Shown here in pieces: positions 1-45,262 of a stretch of DNA of 45,262 bases. The position numbers and the translations under genes are program-made. How positions within the stretch are numbered: position 1 is the first letter of the stretch; each line of letters starts with the position of its first letter. Where the stretch lies: positions 1 to 45,262 of the forward strand of contig JADBJK010000064.1 in assembly GCA_014874485.1 (NCBI GenBank), read 5' to 3'. Under the pieces are notes generated by a model. The model saw only the letters and a program-made list of their open reading frames with translations, was not told the DNA's origin and made no database searches. Origin of the DNA: Chloroflexota bacterium (GTDB lineage Bacteria > Chloroflexota > Anaerolineae > DTLA01).

Positions 1-1
1 C

Positions 2-61
2 GGTCTCCAGCCAGACAAGGACGGCTTTGTGAGGCTGTCCATCGCCGAGTTCAGTTTGTGA
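2..61 (+). CDS. 3' end of an upstream gene (partial, unidentified)
   Basis: One frame is open from the window edge to a TGA at 59-61 and gives a 19-residue C-terminus beginning GLQPDKDG and ending AEFSL. It would converge on the minus-strand SPFH gene that ends 14 bases further on. The fragment is too short to assign a family, and it may be a chance open frame. Confidence 0.3.
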   Translation, partial: GLQPDKDGFVRLSIAEFSL

Positions 62-75
62 AGTAGCACCATTGG

Positions 76-1101
76 TTAGTTAATGCATCGGACATTGTCA
101 TTGCTGGCCCGTGCTGCGCGACACAAGGGGCCTGCATCCTCGGGGTTGTTGCTCGACCTGATAGGGCAAGGGTTTCCTTCGTCGTGGCGATTCTCTCGCA
201 AGTAGTGCAAGGCAGCCGAAAATGCCTCCCGCTTGATCTTGATCGTCCTCTTCTGCAGCGAGATCTTAATCGCGCTCGAGCCCACGTCCGACACCTCAAA
301 GGAGCACCCGTCCGATGGTGTCTTGTACTTCTGCCCGGCTTTAAGGTGGGTCCACACGCCATCAATGTGGACATCACAGGACTCGCACGTTACCTCCCGA
401 ACTCGTGCCATCCCTTCTGCCCTGAGTATCTCCGCTTGCTTAACCGCCTCCGCCCGTCTTATCTCCGCTGACGCCTCCCCTTCCGATTCCAGGATCGCTG
501 CTTGTTTCTCCCCCTCGGCTTTGAGTATCGCAGCTCTCTTCTCCCTTTCAGCCGTCATTTGCAGTTCCATGCGTCGGCGGATGTCTTCCGGCGGAGAGAT
601 TTCCTGGAGTTCAACGCGGCTCACTCTGACCCCCCAGTTTGGTGTCGTCTCGTCCAGCACAGCTCTAAGCTGAGCATTAATGGTCTCTCGCGATGCCAGA
701 GTCTCATCCAGACTCAGTTGTCCAACCACGTTCCTAAGCGTAGTCTGAACGAGTTTCTCAATGCCGTCCACCAAGTTGGCGATCCCATACACCGCCCGTT
801 CTGGATCAACAACCTGATAGTAGAGTACGGCATCAATCTCCATCATCACGTTGTCTTTTGTGATTACGCTCTGCTTGGGAAAGTCCAGCACCTGTTCACG
901 CAGGTCCACCATCTCTGACATCTTCGTTACCACTTGCCGGACACCTGTTACGTCCACTTCTAACGCTCTGAAGAAGATCGGCCTGGTTCTTTCAATGATA
1001 GGAAACACGAATCGCAGCCCGCTATACAGTACCCTGTTGAACTTTCCGAGCCGCTCGACAACAATGGCGTATCCCTGTGGAACTATGCGGAATCCGAACA
1101 T
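76..1101 (-). CDS. SPFH/band-7 (stomatin-like) protein with unusual C-terminus
   Basis: Membrane-scaffold protein of the stomatin/prohibitin superfamily, 341 aa from the chosen ATG. The N-terminus (MFGFRIVPQGYAIVVERLGK) is the short hydrophobic/band-7 entry typical of slipins. The SPFH core continues through VDPERAVYGIANLVDGIEKLVQ, and the Ala/Glu-rich helix (KAEGEKQAAILESEGEASAE) is classical. An upstream in-frame ATG exists at 1140, but 1101 has GGAGG seven bases upstream and starts at the conserved motif. After about residue 236 the usual tail is replaced by an unrelated Cys-containing segment (TCESCDVHIDGVWTHLKAGQ and onward) that I do not recognise, so the protein may be chimeric. It is transcribed alone from a consensus promoter. 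No neighbouring NfeD-type partner gene is present. Confidence 0.85.
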   Translation of the reverse strand: MFGFRIVPQGYAIVVERLGKFNRVLYSGLRFVFPIIERTRPIFFRALEVDVTGVRQVVTKMSEMVDLREQVLDFPKQSVITKDNVMMEIDAVLYYQVVDPERAVYGIANLVDGIEKLVQTTLRNVVGQLSLDETLASRETINAQLRAVLDETTPNWGVRVSRVELQEISPPEDIRRRMELQMTAEREKRAAILKAEGEKQAAILESEGEASAEIRRAEAVKQAEILRAEGMARVREVTCESCDVHIDGVWTHLKAGQKYKTPSDGCSFEVSDVGSSAIKISLQKRTIKIKREAFSAALHYLRENRHDEGNPCPIRSSNNPEDAGPLCRAARASNDNVRCIN

Positions 1102-1222
1102 CGTGCGTCCTCCACAAATTCTGCAGTCATTGGGCGCCAAGCCCCTGCGCTTGGGCTAACCGCTTGTTCACCCACCGGGGGCGCAGCGGGCAGAGCGCAC
1201 CAAAGTATCCTCAATTGCTCAA

Positions 1223-1251
1223 ATTATACCCCGACTTCCGCGCCCTGTCAA
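1223..1251 (-). promoter_or_regulatory. Consensus sigma-70 promoter for the SPFH gene
   Basis: On the minus strand TTGACA lies at 1251-1246 and TATAAT at 1228-1223, with exactly 17 bases between them: a perfect -35/-10 pair. Transcription would start near 1216, leaving an untranslated leader of about 115 bases before the ATG at 1101. Seen in the sequence; activity is inferred. Confidence 0.8.
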
Positions 1252-1272
1252 CGGTTTTTCGCGCCGGGCCGC

Positions 1273-2037
1273 TCAAATATACAAATGGTGCGGGTCTATC
1301 TCCTCGCGCAGGAGGCGCAGTTCCTCGTCCGTGGGCGGGGGCGTCTCCTCTATGCGGTCGGCCAGCAGGAGTTCAAACCCCGTGTTCTGGATGACCTGCT
1401 CCACGGTTACGCCCGGGTGCACCGCCAGGAGTTTCATCCGCTTGGTCTCGTCGTCAAAGCCCATCAGCGCCAGGCTGGACACGACGCGGTAGGGGCCGGT
1501 TCCGGGCGGGAGTCCCGCGGCCTCGCGCGCGCCCGGGCCGGTGAGGTAGCCCGGCGTGGTGATGAAGTCCACCTTGGGGACGAAGCGCCGCGCGTCGTGC
1601 TGCATGATGGCGATGGTGCGCCAGCAGTGGGAGCCGACGTCGTTGGCGCCACCGCTGCCCGGGAGGCGGGCCTTGGGCCGCGCGTGATCGCCGATGACCG
1701 TGGAGTTGAGGTTGCCGTAGGGGTCAATCTGCGCACCGCCCAGGAAGCCGTACTCTATGAAGCCGCGCTGGGCGGTCTCCATGGTGTCGCAGATGCCGGT
1801 GGCCGACAGCGCGCGGTGGAAGGTGCGCTCCTCGCCGACGGCGAGCGGGAGTTCCTCCAGGATGGCGCCGGTGCCGCCGAATTCAAACACGGTTACCAGG
1901 TTGGGCGCGTGGAGTTTCTGCGCCAGGGCCGCCGCCAGCATGGGGATGCCGGTGCCGATGAAGGCGGTGGTGCCGTCCTCCATGAGGCGCGCGGCCACGC
2001 AGATGAGGAGTTCGCGGGGATTGTACTCGGTGCTCAT
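1273..2037 (-). CDS. CoA-transferase family I, subunit B (glutaconate CoA-transferase-like)
   Basis: Beta subunit (254 aa) of a heteromeric acyl-CoA:acid CoA-transferase of the GctAB/IpdAB type. The protein has the early GTGIPMLAAALAQKLHAPNL segment and VFEFGGTGAILEE, where Glu52 is the likely counterpart of the catalytic glutamate of GctB (inference by position). It also has the GGAQIDPYGNLNSTVIG loop and a GSGGAND glycine loop. Start: ATG at 2037 with AGGAGG just upstream; an open frame extends further upstream but lies inside subunit A. The ATG overlaps the TGA of subunit A in an ATGA, so translation is coupled. The substrate cannot be read from the sequence; glutaconate, a steroid-ring or an aromatic acyl-CoA are possible. 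No pathway genes flank it. Confidence 0.85.
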   Translation of the reverse strand: MSTEYNPRELLICVAARLMEDGTTAFIGTGIPMLAAALAQKLHAPNLVTVFEFGGTGAILEELPLAVGEERTFHRALSATGICDTMETAQRGFIEYGFLGGAQIDPYGNLNSTVIGDHARPKARLPGSGGANDVGSHCWRTIAIMQHDARRFVPKVDFITTPGYLTGPGAREAAGLPPGTGPYRVVSSLALMGFDDETKRMKLLAVHPGVTVEQVIQNTGFELLLADRIEETPPPTDEELRLLREEIDPHHLYI

Positions 2038-3011
2038 CGCTCCCCTCCTTTGCGGTATCGCAGGCTTTCCAGGCGGTCGCGGCCGATGAGGTCCATGTAC
2101 TCGTCGTGGTTCTTGGGGCCGTACACGTACTTCTGGAGGTAGGCCTGGGCGGTGTCGGGCTGCTCCATCTCCTTGACCCACTCGCGGATGAGTTCCTCGT
2201 CGCGGCGGTAAACATAACACATCTCGCCCGGGTGGGAGCCGAAGGGGGCGTGAACGACGGCGTCCACCAGGTAGTAGGGGATGGCCGTGCGGTCGGGGCG
2301 CTTGCGAATCTCGTCGGTAGGGATGATCTCCTCGGCGCTGACGATGAGGCGCTTGCACGCGCGGGCCATCTCCACGGCGAACCCGGCGATGCCGTCAATC
2401 TGGCAGTTGCCGTAGCGGTCGGCGCGGTGCACGTGGATGAACCCCACGTCCAGGATGAGGGCGGGGAGCAGGGCCACCTTCTCGCCGGTGAACGGGCACT
2501 CCACCACCTTGGCCGCGCTGTACTTCAGCGTGTCGGTGCCCAGCATGGAGCGGACGGGGATGAAGGGGACGCCCATGGCTGCCGCCTTGAACCGCCAGGT
2601 GATGCCGCCGTTGGACCATTCCACGACCTGCTGCACGCGCCCGCTCTCCACCTCGCGGCGCAGGTTGGCCGAGATGCCGTACACCTCGTTGCCGATGTAG
2701 GTGATGTCCAGGGCGCGCACGCGGCCTGTCGCCAGGAGGATGTCCAGTTCCATCACGCCCTGGCCGGCGACGCGGAGGTCCTTGTACCCCTGGCGGATGA
2801 CCTCGCGGATGAGGGACATGGGGCAGCGGACGGTGCCGTAGAGTTCGGTGCCGATGTACGCGCCGTCAAACATGAAGCGGGCGACGGCCTCCTGTTCGGA
2901 CATCAGTTTGTCCACCAGGGCCTTCGTCTTGTGCTTCCGGTTCCACTCCCGGAAGGCGTTCATGTCGGGCGGCTGGATGAGGGGACCGATGCCAGATTCT
3001 ACTACGTGCAT
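2034..3011 (-). CDS. CoA-transferase family I, subunit A (glutaconate CoA-transferase-like)
   Basis: Alpha subunit (325 aa) partnering the overlapping subunit B. Family features seen: a start region with VDKLMSEQEAVARFMFDGAY, then VRCPMSLIREVIRQGYKDLR, the VEWSNGGITWRFKAAAMGVP segment and FIHVHRADRYGNCQIDG near the middle. The chosen ATG at 3011 has AGGAGG at ideal spacing; an in-frame ATG at 3131 would add 40 residues of low-complexity sequence without family similarity. The two genes form a bicistron with a 4-base overlap. The 3012-3198 region upstream shows no clear promoter, but it holds a small palindromic repeat. Confidence 0.87.
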   Translation of the reverse strand: MHVVESGIGPLIQPPDMNAFREWNRKHKTKALVDKLMSEQEAVARFMFDGAYIGTELYGTVRCPMSLIREVIRQGYKDLRVAGQGVMELDILLATGRVRALDITYIGNEVYGISANLRREVESGRVQQVVEWSNGGITWRFKAAAMGVPFIPVRSMLGTDTLKYSAAKVVECPFTGEKVALLPALILDVGFIHVHRADRYGNCQIDGIAGFAVEMARACKRLIVSAEEIIPTDEIRKRPDRTAIPYYLVDAVVHAPFGSHPGEMCYVYRRDEELIREWVKEMEQPDTAQAYLQKYVYGPKNHDEYMDLIGRDRLESLRYRKGGER

Positions 3012-3126
3012 GGTTTGCCTCCTTTGCTGAGGTGCCAGTTCGTCCTGGCAGTGCCGTTCATGCCAAGCAGTATGACCTGGTTGTTCGCGGGATGCGCCGC
3101 ACGAGATGAGGTTGGTCGGTCGCGGT

Positions 3127-3186
3127 TTCACCGCAGAGCACGCAGAGGTCCCTTGGAGTTTCTCGCTGTGCGTCTCTGCAGTGAGA
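3127..3186. repeat. Imperfect inverted repeat upstream of the CoA-transferase genes
   Basis: TTCACCGCAGAG at 3127-3138 pairs with CTCTGCAGTGAG at 3174-3185 (10 of 12 positions). A related string (TTCACCGCAGAG) recurs near 35962 next to another repeat block. It is probably a small dispersed intergenic palindrome. Number of copies in the genome is unknown. Confidence 0.4.
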
Positions 3187-3198
3187 GTCAGCAGTGCC

Positions 3199-3960
3199 CT
3201 ACAGGTGCTGCGCGAACCAGTTGGTGGATGCGGTGATCACCTCCTCTTCCCACGCTACGGATGAGAACGTGTGGTCGGCTCCGTTGACCAGGAGCAGCGA
3301 CTTGGGGCCGGTCAGCGCATTCATGTACTCTTGGGCATCCTTGGGCGGCACGGACTGATCGGCCGTCCCGTGGACGACGAGGGTCGGCCCCGTGAAGTGG
3401 CGGATTTCGTCCAGCGGGCGCACGGTCATGACCTGGCGGATAAACTCGTGCCCGACGACCAGCCCGCCGATGTCCAGGCCCTTCGGCTGGGGGACCGGCG
3501 GGCGGGGGGCGGTCTCCGCGCCTTTGGACAGCACCTCGGCCAGGTTGGCGGGCGCGGCCCACAGGACGAGAGCGCGCACGCGGGGATCACGCCCGGCCAG
3601 GCACGCGGCGACAAGTCCCCCCAGGCTCAACCCCAGGACGCCGAGGCGCGCCTTGTCTATCTCCGGCTGGGCGCTCAGCCAGTCCAGGGCCGCCGCGGCG
3701 TCGGAAATCTCGCCCTCAATGGTCATGTCGGCGAAGTCGCCCTCGCTCTCGCCGGAGCCGCGGAAATCAAAGCGCAGCGCGGCGATGCCGTGCCGGGCCA
3801 GGTGTCGGGCCTGTTTGGTGAAGATGAAGTGGGATTCGCTGCGGTGGCCGGTGAAGCCGTGGAGCAACGCGACGGCGGGGTGGGGGCCGGGCCCCTGGGG
3901 AAGATGGAGCATGCCGTACAGGTTTTGCCCCTGGTTCTGGAAAGCGACGAGTCGTTCCAT
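3199..3960 (-). CDS. Alpha/beta hydrolase (serine esterase/acyl hydrolase-like)
   Basis: A 253-residue cytoplasmic alpha/beta hydrolase. The HGFTGH oxyanion region is at 34-39 and RFDFRGSGES at 63-72. The nucleophile elbow GLSLGG contains Ser112, the acid is probably Asp201 in VHGTADQSVP, and the histidine is His230 in NGADHTF, so the triad is complete. It resembles the dienelactone-hydrolase/'YqiA-like' esterase group more than lipases. The ATG at 3960 is preceded by GAGGGG. It lies between the CoA-transferase and FHA genes on the same strand, 76 bases after the FHA gene, and could be co-transcribed with it. The substrate is unknown. Confidence 0.85.
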   Translation of the reverse strand: MERLVAFQNQGQNLYGMLHLPQGPGPHPAVALLHGFTGHRSESHFIFTKQARHLARHGIAALRFDFRGSGESEGDFADMTIEGEISDAAAALDWLSAQPEIDKARLGVLGLSLGGLVAACLAGRDPRVRALVLWAAPANLAEVLSKGAETAPRPPVPQPKGLDIGGLVVGHEFIRQVMTVRPLDEIRHFTGPTLVVHGTADQSVPPKDAQEYMNALTGPKSLLLVNGADHTFSSVAWEEEVITASTNWFAQHL

Positions 3961-4036
3961 CTGCGCCCCTCGCTATTGAGATGTTCTGCCCTTGGTCAAG
4001 GGCGCGCCGACATGCACCGTCGGCCTGTCGTCAGAC

Positions 4037-4969
4037 TTATCCTGCCTCGGGCGGCGCAGGAGTTCGCGCCTGGTACAGCACGATTTCCGCCCTCTCCAGC
4101 AGTTGCTCGGCCGAGTCGGCCTGGTCGGGGAAATGGGCAAGCCCGACCACCAACCGTCTGGGGGCCGCGTCGCCGGTTACTGCCTGGAAATCGGCCTGCA
4201 CCTTGTCGGCGAGGGATTGAGCCGCATGCGGCGCGGTCATGGGCAGGATGGCGATGAGTTCGGCGGTGCTGTACCGGCCTAGGATGAGGTCCTCGTTGCC
4301 CTGCTGGCGCAAGAGTGCTGCGAGGGCACGGGCCTCCTTGTCCAGGGTCGCGAGGCGGCTGGACTGCGGGGCCTCGTGGGGTTCCACGCCGAGCAGCAAC
4401 AGGGCCAGCGGGTAGTCGTGGTGGGCGGCCCGCGCGCATTCGCGCTGAAGCGCCTCAAGCATGTACTGCCGATTGTAGAGTTCGGTCCCCGGGTCGCGGG
4501 TGGCCAGCCAGTAGGCATCGTCGGATGCGGTCTGCTCGCCGAAGTCCATGTATCGGATGCGGAAGACAGTATCGCCGACGCGGAGCAGGTCGCCGTCCTT
4601 GAGTTCGGCGCGCTCCACCTGCTCGTCGTTGACGAACGTCCCGTTGCTGCTGTCCAGATCCACCACCACGGCGGCGTGCTCGGTCAGCAGGATTTTGCAG
4701 TGCTGGCGGGAGACCTTGCTGTCCCACAGGCGTAAGCCCGCGCCCATCTGCCGTCCCAGCACGGTTTCCGCCTCGCGGATGATGAAGGCGCGCGAAAGCC
4801 CACCGCCCACGAGGGGGATAAGCCACAGGGCGCGCACGGGCGGCGCTTTGGGGACATCGGAGCGGGTGATCATGACCGTCTGCTCCAGGGGCGGCGCGGT
4901 GAGTTTGGTGGGGCGTCGCGCGGCGGCAGCGTCCGCCTGCTTTCTGGGGTCGTATCCAATCAGCGCCAT
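4037..4969 (-). CDS. FHA-domain protein with degenerate GGDEF domain
   Basis: A 310-residue signalling protein. Residues 60-140 are a forkhead-associated domain that binds phosphothreonine: GR at 72-73, SRQH at 87-90 and SSNGTFVN at 107-114 are intact. Residues 155-305 have the diguanylate-cyclase fold signature at the start (DPGTELYNRQYM, normally DxLTGLYNRR). At the active site, however, the GG(D/E)EF motif is replaced by STAEL (234-238, within GRYSTAELIAILP). Cyclic-di-GMP synthesis is therefore unlikely, and the domain may act as a binding or dimerisation module. No transmembrane segment is visible. Start ATG 4969 has AAGGAG upstream and a TATAAT promoter 33 bases before it. No kinase gene is adjacent. 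Confidence 0.85.
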   Translation of the reverse strand: MALIGYDPRKQADAAAARRPTKLTAPPLEQTVMITRSDVPKAPPVRALWLIPLVGGGLSRAFIIREAETVLGRQMGAGLRLWDSKVSRQHCKILLTEHAAVVVDLDSSNGTFVNDEQVERAELKDGDLLRVGDTVFRIRYMDFGEQTASDDAYWLATRDPGTELYNRQYMLEALQRECARAAHHDYPLALLLLGVEPHEAPQSSRLATLDKEARALAALLRQQGNEDLILGRYSTAELIAILPMTAPHAAQSLADKVQADFQAVTGDAAPRRLVVGLAHFPDQADSAEQLLERAEIVLYQARTPAPPEAG

Positions 4970-5001
4970 GTCTGCCTGCTCCTTGTCGCGGTGTCTGTCA
5001 G

Positions 5002-5029
5002 ATTATAGCATGTTCCGCGCGGCGTGCAA
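5002..5029 (-). promoter_or_regulatory. Promoter of the FHA gene
   Basis: TTGCAC (5029-5024), a 16-base spacer and TATAAT (5007-5002) on the minus strand. It predicts a start near 4995 and a leader of about 25 bases that contains the ribosome binding site AAGGAG. Confidence 0.65.
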
Positions 5030-5046
5030 AGGCGGGCGTATGGTGG

Positions 5047-5269
5047 GTGCATTTCAGTTTGGGGGCAAGGCTGCTGCAATGGGCCGCCTCTTTCGCTGCC
5101 TGACGTGGGGCGATGGGTCTGCTTGACCTCACCTAACCCCTCCCATACCCTCCGCTTTCCTCTCCGCCCGCGGAGAGGAAAGGGGAGGGCCGGGGTGGGG
5201 ATAGGTGAGGTAGATTCTGCTCGGCAACCTAACGATGTTCGGTCATTGCGCCCCAAAATTGAAATGCAC
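5047..5269. repeat. Nested palindromic element, MITE-like (about 220 bp)
   Basis: The outer arms are GTGCATTTCAGTTTGGGGGC at 5047-5066 and, in inverted orientation, the segment 5246-5269 (TTGCGCCCCAAAATTGAAAT and on). Inside lie CCTCACCTAACCCC (5127-5140) paired with GGGGATAGGTGAGG (5197-5210). At the centre is a perfect 13-bp hairpin, CTTTCCTCTCCGC (5155-5167) against its complement at 5170-5182 with a 2-base loop. No coding capacity is seen. It fills most of the gap between the FHA gene and the hicBA promoter. The nested arms suggest a non-autonomous mobile element or a large structured RNA. Confidence 0.6.
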
Positions 5270-5415
5270 TCCGCATGGTGCAGGGCGATGGTTGCGTCCC
5301 CTTTGCGGTGAGAATCGGGCGGGCGTATGAGCGGCGGCATGAAACGCCGAGTAGGGCAGGTCCCCATTCCAGCCCCTGCCTGCGGAGGCGATGGGCCAAG
5401 GGCGCAGCGCCCCTG

Positions 5416-5444
5416 TTGACGCATTGGGCAGATGTCGGTAGAAT
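5416..5444 (+). promoter_or_regulatory. Promoter of hicBA
   Basis: TTGACG at 5416-5421, a 17-base spacer and TAGAAT at 5439-5444. The predicted start is near 5451, giving a leader of about 90 bases. The HicB-type antitoxin normally represses its own promoter; I do not see a definite operator palindrome. Confidence 0.55.
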
Positions 5445-5543
5445 GAGGCGCGTGGCATCCAAGAAGGGGTGCAATCATCTCGCCCCTGATTGTTACGGAG
5501 GGGCGTTGTTCCGCGCACGCAGCCTTACACCTGGGGGTATGCG

Positions 5544-5753
5544 ATGGCAAAGGAAGTGATCTTTCTGGTTGAAGAGGCGCCGGAGGGGGGATACACGGCG
5601 CGGGCGCTAGGGTATCCCATCTTCACCGAAGCGGACACCTGGGATGAACTGAAGGCGGCGATTCGCGATGCCGTGAAGTGCCACTTTGACGAGCCCGATA
5701 TGCCGGACCTGATCCGCATGCACATCGTGCGTGAAGAGGTCATGGTGGCATGA
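5544..5753 (+). CDS. hicB: HicB-family antitoxin
   Basis: A 69-residue protein of the short HicB/DUF1902-like partial RNase-H fold. It reads IFLVEEAPEGGYTARALGYP followed by a helix (ADTWDELKAAIRDAVKCHFD), the usual HicB pattern. It has no C-terminal helix-turn-helix or ribbon-helix-helix, so DNA binding is not evident and autoregulation may be absent. The start is set by similarity: ATG 5544, with only a weak GGGGG site upstream; a longer open frame begins at 5490. Its stop overlaps the hicA start (ATGA at 5750-5753), so the antitoxin is made first. Confidence 0.8.
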   Translation: MAKEVIFLVEEAPEGGYTARALGYPIFTEADTWDELKAAIRDAVKCHFDEPDMPDLIRMHIVREEVMVA

Positions 5754-5995
5754 GGCTGCCACGGGATGTGAGCGGTGCGGAACTGGCCGCGCTTCTTGGG
5801 CGGTATGGCTACAGGGTAACTCGTCAGACCGGTAGCCACCTGCGGTTGACAACGCTAGAGGGCGGGGAGCACCACATCACGATCCCGCGCCACAAGCCTC
5901 TACGTGTGGGCACCCTGAGCGCGATCTTGAACGAAGTGGCGCGGCATGTTGGGGTAGACCGGCAAACGCTGGTGGAGGCGCTGTTCGGGGGCTAA
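5750..5995 (+). CDS. hicA: HicA-family mRNA interferase toxin
   Basis: An 81-residue double-stranded-RNA-binding-fold toxin. Characteristic features are SGAELAALLGRYGYRVTRQT, then GSHLRL with the catalytic-type histidine (His30) and HHITIPRHKPLRVGTLSAIL near the C-terminus. HicA cleaves mRNA in a translation-dependent way until bound by HicB. The gene overlaps hicB by four bases. The order antitoxin-toxin is the reverse of the E. coli hicAB order but common in other phyla. Confidence 0.88.
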   Translation: MRLPRDVSGAELAALLGRYGYRVTRQTGSHLRLTTLEGGEHHITIPRHKPLRVGTLSAILNEVARHVGVDRQTLVEALFGG

Positions 5996-6017
5996 TATCA
6001 GGGATTCTTGATGGGGT

Positions 6018-6282
6018 GTCATTGCGAGGGCGCGGGGCGCCCGTAGGGACAATTCATGAATTGTCCCTACGGTTATTCTGAGGCGCAAAGCGCCGAAGAA
6101 TCTCGTCAACCGAGATGCTTCGCTCAGCATGACAGATGAAGTGTGAGATTGCTTCGCTTCGCTCGCAATGACAGGTAACGATTGGCGGCGCGTGCGACGC
6201 ACCTCCGAGGTGCGTCGCACGTGGGCCGACCGGCTGGCTTCGCTCGCCATGACGACGGGCAATTTCCCCTGTGGTCAAGTAC
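6018..6282. repeat. Modular intergenic palindromic repeat cluster, copy 1
   Basis: This fills the gap between hicA and the ATL gene. It has a perfect 32-bp palindrome at 6041-6072 centred on AATTCATGAATT. A module at about 6085-6134 contains the string GAATCTCGTCAACCGAGATG. It also has a TTGCTTCGCTTCGCTCGCAA module near 6152 and a 31-bp palindrome (arms CGTGCGACGCACCTC) at 6191-6221. It ends in CTGTGGTCAAGTAC, which recurs in copies 2 and 4. The same modules occur near 11140, 26117-26550 and 35977-36238. No gene lies in 5996-6334; short open frames here translate the repeat. Confidence 0.8.
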
Positions 6283-6334
6283 CAGGGTACACTACGCCCT
6301 GAGCGAGCACCTGGCATCGCACGAGGTGAAGACG

Positions 6335-6742
6335 ATGGGACTGGGAGCCCTGCCGTTTGAGGAGTTGTACACGCGGGTCTATGAAATTGTGGCGCTCATC
6401 CCGCGCGGGCGCGTGGCGACCTACGGCCAGATCGCGAGGATTGTGGGGCCGCCCTGCACGGCGCGGATGGCGGGCTGGGCACTGCGGGCGACGCCGTCGG
6501 GGTTGCAGATTCCCTGGCACCGGGTTATCAACGCGCGCGGCGAGATCAGCACCGAATTCCGAGAGCAGGAAGCGCTCCTCCAGCGCAGGCTGCTGGAAGC
6601 CGAGGGCGTGAAGTTTGACGCGCGGGGCCGCACCGATTTGCGCCGCTTTCAGTGGGCGGGGCCGGATCGGGACTGGCTGCTCGCGCACGGGTATCCGGTG
6701 GACGACGAGGGCGGGGAGCCGAAGCAGTTGGAGTTATTGTAG
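6335..6742 (+). CDS. Alkyltransferase-like (ATL) DNA-damage protein
   Basis: A 135-residue protein of the MGMT C-terminal domain family. The helix-turn-helix (GRVATYGQIARIVG) and the arginine-finger region (ARMAGWALRATP) are present. The active-site motif PCHRV of methylguanine methyltransferases is PWHRV here, so the acceptor cysteine is replaced by Trp. Proteins of this type bind O6-alkylguanine, flip it out and hand the lesion to nucleotide excision repair rather than reversing it. Start ATG 6335 has GAGGTGA upstream; a longer frame upstream is only repeat sequence. It may be co-transcribed with larE 44 bases downstream, although no functional link is obvious. Confidence 0.85.
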   Translation: MGLGALPFEELYTRVYEIVALIPRGRVATYGQIARIVGPPCTARMAGWALRATPSGLQIPWHRVINARGEISTEFREQEALLQRRLLEAEGVKFDARGRTDLRRFQWAGPDRDWLLAHGYPVDDEGGEPKQLELL

Positions 6743-6786
6743 TTCGGGCGCACTTCGGAACAGCCAACACATGGTGGAGAGACAGG

Positions 6787-7656
6787 GTGGACACGCGCGA
6801 ATTTGACATAAACGCTCACCTCGCGGGCAAGGTAGAGCGGCTGCGGGGGATACTGAGGGATATGGGGTCTGTGCTGGTGGCGTTTTCGGGCGGGACGGAC
6901 AGCACGTATCTGCTGGCGGAGAGCCTGGGCGTGCTGGGGGCGGAGAACGTGCTGGCCGTTACGGCGGATGCGCCGATTCACCCCCGGCGCGAAGTGCGCG
7001 AGGCGGCGGCACTGGCGGAGCGCCTTGGGAGCCGCCATTTGGTGATTGAGTTGCCGGTGCTGGACGATGAAGCGTTCGTCGCCAACCCGCCGGAGCGGTG
7101 CTATCACTGCAAGCGGGGGTTGCTGGTGCGGCTGTCGCAGATGGCGCAGGCGCACGGGCTGGCCTGTGTGGTGCACGGGGGGAACGTGGACGATGCAGCG
7201 GACTACCGCCCCGGCCAGAGGGCAGCCGACGAGTTGGGTGCTCGCGCGCCGCTGGCAGAAGCGGGCCTCACGAAGGCCGAGATACGGGCGCTGTCGCGCG
7301 CGTTGGGCCTGCCGACATGGGACAAGCCGCCGCAGGCGTGCCTGGCGACGCGGATCCCCTACGGCGTGCGCATTCGCCCGGAGGATTTAGCGCGCGTGGA
7401 GCAGGCCGAGGAGTTCCTGCGCTCGGAGTTCGGCCTGCGGCAGGTGCGGGTGCGCCATTGGGGGACGCTGGCGAAGGTGGAATGCAGCCCCGACGACTGG
7501 GGGATTCTGCTCGCCGAACCGGCCAGGGAGCGAGTCCTGGCTGCGTTCCGGGACATCGGGTACGTCCACGTCGCGCTGGATTTGGCGGGCTATCGGAGTG
7601 GAAGCATGAATGAGGCGTTGCGCGCGCAGGGAGGGGAATCCCGTGGACAGGCTTGA
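6787..7656 (+). CDS. larE: LarE, ATP-dependent sacrificial sulfur transferase
   Basis: A 289-residue PP-loop enzyme that AMP-activates and thiolates pyridinium-dicarboxylate mononucleotide in synthesis of the nickel-pincer cofactor (NPN). The pyrophosphatase loop SGGTDST is at 34-40. Cysteines stand in RCYHCK (Cys105, Cys108) and in PPQACLATR (Cys185). Cys185 aligns with the sacrificial cysteine of Lactiplantibacillus LarE. The CxxC-plus-Cys set matches LarE forms that use a [4Fe-4S] cluster as sulfur carrier (inference). The start is taken as GTG 6787 with GTGGAG upstream; an in-frame region further upstream overlaps the ATL gene. It overlaps larB by 14 bases. Confidence 0.88.
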   Translation: MDTREFDINAHLAGKVERLRGILRDMGSVLVAFSGGTDSTYLLAESLGVLGAENVLAVTADAPIHPRREVREAAALAERLGSRHLVIELPVLDDEAFVANPPERCYHCKRGLLVRLSQMAQAHGLACVVHGGNVDDAADYRPGQRAADELGARAPLAEAGLTKAEIRALSRALGLPTWDKPPQACLATRIPYGVRIRPEDLARVEQAEEFLRSEFGLRQVRVRHWGTLAKVECSPDDWGILLAEPARERVLAAFRDIGYVHVALDLAGYRSGSMNEALRAQGGESRGQA

Positions 7657-8377
7657 GTTCGCGAACCCGGACATCTTCCGGGATGACCGCAAAGGTGCGC
7701 CCGAGGTCATCTTCGCGGCGACGAAGACGGTGGAGCAGTGCCTGGCCATCGCCCAGAAGTTCTTGCAACTGCGGGGCCGGGCCATCCTGAGCCGCGTCCC
7801 GCCGGAATTGGAAGCCCGCCTGCGTGCGGAGTTCCCGGCGGAGCCGAATCCGGATGACCCGCAGCAAGTGTGGCTGGAATGGGACGCCGAGGCGCGGGCC
7901 GCTGTGCTGCGCCGCGTGGGCGGGGAGGTGAAGCCGTCCGGCGGGCGCGTGGGCATCATCACGGCGGGCACATCGGACATCCCGGTGGCGGCGGAGGCGG
8001 CGCTGGTGTGCCGCGAGATGGGGTGCGAGGTGTTCAAGGCGCACGATGTGGGGGTCGCGGGGCTGCACCGACTGTTTGAGCCGCTGCGCGCCCTGCTTCG
8101 GGAAGCGCAGGTGGATGTCATCATCGTGGCGGCGGGGATGGACGGCGCGCTGCCGTCGGTGGTGGCAGGGCTGGTGGATGTGCCGGTCATCGGGTTGCCC
8201 ACGTCGGTCGGGTACGGGTTCGGCGGGGGCGGCATCGGCGCGCTGACGTCCATGTTGCAGACGTGCGCGCCGGGCCTGGCCGTGGTGAACATTGACAACG
8301 GCGTGGGCGCGGGCGTCATGGCCGGCCTCATCGCCAATCGCGTTGCCGCCGCCCGCCGGCAAGGGGGTGGAAGATGA
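7643..8377 (+). CDS. larB: LarB, nickel-pincer cofactor biosynthesis carboxylase/hydrolase
   Basis: A 244-residue PurE-related enzyme that carboxylates and hydrolyses nicotinate adenine dinucleotide to the dicarboxylate mononucleotide, the first NPN step. Visible are the PurE-like GIITAGTSDIPVAAEAA segment, VIIVAAGMDGALPSVVAGLV, PVIGLPTSVGYG and the GIGALTSMLQTCAPGLAVVN stretch typical of LarB. GTG 7643 is preceded by AGGGAGGGG and gives the normal family length. Its TGA overlaps the larC ATG (8374-8377), so larE-larB-larC are translationally coupled. Confidence 0.92.
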   Translation: MDRLEFANPDIFRDDRKGAPEVIFAATKTVEQCLAIAQKFLQLRGRAILSRVPPELEARLRAEFPAEPNPDDPQQVWLEWDAEARAAVLRRVGGEVKPSGGRVGIITAGTSDIPVAAEAALVCREMGCEVFKAHDVGVAGLHRLFEPLRALLREAQVDVIIVAAGMDGALPSVVAGLVDVPVIGLPTSVGYGFGGGGIGALTSMLQTCAPGLAVVNIDNGVGAGVMAGLIANRVAAARRQGGGR

Positions 8378-9540
8378 GCCGCGTCGTGTACTTTGACTGC
8401 TTCGCGGGGGCAAGCGGCGACATGCTGCTGGCCTCGCTGCTCCATGCGGGCGTGCCGCTGGACGGCCTGCGCGCGGCGTTGCAGGCGCTGCCGCTGGATG
8501 GCTATGCGATTGAGGCGACGGAAGTCGTGCGCCAGGGCATCGCGGGGGTTCGGTTTGAGGTTCGTGTGGACACCGAGCGCCAGCCCCACCGCCACCTGGC
8601 GGACATTGAGGCGCTGATTCAAGGTGCGGGCGATGCGCTGCCCGTGCGGGCGCGGGAGCGGGCGCTGGCAGTCTTCCGCAGGCTGGCCCGCGCCGAGGCG
8701 AAGGTTCACGGCACAACGCCCGATGAGGTGCACTTCCACGAGGTGGGCGCGGCGGACAGCATCGTGGACATCGTCGGGTTCGCGGTCGCCCTGGAGTTGG
8801 CCGGCGTGGAGGAGGTGTACGCTTCACCGCTTCCCCTGGGGCGGGGATTTGTACGCACGGCCCACGGGGTGCTGCCGTTGCCCGCGCCGGCGACCCTGGA
8901 GATTCTGGCCGAGTCGGGCGCTCCGACGGTCGCCGTGGACGTGGAGGGCGAGACGGTTACCCCCACAGGCGCGGCCATCCTGAGCGAGTTGGCGCATTTC
9001 AAGCGGCCCGAACTGCGCCTGAGCCGTGTGGGGTATGGATTCGGGAAGCACGAGGGCTTTCCCTGGCCCAACGCGGTGCGCGCGTGGCTGGGCGAGACAC
9101 GGGTCGGCAATCACGGGCGGGTGGTGCTCTTGGAATGCAATCTGGACAACGTTACGGGCGAGGCGCTGGGCTACGCCATGGAGCGGCTCTTTGCGGCGGG
9201 CGCGCTGGATGTGTGGTTCACGCCGATTCAGATGAAGAAGAATCGCCCCGCGGTGGTGCTCTCTGCAATCGCGGCCCCGAACGAGGCCGACAGGCTGGCC
9301 GAAGCCGTGCTGCGCGAGACGCCGACGCTTGGCCTGCGCTGGTTGGAGGTGGAGCGCCGCACCGCCGAGCGACGCACGGAGATGGTGCGGACGCCGTGGG
9401 GCGAGGTCCGCGTGAAGGTCAAGGTGCTGGATGGCGAGGTTATCCTGCGGCGGCCCGAGTACGAGGACTGCGCCCGCATCGCCCGCCAGCACGGCGTCCC
9501 GTTGGAGGATGTCGTGCAGGCCGCGCTGGCGGCGACGTAG
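8374..9540 (+). CDS. larC: LarC, nickel insertion enzyme for the nickel-pincer cofactor
   Basis: A 388-residue CTP-dependent cyclometallase that inserts Ni into the pincer nucleotide. It starts with YFDCFAGASGDMLLASLLHA, carries the metal-binding DEVHFHEVGAADSIVDIVG region, and has the C-terminal domain starting at LLECNLDNVTGEALGYAMER. In lactobacilli the two parts are joined by a programmed frameshift; here it is one continuous frame. No larA racemase or other NPN-dependent epimerase gene lies in the window, so the cofactor's client enzyme must be elsewhere. The gene ends 12 bases before the convergent mgtE. Confidence 0.92.
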   Translation: MSRVVYFDCFAGASGDMLLASLLHAGVPLDGLRAALQALPLDGYAIEATEVVRQGIAGVRFEVRVDTERQPHRHLADIEALIQGAGDALPVRARERALAVFRRLARAEAKVHGTTPDEVHFHEVGAADSIVDIVGFAVALELAGVEEVYASPLPLGRGFVRTAHGVLPLPAPATLEILAESGAPTVAVDVEGETVTPTGAAILSELAHFKRPELRLSRVGYGFGKHEGFPWPNAVRAWLGETRVGNHGRVVLLECNLDNVTGEALGYAMERLFAAGALDVWFTPIQMKKNRPAVVLSAIAAPNEADRLAEAVLRETPTLGLRWLEVERRTAERRTEMVRTPWGEVRVKVKVLDGEVILRRPEYEDCARIARQHGVPLEDVVQAALAAT

Positions 9541-9552
9541 TGGGGGCCGGCT

Positions 9553-10902
9553 CTACAGCCGCAGGATCATCCGCGCGATGGTGAAGTAGATGAACAGGCC
9601 CGTGGCATCCACCAGGGTGCTCATCACGGGGCCGGACACCACCGTGGGGTCTATGCGCAGTCTGTGGGCGATGATGGGCAGGAGCGCGCCCAGGCTGTTG
9701 GCCCACAGGACGATGGTCCAGATGCTCACGGCCACGGCGATGGCCACCCAGACCGTGGTGCCCCATGTGAGCGCGCGGATGAACGCGACGACTGCCATCA
9801 TGGCCCCTAGAAGCAAACCCACCCTGGATTCGTGCCAGTACACCCGGAAGATGTCCTTGGTATCCACGTCGCCGATGGCCAGCGCGCGGATGATGGTGCT
9901 GGTGGTCTGCGAGCCGGAGTTGCCGCCCGTGCCGATGAGCAGGGGGACGAAGAAGGCCAGCGACACGACCTGGCTCAGCGTGGACTCAAAATGCCGGAGC
10001 ACGGAGCCGGTGAACGTCTCGGTGATGAACAGGAGCAGAAGCCAGCCGAGCCGCTTGCGGGCGACCCAACTTACCGCGGTGGACAGGTACGGTTTATCCA
10101 ACGGCTCGGCACCACCGAACCGCTGGATGTCCTCGGTGGCCTCCTCTTCCAGGATGTCGGCGACCTCGTCGTAGGCGATGATGCCGAGCAGGTGGTTCTC
10201 GTGGTCCACGACGGGCAGGCCCAGGAGGTCGTAGCGTGTCATGAGGTGCGCGGCCTCTTCTTGGTCTGCGTCCACGCGGACGGAGATCACGTCGCGGTTC
10301 ATGATGTCGCGGATGCGCGCCTGCGGATCGGCCACGATGAGTTCGCGCAGGCTCACGACGCCCACCAGGTGTTTCTCGTCGTCCACGACGAAGAGGTAGT
10401 ACACCGTTTCGGAGTCGGGAGCGACCTTGCGCACGTGGCAGATGGCCTCTTCCGCCGTCATGCGCTCGTGCAAGACGACCTCGGGCGGAGTCATGAGGCC
10501 GCCTGCGGTGTCGTCCTCGTGGGCGAGCAACGGAAGGACTTCCTGCGCGTCCTCCATCTCCTTCAGTACGGCGGCGGTCGTCGCATCGGGGAGGTCGCCC
10601 AAGAGGTCGGCCGCCTCGTCCGGCTCCATTTCGTCCACGATGTCGGCCAGGGCGTCCACGGGCAACTTCTGCGCCAACTCGGCCGCGTCTTCGTCGGGCA
10701 GTTCCTCCAGGATGTCGGCGGAATCTTCGGTGTCCAACTGGGGAAGCAGTGTCTCCTGATACTCGGGCGACAGTTCCTCAAACACGTCGGCCTGGTCCGG
10801 CGCGTTGAGGGATTCCAGCACGCGGATGGCAGCCTGGATGTCGTTGGCTTCCAGGAGCGCGCGGACGGCGCGGAGCGCGGCATCTACGCGAGTCTCTTCC
10901 AT
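9553..10902 (-). CDS. mgtE: MgtE-family magnesium transporter
   Basis: A 449-residue Mg2+ channel/transporter. Residues 1 to about 130 are the acidic superhelical N domain (repeated motifs such as DILEELPDEDAAELAQKLP). Residues about 135-255 hold two CBS domains (MTPPEVVLHERMTAEEA; IMNRDVISVRVDADQEEA). Five membrane helices follow from about residue 285, including the pore signature PLLIGTGGNSGSQTTSTIIR. The N and CBS domains close the pore when cytosolic Mg2+ is high. ATG 10902 has AGGAGG upstream, and the promoter lies about 105 bases further. The leader contains a CCTGGGGCCAGG palindrome, but I do not recognise an M-box riboswitch. Confidence 0.93.
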   Translation of the reverse strand: MEETRVDAALRAVRALLEANDIQAAIRVLESLNAPDQADVFEELSPEYQETLLPQLDTEDSADILEELPDEDAAELAQKLPVDALADIVDEMEPDEAADLLGDLPDATTAAVLKEMEDAQEVLPLLAHEDDTAGGLMTPPEVVLHERMTAEEAICHVRKVAPDSETVYYLFVVDDEKHLVGVVSLRELIVADPQARIRDIMNRDVISVRVDADQEEAAHLMTRYDLLGLPVVDHENHLLGIIAYDEVADILEEEATEDIQRFGGAEPLDKPYLSTAVSWVARKRLGWLLLLFITETFTGSVLRHFESTLSQVVSLAFFVPLLIGTGGNSGSQTTSTIIRALAIGDVDTKDIFRVYWHESRVGLLLGAMMAVVAFIRALTWGTTVWVAIAVAVSIWTIVLWANSLGALLPIIAHRLRIDPTVVSGPVMSTLVDATGLFIYFTIARMILRL

Positions 10903-11007
10903 TGGCTCACCTCCTTTCCTTCGTTCGGCGAAAAGAAAAGCCGAGACACCTGGCCCCAGGCGTGCTGGGCTATCAGTCGGATAGATGCCAAGCGTATCGG
11001 CTTGCTT

Positions 11008-11036
11008 ATGCTAGCGCGGAAGATGTAGTTTGTCAA
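11008..11036 (-). promoter_or_regulatory. Promoter of mgtE
   Basis: TTGACA (11036-11031), a 17-base spacer and TAGCAT (11013-11008) on the minus strand, with a predicted start near 11001 and a leader of about 100 bases. Confidence 0.65.
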
Positions 11037-11075
11037 AAAGAGGCGGGGGCAATCGCTGCCCGCGCAGGGATCGCC

Positions 11076-11292
11076 TAGCGGGCGGCCCCGCGCCTCTTGG
11101 CTACGCCCTTCTGCCTGACCGAACGTATCTGCCGTATGGCACGTGCGACGCACCTCGGAGGTGCGTCGCACGTGGGCCGACTGGCTTCGCTCGCAATGAC
11201 AACGGGCAGTTTTCTCTGTGGTCAAGTACTAGCGGGCGGCCCCGCGCCCCTTGGCCACGCCCTTCTGCCTGACCGAACGTATCTGCCGTATG
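11076..11292. repeat. 63-bp direct repeat flanking palindromic element, copy 2 of the repeat family
   Basis: 11076-11138 and 11230-11292 are the same 63 bases with two differences. The right copy is the 3' end of the small membrane-protein gene (stop codon at 11229-11231), and the left copy is a detached duplicate. Between them, 11140-11174 is a 35-bp palindrome with arms CACGTGCGACGCACCTC. It is followed by GGCTTCGCTCGCAATGACAA and CTCTGTGGTCAAGTACT, the same tail as the repeat at 6.2 kb. Apart from this and the mgtE promoter, the 10903-11228 gap holds no gene. Confidence 0.8.
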
Positions 11293-11468
11293 AAGGAGAA
11301 CGCAGCGCGGGCGATGGCCAGGCCCTCCACCAGCCCGATGCCCGCCAACAGCGATGGGCTTTCTTCCTCGCCGGGCTCCTTGGGCGGGGCGAGGAGATAG
11401 GCTACCGCTGCACCCAAGACTCCCCCGACGAGCGTGCCGAGGAAAATGACGCGTTCCCGCTTAGACAT
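11229..11468 (-). CDS. Small Gly/Ala-rich membrane protein (YtxH-like)
   Basis: A 79-residue protein with one membrane segment near the N-terminus (VIFLGTLVGGVLGAAVAYLL, residues 7-26), followed by APPKEPGEEE and a basic C-terminus (RSVRQKGVAKGRGAAR). The pattern resembles YtxH/gas-vesicle-accessory-like small proteins, but similarity is too weak for a name. ATG 11468 has AGGAGG and overlaps the end of the preceding gene by 8 bases, so the two are coupled. Its last 63 bases are duplicated downstream beyond a palindromic repeat. Confidence 0.65.
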   Translation of the reverse strand: MSKRERVIFLGTLVGGVLGAAVAYLLAPPKEPGEEESPSLLAGIGLVEGLAIARAAFSFIRQIRSVRQKGVAKGRGAAR

Positions 11469-11760
11469 GCGAGTTCCTCCTTTCGGGGCGTTTCAGCGCA
11501 CGCCAGGCTGCGCGGACGCGCGCGGCGCTCGCCCCGCCCCAGATGAAAGGCCCCACGGCCGAGGTGCCCGCGCGCCGCACGACCTGCTCCGTCCGCGTCA
11601 GGTAGTACCTGGCCGGGCGGGTTACGCGCGGGATGTGGGCCTTGAGCCAGAGCACGCCGCGGATGGCGAGATAGCAACCGGCCCCGGCGACAAGCACGCC
11701 CAAGAATGCCTCCAGGGCCAATAGCACGACCGCGATGTCCCTCCAGAATCCCAGGCTCAT
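11461..11760 (-). CDS. Small membrane protein of unknown function
   Basis: A 99-residue protein with an N-terminal hydrophobic helix pair (IAVVLLALEAFLGVLVAGAG, then CYLAIRGVLWL), then a basic cytoplasmic part rich in Arg (TRPARYYLTRTEQVVRRAGT). ATG 11760 has GAGGAGGGCAGG directly upstream. It is third in the run octanoyltransferase-DUF503-this gene-YtxH-like gene, 24 bases after DUF503. The function is not recognised; the conserved pairing of two small membrane proteins suggests they act together. Confidence 0.6.
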   Translation of the reverse strand: MSLGFWRDIAVVLLALEAFLGVLVAGAGCYLAIRGVLWLKAHIPRVTRPARYYLTRTEQVVRRAGTSAVGPFIWGGASAARVRAAWRALKRPERRNSHV

Positions 11761-11784
11761 CCTGCCCTCCTCGTTGCACCGGCG

Positions 11785-12069
11785 CTACAGAATCTCAATC
11801 TCGTAGTCCAGGAGTTCCACATCCCAATGGCCGCGCTCCACCATCCGCACGACAGCGGTGAGCAGCCCGTGGGCATGGTCGGCGGCGGTGCTGACGGTTA
11901 CGATGCCCAGGGTGGCCAGTTGCCACGAGTCCTGCGTGTCCACCTCCGCCACGGCCACGTTGAATTCCTTGCGGATGTGCGCCACGATGGATTGCACGGT
12001 CTGCCGCTTGCCCTTCAGCGAGCCGTTGGCCGGCAATCTCAATTGCAGGCGGCACGTCCCGACGATCAC
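11785..12069 (-). CDS. DUF503 (YlxP-like) protein
   Basis: A 94-residue member of DUF503, related to Bacillus YlxP, which sits near rbfA/truB in many genomes. It begins IVGTCRLQLRLPANGSLKGK and contains AEVDTQDSWQLATLGIVTVS, the family's two most conserved stretches. It uses a GTG start (12069) with GGAG upstream. The GTG overlaps the TGA of the upstream gene (GTGA, 12066-12069). An upstream extension of the open frame is out-of-frame sequence of that gene. The family's precise role is unsettled; an RNA- or ribosome-related function has been suggested. Confidence 0.85.
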   Translation of the reverse strand: MIVGTCRLQLRLPANGSLKGKRQTVQSIVAHIRKEFNVAVAEVDTQDSWQLATLGIVTVSTAADHAHGLLTAVVRMVERGHWDVELLDYEIEIL

Positions 12070-12941
12070 GGCACCGCTCCTACCGGGTGGCGATCCGCCT
12101 CGGCCCGGCGCGCGGCGGGCCACCGGACGTCGCCGTACTTCTCGCTCCGCAGGCGGCGGGCCAACTCCGCCTCTTGGGGCGACAGGTCGGCCTCCACAAG
12201 ACGCACGTTGAGCGCTCGCGCCAGACCTTGCGCCAGGGCCTCGGCGGCTTCGGCGAACGAGACGGGCCGCCCAAGCGCCTGCTCCAGGGTGATGGCGGTG
12301 GCGCGCAGGCGCTGGCGTAGGGTTTCGCGTTCGGCCTCGGGAAGGGCCAGGAAATCCACGATGCCCGCGAGGTCGCCGCACAGGGGCAGCGAGCCGTGCT
12401 GGAGCAAAGCCTTGCTTGTTCGGAACTGGGCGCTGCCCATCAGTTTGCGCCCGCCGACGGTGATCTCGTATCCGGCCAGCGTCTCAAAGCAGGCGGGCGT
12501 GGCGTCGGTGGGGGACTTGGCGGGCGCGGCGCGCTCCACCGGGACTCCAAGCGCCCGCAGCCCTTCGGCCAGCCCCTCGCTGAGCCGCCTGTAGGATTCC
12601 GGGATGTCGCCTGCGGCGCGCGGGTCGTCCAGCGGGAGGGCGATGCTGTACGTCAGTTCGTCGCGGTGCAGGATGGCTCGGCCACCCGTGGGGCGGCGGA
12701 CGGAGGTGATGCCTGCCGCGTCGCAGGCCGCCAGGTCCACGTCGTCTGCCGGCTGGGCGCGGCCCAGCGAAAGGCAGGGCGGCTCCCACCGGTAGAAGCG
12801 CAGCGTGGGCGGGCTATCCCCGCGGGCCACCGCCGTGAGGATGGCCTCGTCCGCCGCCATGTTCCAGGCGCCGTCGCGGGCGTCGTGTACGATTAGCCGC
12901 CAGGTGGTTGGCAGGTACAAGTCAATGACCTCGCCGTGCAT
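12066..12941 (-). CDS. Octanoyltransferase LipM / lipoate-protein ligase A family
   Basis: A 291-residue BPL/LplA-fold enzyme attaching octanoate or lipoate to lipoyl domains. Seen are RRPTGGRAILH (82-92), ACFETLAGYEI with Cys151, and GGRKLMGSAQFR with Lys166 followed by LLQHGSLPL. A cysteine at this place followed by the GRK...GSAQ block is the LipM octanoyltransferase signature, where Cys is the acyl acceptor; lipoate ligase activity cannot be excluded. The ATG at 12941 lies only about 12 bases after the -10 box, so the mRNA may be leaderless. An alternative is the in-frame TTG at codon 7, which has GAGGT upstream. Confidence 0.85.
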   Translation of the reverse strand: MHGEVIDLYLPTTWRLIVHDARDGAWNMAADEAILTAVARGDSPPTLRFYRWEPPCLSLGRAQPADDVDLAACDAAGITSVRRPTGGRAILHRDELTYSIALPLDDPRAAGDIPESYRRLSEGLAEGLRALGVPVERAAPAKSPTDATPACFETLAGYEITVGGRKLMGSAQFRTSKALLQHGSLPLCGDLAGIVDFLALPEAERETLRQRLRATAITLEQALGRPVSFAEAAEALAQGLARALNVRLVEADLSPQEAELARRLRSEKYGDVRWPAARRAEADRHPVGAVP

Positions 12942-12952
12942 GAGATGCTCGC

Positions 12953-12981
12953 ATTATAGCCTGTGCCGAAGGGCGTGTCAA
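12953..12981 (-). promoter_or_regulatory. Perfect sigma-70 promoter, probably leaderless transcript
   Basis: TTGACA (12981-12976), 17 bases, TATAAT (12958-12953): exact consensus on the minus strand. The first base of the ATG is at 12941, so a start 6-8 bases past the -10 would leave only about 5 untranslated bases. It drives the octanoyltransferase-DUF503-membrane protein operon. Confidence 0.8.
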
Positions 12982-13094
12982 TGCTGGCAAGTCGCCACGC
13001 CTTGGCTGCTGATAGGCGCTCCTCGGAATCGCCAACACCTGCTGATTTGCGGAATACGCATTGAGACCCCGAAAGAGGAATTGCCAAGTTGTAT

Positions 13095-13123
13095 TTGCAT
13101 CTGGGGCGCGCTCCTAGTATAAT
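13095..13123 (+). promoter_or_regulatory. Promoter of the hdr-mvh-met operon
   Basis: TTGCAT at 13095-13100, a 17-base spacer and TATAAT at 13118-13123. It predicts a start near 13130 and a leader of about 145 bases before hdrA at 13274. It is the only good promoter seen before the cluster. The leader contains the short peptide frame and hairpins described next. The gap 12942-13273 holds this promoter, the divergent promoter and the leader. Confidence 0.65.
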
Positions 13124-13180
13124 ACGGCCAGCGTGGCAGCGTGGCCATGCGGTCCTCCCGCTACCGGTGAGGTGAAGTAG

Positions 13181-13222
13181 ATGCTTGTGCTACGCTCTGG
13201 AAAGCCACTCGCGAACGCCTAG
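13181..13222 (+). CDS. Possible 13-codon leader peptide
   Basis: An ATG with GAGGTGA five bases upstream opens a frame encoding MLVLRSGKPLANA and stops at TAG 13220-13222. It lies in the 5' leader of the hdr-met operon and its last codons form the left arm of a terminator-like hairpin. This is the arrangement of transcription attenuators, in which ribosome position decides between alternative stems. The codons are not an obvious run of one amino acid, so the signal sensed is unclear. It may also be a chance frame. Confidence 0.4.
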   Translation: MLVLRSGKPLANA

Positions 13223-13250
13223 TCGTATTCCAAGAGGCGTAGCCTTTTTC
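13189..13250 (+). terminator. Candidate attenuator in the hdr operon leader
   Basis: GCTACGCTCT (13189-13198) can pair with AGAGGCGTAGC (13233-13243), and a shorter ACGCCT (13215-13220) can pair with AGGCGT (13235-13240). The two share the right arm, and CCTTTTTC follows at 13243-13250. This is a terminator-like stem plus U-run inside a leader, with an alternative partner upstream. It ends 24 bases before hdrA. Regulatory function is inferred. Confidence 0.45.
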
Positions 13251-13273
13251 TTGTGCCCAATGTAGGAGGAAAC

Positions 13274-16200
13274 ATGCCACACCGGGAGAAGATTGGCGCT
13301 GTACTAGTCGTCGGAGCAGGCGTAGGTGGCATGCGCGCCGCAGTGGATTTGGCCGAGGCGGGGCTCCAGGTGTACCTCGTAGAAGCCTCCTCTAGTTTGG
13401 GCGGAGTGGTCGCCCAGTTGGGATTCATGTTCCCGACCCACGACTGCGTGTTGTGTCGCGGCACATCGGATCACGGCTACGGGTGTACCCGCCCCTCCAT
13501 CACGCCGGCCCTGCTGGATCACAGTGTTCATCCCAACATCCACGTGATGACGCTGTCCGAAGTCGTCGCGCTGGATGGCTTGCCGGGGGATTTTCGGGTT
13601 ACCATCCTCCACAAGCCCCGCTACGTGGACGTGCGCAAGTGCATCAATTGCGGAGATTGTAGTGAAGTCTGCCCTGTTGACCTGCCGGATCGTTTCCAGA
13701 CCGGCTTTACCACGCACAAGGCGGCGTTCAAGCCTGCGCCGCGCGCGATCCCCAATGCATACCTGATTGAGAAGGGGCACTATTGCATTGACTGCCGCAA
13801 GTGCGAGGAGGTCTGCCCGACCAAGGCGATCAACCTGGATGAGGCGGAGACCTACGAGGAGATTCGGGTGGGGGCCGTGATTCTGGCGCTTGGATACCGC
13901 CTGTACGACCCCAGCCGCGCCGCCGAGTACGGCTATGGTCGTTACCCCAACGTGATCACGAGCCTCCAATACGAGCGCCTTGCCAGCCGCTCCGGGCCAA
14001 CGGAAGGCATCGTGCTGCGTCCCTCAGACAATCAATTCCCTAAGAGAATCGCGTGGCTTCAGTGTGTCGGGTCGCGCGACAAAGAGCACCCGTATTGCTC
14101 CTCCATCTGCTGCATGTACGCCACCAAGGAAGCACTGTTGGCCAAGCAGCGCGTGCCTGGCGTGGAATGCGAAATCTTCATGATGGATGAGCGTGCGTTC
14201 AGCAAGGAGTACAACGCGTACTACGAACGCGCCCGCGATGAGTTCGGCGTGAAGTACACTCGCTGCCGCGTCTCCGGAATCAAAGAAGATCCGAAGACTC
14301 ACGACCTGATCCTTGACTATCAGACCGAAGACGGGAAGTTGCGCGAGTCTCGTTTCGGTCTGGTAGTGCTCTCGGTGGGGAGCGAGCCGCCACCGAAGGC
14401 GAAGGCCCTGGCGGAGAAACTTGGCGTTGACCTAAACACCTACGGGTTCTGCGAGACTGACAAATTTGAGCCGCTGGACACGACCCGCCCCGGCATCTTT
14501 GTTTGCGGCGCTTTCGCCACACCCAAGGAAATTGCGGAGACCGTGATTGATGCCAGCGGCGCTGCCGCACGGGTGATGGAACTCCTGTCCGGGGCGACGC
14601 GGGTTGCGCCGAGCGCGCGGCCCTTGCCGCCGGAGCGCGACATCACCAACGAGCCGCGCAAGGTTGCCGTGTACGTGTGCGAGTGTGGGCAAGAAGTGGC
14701 GGGCGTCGTGGACGTGCCGGCGGTGGTGGAACGGGCACGGACGCTGCCCGATGTGGTTTCCGCCGAGCACGTTCAGTACGCCTGCTTGCCGGAAGGTCTG
14801 GACCAGATTCGCGAGTCGCTGCGACAGAGCGGCGCGAACCGCGTGGTCGTGGCGGCTTGTACGCCCCGCACCCACGAGGCGCTGTTCCAACAGGTTCTGC
14901 GAGAGGTGGGGCTGAACCCCTACCTTCTGGAGTTCGTCAGCATTCGCGACCATTGTTCCTGGGTGCACCGTGAAGACCCGGCGGGCGCGACCCGCAAGGC
15001 TCACGAACTGATTCGGGTGGGGGTAGCCCGCGCGCGTACCTTGGAGCCTGTGCACAAGGTGCGCGGGGATTTCCGGCGATCTGCGGTCGTTCTCGGCGGT
15101 GGGCTTGCCGGGATGACGGCTGCGCTGGCGATTGCCGACGGCGGCTACGATGTCTATCTGGTAGAGAAGACGGACCAACTGGGTGGGAACCTTCGCCACC
15201 TGTATTTCACTGCCGAGGGGCCGGACCCGCAGCGCCTACTGCGCCAACTCGTCAAAGATGTGGAGTGCAACCCACGCATTGCGGTTCTCAAGTCGTCTGA
15301 ACTGGTGGGCTTTGGTGGGCATGTGGGCAATTTCCGGTCGGTTATTGCGACGCGGAAGAACGGCGAGACGGTTACCCAGACGATCTCCCACGGCGTGCTC
15401 ATCGTGGCGACGGGCGCCAAGGAGTACCGCGGGCAGCAGTACCTGTTTGGCCAGGATCCGCGCGTCATCACTCAGCTGGATTTGGAGAAGCAGATCGCGA
15501 CCTCGCCGGACATGGCGCACTCGCTGAACAGCATCGTCATGATTCAGTGTGTGCGCGGCCCTGAGCCACAGGCCGACTATTGCAGCCGCACGTGTTGCAC
15601 GAATACGTTGAAGAATGCGATTCGCATCAAGCAGATCAACCCAGATTGCCAGATTTACGTGCTGTACAAGGACCTGATCACATACGGGCATCGTGAGGAG
15701 TTCTACACGGAGGCGCGGCGCCGAGGTGTCATCTTCATGCGATATGACGAGAACGAACGCCCATCGGTGCGCGTTGTAAACGAGGAGTTGCAGGTCGTGG
15801 TGAGGGAGCCCATCCTGGGCGAGCGAGTGATCCTCAAGCCCGACGTGGTGGCCCTGAGCATGGCGACGGTGCCCGCCGATAGCAATCCCCAACTTGCGCG
15901 GCTGCTGGGCGTGCCGCTGTCGCGCGAGGGGTTCTTCATGGAAGCCCACCTGAAACTGCGCCCGATGGACTTCATCGGAGAGGGCATCTTCCTGTGCGGC
16001 CTGGCCCACTACCCGAAATTCATTGAGGAATCCATTTCTCACGCATTGGCGACGGCGGGCCGTGCGCTGTCCATCTTGTCCAAGCCGACACTGGAACTGG
16101 GTGGCGTGGTGGCCTCGGTGGACGAGAGCAAGTGTGTGGCGTGCCTGACGTGCGTGCGGACATGCCCGTTTGACGTGCCGGTTGTGGACCCGCAGCGCGT

Positions 16201-16369
16201 GGGCAACGGTGGAATCAAGGGCGCGGCCTACATTGACCCCGCACTCTGCCAGGGGTGCGGGACGTGTACGGCGGAGTGCCCGGCCAACGCAATACAACTG
16301 GCCCACTACCGCGACGACCAACTTGCACTTTGTGATATGGATATTCTCGGAAGGTGGCAAGTCGTATGA
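13274..16369 (+). CDS. hdrA: HdrA-like flavin/iron-sulfur protein (tandem HdrA modules)
   Basis: A 1031-residue heterodisulfide-reductase subunit A homologue, the FAD protein on which electron bifurcation takes place. Order: Rossmann/FAD motif VLVVGAGVGGMRAA near 10-23; two [4Fe-4S] motifs, CINCGDCSEVCP (from Cys123) and CIDCRKCEEVCP (from Cys171); the HdrA core with LQCVGSRDKEHPYCSSICCM. A second HdrA-like module follows, starting near VAVYVCECGQEVAGVVDVP, with its own FAD loop VVLGGGLAGMTAALA. Two C-terminal ferredoxin clusters (CVACLTCVRTCP, CQGCGTCTAECP) end the protein. Start ATG 13274 has AGGAGG; an ATG at 13253 lacks one. The stop overlaps the mvhD ATG. It is the first gene of the presumed methylene-THF reductase complex operon. 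Confidence 0.9.
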   Translation: MPHREKIGAVLVVGAGVGGMRAAVDLAEAGLQVYLVEASSSLGGVVAQLGFMFPTHDCVLCRGTSDHGYGCTRPSITPALLDHSVHPNIHVMTLSEVVALDGLPGDFRVTILHKPRYVDVRKCINCGDCSEVCPVDLPDRFQTGFTTHKAAFKPAPRAIPNAYLIEKGHYCIDCRKCEEVCPTKAINLDEAETYEEIRVGAVILALGYRLYDPSRAAEYGYGRYPNVITSLQYERLASRSGPTEGIVLRPSDNQFPKRIAWLQCVGSRDKEHPYCSSICCMYATKEALLAKQRVPGVECEIFMMDERAFSKEYNAYYERARDEFGVKYTRCRVSGIKEDPKTHDLILDYQTEDGKLRESRFGLVVLSVGSEPPPKAKALAEKLGVDLNTYGFCETDKFEPLDTTRPGIFVCGAFATPKEIAETVIDASGAAARVMELLSGATRVAPSARPLPPERDITNEPRKVAVYVCECGQEVAGVVDVPAVVERARTLPDVVSAEHVQYACLPEGLDQIRESLRQSGANRVVVAACTPRTHEALFQQVLREVGLNPYLLEFVSIRDHCSWVHREDPAGATRKAHELIRVGVARARTLEPVHKVRGDFRRSAVVLGGGLAGMTAALAIADGGYDVYLVEKTDQLGGNLRHLYFTAEGPDPQRLLRQLVKDVECNPRIAVLKSSELVGFGGHVGNFRSVIATRKNGETVTQTISHGVLIVATGAKEYRGQQYLFGQDPRVITQLDLEKQIATSPDMAHSLNSIVMIQCVRGPEPQADYCSRTCCTNTLKNAIRIKQINPDCQIYVLYKDLITYGHREEFYTEARRRGVIFMRYDENERPSVRVVNEELQVVVREPILGERVILKPDVVALSMATVPADSNPQLARLLGVPLSREGFFMEAHLKLRPMDFIGEGIFLCGLAHYPKFIEESISHALATAGRALSILSKPTLELGGVVASVDESKCVACLTCVRTCPFDVPVVDPQRVGNGGIKGAAYIDPALCQGCGTCTAECPANAIQLAHYRDDQLALCDMDILGRWQVV

Positions 16370-16845
16370 CGCAAGAGACCGTGTCTGCTGTATCACCGGC
16401 CACGACCCAAGAAAACGCCGTTGAGCCATTTGAGCCGGACATCACCGCATTTACGTGCATCTACTGTGGCTTCATGTCGGCGGATACCGCAGGGGCGCTC
16501 CATTTTTCATACCCTGCCAATGTGAAACTCTTGAAACTCCCGTGTACCGGCAAGGTGGATGTAGAGTATATCCTGAAGGCATTTGAGAACGGCGCTGACG
16601 GCGTGTACGTCGTTGCTTGTCCTTTGGGGAACTGCCACCATTTGGAAGGGAACGTGCGGGCAACGAAGCGGGTTGCCTATGCCAAGAAATTGCTGGACGA
16701 GATCGGCCTCGGTGGCGAGCGGGTGGAGATTTTCTACATGTCCGGCGGGCAGGGCGGCGCATTCGCCGAGGCCGCTCGCACCATGACCGAGCGCATCCGC
16801 AAGATGGGGCCCAACCCGCTGCGGAAGATACTCAACCGCTGTTAG
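16366..16845 (+). CDS. mvhD: MvhD-family iron-sulfur subunit (cysteine form)
   Basis: A 159-residue homologue of the delta subunit of F420-non-reducing hydrogenase, a [2Fe-2S] protein that passes electrons to or from HdrA. It has CIYCGFMSADTAG (Cys31, Cys34), LPCTGKVD (Cys60) and VVACPLGNCHHLEGN (Cys85, Cys90). The ATG at 16366 overlaps the hdrA TGA; AAGGTGG lies upstream. This paralogue matters as an internal control: its Cys85 is exactly where the second mvhD of the operon has an in-frame UGA. The 139 bases before the next gene hold no clear terminator or promoter. Confidence 0.9.
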   Translation: MTQETVSAVSPATTQENAVEPFEPDITAFTCIYCGFMSADTAGALHFSYPANVKLLKLPCTGKVDVEYILKAFENGADGVYVVACPLGNCHHLEGNVRATKRVAYAKKLLDEIGLGGERVEIFYMSGGQGGAFAEAARTMTERIRKMGPNPLRKILNRC

Positions 16846-16984
16846 GGACGGGCCTTCGCTCGTTGCGGACGGGCGCACAGGCTCGCTGTTGGATAAGTTT
16901 CGTTATCAATAGGACATTTGCTCGGCAGATGGGCAAGGATGCCCCCACATACCCACAAAGGGGTGGCTGGCAAAGGATGTCCCA

Positions 16985-19900
16985 ATGTCAGAGAATGCGA
17001 GTGCCCCGGTCGGTGCTGCCCTTGTTATCGGGGGCGGGATTGCGGGAGTCCAAGCCGCGATTGATTTGGCTAGCGCGGGGATCAAGGTTTACCTCGCGGA
17101 GCGTTCGCCTGCAATCGGTGGGAAGATGGCCCAGTTGGACAAGACGTTTCCCACCAATGACTGCGCCATCTGCATCATTTCGCCCAAACTCGCCGAGTGC
17201 GGCCGGCACCCGAACATTACCATCCTGACCAATGCCGAGGTAACGGGACTCCGTGGCGAGGCGGGGAACTTCGTTGCGACGGTTCGCCAGAAGCCGCGCT
17301 ACGTGGACCTGGAGCGGTGCACCAGTTGCGACGACTGCGCAAAGGTCTGCCCGGTGCATCTGCCCGACGAGTACAACGAGCGGATGCGCGAGCGGACGGC
17401 CATCTATCGCCCGTATGCGCAGGCCATCCCCAGCGCGTATGCGATTACCAAGCGGGGCACCTCTCCGTGCAAGCATGCCTGCCCGGCGGATACGAGCGCG
17501 CAAGGGTACGTCGCCCTCATCGCCCAGCGACGGTACGCGGAAGCGTTTGAGGTGGTGCGAGAGTACAACCCCTTCCCGGCCACCGTGGGCAGGGTGTGCA
17601 ATCACCCGTGCGAGAGCCAGTGCAACCGCGGGAAGGCGGACGCGCCGGTGGCGATATGCGCGCTCAAGCGGTTCGTCGCCGACTATGTCTATGAGCACGG
17701 CCTGGAGGGAACAGCGCCGAGCGTCTATGCGGTGAAGCCCGACCCTCAGGCTGCCAACCTTCCGGTAGCCGTTGTGGGCGCGGGGCCTGCTGGCTTGTCG
17801 GCGGCGTATTTCCTGGCGCGGATGGGGCATCCGGTTACGGTCTTTGAAGCATTGCCTGTCGCCGGCGGCATGATGCGCGTGGGCATACCTGCCTATCGCC
17901 TGCCGCGCGACGTTCTGGATAGAGAGATTCAGAATATCCTGAGGGCGGGCGTTGAGTTGAGACTCAACACGCCCATTCGGAACCTTAACAACCTGTTGAC
18001 GCAGGGATTCAAGGCGGTGTTCCTGGCCATCGGAGCGCATCAGCCGCAGAAACTTGGAATTCCCGGCGAGGATGTGGAGGGTGTGTTCCACGGTGTTCCT
18101 TTTCTGCGGGCCGTGGCTCTGGGCGAGTCCCCTGCTATCGGTCGGCGCGTGGTGGTGGTAGGTGGCGGCAACACGGCCATCGACACCGCGCGCACGGCTC
18201 TGCGCCTGGGTGCAGAGCAGGTTACGATTCTGTACCGGCGAGACCGAGATGCGATGCCCGCCAATCCGTGGGAGGTGGAGGAGGCGGAGCGTGAGGGGAT
18301 TCGCCTGCACCTGCTCACAGCGCCGGTGGAGGTGTTGAGCGACGACGGCCATGTTGTCGGCGTGCGGTGCGTGCGGATGCAACTGGGCGAGCCGGACAGC
18401 AGCGGACGCCCACGGCCCATACCCATCCCACGCAGCGACTTCACCATTCCATGCGACACGCTGGTGGCCGCCGTCGCCCAGGCTCCTGAAATCTCACTGT
18501 TGGATCCCGACCACGGCCTTGAGGTTACGCGGTTCGGCACATTCCGGGTGGATCCGAAGACGCTTGCAACCAATCGCCCTGGCATCTTTGCCGGCGGCGA
18601 CGCGGCCCGTGGCCCAGGCGCGCTGATTGAGGCCATTGCGGCGGGCCGCCGGGGTGCGCTCTCCATTCACCGCTACCTCAAGGGCGAGCCGCTCCTGACG
18701 CCGCGCGAGGAAATCCCGCTGCCCGTGGCCGAATTGTCGACGGAAGAGGTGCGCGCGGAACTGGCTACAGGGGCTGCTGCTCCCCGCCCGAGGGCCATCA
18801 TCCCGACCCTTCCCGTGGCGGAGCGCTTGCAAGGGTTCGCCGAGGTGGAACTGGCGCTGGACGAGGAGGCGGCGGTGCGCGAAGCCGAGCGGTGCCTGGG
18901 ATGTGGCATCTGTTCGGAGTGCCATCGGTGCGTGGTGGCGTGCAAGGCCGAGGCGATAGACCACCAGCAGGCTCCGGTGGAGATGGAGATTCCCGTGGGC
19001 GCGGTGGTTCTGGCTACGGGGTACAACCTGTACGATGCCCGCCGGTCGCAGGAATATGGGTTCGGCCGGTATTCCAACGTCGTTACCGCTATGCAGTACG
19101 AGCGACTGCTCTCGGCATCGGGGCCGACGGCAGGGCATGTGCAACGCCCGTCGGACAACAGAGAAGCCAATCGCATCGCCTGGCTTCAGTGCGTCGGCTC
19201 GCGCGACACGGAGCACGACTACTGCAGTTCGGTCTGCTGCATGTACGCGACGAAGCAGGCCCTGTTGACGCTGGAGCATGTCCACGGGGCGGAATGCCAC
19301 GTTTTCCTGATGGACATGCGGGCCTTCAGCAAGGGGTTTGACGCCTATTTTGCCAGGGCCAAAGAGCAAGGTATCCGCTATCATCGGTGCAGGGTTTCCA
19401 GCGTCAAAGAAGACCCCAAGACGCGGGATTTGCTCCTCACGTTCACGGATGGAGACGGGGCCCTGCATGAGGCGGCGTTTGACCTGGTGGTGCTCAGCGT
19501 TGGCATGGAGATTCCCCCGGAGACGCGCCAACTGGCGGAGAGTCTGGGTGTGGGCTTGCGACGGGAAGGATTCGCCAGGCCCAGGCCCTTCCATCCGGTG
19601 GAGACCGACCGCCCCGGCGTGTTTGTGTGCGGGGCAGTGGCCGATCCGAAAGATATTCCCGACAGCGTTGTGGAGGCAAGCGCGGCAGCGGCTGCGGCGC
19701 TGGAGATCATCGGCAAGGCTCGCGGTACCCAAATCGTTCCGAAGACCCTGCCGCCCGAAACGCCCGTGCAGCCTACGGACGAGCCGCGCATCGGGGTGTT
19801 CGTGTGCAGTTGTGGGAGCAACATCGCGGGGGTGGTGGACGTTGCCGAGGCCACACGCTACGCGGCCAGTTTGCCCGGGGTTGTCCATGCGGAGAACACC

Positions 19901-21523
19901 TTGTACACGTGCTCGCCGGACTCGCTCAAGATCATCAAAGAACGGATTCACGAGCACAATCTGAACCGCGTGATCGTGGCATCCTGCACGCCGCGGACCC
20001 ATGAGCCGCTCTTCCGCGAGACCATCCGCGAGGCAGGGTTGAATCCCTACCTGTTTGAGATGGCGAACATCCGCGATCAGTGCTCGTGGGTTCACAGCAG
20101 CGAGCCGGAAAGGGCTACGCGGAAGAGCGAGGACTTGATCCGAATGGCGGTCTGGCGCGCGAGGACGTTGGAGCCGCTCTATAAGCAAGAGCAGACCCTG
20201 TTCCACAGCGCGCTGGTGGTCGGCGGGGGCGTCGCGGGGATGTCGGCGGCGTTGAGCCTGGCCGATCAAGGGTTCCCGGTGTACCTGGTGGAGCGGTCAG
20301 ACCACCTGGGCGGGATGGCGCGGGACTGGGCGCGCGGGGTCAGCGGGTCCAGCCCCGCCGCCGAGGTCGCGGAACTGGTGGCCCGGATCGCCTCGCATCC
20401 CAAGATAGAAGTCCTGCTCGGTACCCGGATTGTCAAGACGCAAGGGTTCATCGGCAACTTCCGGACTACCGTGGCCAGTGTTCACGAGCCGACGCAGCGC
20501 CTTCTGGAGCACGGCGTTACCATCATCGCCACGGGTGGTCAGGAATATCGGGGGACGGTCTTCGGCTTGGGTTCTCGGCCGGAGGTAGTAACGCAAGGGG
20601 ATTTGGAGCGGACGCTCGCCGAGTTGGAAGCAGGCTTGCACCCCGACCATCCGCTGCGAAGGCCGGGTGCCGTGGTGGCCGTTTTGCAATGCGTGGGCCC
20701 GTGGGATGAGGACCCGTCGCAATCGTTCTACTGTAGCCGCATTTGCTGCGCGGTCGCCATGAAGAATGCGCTCCGCATCAAGGCGCTGAATCCGCAGGCG
20801 ACGGTTGTGGTGTTCCACGAAGACGTGCGGACCTACGCTTTCCATGAGGCGCTTTACACGCAGGCGCGGGACGCCGGAGTGCTGTTTGTTCGCTTGGAAG
20901 ACCGACGACGGTTGGAGATTGCTCCTGCCGAAACGGGGGTGCGGATACAGGTTCCCGATGCCGGGCTGGGGCAAGATGTGGCGGTGCAGGCGGACATGCT
21001 GGTGTTGTCCAGTGCCATCATCCCCGCCGAGGGGAGCGTTGCGTTGGCCGAGACGTTCAAGTTCTCGTGCACGCTGGAGGGGTTCTTCGCCGAGGCGCAC
21101 GTGAAGTTGCGGCCGGTGGACTTCGCTGCCGAAGGCCTGTTTCTGTGCGGCGCGGCCCACTACCCGAAAACGATTGAAGAAAGCATTGCCCAGGCTCGTG
21201 CTGCGGCTGCGCGAGCGGCGGCGATCTTGTCCAAGGATGTGTTGGAGGTGGGCGGCGTCGTCGCGGTGGTTACGGCAGAGCGGTGCACGGCCTGCCTCAC
21301 GTGTGTGCGGATTTGTCCGTTCGGTGCGCCACGGATCAATCCCGATTTGATCGGGGCAGGCGGAATTCAAGGCGCTGCTGAAGTGAAGGCGGCGGCGTGC
21401 CAGGGGTGCGGCCTGTGCGTTGCCGAGTGCCCGGCCAAGGCCATCCAACTCATGCACTACAAGGATGAACAGTTGCTTGCGAAGGTTGAGGCGTTGCTCG
21501 TGGCAGAAGGAGGTGCGCGATGA
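16985..21523 (+). CDS. HdrA with inserted GltD-like NAD(P)H oxidoreductase domain
   Basis: A 1512-residue fusion. Residues 1 to about 150 are the HdrA FAD entry (ALVIGGGIAGVQAAIDLA) and a CTSCDDCAKVCP cluster. Residues about 155-630 are a complete glutamate-synthase-small-subunit-type module: CKHACPADTSAQGYVALIAQ, VCNHPCESQCNRGKA, FAD motif VAVVGAGPAGLSAAYFLARM, NAD(P)H motif VVVVGGGNTAIDTARTALRL and a final GIFAGGDAARGPGALIEAIA. HdrA then resumes (CLGCGICSECHRCVVACK, LQCVGSRDTEHDYCSSVCCM). A second HdrA-like half follows (VFVCSCGSNIAGVVDV, ALVVGGGVAGMSAALSLADQ), then two ferredoxin motifs. The protein could accept NAD(P)H electrons and bifurcate or confurcate them. Its stop overlaps the following mvhD start. 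Confidence 0.9.
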   Translation: MSENASAPVGAALVIGGGIAGVQAAIDLASAGIKVYLAERSPAIGGKMAQLDKTFPTNDCAICIISPKLAECGRHPNITILTNAEVTGLRGEAGNFVATVRQKPRYVDLERCTSCDDCAKVCPVHLPDEYNERMRERTAIYRPYAQAIPSAYAITKRGTSPCKHACPADTSAQGYVALIAQRRYAEAFEVVREYNPFPATVGRVCNHPCESQCNRGKADAPVAICALKRFVADYVYEHGLEGTAPSVYAVKPDPQAANLPVAVVGAGPAGLSAAYFLARMGHPVTVFEALPVAGGMMRVGIPAYRLPRDVLDREIQNILRAGVELRLNTPIRNLNNLLTQGFKAVFLAIGAHQPQKLGIPGEDVEGVFHGVPFLRAVALGESPAIGRRVVVVGGGNTAIDTARTALRLGAEQVTILYRRDRDAMPANPWEVEEAEREGIRLHLLTAPVEVLSDDGHVVGVRCVRMQLGEPDSSGRPRPIPIPRSDFTIPCDTLVAAVAQAPEISLLDPDHGLEVTRFGTFRVDPKTLATNRPGIFAGGDAARGPGALIEAIAAGRRGALSIHRYLKGEPLLTPREEIPLPVAELSTEEVRAELATGAAAPRPRAIIPTLPVAERLQGFAEVELALDEEAAVREAERCLGCGICSECHRCVVACKAEAIDHQQAPVEMEIPVGAVVLATGYNLYDARRSQEYGFGRYSNVVTAMQYERLLSASGPTAGHVQRPSDNREANRIAWLQCVGSRDTEHDYCSSVCCMYATKQALLTLEHVHGAECHVFLMDMRAFSKGFDAYFARAKEQGIRYHRCRVSSVKEDPKTRDLLLTFTDGDGALHEAAFDLVVLSVGMEIPPETRQLAESLGVGLRREGFARPRPFHPVETDRPGVFVCGAVADPKDIPDSVVEASAAAAAALEIIGKARGTQIVPKTLPPETPVQPTDEPRIGVFVCSCGSNIAGVVDVAEATRYAASLPGVVHAENTLYTCSPDSLKIIKERIHEHNLNRVIVASCTPRTHEPLFRETIREAGLNPYLFEMANIRDQCSWVHSSEPERATRKSEDLIRMAVWRARTLEPLYKQEQTLFHSALVVGGGVAGMSAALSLADQGFPVYLVERSDHLGGMARDWARGVSGSSPAAEVAELVARIASHPKIEVLLGTRIVKTQGFIGNFRTTVASVHEPTQRLLEHGVTIIATGGQEYRGTVFGLGSRPEVVTQGDLERTLAELEAGLHPDHPLRRPGAVVAVLQCVGPWDEDPSQSFYCSRICCAVAMKNALRIKALNPQATVVVFHEDVRTYAFHEALYTQARDAGVLFVRLEDRRRLEIAPAETGVRIQVPDAGLGQDVAVQADMLVLSSAIIPAEGSVALAETFKFSCTLEGFFAEAHVKLRPVDFAAEGLFLCGAAHYPKTIEESIAQARAAAARAAAILSKDVLEVGGVVAVVTAERCTACLTCVRICPFGAPRINPDLIGAGGIQGAAEVKAAACQGCGLCVAECPAKAIQLMHYKDEQLLAKVEALLVAEGGAR

Positions 21524-21975
21524 CCGAGTTTGAGCCGCAGATTCTGGCCTTCGCGTGCCATTATTGCGCCTACGCCGCGGCGGATTTGGCAGGCTCCATG
21601 CGCTTGCAGTATCCGCCGAATGTGAAGGTCGTGCATGTGCCGTGCAGTGGGAGGGTTGACATCATCCATATCCTGCGCGCCTTTGAGCGCGGGGTGGATG
21701 GCGTATTTGTGGCCGGCTGACTGAAGGGCACCTGTCATTACCTGGAAGGTAATTTCGGAGCGGAGCGCAGGGTCAACTACGTGAAGCACCTTCTAGACCA
21801 GATAGGGCTGGGCAGTGCGCGCTTGGAGATGTTCTTTCTTGCGTCCTCAGAGGGGGCGCGGTTCGCCGAGATTTGCCGAGAGATGACCGATCGTATCCGC
21901 CAGTTGGGACCGAACCCGCTGGGTCCCAGCGCGGAATCTTTTCCGCCGGACACCAAAGGAGGATGTTCAGAATGA
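21520..21975 (+). CDS. MvhD-family subunit, selenoprotein (Sec67 encoded by UGA)
   Basis: A 151-residue MvhD homologue if the in-frame TGA at 21718-21720 is read as selenocysteine. Residues 1-66 include CHYCAYAAADLAG (Cys13, Cys16) and VPCSGRVD (Cys42). Read-through continues GVFVAG-U-LKGTCHYLEGN with Cys72, then a normal MvhD C-terminus. In the cysteine paralogue of this operon the equivalent residues are Cys85 and Cys90, also five apart. A hairpin stands 17-33 bases after the UGA. The read-through stop (21973-21975) overlaps the metV ATG in an ATGA, the spacing expected of an intact gene. VhuD of Methanococcus is a known Sec-containing relative. ATG 21520 has AGGAGG and overlaps hdrA's TGA. 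A nonsense mutation is the alternative, but is disfavoured. Confidence 0.85.
21718..21753 (+). promoter_or_regulatory. UGA codon and candidate bacterial SECIS of mvhD(Sec)
   Basis: After TGA (21718-21720), ATTACC (21737-21742) pairs perfectly with GGTAAT (21748-21753) around the loop TGGAA. There are 22 bases between UGA and the apical loop, and a G stands at loop position 2. Both fit the general bacterial SECIS pattern (loop roughly 16-37 bases downstream, early G). Confidence 0.7.
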
Positions 21976-22646
21976 TAGTCGCAGAACAGAAGTCGCTGGA
22001 TGAAATCAAGACCATGCTCGCGCCGTACCAGAAGGTGCTCATCGTCGGCTGCGGGACCTGCGTAACCGTGTGTTTCGCGGGAGGGGAGAAGGAAGTGGCC
22101 ATCCTGGCCTCGGCACTCCGCATGGCCACTGGGCTGGAAGGCAACCCCAAGCAGATTATGGAGGCGACGGTCCAGCGGCAATGCGAATATGAGTACAACG
22201 AGGCCATCGCCGACAAACTCAAGGAAGTGGATGTGGTGCTGTCGCTGGCGTGCGGCATTGGCGTCCAGACCATGAACGAGCAATTCCCTGAGATGCTCAC
22301 ACTGCCCGGGCTGAATACCACGTTCCTGGGCCAGCCGACCGAGCAGGGGGTCTGGGTGGAGCGGTGCCAAGCCTGCGGGAACTGCGTGCTGGCCACCACC
22401 GGCGGTATCTGTCCGATTGCCCGCTGTTCCAAGAGCCTGCTGAACGGGCCGTGCGGCGGCTCGCAGGGCGGCAAGTGCGAGATTGACCCGGATGTGCCCT
22501 GCGCCTGGCAGCAAATCTACGATCGCATGAAGGCGCTGGGGCGGCTGGAGGCCCTGCTGGAGGTCGCGGAGGCCAAGGACTGGCGCACAAGCCGCGATGG
22601 GGGCCCGCGCAAAATCGTTCGCGAAGACCTTCGCCTTGAGAAATGA
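21972..22646 (+). CDS. metV: MetV, methylene-THF reductase accessory iron-sulfur/zinc subunit
   Basis: A 224-residue protein of the methylene-tetrahydrofolate reductase C-terminal family. It opens with VLIVGCGTCVTVCFAGGEKE and has a Cys-rich end: RCQACGNCVLATTGGICPIA, then RCSKSLLNGPCGGSQGGKCE. In Moorella thermoacetica MetV binds MetF and links it to the HdrABC-MvhD module; the gene order here supports the same role. ATG 21972 is preceded by AAAGGAGG and overlaps the preceding selenoprotein's stop. The metF gene follows 36 bases later. Confidence 0.9.
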   Translation: MIVAEQKSLDEIKTMLAPYQKVLIVGCGTCVTVCFAGGEKEVAILASALRMATGLEGNPKQIMEATVQRQCEYEYNEAIADKLKEVDVVLSLACGIGVQTMNEQFPEMLTLPGLNTTFLGQPTEQGVWVERCQACGNCVLATTGGICPIARCSKSLLNGPCGGSQGGKCEIDPDVPCAWQQIYDRMKALGRLEALLEVAEAKDWRTSRDGGPRKIVREDLRLEK

Positions 22647-22682
22647 TACTGCCTGCGAGAAGATGCGAAAGGAAGCCAGACT

Positions 22683-23642
22683 ATGAAAGTAGGAAGCAAT
22701 CTTGAGAAGATCCTCACCGCGGGGTATTTTGCGGCCACGGGCGAACTGGGGCCGCCGAAGAACGCAGACCCGGAGGTCATACGGCGCAAGGCGGAAATCC
22801 TGAAGGGTCATGTGGATGCGGTCAACATCACCGACAACCAGACCGCGGTGGTGCGCATGTCCAGCATCTCGGTGGGCATCATGCTGCTCAACATGGGCAT
22901 TGAGCCGACGATCCAGATGACTTGCCGCGACCGCAACCGCATTGCCATCCAGAGCGATCTCCTGGGTGCGGCGGCCTTCGGCATCAAGAATCTCCTGTGC
23001 CTGTCGGGGGACCACCAACGGTTCGGCAACCACCCGATGGCGAAGAACGTGTTTGACCTGGATTCCATGGGCCTGTTGCGCATGGTCAGGGACATGCGCG
23101 ATGCCAAGAAGTTCCAGTGCGGCGAAGAAATCAAGGGGCCGGCGCCGTGCTTCTTCATCGGTGCAGCGGCCAACCCGTTCGCCGACCCGTTTGAGTTCCG
23201 CCCGTACCGGCTCGCCAAGAAGGTAGCCGCAGGGGCCGACTTTGTGCAAACGCAGATCGTGTTCAATGTGCCGAAGTTCCGTGAGTACATGCAGCGGGTC
23301 GGCGATCTCGGGTTGCTGGACAAGGTGTACATCCTCGCGGGCGTGAGCCCCATTCGCACTGCTGGCGCGGCCAAGTACATGGCGACGCAAGTCCCCGGCA
23401 TGGATGTCCCCGAAGAATACGTCCGTCGGATGGAGGACGCGGTCAAGGGCATCCCCAAAGAGGACAAGGCGGCGCGCAAGGCCGCATGGGAAGAGGAAGG
23501 GATTCGCATCTGCGTGGAGATCATCCAGAGGGTTCGCGAAATCCCCGGCGTTGCGGGCGTGCACATCATGGCCATTGAGTGGGAGGAGGCTGTGCCGGAG
23601 ATCGTCAAACGCGCTGGTCTCCTGCCGCGCCCGCAAGTCTAG
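22683..23642 (+). CDS. metF: MetF, methylenetetrahydrofolate reductase
   Basis: A 319-residue FAD/FMN TIM-barrel enzyme reducing 5,10-methylene-THF to 5-methyl-THF, in the methyl branch of the Wood-Ljungdahl pathway or in methionine synthesis. Visible features: ATGELGPPKNAD with the conserved Glu near the N-terminus, VNITDNQTAVVRMSS, TCRDRNRIAIQSDLLGA, LLCLSGDH and DFVQTQIVFNVPKF. The position beside metV and hdrCB argues for the complex-bound anaerobic form that takes electrons from Hdr/Mvh subunits rather than directly from NAD(P)H. The direction in vivo cannot be read from sequence. Confidence 0.93.
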   Translation: MKVGSNLEKILTAGYFAATGELGPPKNADPEVIRRKAEILKGHVDAVNITDNQTAVVRMSSISVGIMLLNMGIEPTIQMTCRDRNRIAIQSDLLGAAAFGIKNLLCLSGDHQRFGNHPMAKNVFDLDSMGLLRMVRDMRDAKKFQCGEEIKGPAPCFFIGAAANPFADPFEFRPYRLAKKVAAGADFVQTQIVFNVPKFREYMQRVGDLGLLDKVYILAGVSPIRTAGAAKYMATQVPGMDVPEEYVRRMEDAVKGIPKEDKAARKAAWEEEGIRICVEIIQRVREIPGVAGVHIMAIEWEEAVPEIVKRAGLLPRPQV

Positions 23643-23662
23643 CAAACGCAAAGGAGCCGGTT

Positions 23663-25093
23663 ATGCCCATCACGATCAGCAGCGACCTGGCCCAATTTGT
23701 CCTGCGTGAGACGGGCCAGAACGTGTACCTCTGCTACCAGTGCAAGCGGTGCACGGCCGGGTGTCCGGTGGCGCAGTTCTTTGACCTGACCCCCAACCAG
23801 ATCATGCGCGCGGTGCAGTTGGGGCAACGCGATTTGGTGTTGCACTCTCGCACGATTTCCCTCTGCGCGGCCTGCATCACGTGCAGCACCCGCTGCCCCC
23901 AGGGATTGGACGTGGCGCGGATCATGGATGTGCTGGAGATTGAGGCACAGAAGGAGAAGATCAAGTCGCCTGTTCGCGCCGTGCCTCTCTTCTACAAGGC
24001 AGCCCTGCGCGGCATTCGCTGGTTCGGGCGCATGTACGAACTGGGGCTGATGGCCGAACTATACCTGCGGCTGCTGGTTCGGCGGGAACTGAACCTCCGC
24101 CAGTTGTTCAAGTACGACGCGCCGATGGCTATCAAGATGTTCCGCAGCGGCAAACTGAAACTGCTCCCGAGCATCGCCCGCAAGCCGAAGCGCGAGGTCG
24201 CGCCGCCCGCTCCGGAGCCAGACGCGATATCCTACTATCCCGGTTGTTCACTCCACTCCACGGGCATTGAGTATCAGATATCTACGGTGGCTGTGGCAGA
24301 CGCGCTGGGGTTGAAACTCAAGGAGCCGGAGGGGTGGGTTTGCTGCGGCACGTCGCCTGCCCACTCCACAGATCATTACCTGTCCACGGTGCTGCCCCTG
24401 AAGACGCTCGCGGAGGTGGAGCGGGGTGGCCTTTCATACGTAACCGTGCCGTGTGCCTCGTGTTTCTCGCGCTTCCGCATCGCGCTCCATGACGTTCGGA
24501 CGGACCCCGAACTTGCCGAGAAGGTGGCGCGTGAGATAGACTATCTGCCTTCGGGCGGGCTACAGGTGGATTCGCTCCTGACGACGATGACGGATCGGGT
24601 GGGGCTGACCCGCATCGGGGCTGCGGTCAAGCGACCCCTGAAGGGGCTGAAGGTCGTGTGCTACTATGGCTGCCTGCTGACCCGCCCGCCGGATGTTACG
24701 GGCGCGCCCGAACCCGAGTATCCGACCAACATGGACGAACTCATGCGGACACTTGGGGCGGAGGTCTTGGATTGGTCGTACAAGACGGATTGCTGCGGTG
24801 GCTCTCTGTCCATCAGCGTGCTGCCAGTGGCGCTGAACCTGACGCAGAAGATCTTGCGGAATGCAAAAGAGGTCGGCGCGGACGCCGTGATCGTGGCGTG
24901 TCCGCTCTGCCACGTGAACCTGGATACCCGCCAGGCCCAGATCGCCGCCGAGTTTGGCGAGGAGTACGACATTCCGATTCTCTACTTTACTCAGGCCATG
25001 GGATTGGCGTTCGGCCTTCCATCCAAAAGCCTGGGATTGGAAAAGCATCTTGTGCCGCCATTGCCCCTCTTGAAGGGGAAAGGCCTGGTTTAG
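23663..25093 (+). CDS. HdrC-HdrB fusion subunit
   Basis: A 476-residue natural fusion. The HdrC part (residues 1 to about 150) has two classical [4Fe-4S] motifs, CYQCKRCTAGCP (Cys24, 27, 30, 34) and CAACITCSTRCP (Cys68, 71, 74, 78). The HdrB part (190 to about 450) has two CCG domains: YYPGCSLHSTG (Cys195), GWVCCGTSP (Cys227-228) and VPCASC (Cys264, Cys267); then YYGCLLTRPP, KTDCCGGSLS and VACPLCHVNLD. Such motifs bind the non-cubane clusters that reduce heterodisulfides in methanogens; in acetogens the partner is MetFV. ATG 23663 has AAAGGAG. It is the last gene of the operon and is followed by an intrinsic terminator. Confidence 0.9.
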   Translation: MPITISSDLAQFVLRETGQNVYLCYQCKRCTAGCPVAQFFDLTPNQIMRAVQLGQRDLVLHSRTISLCAACITCSTRCPQGLDVARIMDVLEIEAQKEKIKSPVRAVPLFYKAALRGIRWFGRMYELGLMAELYLRLLVRRELNLRQLFKYDAPMAIKMFRSGKLKLLPSIARKPKREVAPPAPEPDAISYYPGCSLHSTGIEYQISTVAVADALGLKLKEPEGWVCCGTSPAHSTDHYLSTVLPLKTLAEVERGGLSYVTVPCASCFSRFRIALHDVRTDPELAEKVAREIDYLPSGGLQVDSLLTTMTDRVGLTRIGAAVKRPLKGLKVVCYYGCLLTRPPDVTGAPEPEYPTNMDELMRTLGAEVLDWSYKTDCCGGSLSISVLPVALNLTQKILRNAKEVGADAVIVACPLCHVNLDTRQAQIAAEFGEEYDIPILYFTQAMGLAFGLPSKSLGLEKHLVPPLPLLKGKGLV

Positions 25094-25114
25094 CACTTTG
25101 CGCCGATGAGGTAG

Positions 25115-25147
25115 GAGCGGGCTACGTAGGCCCGCTCTTCTTGTTGT
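25115..25147 (+). terminator. Intrinsic terminator of the hdr-met operon
   Basis: GAGCGGGC (25115-25122) pairs with GCCCGCTC (25130-25137) around a 7-base loop, followed by TTCTTGTTGT. It sits 22 bases after the hdrCB stop. Confidence 0.75.
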
Positions 25148-25178
25148 GGGCGCGCGTTGTGGGTTCTGGAGGTGCGAG

Positions 25179-26108
25179 ATGATTGCGTTCGTCCTGAGCG
25201 GCGGGGGGAATCGCGGGGCGCTGGAGGTCGGGGCGCTGCAAGCCCTGTTCGCCCACGGCATCCAGCCGGACTTGCTGGTGGGCACGTCGGCGGGGGCGAT
25301 GAATGCGGCGTTCATCGCCGCGGACCCCAGCCTGGTCGGGGCGCTGACGCTGGGCGGGCTGTGGAAGTCGCTGCGCCGCCGCGATGTGTTCCCCGGCAAC
25401 GCCCTGACGATGGCGTGGCGCGTGCTCACCGGCCAGGACGGCCTCGTGTCCAGCGACCGCCTGCGCGACCTGGTGCTCCGCAACCTGCCGCCCGGGGTTA
25501 CGCGGTTCGGCGACCTGCGCGTGCATCTGTACACGACGGCTGCCGACCTGAACACGGCCACGCTGTACCTCTTCGGCGATGATCCGTCCACGCTCATCGT
25601 GGACGCGGTGATGGCGAGCGCCTCGCTGCCCATCACGTTCCCGCCCTATGTGTACCACGGCGCGCAGTTGGTGGATGGCGGCATCGTGGCGAACGTTCCG
25701 ATAGAGATCGCCATGGTGAAGGGGGCGACGGAAATCTACGCCATAGACCTGGGGTATTCCGGCGAGCCGGTGCCCGACGCGCACGGCGTGGTCGCGATCG
25801 CCCAGCGCATGCTGACGACGCTCATCTACCAGCAGTTGCTGGATGACCTGGAAGAGGCTGCACAAGACCCCGCCATCACTCTGCACCACATCCGCATCCC
25901 CGCGTTCCACGGCATCTCCATGTGGGATTTCGGCCAGGCAGAAGCGATGATCCAGGCGGGCAAGGCGATTACCGAGGAGTACCTGGCGAACCCGCAACCG
26001 CTGACGGTGGCGCTGTCGGAGTATCTGGCAGCGGTTCGGCCGCCCGCGCCCGCGCTCCCCGGCGCGACGGTGTACCGCCCCGGTCGCCGCATGCGCTCCT
26101 CGCGATGA
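25179..26108 (+). CDS. Patatin-like phospholipase (RssA-type)
   Basis: A 309-residue lipid acyl hydrolase. The oxyanion loop SGGGNRGALEVG is at 7-18. The nucleophile Ser37 is in GTSAG and the catalytic Asp166 in DGG, so the Ser-Asp dyad is complete. No signal peptide is present, and it is probably cytoplasmic or peripheral. ATG 25179 has GGAGG upstream. It follows the hdr operon terminator and precedes a long repeat block, so it is likely its own transcription unit. Confidence 0.87.
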   Translation: MIAFVLSGGGNRGALEVGALQALFAHGIQPDLLVGTSAGAMNAAFIAADPSLVGALTLGGLWKSLRRRDVFPGNALTMAWRVLTGQDGLVSSDRLRDLVLRNLPPGVTRFGDLRVHLYTTAADLNTATLYLFGDDPSTLIVDAVMASASLPITFPPYVYHGAQLVDGGIVANVPIEIAMVKGATEIYAIDLGYSGEPVPDAHGVVAIAQRMLTTLIYQQLLDDLEEAAQDPAITLHHIRIPAFHGISMWDFGQAEAMIQAGKAITEEYLANPQPLTVALSEYLAAVRPPAPALPGATVYRPGRRMRSSR

Positions 26109-26116
26109 CGGCCGAG

Positions 26117-26550
26117 TGTCATTGCGAGCGGAGCGAAGCAATCCAGCCGGCCCATGTGCAACGCATTTCGGAGGTGGGTCGCACATGCCTTCTCCGTCAT
26201 TGTGGGCGGAGCGAAGCCTCTCGGTTGACGAGATTCTTCGGCACTTCGCGCGTCAGAATAACCGTAGGGACAATTCATGAATTGTCCCTACGGGCGCTCC
26301 GCGCCCTCGCAATGACAATCGTTTGGCCGTCATTGCGAGCGAAGCGAAGCAATCCAGTCGGCCCATGTGCGACGCACCTCCGAGGTGCGTCGCACGTGCC
26401 TTCTCCGTCATTATGGGCGAAGCGAAGCATCTCGGTTGACGAGATTCTTCGGCGCTTCGCGCCCTACCGGGATTGTTTCGTCGCTGTGCTCCTCGCAATG
26501 ACGGCGGGGAGGGGATTGCTTCGTCGCTGTGCCCCTCGCAACGGTGAGAT
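26117..26550. repeat. Modular intergenic palindromic repeat cluster, copy 3
   Basis: This is the largest of the four clusters. TCATTGCGAGCG modules are near 26119 and 26330. A degenerate (26153-26187) and a good (26364-26398) copy of the GTGCGACGCACCTC palindrome are present. Two CTCGGTTGACGAGATTCTTC modules lie near 26220 and 26430. The 32-bp palindrome is repeated at 26262-26293, and two inverted GATTGCTTCGTCGCTGTG copies lie near 26474 and 26515. The section about 26200-26315 is the reverse complement of the arrangement at 6018-6134. No gene lies in 26109-26607. Confidence 0.8.
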
Positions 26551-26580
26551 TTGACACGGAGGCGCTGCACGGCGTATAAT
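26551..26580 (+). promoter_or_regulatory. Promoter of the selenoprotein redox cassette
   Basis: TTGACA at 26551-26556, an 18-base spacer and TATAAT at 26575-26580. The start would be near 26587, about 20 bases before the chosen ATG at 26608. It lies directly at the edge of the repeat block. Confidence 0.7.
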
Positions 26581-26607
26581 GGCGATACCCTTATGGGGTA
26601 TTTGCTT

Positions 26608-27033
26608 ATGGCGAAGATTCGGAAGGTCGTGAAAGAGAACGCGGGTTTGCTGATCCTGGCGGCCATCGTGGGCGCCATGTATCTCTACCTGCGCACGCCT
26701 GGGGATACGCTGGCGACGGAAGCCGAACTGGCGGCGGTTTTCTCGGCAGGGAGGCCCGTGCTTGTGGAGTTGTACTCCAACACCTGAAGCGCCTGCCTGA
26801 TGTCCAAGCCCGCCGTTGACGGGTTTGAGCGGTCGCACCAGGGGCAGGTCGCCGTCGTGCGTCTGAACGTCGCGTCGGCGCTGGGCAACGCCCTGGCGTA
26901 TCAGTTCCAGGTGCGCGCGGTGCCCACTTTTCTCCTGTTTACCCCCGACGGCGAACTCGCGGCGAAACATGTGGGAATCGCGACCGCCGGACGCCTGGCA
27001 AGTCTGTTGAGCGAAGGAACGGAGGGACGTTAG
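26608..27033 (+). CDS. Membrane-anchored thioredoxin-like selenoprotein (UxxC motif)
   Basis: 141 residues if TGA 26785-26787 is read as Sec60. An N-terminal membrane helix (GLLILAAIVGAMYLYL, about 13-28) is followed by a thioredoxin fold outside the membrane: PVLVELYSNT-U-SAC (Sec60, Cys63), then a helix, VAVVRLNVA, RAVPTFLLF with the cis-proline at 106, and GELAAKHVG. Stopping at the UGA would leave a membrane helix plus one strand and no active site. A strong hairpin lies 25 bases downstream. The read-through stop (27031-27033) is two bases before the fmdB ATG. The start could also be ATG 26593, but that leaves almost no leader. Probable role: extracytoplasmic thiol-disulfide exchange; the partner is unknown. 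Confidence 0.82.
26785..26827 (+). promoter_or_regulatory. UGA codon and candidate SECIS of the thioredoxin-like selenoprotein
   Basis: TGA 26785-26787. CAAGCCCG (26805-26812) pairs with CGGGTTTG (26820-26827) through eight pairs (one G-U) around the loop CCGTTGA. The apical loop begins 26 bases after the UGA. The first loop G is at position 3, a slight departure from the usual model. Confidence 0.65.
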
Positions 27034-27035
27034 GT

Positions 27036-27245
27036 ATGCCGATTTACGAGTACCGCTGTCCGCACTGCGGCAAGGAGTTTGAAAAACTGGTGCCGATGCA
27101 CACGGACCCGCGAGAGGTGGAGTGTCCCCACTGCGGGAAGAAGGGCGTGGAGAAGAAGATGTCGCTCTTCGGGATGGGGGGCACCGGCCTGGGCGGCCTT
27201 TCGGTCTCCCAGGGCTCCTCGTGCGGCACGGGTGGCAGCACCTGA
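27036..27245 (+). CDS. FmdB-family zinc-ribbon protein
   Basis: A 69-residue protein starting MPIYEYRCPHCGKEFEKLV, the hallmark of FmdB/CxxC_CxxC_SSSS putative regulatory proteins. A second CxxC (VECPHCGKKG) completes a zinc ribbon, and the tail is Gly/Ser-rich with a further Cys (SSCGTGGST). ATG 27036 has GGAGGG upstream and follows the selenoprotein stop by two bases. FmdB proteins are linked to amidase/formamidase or metal-dependent systems, but their role is not settled. Here it travels with redox selenoproteins. Confidence 0.87.
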   Translation: MPIYEYRCPHCGKEFEKLVPMHTDPREVECPHCGKKGVEKKMSLFGMGGTGLGGLSVSQGSSCGTGGST

Positions 27246-27308
27246 GGAATCTAGCGGGCGGGCCGTGGGCCTGCCTTTGCAGCGCACATTTCGCGAAAGG
27301 ATGGTCGG

Positions 27309-27662
27309 ATGGACACAAACGAGACAGAGCAAGTGGTGGTGTCGGTCTTCGGGAATGACCTGATGGAGAGTTGTTTCAGCGGAGGCTGAGGACCGCACTG
27401 GTCTTCGGAGGAGACCACGAGGATTGTCGCCGAGTACCTGCGGGAAGACTTCGGCGATCGGGTGAAAGTGGAATACTACGAACTGTCGGACCCGGAGATG
27501 CAGGCGAAGTTCGCGGATGTGGTGAAGGCCGTGGACGAGCATGGCCTGGCCTATCCGCTGACGGCGATCAACGGCGTCTTCCGCTTCGCGGGTGGCGTAA
27601 GTTACTACGCCATCCTGCGGGCTGTGCAAGAGGCGCTCGGCATCTCGGAGGGCGAATCATGA
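27309..27662 (+). CDS. YuzD/DUF1462-like selenoprotein (Sec27 encoded by UGA)
   Basis: 117 residues if TGA 27387-27389 is read as selenocysteine. The order is VVVSVFGNDLMESCFSGG-U-GPHWSSEETTRIVAEYLRED, then YYELSDPEMQ, GLAYPLTAINGVFRFAGGVS and a final helix. This matches the thioredoxin-fold YuzD/DUF1462 family, in which the early strand ends in CASC and 'FYPLV' carries the cis-proline. Sec27 takes the place of the second Cys of that motif, and Cys22 lies five residues before it. A hairpin sits 9 bases after UGA with its loop 17 bases away. The true stop (27660-27662) overlaps the next ATG. ATG 27309 has AAAGGA upstream. No biochemical role is known for the family. Confidence 0.8.
27387..27417 (+). 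promoter_or_regulatory. UGA codon and candidate SECIS of the YuzD-like selenoprotein
   Basis: TGA 27387-27389. TGGTCTTC (27399-27406) pairs with GGAGACCA (27410-27417), eight pairs with one T-G wobble, around the 3-base loop GGA. The loop starts 17 bases after the UGA with G in the first position, which fits the bacterial SECIS model well. Confidence 0.7.
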
Positions 27663-27751
27663 ACCTCGGCGACGTGCTGTTGTTGGGGCTGTTTGCCCTG
27701 TTTGCGGTGCTGTGGGTTGTCGTCGGCCCGAAGGTCGGCGTGGGTGGCTGA
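27659..27751 (+). CDS. Small single-helix membrane peptide; may extend to 27814 as a selenoprotein
   Basis: The ATG overlaps the stop of the YuzD-like gene (ATGA, 27659-27662), so it is very likely translated. The first 30 residues are one membrane helix (VLLLGLFALFAVLWVVVGPK) ending in VGVGG before TGA 27749-27751. If that UGA is also read as Sec, the frame adds 20 residues (AVRNPSAPSAREDDCRPDGK) to a TAG at 27812-27814, giving 51 residues with Sec31 and one Cys. A GC-rich hairpin stands at SECIS distance. I know no family to compare with, so the shorter form is the default call. Confidence 0.5.
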   Translation: MNLGDVLLLGLFALFAVLWVVVGPKVGVGG

Positions 27752-27784
27752 GCGGTCAGGAACCCCAGCGCGCCGTCGGCGCGC
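27749..27784 (+). promoter_or_regulatory. Possible SECIS after the small membrane peptide
   Basis: GCGCGCC (27768-27774) pairs perfectly with GGCGCGC (27778-27784) around the loop GTC, with 23 bases between the UGA (27749-27751) and the loop. Geometry fits a SECIS, but a GC-rich intergenic hairpin would look the same. Confidence 0.35.
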
Positions 27785-27849
27785 GAAGACGATTGCCGGC
27801 CGGACGGCAAGTAGGACGAACCGACTGTTCCCGGCTTCCCGGTCGGAAC

Positions 27850-27876
27850 AAAAGCCCGCCTCTGTGCGGGCTTTTT
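27850..27876 (+). terminator. Intrinsic terminator of the selenoprotein cassette
   Basis: AAAAGCCCGC (27850-27859) pairs perfectly with GCGGGCTTTT (27866-27875) around CTCTGT, with a T-run to 27876. It is a near-symmetric terminator between the cassette and the merR-type gene. Confidence 0.9.
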
Positions 27877-27922
27877 CGTTGTCTGTTGTCAAACCGTTAC
27901 GTTATGCTCGCTGACAGAAAAG

Positions 27923-27950
27923 TTGACAAGTTTGCTTGATAGGCTATAAT
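27923..27950 (+). promoter_or_regulatory. Promoter of the MerR-type regulator
   Basis: TTGACA at 27923-27928, a 16-base spacer and TATAAT at 27945-27950. The spacing is not the stretched 19-20 bases of classical MerR-activated promoters, so this is probably a normal or repressed promoter. Confidence 0.7.
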
Positions 27951-27997
27951 GATTGTGCAATGCGGTGCAAAGATCTCCGCTCGGCGAGGTGAGAAGA

Positions 27998-28426
27998 ATG
28001 CGCAGCGAGTCCACCCCTCTGTACACCATTGGCACGGCGGCCGAACTTCTGCAGGTCCATCCACGCACCTTGCGCCTGTACGAACAGTTCGGCCTCATCC
28101 GTCCCGCCCGCAAGAACAACCGGCGCTTCTACTCGGAGAACGACCTGAAGTGGGTCCAATGCATCCGCTACCTGATCCACAAGAAGGGCCTCAACCAGGA
28201 GGGGCTGCGCCGGCTGTTGGGGCTGATCCCCTGCTGGGAGTTGAAAGGCTGCTCCGAGGAAGAAAGGGCCGCGTGCACGGCCTACGAGGATCGCGCAACG
28301 CCCTGCTGGGAGATTGCCAGCAGCACGTGCGCGAAGGCCGGGAAGTGCTACGAATGCGAGACGTACCTGGCGGCGCGGCATAGGCTCCTGAACCCCGATG
28401 AGTTGGCGGAGATCGGGGCGGTCTAG
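27998..28426 (+). CDS. MerR-family regulator with Cys-rich CW-type C-terminus
   Basis: A 142-residue protein. Residues 8-76 are a MerR winged helix (YTIGTAAELLQVHPRTLRLY, FGLIRPARKNNRRFYSENDL). The remaining half holds seven cysteines: Cys79, 85, 93, 103, 111, 117 and 120, in the pattern PCWELKGC, AACTAY, TPCWEI, CAKAGKCYEC. Paired CW...C motifs like these occur at the ends of various bacterial signalling proteins and are likely to hold a metal or Fe-S cluster or sense redox state (inference). The start has GAGGTGA upstream. It lies between the selenoprotein cassette, beyond a terminator, and the glycosyltransferase 23 bases downstream, which it may share a transcript with. Confidence 0.83.
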   Translation: MRSESTPLYTIGTAAELLQVHPRTLRLYEQFGLIRPARKNNRRFYSENDLKWVQCIRYLIHKKGLNQEGLRRLLGLIPCWELKGCSEEERAACTAYEDRATPCWEIASSTCAKAGKCYECETYLAARHRLLNPDELAEIGAV

Positions 28427-28449
28427 GCGCGCCGCCCGCGCAGGGTAGC

Positions 28450-29568
28450 ATGCGAATCGCCTTGCTGGAGCCGTATTTCACAGGCTCGCACCGCGCCTGG
28501 GCCGAGGGCTACCAGGCGGCCAGCCAGCAGCACTCCCTTGAGATATGGGCGATGGAGGGCCGCTTCTGGAAGTGGCGGATGCACGGAGCGGCCCTTGAAC
28601 TGGCCGACCGCTGCCGCGGCATGGAGCAGGATCCGGACCTGCTCCTCGTTACCGACATGGTGAACCTGCCGTACTTCCTCGGACTGACCCGCCCGCGTTT
28701 TGCCGACACGCCCATTGCCGCCTACTTCCACGAGACCCAGTTGGCGTATCCCCTCGCGCCGGGGGCCAGCCACGATTTGACCTACGGGTTCATGAACTTC
28801 ATGACGGGTCTGTGCGCCGACTGGGTGTTTTTCAATTCCACATTCCACCGTGAGCAGTTCTTTGAGGAACTGCCGCGATTGCTGAAGCACTTCCCGGACT
28901 ACAACCACCTGGAGACGGTTCCGCACCTGCGGGCGAAGTCCAGCGTGCTGCCCGTCGGGTGCGACCTGCGGCGGCTGGACGCTGCGCGTGAGAGCGCCCC
29001 GCCCCGGACTAGGCCGCCGCTGGTGCTGTGGAATCAGCGCTGGGAGTACGACAAGCAGCCTGACGTCTTCTTCAAGGCGCTGTCCATCCTCGCCGACGAG
29101 GGCGTGCCCTTCCGCCTGGCGCTTGCAGGCGAGAACTTCCGCCAGAAGCCGGAGGAGTTCCTGCGGGCGAAGGAGGTGTTCGCGGACCGCCTTGTGCACT
29201 ACGGGCATGCGGACGCGGGCGAGTACGCGCGCCTGCTGTGGCAGGCCGACGTGGTAGTCAGCACGGCCATCCACGAGTTCTTCGGCATCGCCATCGTGGA
29301 GAGCATCTACTGCGGGGCGTGGCCGCTCCTGCCCAGGCGGCTGGTGTATCCGGAGTTGATTCCCCCGCCGCTGCACGAGGTGCACCTGTACGCGGACTTT
29401 GACGACCTGGTGCGGCGGCTGCGGGAGATTCTGCTGAACCCGCGGCCCCCCGCACCTGCGCTGCGCGAGGCCGTGTCGCGCTACGACTGGGCGCGGATGG
29501 CCCCGGAGTACGACCGCGCGCTGATGGCGGTGTACGAGATGCGGGCCTCGCGGCGCGGCTCGCGCTGA
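28450..29568 (+). CDS. tRNA-queuosine alpha-mannosyltransferase-like GT4 enzyme (DUF3524)
   Basis: A 372-residue GT-B glycosyltransferase of the QTMAN/GTDC1 family. It shows the family's N-terminal domain: LLEPYFTGSHRAWAEGY, GRFWKWRMHGAA (37-48), TDMVNLPYF and YFHETQLAYPL (92-102). Then come ADWVFFNS and a GT4 C-terminal domain with WNQRWEYDKQPDVFFKAL and EFFGIAIVESIYCGAWPLLP. The animal enzyme mannosylates queuosine-34 of tRNA-Asp; the bacterial members are assumed to do the same. Queuosine synthesis genes are not in the window. The initiation site AGGGTAG is weak but the family's N-terminus fits exactly. Confidence 0.85.
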   Translation: MRIALLEPYFTGSHRAWAEGYQAASQQHSLEIWAMEGRFWKWRMHGAALELADRCRGMEQDPDLLLVTDMVNLPYFLGLTRPRFADTPIAAYFHETQLAYPLAPGASHDLTYGFMNFMTGLCADWVFFNSTFHREQFFEELPRLLKHFPDYNHLETVPHLRAKSSVLPVGCDLRRLDAARESAPPRTRPPLVLWNQRWEYDKQPDVFFKALSILADEGVPFRLALAGENFRQKPEEFLRAKEVFADRLVHYGHADAGEYARLLWQADVVVSTAIHEFFGIAIVESIYCGAWPLLPRRLVYPELIPPPLHEVHLYADFDDLVRRLREILLNPRPPAPALREAVSRYDWARMAPEYDRALMAVYEMRASRRGSR

Positions 29569-29599
29569 CCGTTTCCCCTGCGCCCGCGCGGGCGGTGGG

Positions 29600-32569
<2,970 letters not shown>

Positions 32570-32637
32570 GGGATGGTCCTCCTCGGCGTGCTATACGGAC
32601 GGCGGCCCGACGGTGCGCCTGCGACACGCCCCCGCGG

Positions 32638-33783
32638 CTACAGGCGCATCACGGTCCCGCAGTACTCACACTGCACGCTCTGCATGCCTTTGACGATGGG
32701 AACGGTCAGGGTAGCCCCGCAGCCGCTGCACTTCATGACCCGCGGCTCGGCAGGTTCGGCGGATTCGGCCAGTTGCTCCCCCGTCGCGTCGGGGACGCGG
32801 TCTTTGTCGGCGTCGCCGGTGATGATGCGGGTGATGATGCCCTGCCACTCCTCTGCGTCGCCGCGCAGGCTGAGCATGGCCTGAGCGTAGGGCGCAGGCG
32901 GGGATGTGAAGGTAACCCTGACAACCTGCTTCTTGAACAGGCCGCCAACGCGCTCTACCGCGACCTTCTCCACCGAACCGATGGGGGCCTCCAGCAGCAG
33001 TTCCCGCACGAGTTTCTTCTCGGTGAAGACGAGGAGTTTGCGCTTGGTTACGACTTCTTCCTTGCGCTCAAACAGGAAGCGGTGGTCGGTAATGAACAGC
33101 AGGCCCTTGATTTCGTCGTCCTTGCCGCGGAGCCACTCGGCCTGGGTCATGGCCACGGGCGCTTCTGCTGGCAGCAGGCGGAACGAGGCAGCGTCCAGTT
33201 CGTCCAGCATGGCCTCGGCGTCGGCGATGATCTTGTCGGCCTTGCGGATTCCCTCGGACGCCGACGATAGCATGCCCCGCAGCGTGGTCTCGGCGGCGCG
33301 GATTTCGCTTCGGAAGTTCTCCAGTCGGGCCGCGGCAGTGTCCACGCGCTCGGAGACCTGCGCGACGGGAAAACTCATGACGGAGCGGGCCGCGGCGATT
33401 TCCTCTTGCGCCCTGGCCATGGAGACGGCAAGGCGCTGGTACTCGCGCTCAATGGCCGCCGCAATCTGGGGCTTGAAGGCCGCCCAGTCGCCGGCCAGCC
33501 GTTCCAGTTCCTGCTCCAGGGTGGCATGGTACCGGAATCCCCGCGCCCGAATGCGCCGCAGCCTGTCGGGCAGGGCGGCGAGTTGCGCGGAGACCCTCTC
33601 CACCTCGGTGCGGATGCTGGCCATGCGGGCGTCGTCGTGGAGACCGGCGAGGTCGCGCTCCAGTCCCGCCTGCTTGCTGGCGAGCGCCTTTCGGACATCG
33701 GCCTCGCTGGCGCCGGCAGAGGCCGAGGCAGACAGGCCGGCGCTGCTCTTTCCACCGCCTTGCGAATCCTTCTCTACGGGCAT
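32638..33783 (-). CDS. Coiled-coil protein with PH/GRAM-like middle and C-terminal zinc ribbon
   Basis: 381 residues, no recognised family. Residues about 25-215 are helical and charged (RKALASKQAGLERDLAGLHD; AAARLENFRSEIRAAETTLR), probably coiled coil. Residues about 225-325 look like a PH/GRAM-type sheet (GLLFITDHRFLFERKEEVVT, LLLEAPIGSVEKVAVERVGG). The end is a zinc ribbon with Cys352, Cys355, Cys372 and Cys375. No signal peptide or membrane helix. It lies 27 bases after prfB and 68 before gyrA on the same strand, so it may be part of a ftsY-prfB-this-gyrA transcript. Confidence 0.75.
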   Translation of the reverse strand: MPVEKDSQGGGKSSAGLSASASAGASEADVRKALASKQAGLERDLAGLHDDARMASIRTEVERVSAQLAALPDRLRRIRARGFRYHATLEQELERLAGDWAAFKPQIAAAIEREYQRLAVSMARAQEEIAAARSVMSFPVAQVSERVDTAAARLENFRSEIRAAETTLRGMLSSASEGIRKADKIIADAEAMLDELDAASFRLLPAEAPVAMTQAEWLRGKDDEIKGLLFITDHRFLFERKEEVVTKRKLLVFTEKKLVRELLLEAPIGSVEKVAVERVGGLFKKQVVRVTFTSPPAPYAQAMLSLRGDAEEWQGIITRIITGDADKDRVPDATGEQLAESAEPAEPRVMKCSGCGATLTVPIVKGMQSVQCEYCGTVMRL

Positions 33784-33810
33784 TTCTGTCGTCCTTTCTG
33801 CCTAGACTGG

Positions 33811-34915
33811 CTAGGCGGGTTCCTGGATGCTCTGCTTCAGGTACGCAATCATGAGGTCGGTGATGTCGCCGTCCAGGACGGCATCCACGTTGCCGACCTC
33901 AACTTCGGTGCGATGGTCCTTGACCATGTGGTAGGGATGGAGCACGTAGGAGCGGATTTGATTGCCCCAGCCGGCCTCCACGTGCTTGCCTTTGAGGCGC
34001 GCCTGCTCTTCTTCGCGCTTCTGCATTTCCAGGTCCCACAGGCGCGCGCGAAGGATGCGCATGGCGACCTCTTTGTTCTGCACCTGCGAGCGCTCGTTCT
34101 GGCAGGAGACCACGATGCCGGTGGGGATGTGGGTGATGCGCACGGCGGTGGAGTTCTTCTGCACGTTCTGCCCGCCCGCCCCCGACGACCGGAAGACGTC
34201 AATGCGCAGGTCGTCCGGGTTGATTTCCACCTCCACGTCTTCCTCCAGGTCTGGCATGACCTCCACCAGGGCGAACGAGGTGTGCCGTCGGTGGGCCGCG
34301 TCAAAGGGCGAGAGGCGCACCAGTCGGTGAACGCCCCGCTCGGCCTTCAGGTAGCCGTAGGCGTAGTCGCCGGACACCAGCACCGTGGCGCTCTTGATGC
34401 CCGCCTCTTCGCCGTGCATGAGGTCCAGGACTTCGGTCTTGAACCCCTGCCGCTCGGCCCAGCGCAGGTACATGCGCAGCAGCATCTGCGCCCAGTCCTG
34501 GGAATCCGTCCCGCCCGCACCCGCGTGCACCGACAGGAGCGCGTCCGAGTGGTCGTATTCACCGGAGAACAGCAGCAGGAACTCCTTGCGCTCCAGGGTC
34601 TGGGCGAGGCGTTCGGCCTCCTCGGCTATCTGCTGCAAGGTGGTTTCATCTTCGTCTTCGGCGGCCAGGTCGTACAGGCCCAGCAGGTCGGCGGCGTGGG
34701 ATTCGGCGTAGCGCCACCAGGCGACCTCCTCGCGCAAGTCGTTCAGGCGCTGCATCTTCTTCCGGGCCACCGTGGGGTCGTCCCAGAAGTCCGGCGCTTC
34801 GGATTCCTTGGTCAGCCGGTCAATCTCCTTTTCCTTGCCTGGGATGTCAAAGACGCTCCATGAGTTCATGGATGCGCTGGGACATGTCGTTCAGTTTGGA
34901 TTTCAGGTCTTCCAT
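33811..34915 (-). CDS. prfB: Peptide chain release factor 2 with programmed +1 frameshift
   Basis: RF2 recognises UGA and UAA stop codons. The first frame starts at ATG 34915 ([20 protein letters not shown] and on) and meets an in-frame TGA at codon 23 (34849-34847). A +1 slip on CTTTGAC continues into [12 protein letters not shown], giving a 367-residue protein, close to the usual length. The stop-recognition tripeptide SPF is at about 202-204 and the catalytic GGQ at about 247-249, in [14 protein letters not shown]. Expression is autoregulated: low RF2 slows reading of the UGA and favours the shift. It is downstream of ftsY by 56 bases. Confidence 0.95.
34846..34859 (-). promoter_or_regulatory. 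RF2 programmed frameshift site
   Basis: On the minus strand GGAG (34859-34856), CGT, then CTTTGAC (34852-34846). The Shine-Dalgarno-like GGAG three bases before CTT, the slippery CTT and the poor-context UGA-C are the standard RF2 autoregulatory arrangement. Confidence 0.93.
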
Positions 34916-34971
34916 CGTTTCACTCACTCCTCATGCGCGCCGAGGGTGTCGCCCCTCGGCGGTCAAGTCTG

Positions 34972-35880
34972 CTATTCGGCGAACAGGCCGTCCACGAAAC
35001 GCCGCGGGTCAAAGATGGCGAAGTCATCGGGCTTCTCGCCGAGGCCCACGAACCGCACGGGCAGCCCCAGTTCCTTGGCGATGCTGAGAACGACGCCGCC
35101 CTTGGCCGTGCCGTCCAGTTTGGCCACGATGACGCCGGTAACGTCCACGGCCTCCTTGAAGTGCTTGGCCTGGGCCAGGGCGTTCTGGCCGGTGGTGGCG
35201 TCCAGCACCAGAAGCGTCTCGTGGGGGGCCTGGTGCACCTGTTTGGCCGCCACGTTGCGTATCTTGCGCAGTTCGTCCATCAGGTTGTGCTTGGTGTGGA
35301 GCCGCCCCGCGGTGTCCACGATGAGCATGTCGGCCCCACGGGAGCGGCAGGCCTGGATGGCGTCAAACACCACGGCGCCCGGGTCACTGCCGGGCTGCTG
35401 CGCGATAACCTCCACACCGATGCGCTGCCCCCAGACCTTGAGTTGGTCAATGGCCGCAGCGCGGAACGTGTCGGCTGCCGCCAGCACCACCTTGCGCCCC
35501 TGCCGCTGGTAATGCCGGGCGAGTTTCGCAATGCTGGTCGTCTTGCCCGAACCGTTGACGCCCACGATGAGGATCACCGTGAGCAGGCGGCCGCCGTCGT
35601 CCAGGGGCGACGGGGCGCTCAGGCACCGGACCATCTCCTCCTTGAGCAGGCGCAGAACGTCCTGGCGCGACCGTGCGCCTTGCCCCTTGGCCTGCGAGTG
35701 CACGCGCGCCAGCAACTCCGACGTCGTGGGGAGGCCCACGTCGGCTTGAATCAGCAAGCCTTCCAGTTCGTCCCACAAGTCGGCGGTGATTTCGCCCCCG
35801 CGCAGCAGCGCACCAACACGGGTGAAGATGCTCTGTCGGGTCTTGGCTAACCCTTGCGTCCACAGCGTTTCGCCGGCCAC
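34972..35880 (-). CDS. ftsY: FtsY, signal recognition particle receptor
   Basis: A 302-residue SRP GTPase that docks ribosome-SRP complexes at the membrane. The N domain helices are followed by the G domain: GVNGSGKTT (107-115), [17 protein letters not shown] (189-196), [10 protein letters not shown] (253-262) and [11 protein letters not shown]. There is no acidic A domain; membrane contact must be through the short N-terminal helix. The start is GTG 35880 with GGAGG upstream; the open frame continues upstream to 35964 but crosses the promoter. It is the first gene of the minus-strand run ftsY-prfB-unknown-gyrA. Confidence 0.93.
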
Positions 35881-35913
35881 ACAAACCTCCGAGACCGATG
35901 TCTTTCCACAAAC

Positions 35914-35941
35914 ATTATACGGCAATCGGGTTGGCTGGCAA
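35914..35941 (-). promoter_or_regulatory. Promoter of ftsY
   Basis: TTGCCA (35941-35936), a 16-base spacer, TATAAT (35919-35914) on the minus strand. The start would be near 35907, leaving about 27 leader bases. Confidence 0.65.
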
Positions 35942-35976
35942 AGTCTGGGAAGGTAGTGCTTCACCGCAGAGAAAAT

Positions 35977-36238
35977 CGCCTGTTGTCATTGCGAGCGAAG
36001 CGCAGCAATCTCGCGTTCCATCTGTCATGCTGAGCGAAGCGAAGCATCTCGGTTGACGAGATTCTTGGGCGCTTCGCGCCTCAGTAGGGACAATTCATGA
36101 ATTGTCCCTACGGGCGCTGTCAAGAATCCCTGTGGCAAAGTGCACGTGCGACGCACCTCCAAGGTACGTCGCACGTGGGCCGACTAGGATGGCTTGGCTT
36201 CGCCCGCAATGACAACGAATAATCTTCTCTGTGGTCAA
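35977..36238. repeat. Modular intergenic palindromic repeat cluster, copy 4
   Basis: Between ftsY and the pseudo-receiver gene. It has TCATTGCGAGCGAAGCGCAG near 35984 and CTCGGTTGACGAGATTCTTG near 36047. A 28-bp palindrome at 36084-36111 has the same core as at 6041 and 26262. A slightly decayed 35-bp palindrome lies at 36143-36177, and the CTCTGTGGTCAAG tail is near 36223. Module order and tail match copies 1 and 2. Confidence 0.8.
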
Positions 36239-36251
36239 GCTGTAGGGGGCG

Positions 36252-36662
36252 CTACAGAGCGGAATCGGACAGCCGGAGGACGTGGAAGGGGTCCACAGCG
36301 CAGGCGGCGCGCTGGCGTCGCAGGAGGGCGCGAATCCGGGCCTGTAGTTCGCCGGGGTCGGTGCTCGGGGAGACCACCAAGTCCGCTCCCGCGCGCAGGC
36401 CCTCCACGACGGTTCGGCTTGATTCATCGTGGGCCAAGAGGACGATGGGGGCGTTTGTATGGGCGCGGGCCGCCGTACAGGCCTTCAGGGCGTCCCGCTT
36501 GCAGCCGGCGATGAAAACCACCTCGTCGTCTTGGGAAATCTGGTCGGCATCTGCCACCTCTCGCACAGCGAAGGCAGGGAGCAAGGATTCGGCCACTCCT
36601 GGTGTCGCCGAGTCGGGCGGTGTGAGCAGACAAATCGTGGCAATGGGCGATGACACGGGCAT
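36252..36662 (-). CDS. Pseudo-receiver (response-regulator-like) protein
   Basis: A 136-residue stand-alone receiver-like domain. The second half is clear: APIVLLAHDESSRTVVEGLR, AGADLVVSPSTDPGELQARI, RALLRR, as at the end of a CheY-like fold. The phosphoacceptor is missing: the strand that normally carries the Asp reads DDEVVFIAGC, and the conserved Lys of the 'KP' motif is replaced (VSPST). It is probably not phosphorylated and may act as a protein-binding module. GAGGATA precedes the ATG, and a TATAAT (36691-36686) lies about 25 bases upstream with no good -35. No kinase gene is adjacent. Confidence 0.65.
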   Translation of the reverse strand: MPVSSPIATICLLTPPDSATPGVAESLLPAFAVREVADADQISQDDEVVFIAGCKRDALKACTAARAHTNAPIVLLAHDESSRTVVEGLRAGADLVVSPSTDPGELQARIRALLRRQRAACAVDPFHVLRLSDSAL

Positions 36663-36948
36663 TATCCTCGTAGGAGTTCGGTACCATTATACGCGAAGCC
36701 GCTTGTCTTTCGGTTAGATTCCGGTTGGAGAATAATTTGAAAATGGTTAGAGTTTGTCCAAGAAGGCCCAAACCTATAGACAGGGCCACCTGTTCTGCTT
36801 ACAATGGATGTATAAGGTAGGATTGCGGAGACCACTGATCCCCCCCAAGGAACAGAGGTGGTTCGGTTTGTGTTGTGTAGCACTTGCTCACAGGCCGGAC
36901 TTCCCCAGACACAAATGTATGCCTGTCAATGCATGAGGAGGAGACGGC

Positions 36949-39900
36949 ATGGTAAGCAAGAAGCGCCACATTTCCAGGGGAGTTCTTTTGTTTGTTGTGC
37001 TCGCGGCCATTGCGGCGATTACTGTGCCGATTGCCTTGCGGGCGTCCACGGCTAGCCCCACGGGCACCAAGACTGGCCAGTCGCTGTACGTGGATTGCCT
37101 GGGCGGGAACTACTGGACGGGCACCTTCAATGCGCTCATAGACGGCGCGGCCAGCGAGGTCTATTGCATTGATACCAACCACAGCATCTGTTACAACCAG
37201 ACCTATCAGCAGGGGCCCAATCTGGTAGATGGACGCGTTGTGTGGATTCTCAACAACTTCTACCCGACGGTCCCAGGCCAGCCGAGCGATTTGTCCACGA
37301 GCAAAGATCGGGCGTCGGCCGTCCAGTTGGCGATCTGGTATTTCACGGACGGGTGCAGCTTCCCCGACACCGGCAACGGGACTATCAAGGGTGAGGCATG
37401 GGACATCATTGAGGCCGCGCAGAATCAGTCGGTCCCTCATACGCCTACTACCCTGACCCTGACGCCTACCTCTGCGACGAACTACCTTCCTCAGGCCACT
37501 ACGCACACCATTACGGCTGAACTGAAAGACGAGTCCGGCGGATTGATGGATGGCTATGTCGTAACGTTTACGGTCAAACGCGACGGTGCTACCATAGATG
37601 GCGGCTCGGCCACGACGGGCTCCGCAGGCACGGGCAAAGCATCCTTCACCTACACGAACCCAGGCGGATCGGGCCAGGATACGATCACGGCCGAGGTGTC
37701 CTACACCATCCCCGCGGGCCTCAACTGGTTCCGCGAAGGATGCCAGCGGCTGATCATGGCGAAGCAGACGCCAGGAAAAGTAACCGCGCAGGCGACCAAG
37801 AACTGGTGGGATCGCAGCTCGCTGGTCTTCATTGACCAGGGCAAGGATTGCGAAGTGGTTTGGGCTACGATCAAGAACGATGGCAGCGGCGACATGCTGT
37901 CGTCCACGCAGTGGAAGCTGTACTACTCAGCGTCCGGCGACCCGAAGAGCGGGACAGTCGCCGCCAGCGGTACGCTGGGGCCTCTGGCCTCCGGGCAGTC
38001 CACGACCATCACGGTGCCGGTTTCCCAGGCTGGCAACTACATCTTCTGGGCCGCGCAGGTTCCAGGCCATCCCGGGACGGGCGTGTTGTGGTCGCAGCAG
38101 ATTGTGTTCGTAATCTGCCCGCCGTGCAACGTAGAAGTTACCATCAACGGTGGGGAGTTGAACTGCAATGTCTCCTCTGTTTTGATCACGGCAAACGTTA
38201 CGGGCGGCACTGCACCGTTCACCTATACCTGGTACAAGGATGGCGCGGTGATTCCAGGGGCCAGCGGCAGCACCTATACCGCGACGAGCGCAGGTACCTA
38301 CAAAGTCAAGGTAGTGGACCAGTACGGCTGCGAGGACATGTCCAATGAGGGTCAGGTAACCTCCGTGCCGAACCCGGACGTGAGCGTAACGCCGACGAGC
38401 GGGACGCTTACGTGCACGGTGCGGCAGTTGCTGCTGACGGCAAGCGTAACGGGTGGCAAATCTCCGTTCACGTACCAGTGGTACAAGAACGGGGTTGCGA
38501 TTGCCGGTGCCACGGGCAGCACGTACACGGTGAAGTCGGCGGGGACGTACAAGGTTGTGGTGAAGGACGCGAACAACTGCACGGATGCCTCCAACCTTGT
38601 GGAGATCGGGTACGACTACGGGGTGCAGGTTTCGGGTCACAAGTACGATGCGGACACGATGGAGCCGATTGCGGGGTGGAACATCTACATTCGCAAGACG
38701 GTGGGTGGCGCGAACCTGTACAGCACGACGACGGATGCGAACGGGTACTACTCGTTCAGCGGGATCACGGAGTGCAACCAGGCGCTGTGGGTGGTGGAGG
38801 AACAGCGTACTGGGTGGCAGTATGTGTCGTACTACTACAAGGAGATCAACCTGACGTGTCCGCCGAGCGGGACTGTGGCGGGGCAGGGGGTTGAGCCGGA
38901 TCGTTTGGATCCGAACTGTCCGCCAGCGCAGTGCAGTTGGACGGTGGACTTCAAGAACCGGCGGGTTTGTCCGACGGTGAGCGTAACGCCGACGAGTGGG
39001 GAGTTGAACTGCAATGTGGCGTCGGTGTTGCTGACGGCGAATGTAACGGGCGGGGTTGGGCCGTTTACGTACCAGTGGTACAAGAACGGCGTGGCGATCA
39101 GCGGTGCGACAAGCAGCACGTACTTGGCGACGAGCGCGGGGACGTACTATGTTCGGGTTGGGGATGGTCCGTACTGCGACGTGAAATCCAACGACTCGGT
39201 GGTAACCTCTGTGCCTGACCCGGACGTGAGCGTAACGCCGACGGGTGGGGAGTTGAACTGCAACGTCTCCTCTGTGCTGCTGACCGCCAGCGTGAGCGGT
39301 GGTGAAGGGCCGTTCGCGTACCAGTGGTACAAGAACGGGGCTGCCATCACGGGTGCGACGTCCAGCACGTACAGCGCCACGAGCGCGGGCGTGTACAAGG
39401 TGGTGGTTACGGACCACAACGGGTGCACGGACACGTCCAACGAGGTAACGGTAACCTCTGTGCCTGACCCGGACGTGAGCGTAACGCCGACGTCGGGTGA
39501 ACTGAACTGCAACGTGAGTTCGGTGCTGCTCACCGCATCCGTCAGTGGTGGTGAAGGGCCGTTCGCGTACCAGTGGTACAAGAACGGGGCTGCCATCACG
39601 GGTGCGACGTCCAACACGTACAGCGCCACGAGCGCGGGCGTGTACAAGGTGGTGGTTACAGACCACAACGGGTGCACGGACACGTCCAACGAGGTAACGG
39701 TAACCTCTGTGCCTGACCCGGACGTGAGCGTAACGCCGACGGGTGGGGAGTTGAACTGCAACGTCTCCTCTGTGCTGCTGACCGCCAGCGTGAGCGGTGG
39801 TGAAGGGCCGTTCGCGTACCAGTGGTACAAGAACGGGGCTGCCATCACGGGTGCGACGTCCAGCACGTACAGCGCCACGAGCGCGGGCGTGTACAAGGTG

Positions 39901-42900
39901 GTGGTTACGGACCACAACGGGTGCACGGACACGTCCAACGAGGTAACGGTAACCTCTGTGCCTGACCCGGACGTGAGCGTAACGCCGACGTCGGGTGAAC
40001 TGAACTGCAACGTGAGTTCGGTGCTGCTCACCGCATCCGTCAGTGGTGGTGAAGGGCCGTTCACGTACCAGTGGTACAAGAACGGGGCTGCCATCACGGG
40101 TGCGACGTCCAACACGTACAGCGCCACGAGCGCGGGCGTGTACAAGGTGGTGGTAACGGACCACAACGGGTGCACGGACACGTCCAACGAGGTAACGGTA
40201 ACCTCTGTGCCTGACCCGGACGTGAGCGTAACGCCGACGGGTGGGGAGTTGAACTGCAACGTCTCCTCTGTGCTGCTGACCGCCAGCGTGAGCGGTGGTG
40301 AAGGGCCGTTCGCGTACCAGTGGTACAAGGATGGGTCGGCCCTCACCGGCGCCACGAGCAGCACGTACAGTGCGACGTCGGCGGGCGTGTACAAGGTGGT
40401 GGTAACGGACCACAACGGGTGCACGGACACGTCCAACGAGGTAACGGTAACCTCTGTGCCTGACCCGGACGTGAGCGTAACGCCGACGTCGGGTGAACTG
40501 AACTGCAACGTGAGTTCGGTGCTGCTCACCGCATCCGTCAGTGGTGGTGAAGGGCCGTTCGCGTACCAGTGGTACAAGAACGGGGCTGCCATCACGGGTG
40601 CGACGTCCAGCACGTACAGCGCCACGAGCGCGGGCGTGTACAAGGTGGTGGTTACAGACCACAACGGGTGCGCGGACACGTCCAACGAGGTAACGGTAAC
40701 CTCTGTGCCGGACCCGGACGTGAGCGTAACGCCGACGGGTGGGGAGTTGAACTGCAACGTGAGTTCGGTGCTGCTCACCGCATCCGTCAGTGGTGGTGAA
40801 GGGCCGTTCACGTACCAGTGGTACAAGAACGGGGCTGCCATCACGGGTGCGACGTCCAACACGTACAGCGCCACGAGCGCGGGCGTGTACAAGGTGGTGG
40901 TTACCGACCACAACGGGTGCGCGGACACGTCCAACGAGGTAACGGTAACCTCTGTGCCTGACCCGGACGTGAGCGTAACGCCGACGAGTGGGGAGTTGAA
41001 CTGCAACGTGAGTTCGGTTCTCCTCACGGCGAGCGTGAGCGGAGGCGAATCGCCGTTCACGTACCAGTGGTACAAGGACGGGGTCGCCATCACAGGTGCC
41101 ACGTCCAGCACGTACAGCGCCACGAGCGCGGGCGTGTACAAGGTGGTGGTTACAGACCACAACGGGTGCACGGACACGTCCAACGAGGTAACGGTAACCT
41201 CGGTGCCTGACCCGGACGTGAGCGTAACGCCGACGTCGGGTGAACTGAACTGCAACGTGAGTTCGGTGCTGCTCACCGCATCCGTCAGTGGTGGTGAAGG
41301 GCCGTTCGCGTACCAGTGGTACAAGAACGGGGCTGCCATCACGGGTGCGACGTCCAGCACGTACAGCGCCACGAGCGCGGGCGTGTACAAGGTGGTGGTT
41401 ACAGACCACAACGGGTGCGCGGACACGTCCAACGAGGTAACGGTAACCTCGGTGCCGGACCCGGACGTGAGCGTAACGCCGACGAGTGGGGAGTTGAACT
41501 GCAACGTGAGTTCGGTTCTCCTCACGGCGAGCGTGAGCGGAGGCGAATCGCCGTTCACGTACCAGTGGTACAAGGACGGGGTCGCCATCACGGGTGCGAC
41601 GTCCAGCACGTACAGCGCCACGAGCGCGGGCGTGTACAAGGTGGTGGTTACAGACCACAACGGGTGCACGGACACGTCCAACGAGGTAACGGTAACCTCG
41701 GTGCCTGACCCGGACGTGAGCGTAACGCCGACGTCGGGTGAACTGAACTGCAACGTGAGTTCGGTGCTGCTCACCGCATCCGTCAGTGGTGGTGAAGGGC
41801 CGTTCGCGTACCAGTGGTACAAGAACGGGGCTGCCATCACGGGTGCGACGTCCAACACGTACAGCGCCACGAGCGCGGGCGTGTACAAGGTGGTGGTTAC
41901 CGACCACAACGGGTGCACGGACACGTCCAACGAGGTAACGGTAACCTCGGTGCCTGACCCGGACGTGAGCGTAACGCCGACGGGTGGGGAGTTGAACTGC
42001 AACGTGAGTTCGGTGTTGCTCACGGCGTCTGTAACGGGTGGTGAGGCCAACTTCACGTACTTCTGGTACAAGAACGGCGTGCTGGTGGCGACTCATGGCC
42101 CGACGTCGCTGACAACGGACACGTACCTTGCGACCGCCGCCGCTACCTACCATGTGGTCGTGGCGGACAACAATCTGTGCGAAGATGCCTCCCAGCCGGT
42201 GCCGGTGGTGTACGTGCCCCCGCCGCAGATTGTGCTGACCAAGAGCGTGGACCAATGCGAGGGGACGGCCACTTTCACGGCAACGCTGGTCGCCGGCGGC
42301 GAACCTCCGCTATACTTCGCGTGGGACACCGACGGCGATGGTGTGTACAACGAGTTCCCGCGGCAGACGGTGATCACCATCAGTGGGTACGGAAAGTCCG
42401 GCGTGGTTGCGGTGCGCGTCTTTGACAACAACAACTGCATGGATCAGGCGAGCACAACCTACGCCATCAACGAGGAACTGGCCGTAGAGGCGGAGATCGT
42501 CTCGCTGCCCGACTGCACCGGCGAGGCGTGCTTCACAGCGACGGCCAGCGGTGGCACGGCTCCGTACACCTACGAGTGGGATCTGGACAACGACGGCCAG
42601 TACGATGACTTCACCGGCCAGAGCCCGTGCCGGGTGTTCCCCGATGCGGGTTCGTACACGGTGCGCGTCAAGGTTACGGACAGCAGCGGCTGCACGGCCT
42701 ACGATGTCCTGTCCTTTGAACTGCACGGGTGCGATGGCCAGTTGGACATTGACTTTGACGCAGATGTGGACGTCTGCGACCTGAACGCGACCTTCTTCCT
42801 GACGGTAACGAACACCGGCACATGCGGCAGTTTCCGGGACATCGTCATCACCATTGAGGCCGTTGAGGGTGCGGGCTACATCGCGGACATCCTGCCCTAT

Positions 42901-44481
42901 GTCTGGAACGTGGGCGACCTGCCTGCGGGCGAATCGCGCTCTATCATGGTGGCGGTGAGTTTCAACTCGCTGTGGGATACGGTACCCGCCGGGACGGTTA
43001 CCCGCCTGCGTGCCAGGGTTACGGCGGAGTCCTGCAACGGGCCGGTGAACATCGGTGTGGAGGACACGGTTACCGCCACGAGGCCGCCTGAGCCGCCGGA
43101 TGCCTATGAGGTGGACAACACCAGCGGCCAGGCCAAGTTCATCTCCGTGGACGGGACGCCGCAACTGCACAGTTTCCACGACGCGCCGGACGTGGACTGG
43201 ATCAAGTTCACGGCGACGGCAGGCAACGAGTACGTCATCACGACCTTTGACCTATCGCGGCTGGTGGACACGATCATAGAGTTGTACGGGCCTGATATGA
43301 CGCTGCTGGCTACGAACGACGACTTTGGCGGCGGCAAAGGCTCGCGGATTGCCTGGGTCGCCGAGACGTCGGGCACGTACTACGTAAAGATTCGGCCCAA
43401 GTATCCGGAACTGTGCGGGTGCGAGAACCGGTATAAGGTCAAGGTTGAGGAGTTCAAGCAGCAGTTGGAGTGCCCGTGCCCGGACTGGGTCGTGTTCCAT
43501 AGCGACCGCGACGGCAACTGGGAACTGTACCGTCTGGACGTTCCCGGCGGCACGCTGACGCGGCTGACGGATCATCCCGCCTTGGACATGGGCCCGACTC
43601 GCTCCTCTATGGCGGACTGGATCGCTTTCCAGACGAACCGCAACGGCCTGTGGGACATCTACAAGGTGGACGCGCTCGGGGAGAACCTGACGCAACTCAC
43701 GGCCAACGCGGGGAACAATCTGGATCCGATGTGGTCCACGCCGTGCGGGAGCGACTACATCGCCTTCCAGTCGGACCGCGACGGCAACTGGGAAATCTAC
43801 ATCATGGACGGCAACGGGAACGGGCAGATGCGCCTGACGGACAATGCGGCGCCGGATGAGGATCCGTTCTGGTCGCCCGATGGCATGTACATCACGTTCC
43901 AGTCGCGGCGCAACGGCAACTGGGACATCTACGTGGTGGATGTAACCGGCACGGACCTGATCCAGTTGACCGATGATCCCGCGGACGATGTGGATCCGGT
44001 GTGGTCGCCGGACGGGCAGTACATCGCCTTCCGCTCCAACCGCGAGGGGACGTGGAACACCTACGTGATGCCGGCCGCTGGCGGCGAGGCTGTCAAGGTC
44101 AGCGGTGCGGGCAACAACCTGAACGCCGTCTGGTCGCCCGACAGCCAGTGGCTCGCGTACCAGTCGGACCGCGATGGGCAGAGCGAAATCTACGCCGTGA
44201 ACGTGATCACCATGCTGGAGACGCGGGTTACGGACAACGCGGCGGCGGACGAAGCGCCCACCTGGTCCTGCGACAGCCAGCACATCGTGTTCCATACGGA
44301 TCGCGATGGCAACTGGGAACTGTACATGACCGACATCCTGGACACGAGCGCGCTGGTGCGGCTGACCGATGAGCCGCGCATAGACGCCTACCCGATGTGG
44401 AACCCGCCGTCGGAAGACGGGAGCCGCATGGGCGTCGGGCGGCTGTACAGGAACCGCGTGCACCTTCCCATCGGGCACTAG
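36949..44481 (+). CDS. Giant secreted surface protein: thioester domain, Ig-like repeats, PPC, TolB-like propeller
   Basis: 2510 residues. An N-terminal signal/membrane segment (GVLLFVVLAAIAAITVPIAL) is followed by a Cys-Gln thioester domain: VYCID (Cys73) and VQLAIWYF (Gln126), the two motifs of adhesins that bond covalently to host or surface targets. Next come a Big_1-like domain (about 165-245), two Ig-like repeats, an SdrD/Cna-B-like domain (VSGHKYDADTMEPIAGWNIY), then thirteen Ig-like repeats of 83 residues, twelve in a near-uniform array. Then PKD-like domains (YEWDLDNDGQYDDF), a PPC domain (DAYEVDNTSGQAKFISVDGT) and seven TolB/WD-type repeats (FQSDRDGNWEIYIMD, WSPDG). No LPXTG or clear anchor is seen at the C-terminus. 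The start has AGGAGGAG. It is a likely adhesin or matrix protein. Confidence 0.9.
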   Translation: MVSKKRHISRGVLLFVVLAAIAAITVPIALRASTASPTGTKTGQSLYVDCLGGNYWTGTFNALIDGAASEVYCIDTNHSICYNQTYQQGPNLVDGRVVWILNNFYPTVPGQPSDLSTSKDRASAVQLAIWYFTDGCSFPDTGNGTIKGEAWDIIEAAQNQSVPHTPTTLTLTPTSATNYLPQATTHTITAELKDESGGLMDGYVVTFTVKRDGATIDGGSATTGSAGTGKASFTYTNPGGSGQDTITAEVSYTIPAGLNWFREGCQRLIMAKQTPGKVTAQATKNWWDRSSLVFIDQGKDCEVVWATIKNDGSGDMLSSTQWKLYYSASGDPKSGTVAASGTLGPLASGQSTTITVPVSQAGNYIFWAAQVPGHPGTGVLWSQQIVFVICPPCNVEVTINGGELNCNVSSVLITANVTGGTAPFTYTWYKDGAVIPGASGSTYTATSAGTYKVKVVDQYGCEDMSNEGQVTSVPNPDVSVTPTSGTLTCTVRQLLLTASVTGGKSPFTYQWYKNGVAIAGATGSTYTVKSAGTYKVVVKDANNCTDASNLVEIGYDYGVQVSGHKYDADTMEPIAGWNIYIRKTVGGANLYSTTTDANGYYSFSGITECNQALWVVEEQRTGWQYVSYYYKEINLTCPPSGTVAGQGVEPDRLDPNCPPAQCSWTVDFKNRRVCPTVSVTPTSGELNCNVASVLLTANVTGGVGPFTYQWYKNGVAISGATSSTYLATSAGTYYVRVGDGPYCDVKSNDSVVTSVPDPDVSVTPTGGELNCNVSSVLLTASVSGGEGPFAYQWYKNGAAITGATSSTYSATSAGVYKVVVTDHNGCTDTSNEVTVTSVPDPDVSVTPTSGELNCNVSSVLLTASVSGGEGPFAYQWYKNGAAITGATSNTYSATSAGVYKVVVTDHNGCTDTSNEVTVTSVPDPDVSVTPTGGELNCNVSSVLLTASVSGGEGPFAYQWYKNGAAITGATSSTYSATSAGVYKVVVTDHNGCTDTSNEVTVTSVPDPDVSVTPTSGELNCNVSSVLLTASVSGGEGPFTYQWYKNGAAITGATSNTYSATSAGVYKVVVTDHNGCTDTSNEVTVTSVPDPDVSVTPTGGELNCNVSSVLLTASVSGGEGPFAYQWYKDGSALTGATSSTYSATSAGVYKVVVTDHNGCTDTSNEVTVTSVPDPDVSVTPTSGELNCNVSSVLLTASVSGGEGPFAYQWYKNGAAITGATSSTYSATSAGVYKVVVTDHNGCADTSNEVTVTSVPDPDVSVTPTGGELNCNVSSVLLTASVSGGEGPFTYQWYKNGAAITGATSNTYSATSAGVYKVVVTDHNGCADTSNEVTVTSVPDPDVSVTPTSGELNCNVSSVLLTASVSGGESPFTYQWYKDGVAITGATSSTYSATSAGVYKVVVTDHNGCTDTSNEVTVTSVPDPDVSVTPTSGELNCNVSSVLLTASVSGGEGPFAYQWYKNGAAITGATSSTYSATSAGVYKVVVTDHNGCADTSNEVTVTSVPDPDVSVTPTSGELNCNVSSVLLTASVSGGESPFTYQWYKDGVAITGATSSTYSATSAGVYKVVVTDHNGCTDTSNEVTVTSVPDPDVSVTPTSGELNCNVSSVLLTASVSGGEGPFAYQWYKNGAAITGATSNTYSATSAGVYKVVVTDHNGCTDTSNEVTVTSVPDPDVSVTPTGGELNCNVSSVLLTASVTGGEANFTYFWYKNGVLVATHGPTSLTTDTYLATAAATYHVVVADNNLCEDASQPVPVVYVPPPQIVLTKSVDQCEGTATFTATLVAGGEPPLYFAWDTDGDGVYNEFPRQTVITISGYGKSGVVAVRVFDNNNCMDQASTTYAINEELAVEAEIVSLPDCTGEACFTATASGGTAPYTYEWDLDNDGQYDDFTGQSPCRVFPDAGSYTVRVKVTDSSGCTAYDVLSFELHGCDGQLDIDFDADVDVCDLNATFFLTVTNTGTCGSFRDIVITIEAVEGAGYIADILPYVWNVGDLPAGESRSIMVAVSFNSLWDTVPAGTVTRLRARVTAESCNGPVNIGVEDTVTATRPPEPPDAYEVDNTSGQAKFISVDGTPQLHSFHDAPDVDWIKFTATAGNEYVITTFDLSRLVDTIIELYGPDMTLLATNDDFGGGKGSRIAWVAETSGTYYVKIRPKYPELCGCENRYKVKVEEFKQQLECPCPDWVVFHSDRDGNWELYRLDVPGGTLTRLTDHPALDMGPTRSSMADWIAFQTNRNGLWDIYKVDALGENLTQLTANAGNNLDPMWSTPCGSDYIAFQSDRDGNWEIYIMDGNGNGQMRLTDNAAPDEDPFWSPDGMYITFQSRRNGNWDIYVVDVTGTDLIQLTDDPADDVDPVWSPDGQYIAFRSNREGTWNTYVMPAAGGEAVKVSGAGNNLNAVWSPDSQWLAYQSDRDGQSEIYAVNVITMLETRVTDNAAADEAPTWSCDSQHIVFHTDRDGNWELYMTDILDTSALVRLTDEPRIDAYPMWNPPSEDGSRMGVGRLYRNRVHLPIGH
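39223..42040 (+). repeat. 249-bp tandem repeats inside the surface-protein gene
   Basis: Copies start at 39223 and every 249 bases to 41962 (twelve starts), each beginning GACGTGAGCGTAACGCCG. Each encodes 83 residues with Cys in LNCNVSS and NGC. Codon choice defines three variants: A (GTCTCCTCTGTGCTG), B (GTGAGTTCGGTGCTG) and C (GTGAGTTCGGTTCTC). The order is A B A B A B B C B C B and a diverged last unit, so a 498-bp higher-order repeat is visible. The array is prone to recombination and to assembly collapse. Confidence 0.92.
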
Positions 44482-44505
44482 CCCGCTCAGAACCTGGTTT
44501 CCCCC

Positions 44506-44538
44506 AACACGGGGCTCTGCGAAGGGCCCCGTGTTTTT
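44506..44538 (+). terminator. Intrinsic terminator of the surface-protein gene
   Basis: AACACGGGGC (44506-44515) pairs perfectly with GCCCCGTGTT (44526-44535) around a 10-base loop, followed by a T-run to 44538. It is 25 bases after the stop codon. From here to 44714 I see no gene; a weak TATAGT near 44651 may belong to a promoter of the next gene. Confidence 0.9.
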
Positions 44539-44714
44539 CTTTGCGGCAGACCCTTGCTCATCCAACGCGCGGCTCCGCAGGCTTCCCTCGCCAACGAGTA
44601 TGCGAAAACATGACACACATCATATCCCTAAATTTTGAAATGGGTTATTGTATAGTTGACTGGATCAGATGATGCGATTCAGAATTCGCTGGCATCACCA
44701 GAGGGAGTATCAAA

Positions 44715-45262
44715 ATGGCAAAGAAGAGTTACACTCACATCGCAGGTGTAGGACTGCTAGTCCTCGCTTTGCTGCTCCCGTTGGGCATCGCGAACGTCCC
44801 GCAGGTCGCGGAGGCTTCCGTGATCGCCTTCGGTGTCTCCGACACGAAGGTGATCTCGGCGAAGGCTCTGACCGGTTACGAATGCGACGATACCGAGTGG
44901 CACTTCGTGATCACGCAGGTGGCGGACGAGGCAAGCGCCCCCGCTTCCATTGAGGTGCGGTGGGCGGACGGTTCGGTTGAGGTCGTGCCCCTGTGGAAGT
45001 TCACTGGCGGCACCGCGCACTATGCGACGACCCTGCACCTGGACTCGCCGGTGGTGTCCGCGACGGCCACCATCTACGCGAGTTGGTCTGGGCAGTTCAA
45101 CCTGAGCCATGGGCCTTGCTTCCAGACGGCGACACCGACGGCCACGGCCACTGCCACGAACACGCCCACGGCGACACCGACGGCCACGGCCACTGCCACG
45201 AACACGCCCACGGCGACACCGACGGCCACGGCCACTGCCACGAACACGCCCACGGCGACACC
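44715..45262 (+). CDS. Secreted protein with Thr-Pro-rich repeats (runs off window)
   Basis: The open frame continues past the window end (182 codons seen). A signal peptide is clear: MAKKSYTHIAGVGLLVLALL followed by a probable cleavage after AEA. Residues about 35-135 form a small beta-rich domain I do not recognise (GYECDDTEWHFVITQVADEA; VEVVPLWKFTGGTAHYATTL) with cysteines in YECD and HGPC. From residue 139 it is a 14-residue repeat of Ala/Thr/Pro/Asn (ATPTATATATNTPT), the mucin-like stalk common in secreted Chloroflexota-type proteins. ATG 44715 has GGGAG upstream. It follows the giant surface protein and may also be cell-surface. Confidence 0.8.
   Translation, partial: MAKKSYTHIAGVGLLVLALLLPLGIANVPQVAEASVIAFGVSDTKVISAKALTGYECDDTEWHFVITQVADEASAPASIEVRWADGSVEVVPLWKFTGGTAHYATTLHLDSPVVSATATIYASWSGQFNLSHGPCFQTATPTATATATNTPTATPTATATATNTPTATPTATATATNTPTAT
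45129..45262 (+). repeat. 42-bp minisatellite, at least three copies
   Basis: Units at 45129-45170, 45171-45212 and 45213-45254 are identical and a fourth begins at 45255. The unit starts GCGACACCGACGGCCACGGC and encodes the 14-residue Thr/Ala/Pro repeat. The window ends inside the array. Confidence 0.93.

Follow-up and report, generated by a model that had tools for sequence, protein, structure and literature searches.

A putative selenocysteine form of DUF1462/YuzD-like proteins and its gene neighbourhood in an uncultured Chloroflexota bacterium

The DUF1462 family and a UGA-split relative

DUF1462/YuzD (PF07315) is a conserved protein family of unknown function that also occurs in Bacillus and Staphylococcus, and it is represented among solved structures by the YuzD-like protein of S. 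aureus (PDB 1XG8, SCOP c.47.1.17). Both DUF1462 and the ArsD metallochaperone family (PF06953) have been assigned to the thioredoxin clan (PMC3091736). Thioredoxin-fold selenoproteins have been catalogued in other families and with other motifs (Trx UxxC, Grx, PDO, SaoT, TsoX and Sec.1/Sec.2), some of them encoded in multi-selenoprotein operons such as SAO and Tso (PMC13188914). The 119-entry catalogue of prokaryotic selenoproteins (May 2026) lists neither PF07315 nor PF06953, no NCBIfam model names the family, and a literature search found no selenocysteine (Sec) form of DUF1462, in agreement with the original prediction, which knew of no such form. The family described here (Sec-DUF1462) would be a new selenoprotein family of a known kind, in which a known domain family takes up Sec.

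The window, meaning the whole 45,262-nt stretch of DNA that was analysed (contig JADBJK010000064.1 of assembly GCA_014874485.1), contains the following features of this gene:

27309-27662, plus strand: Sec-DUF1462/YuzD-like gene, 117 amino acids, with the motif C22-x4-U27-G-P (from read-through translation, homologues and an AlphaFold thioredoxin fold)
27372-27374, plus strand: codon of Cys22, the likely partner of Sec27
27387-27389, plus strand: predicted Sec UGA codon, residue 27
27399-27417, plus strand: predicted bSECIS stem-loop of 8 bp with loop GGA (27407-27409)

The frame 27309-27659, which reads from MDTNE to SEGES, contains a single internal TGA and ends at a second TGA (27660-27662), which overlaps the ATG (27659-27661) of a 30-residue ORF downstream, as had been noticed originally. 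No tRNA or Rfam match was found within the window itself. The evidence set out below indicates that this UGA-split gene very probably encodes a selenoprotein, a Sec version of DUF1462/YuzD from an uncultured Chloroflexota host.

The original prediction placed both halves of the protein in the DUF1462/YuzD family and the TGA at the position of the second Cys of its early CxxC-type motif. Taken alone, the window protein scores below the Pfam gathering thresholds for both DUF1462 (19.1 bits, E 0.0016-0.0017, threshold 25) and ArsD (15.2 bits, threshold 27). Its relatives carry the proposed profile search further: three Sec forms exceed the DUF1462 threshold (L005, 32.0 bits; L078, 33.0 bits; L013, 28.9 bits), and with the DUF1462 HMM 31 of the 38 members give matches at E <= 0.1 (best 6.2e-11), compared with eight of 38 for the ArsD HMM (best 0.0083). 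Against solved structures, the family profile finds 1XG8 first (E of 2.9e-08 and of 1.2e-08, with the second-best chain at 0.0099) and aligns the Sec column with the second Cys of its CASC motif, as predicted. The spacing is another matter, as the window protein has C-x4-U-G-P and not CxxU, and other Sec forms have C-x3-U. The window protein shares fold and length with DUF1462/YuzD and differs in its Sec for Cys, its C-x4-U spacing, its U-G-P and its Chloroflexota host.

An AlphaFold model of the window protein has a thioredoxin fold (pLDDT 82.6, pTM 0.76), in which the loop carrying C22 and U27 is of low confidence (residues 24-26 below 50). The best match to this fold is again 1XG8 (Foldseek 1.7e-04; VIA Z 9.7, rmsd 3.4 over 103 residues, first of 998 chains), followed by ArsD and thioredoxins (Z ~8). 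The family also aligns by hhalign with Chloroflexota ArsD (probability 92.7, E 4.4e-07), with U27-G-P falling on the third ArsD Cys-G-P. Given these profile scores and the match to 1XG8, "DUF1462-like" is the most fitting name for the predicted protein, and ArsD is a second and more distant cousin. An NCBIfam match to TsoX (E 0.18-0.19) was at chance level, was not repeated across the family, and was rejected.

Exchange of Sec and Cys, and the bSECIS hairpin

Homologues were collected by a search of 199 relatives (23 matches), by profile searches in the class (396 genomes) and in the phylum (400 genomes), which added members from other families, and by a collection scan with the alignment downstream of the UGA, which gave 11 loci from Anaerolineae/Chloroflexi MAGs; in a joint alignment of Cys and Sec forms, no stretch was sufficiently conserved for such a scan. 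The named relatives of the window protein are Anaerolineae/Chloroflexi MAGs, which places the host in Chloroflexota and most likely in the class Anaerolineae. Counting the window, 27 Chloroflexota Sec forms have TGA at the identical codon and seven homologues have a Cys codon there, which bears out the exchange of U and C that was to be looked for. At this column, U or C stands in 38/38 rows of an alignment that includes four more distant thioredoxin-like Sec proteins, and from which L022/L075 and L023 (not clear members, as they lack a Cys/Sec motif or match over a short stretch) and the frame-shifted L018/L074 were omitted. Nearly all Sec forms have a Cys three to four residues upstream of U, and a true CxxC is present only in the Cys forms of family f16 (L017/L019/L020/L021). 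The TGA forms span several families and include near-complete genomes of few contigs, and many genes of the family have a purine-rich stretch, like a ribosome-binding site, upstream of the start. Within the genus, pN/pS values of 0.04-0.09 were obtained upstream of the TGA and of 0.08-0.24 downstream; by these ratios, purifying selection acts on both sides. On the tree, the Sec/Cys label takes three changes, of which the well-supported branches force only one.

The four distant proteins come from a group (L090-L094, family f66; Dehalogenimonas-like, the genus name being inferred) with the motif SCUGPKGQSSETI, which was rejected as part of the family. Its members give weak matches to Thioredoxin_3 or DUF1462, and L090 is flanked by genes for SBF/ACR3-like and ArsP_1 permeases, so the group was treated as a neighbouring thioredoxin-like one and kept outside the main counts. 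In all four of the rows used, a hairpin loop lies 20 nt past the UGA.

The host genome encodes SelB (349 bits, cut-off 242) and tRNA-Sec (67.9 bits, gathering score 47), the machinery for Sec decoding, a lack of which in the host would have spoken against the original prediction. Sec forms were present in 25 further genomes, two of which are Dehalogenimonas-like; among these 25, SelB was found in 22, tRNA-Sec in 21 and at least one of the two in 24, and the only genome with neither is a MAG of ~900 contigs. The machinery is also common among genomes without a Sec-DUF1462 gene, so its presence is a necessary condition and not a correlation.

Published constraints on bSECIS elements are a loop of 3-9 nt with G within the first two positions, 16-37 nt from the UGA, an upper stem of 4-16 bp and a minimum free energy (MFE) <= -7.5 (PMC13188914). 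The window hairpin, TGGTCTTC[GGA]GGAGACCA, lies within all of these constraints (PMC13188914), with an energy of -10.4 kcal/mol; it starts 9 nt past the UGA and has its GGA loop 17 nt away, exactly as first described. In single-sequence folding against shuffles, the hairpin is unexceptional (z = -0.29) in this GC-rich sequence, and a best-hairpin energy scan with synonymous recoding likewise gave a weak signal for single sequences. As the hairpin is unremarkable alone in GC-rich DNA, its significance as a putative bSECIS element arises only through comparison across homologues. The decisive count is that of fixed-register pairing: in the 27 Sec forms 180/189 pairs are formed, compared with a mean of 99.1 and a maximum of 123 in 2000 synonymous recodings that preserved every amino acid, and although relatedness inflates such pair counts, differing codon contexts (SSEETT, SQAEIT, PSLKV) keep both the stem and the loop position. 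In the Cys forms, the same register gives 12/42 pairs (11.3 expected), which indicates that the hairpin is absent. Among 22 distinct sequences, 96.1% of cells are paired as against 40-56% when the partner is slid, five of the seven pairs show changes on both sides, and the covariation score was reached by none of 500 shuffles. The proposed bSECIS scan thus returned a covarying stem, within published limits and absent from Cys forms.

The gene neighbourhood and other candidate selenoproteins

The clue to function lies in the operon context, which the original prediction did not mention. The genes around Sec-DUF1462 in the window are the following:

26608-27033, plus strand: membrane-anchored thioredoxin with a U-S-A-C active site, TGA 26785-26787 (PF00085, 3.8e-11)
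27036-27254, plus strand: FmdB-family zinc ribbon protein with a C-terminal C-x6-U-G-I-stop, TGA 27243-27245 (TIGR02605, 64.6 bits)
27256-27276, plus strand: bSECIS-like element of the FmdB gene, a 9-bp hairpin with loop GTG past the stop codon
27659-27751, plus strand: 30-residue ORF with a single transmembrane (TM) segment ending GVGG-TGA, a candidate C-terminal-Sec microprotein on weaker evidence (hairpin 27768-27784)
27953-28426, plus strand: MerR-family regulator, downstream and possibly outside the operon (PF13411, 3.6e-17)

The thioredoxin, encoded by the upstream gene of the cassette, reads YSNT-U-SAC, with TGA in the first active-site position, and the same neighbour, there too read with Sec, is found in the relatives G001, G002, G003 and G467. 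Thioredoxin reductase (TrxB) lies beside Sec-DUF1462 in G003, G421, G502 and G474 (TIGR01292, 372.8 bits in G421), OsmC in G049, G421 and G474, and FmdB in G001, G002, G003, G421, G502, G467, G029, G062 and G089. A protein disulfide oxidoreductase (PDO; TIGR02187, 273.2 bits in G467) is nearby in G014, G049, G421, G502 and G467, in several cases with UPYC. By eye, the four f16 Cys-form genes lie near an apparent sigma factor, anti-sigma factor and glycosyltransferase, two of them directly after a thioredoxin-like frame. In the large group f36, no redox gene was recognised nearby, and the neighbour is a LonB/LonC-like protease instead. Gene neighbours are an association and not a reaction.

The FmdB gene of the window ends in C-GTGGST-TGA-GGA-ATC-TAG. 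All 30 FmdB loci examined in the class have a TGA near the end, mostly in the form C-xn-U-[G/S/R]-[I/V/F], and ~17-24 nt later there is a hairpin whose loop contains G and which often lies past the stop; of 23 phylum loci read, 16 also have such a terminal TGA, and in most of these a similar hairpin follows. This pattern suggests C-terminal Sec in FmdB proteins, and a widespread C-terminal-Sec FmdB family is probable. No Cys version of the tail was found among the FmdB loci examined in class and phylum, and so the case for Sec is less complete here than for DUF1462. Known FmdB selenoproteins have U/CxxU sites (PMC2398784, PMC9312934); the marine GOS protein belongs to the same family (TIGR02605; PMC2398784) and differs in this respect from the C-terminal C-x(n)-U-G-[I/V/F] arrangement found here.

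The small TM ORF is a weaker candidate for C-terminal Sec than FmdB. Its TGA in the window is followed 23 nt later by a 7-bp hairpin with a GTC loop, and in four lineages the small TM ORF after Sec-DUF1462 runs out in glycines and a TGA, again accompanied by hairpins; the relatives would end in GGGNT-U-GL (L078), GGGGGGG-U-GTYQ (L080) and GGGG-U-KV (L081). This layout resembles that of the SelK-type small membrane selenoproteins of eukaryotes.

Other in-frame TGAs were observed in the course of the work. Elsewhere in the window, an MvhD-like (hydrogenase/HdrA delta) frame adjoining HdrA (21520-21871) has a TGA at 21718-21720 (FVAG-U-LKGTCHY) and belongs to a known selenoprotein type. Near Sec-DUF1462 genes of relatives, L113, L111, L112 and L042 are PDO or glutaredoxin-like frames with TPT-U-PYC and hairpins of their own. 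L095 (G467:C145) is a thioredoxin-like paralogue with an in-frame TGA (CG-U-GSSCGPSC), and L149 (G430) carries the C-terminal Cys cluster of ArsD as GCC-TGA-QKGEF, possibly a C-terminal Sec.

Proposed function and its alternatives

Sec-DUF1462 is probably a cytosolic thioredoxin-fold protein that acts as a selenol/thiol oxidoreductase through Cys22 and Sec27 and is fed by the thioredoxin system. SelB would decode UGA 27387-27389 as Sec, aided by the downstream bSECIS hairpin. In the predicted structure, Sec27 would lie just ahead of the first helix, with Gly-Pro next to it, as in the C-G-P-C of thioredoxin. Most likely, Sec27 would attack the oxidised substrate, perhaps a protein disulfide, a hydroperoxide or a persulfide, and Cys22 would resolve the intermediate as a Cys-Sec selenenylsulfide. 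Judging from gene order, electrons would most likely pass from NADPH to thioredoxin reductase and then to thioredoxin or PDO, which are neighbours in relatives. In a wider proposal, which stands about an even chance, the Sec-thioredoxin, the C-terminal-Sec FmdB, Sec-DUF1462 and the Sec microprotein (with Sec-PDO UPYC, TrxB and OsmC in some genomes) would form one Chloroflexota cassette, a selenol relay from NADPH to a membrane acceptor. As a multi-selenoprotein cassette around Sec-DUF1462, it looks undescribed.

A selenoprotein could instead serve as a metallochaperone of the ArsD type, in which As(III), Hg(II) or another soft metal(loid) would be bound by Cys22 and Sec27 and then passed on. 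ArsD has a thioredoxin fold, a similar C-terminal half and C-x4-C-G-P in common with the C-x4-U-G-P of the window protein, came second in the fold search and aligns in profile as described above, and the distant Dehalogenimonas-like Sec proteins lie between an SBF/ACR3-like and an ArsP permease gene. However, the ArsD motif is CC-x4-C-G-P, and the window protein lacks one Cys of this vicinal pair as well as the C-terminal CCG clusters; the DUF1462 model matches far more members (31 versus eight of 38), the host genome has no ArsD match, and no ars genes were recognised at the core-family loci, where neighbours were HMM-scanned in part. This function is unlikely. It is quite unlikely, too, that the protein is a trafficking factor for sulfur, selenium or Fe-S clusters that perhaps acts for the operon's small proteins with C-terminal Sec. 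FmdB with a C-terminal UGA is indeed a frequent partner, the small TM ORF comes next in several lineages, and the yuzD of Firmicutes presumably adjoins an Nfu-like Fe-S gene; yet no Fe-S or Se-transfer genes were recognised nearby, and the TrxB, PDO and OsmC neighbours indicate thiol redox.

Doubts about the UGA itself carry far less weight. That the window is a single MAG contig and its hairpin, in isolation, unremarkable might suggest that the TGA is a true stop, that it arose by misassembly or that the gene is dead, with halves that are separate or non-functional. Such an origin is very improbable, as the TGA is shared by 27 genes from several families and near-complete genomes, selection persists past it, U and C exchange at the site, and the covarying hairpin is confined to TGA forms. 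A genome-wide reassignment of TGA, for example to Trp, has practically no chance of being correct: nothing but the in-frame TGA speaks for it, homologues have Cys and not Trp at the site, the upstream HdrA gene and the Sec-DUF1462 gene itself both terminate at TGA, and SelB and tRNA-Sec are present.

For the family, a Sec-containing selenol/thiol oxidoreductase would provide DUF1462 with a functional handle, since the predicted replacement of the second Cys by Sec suggests that this residue is catalytic in DUF1462. Because ordinary gene calls split the gene, Sec-DUF1462, together with the C-terminal-Sec FmdB and the small membrane protein, is prone to mis-annotation in Chloroflexota genomes. 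The cassette as a whole points to a selenium-based redox pathway, as yet undescribed, in a phylum that is abundant and largely uncultured.
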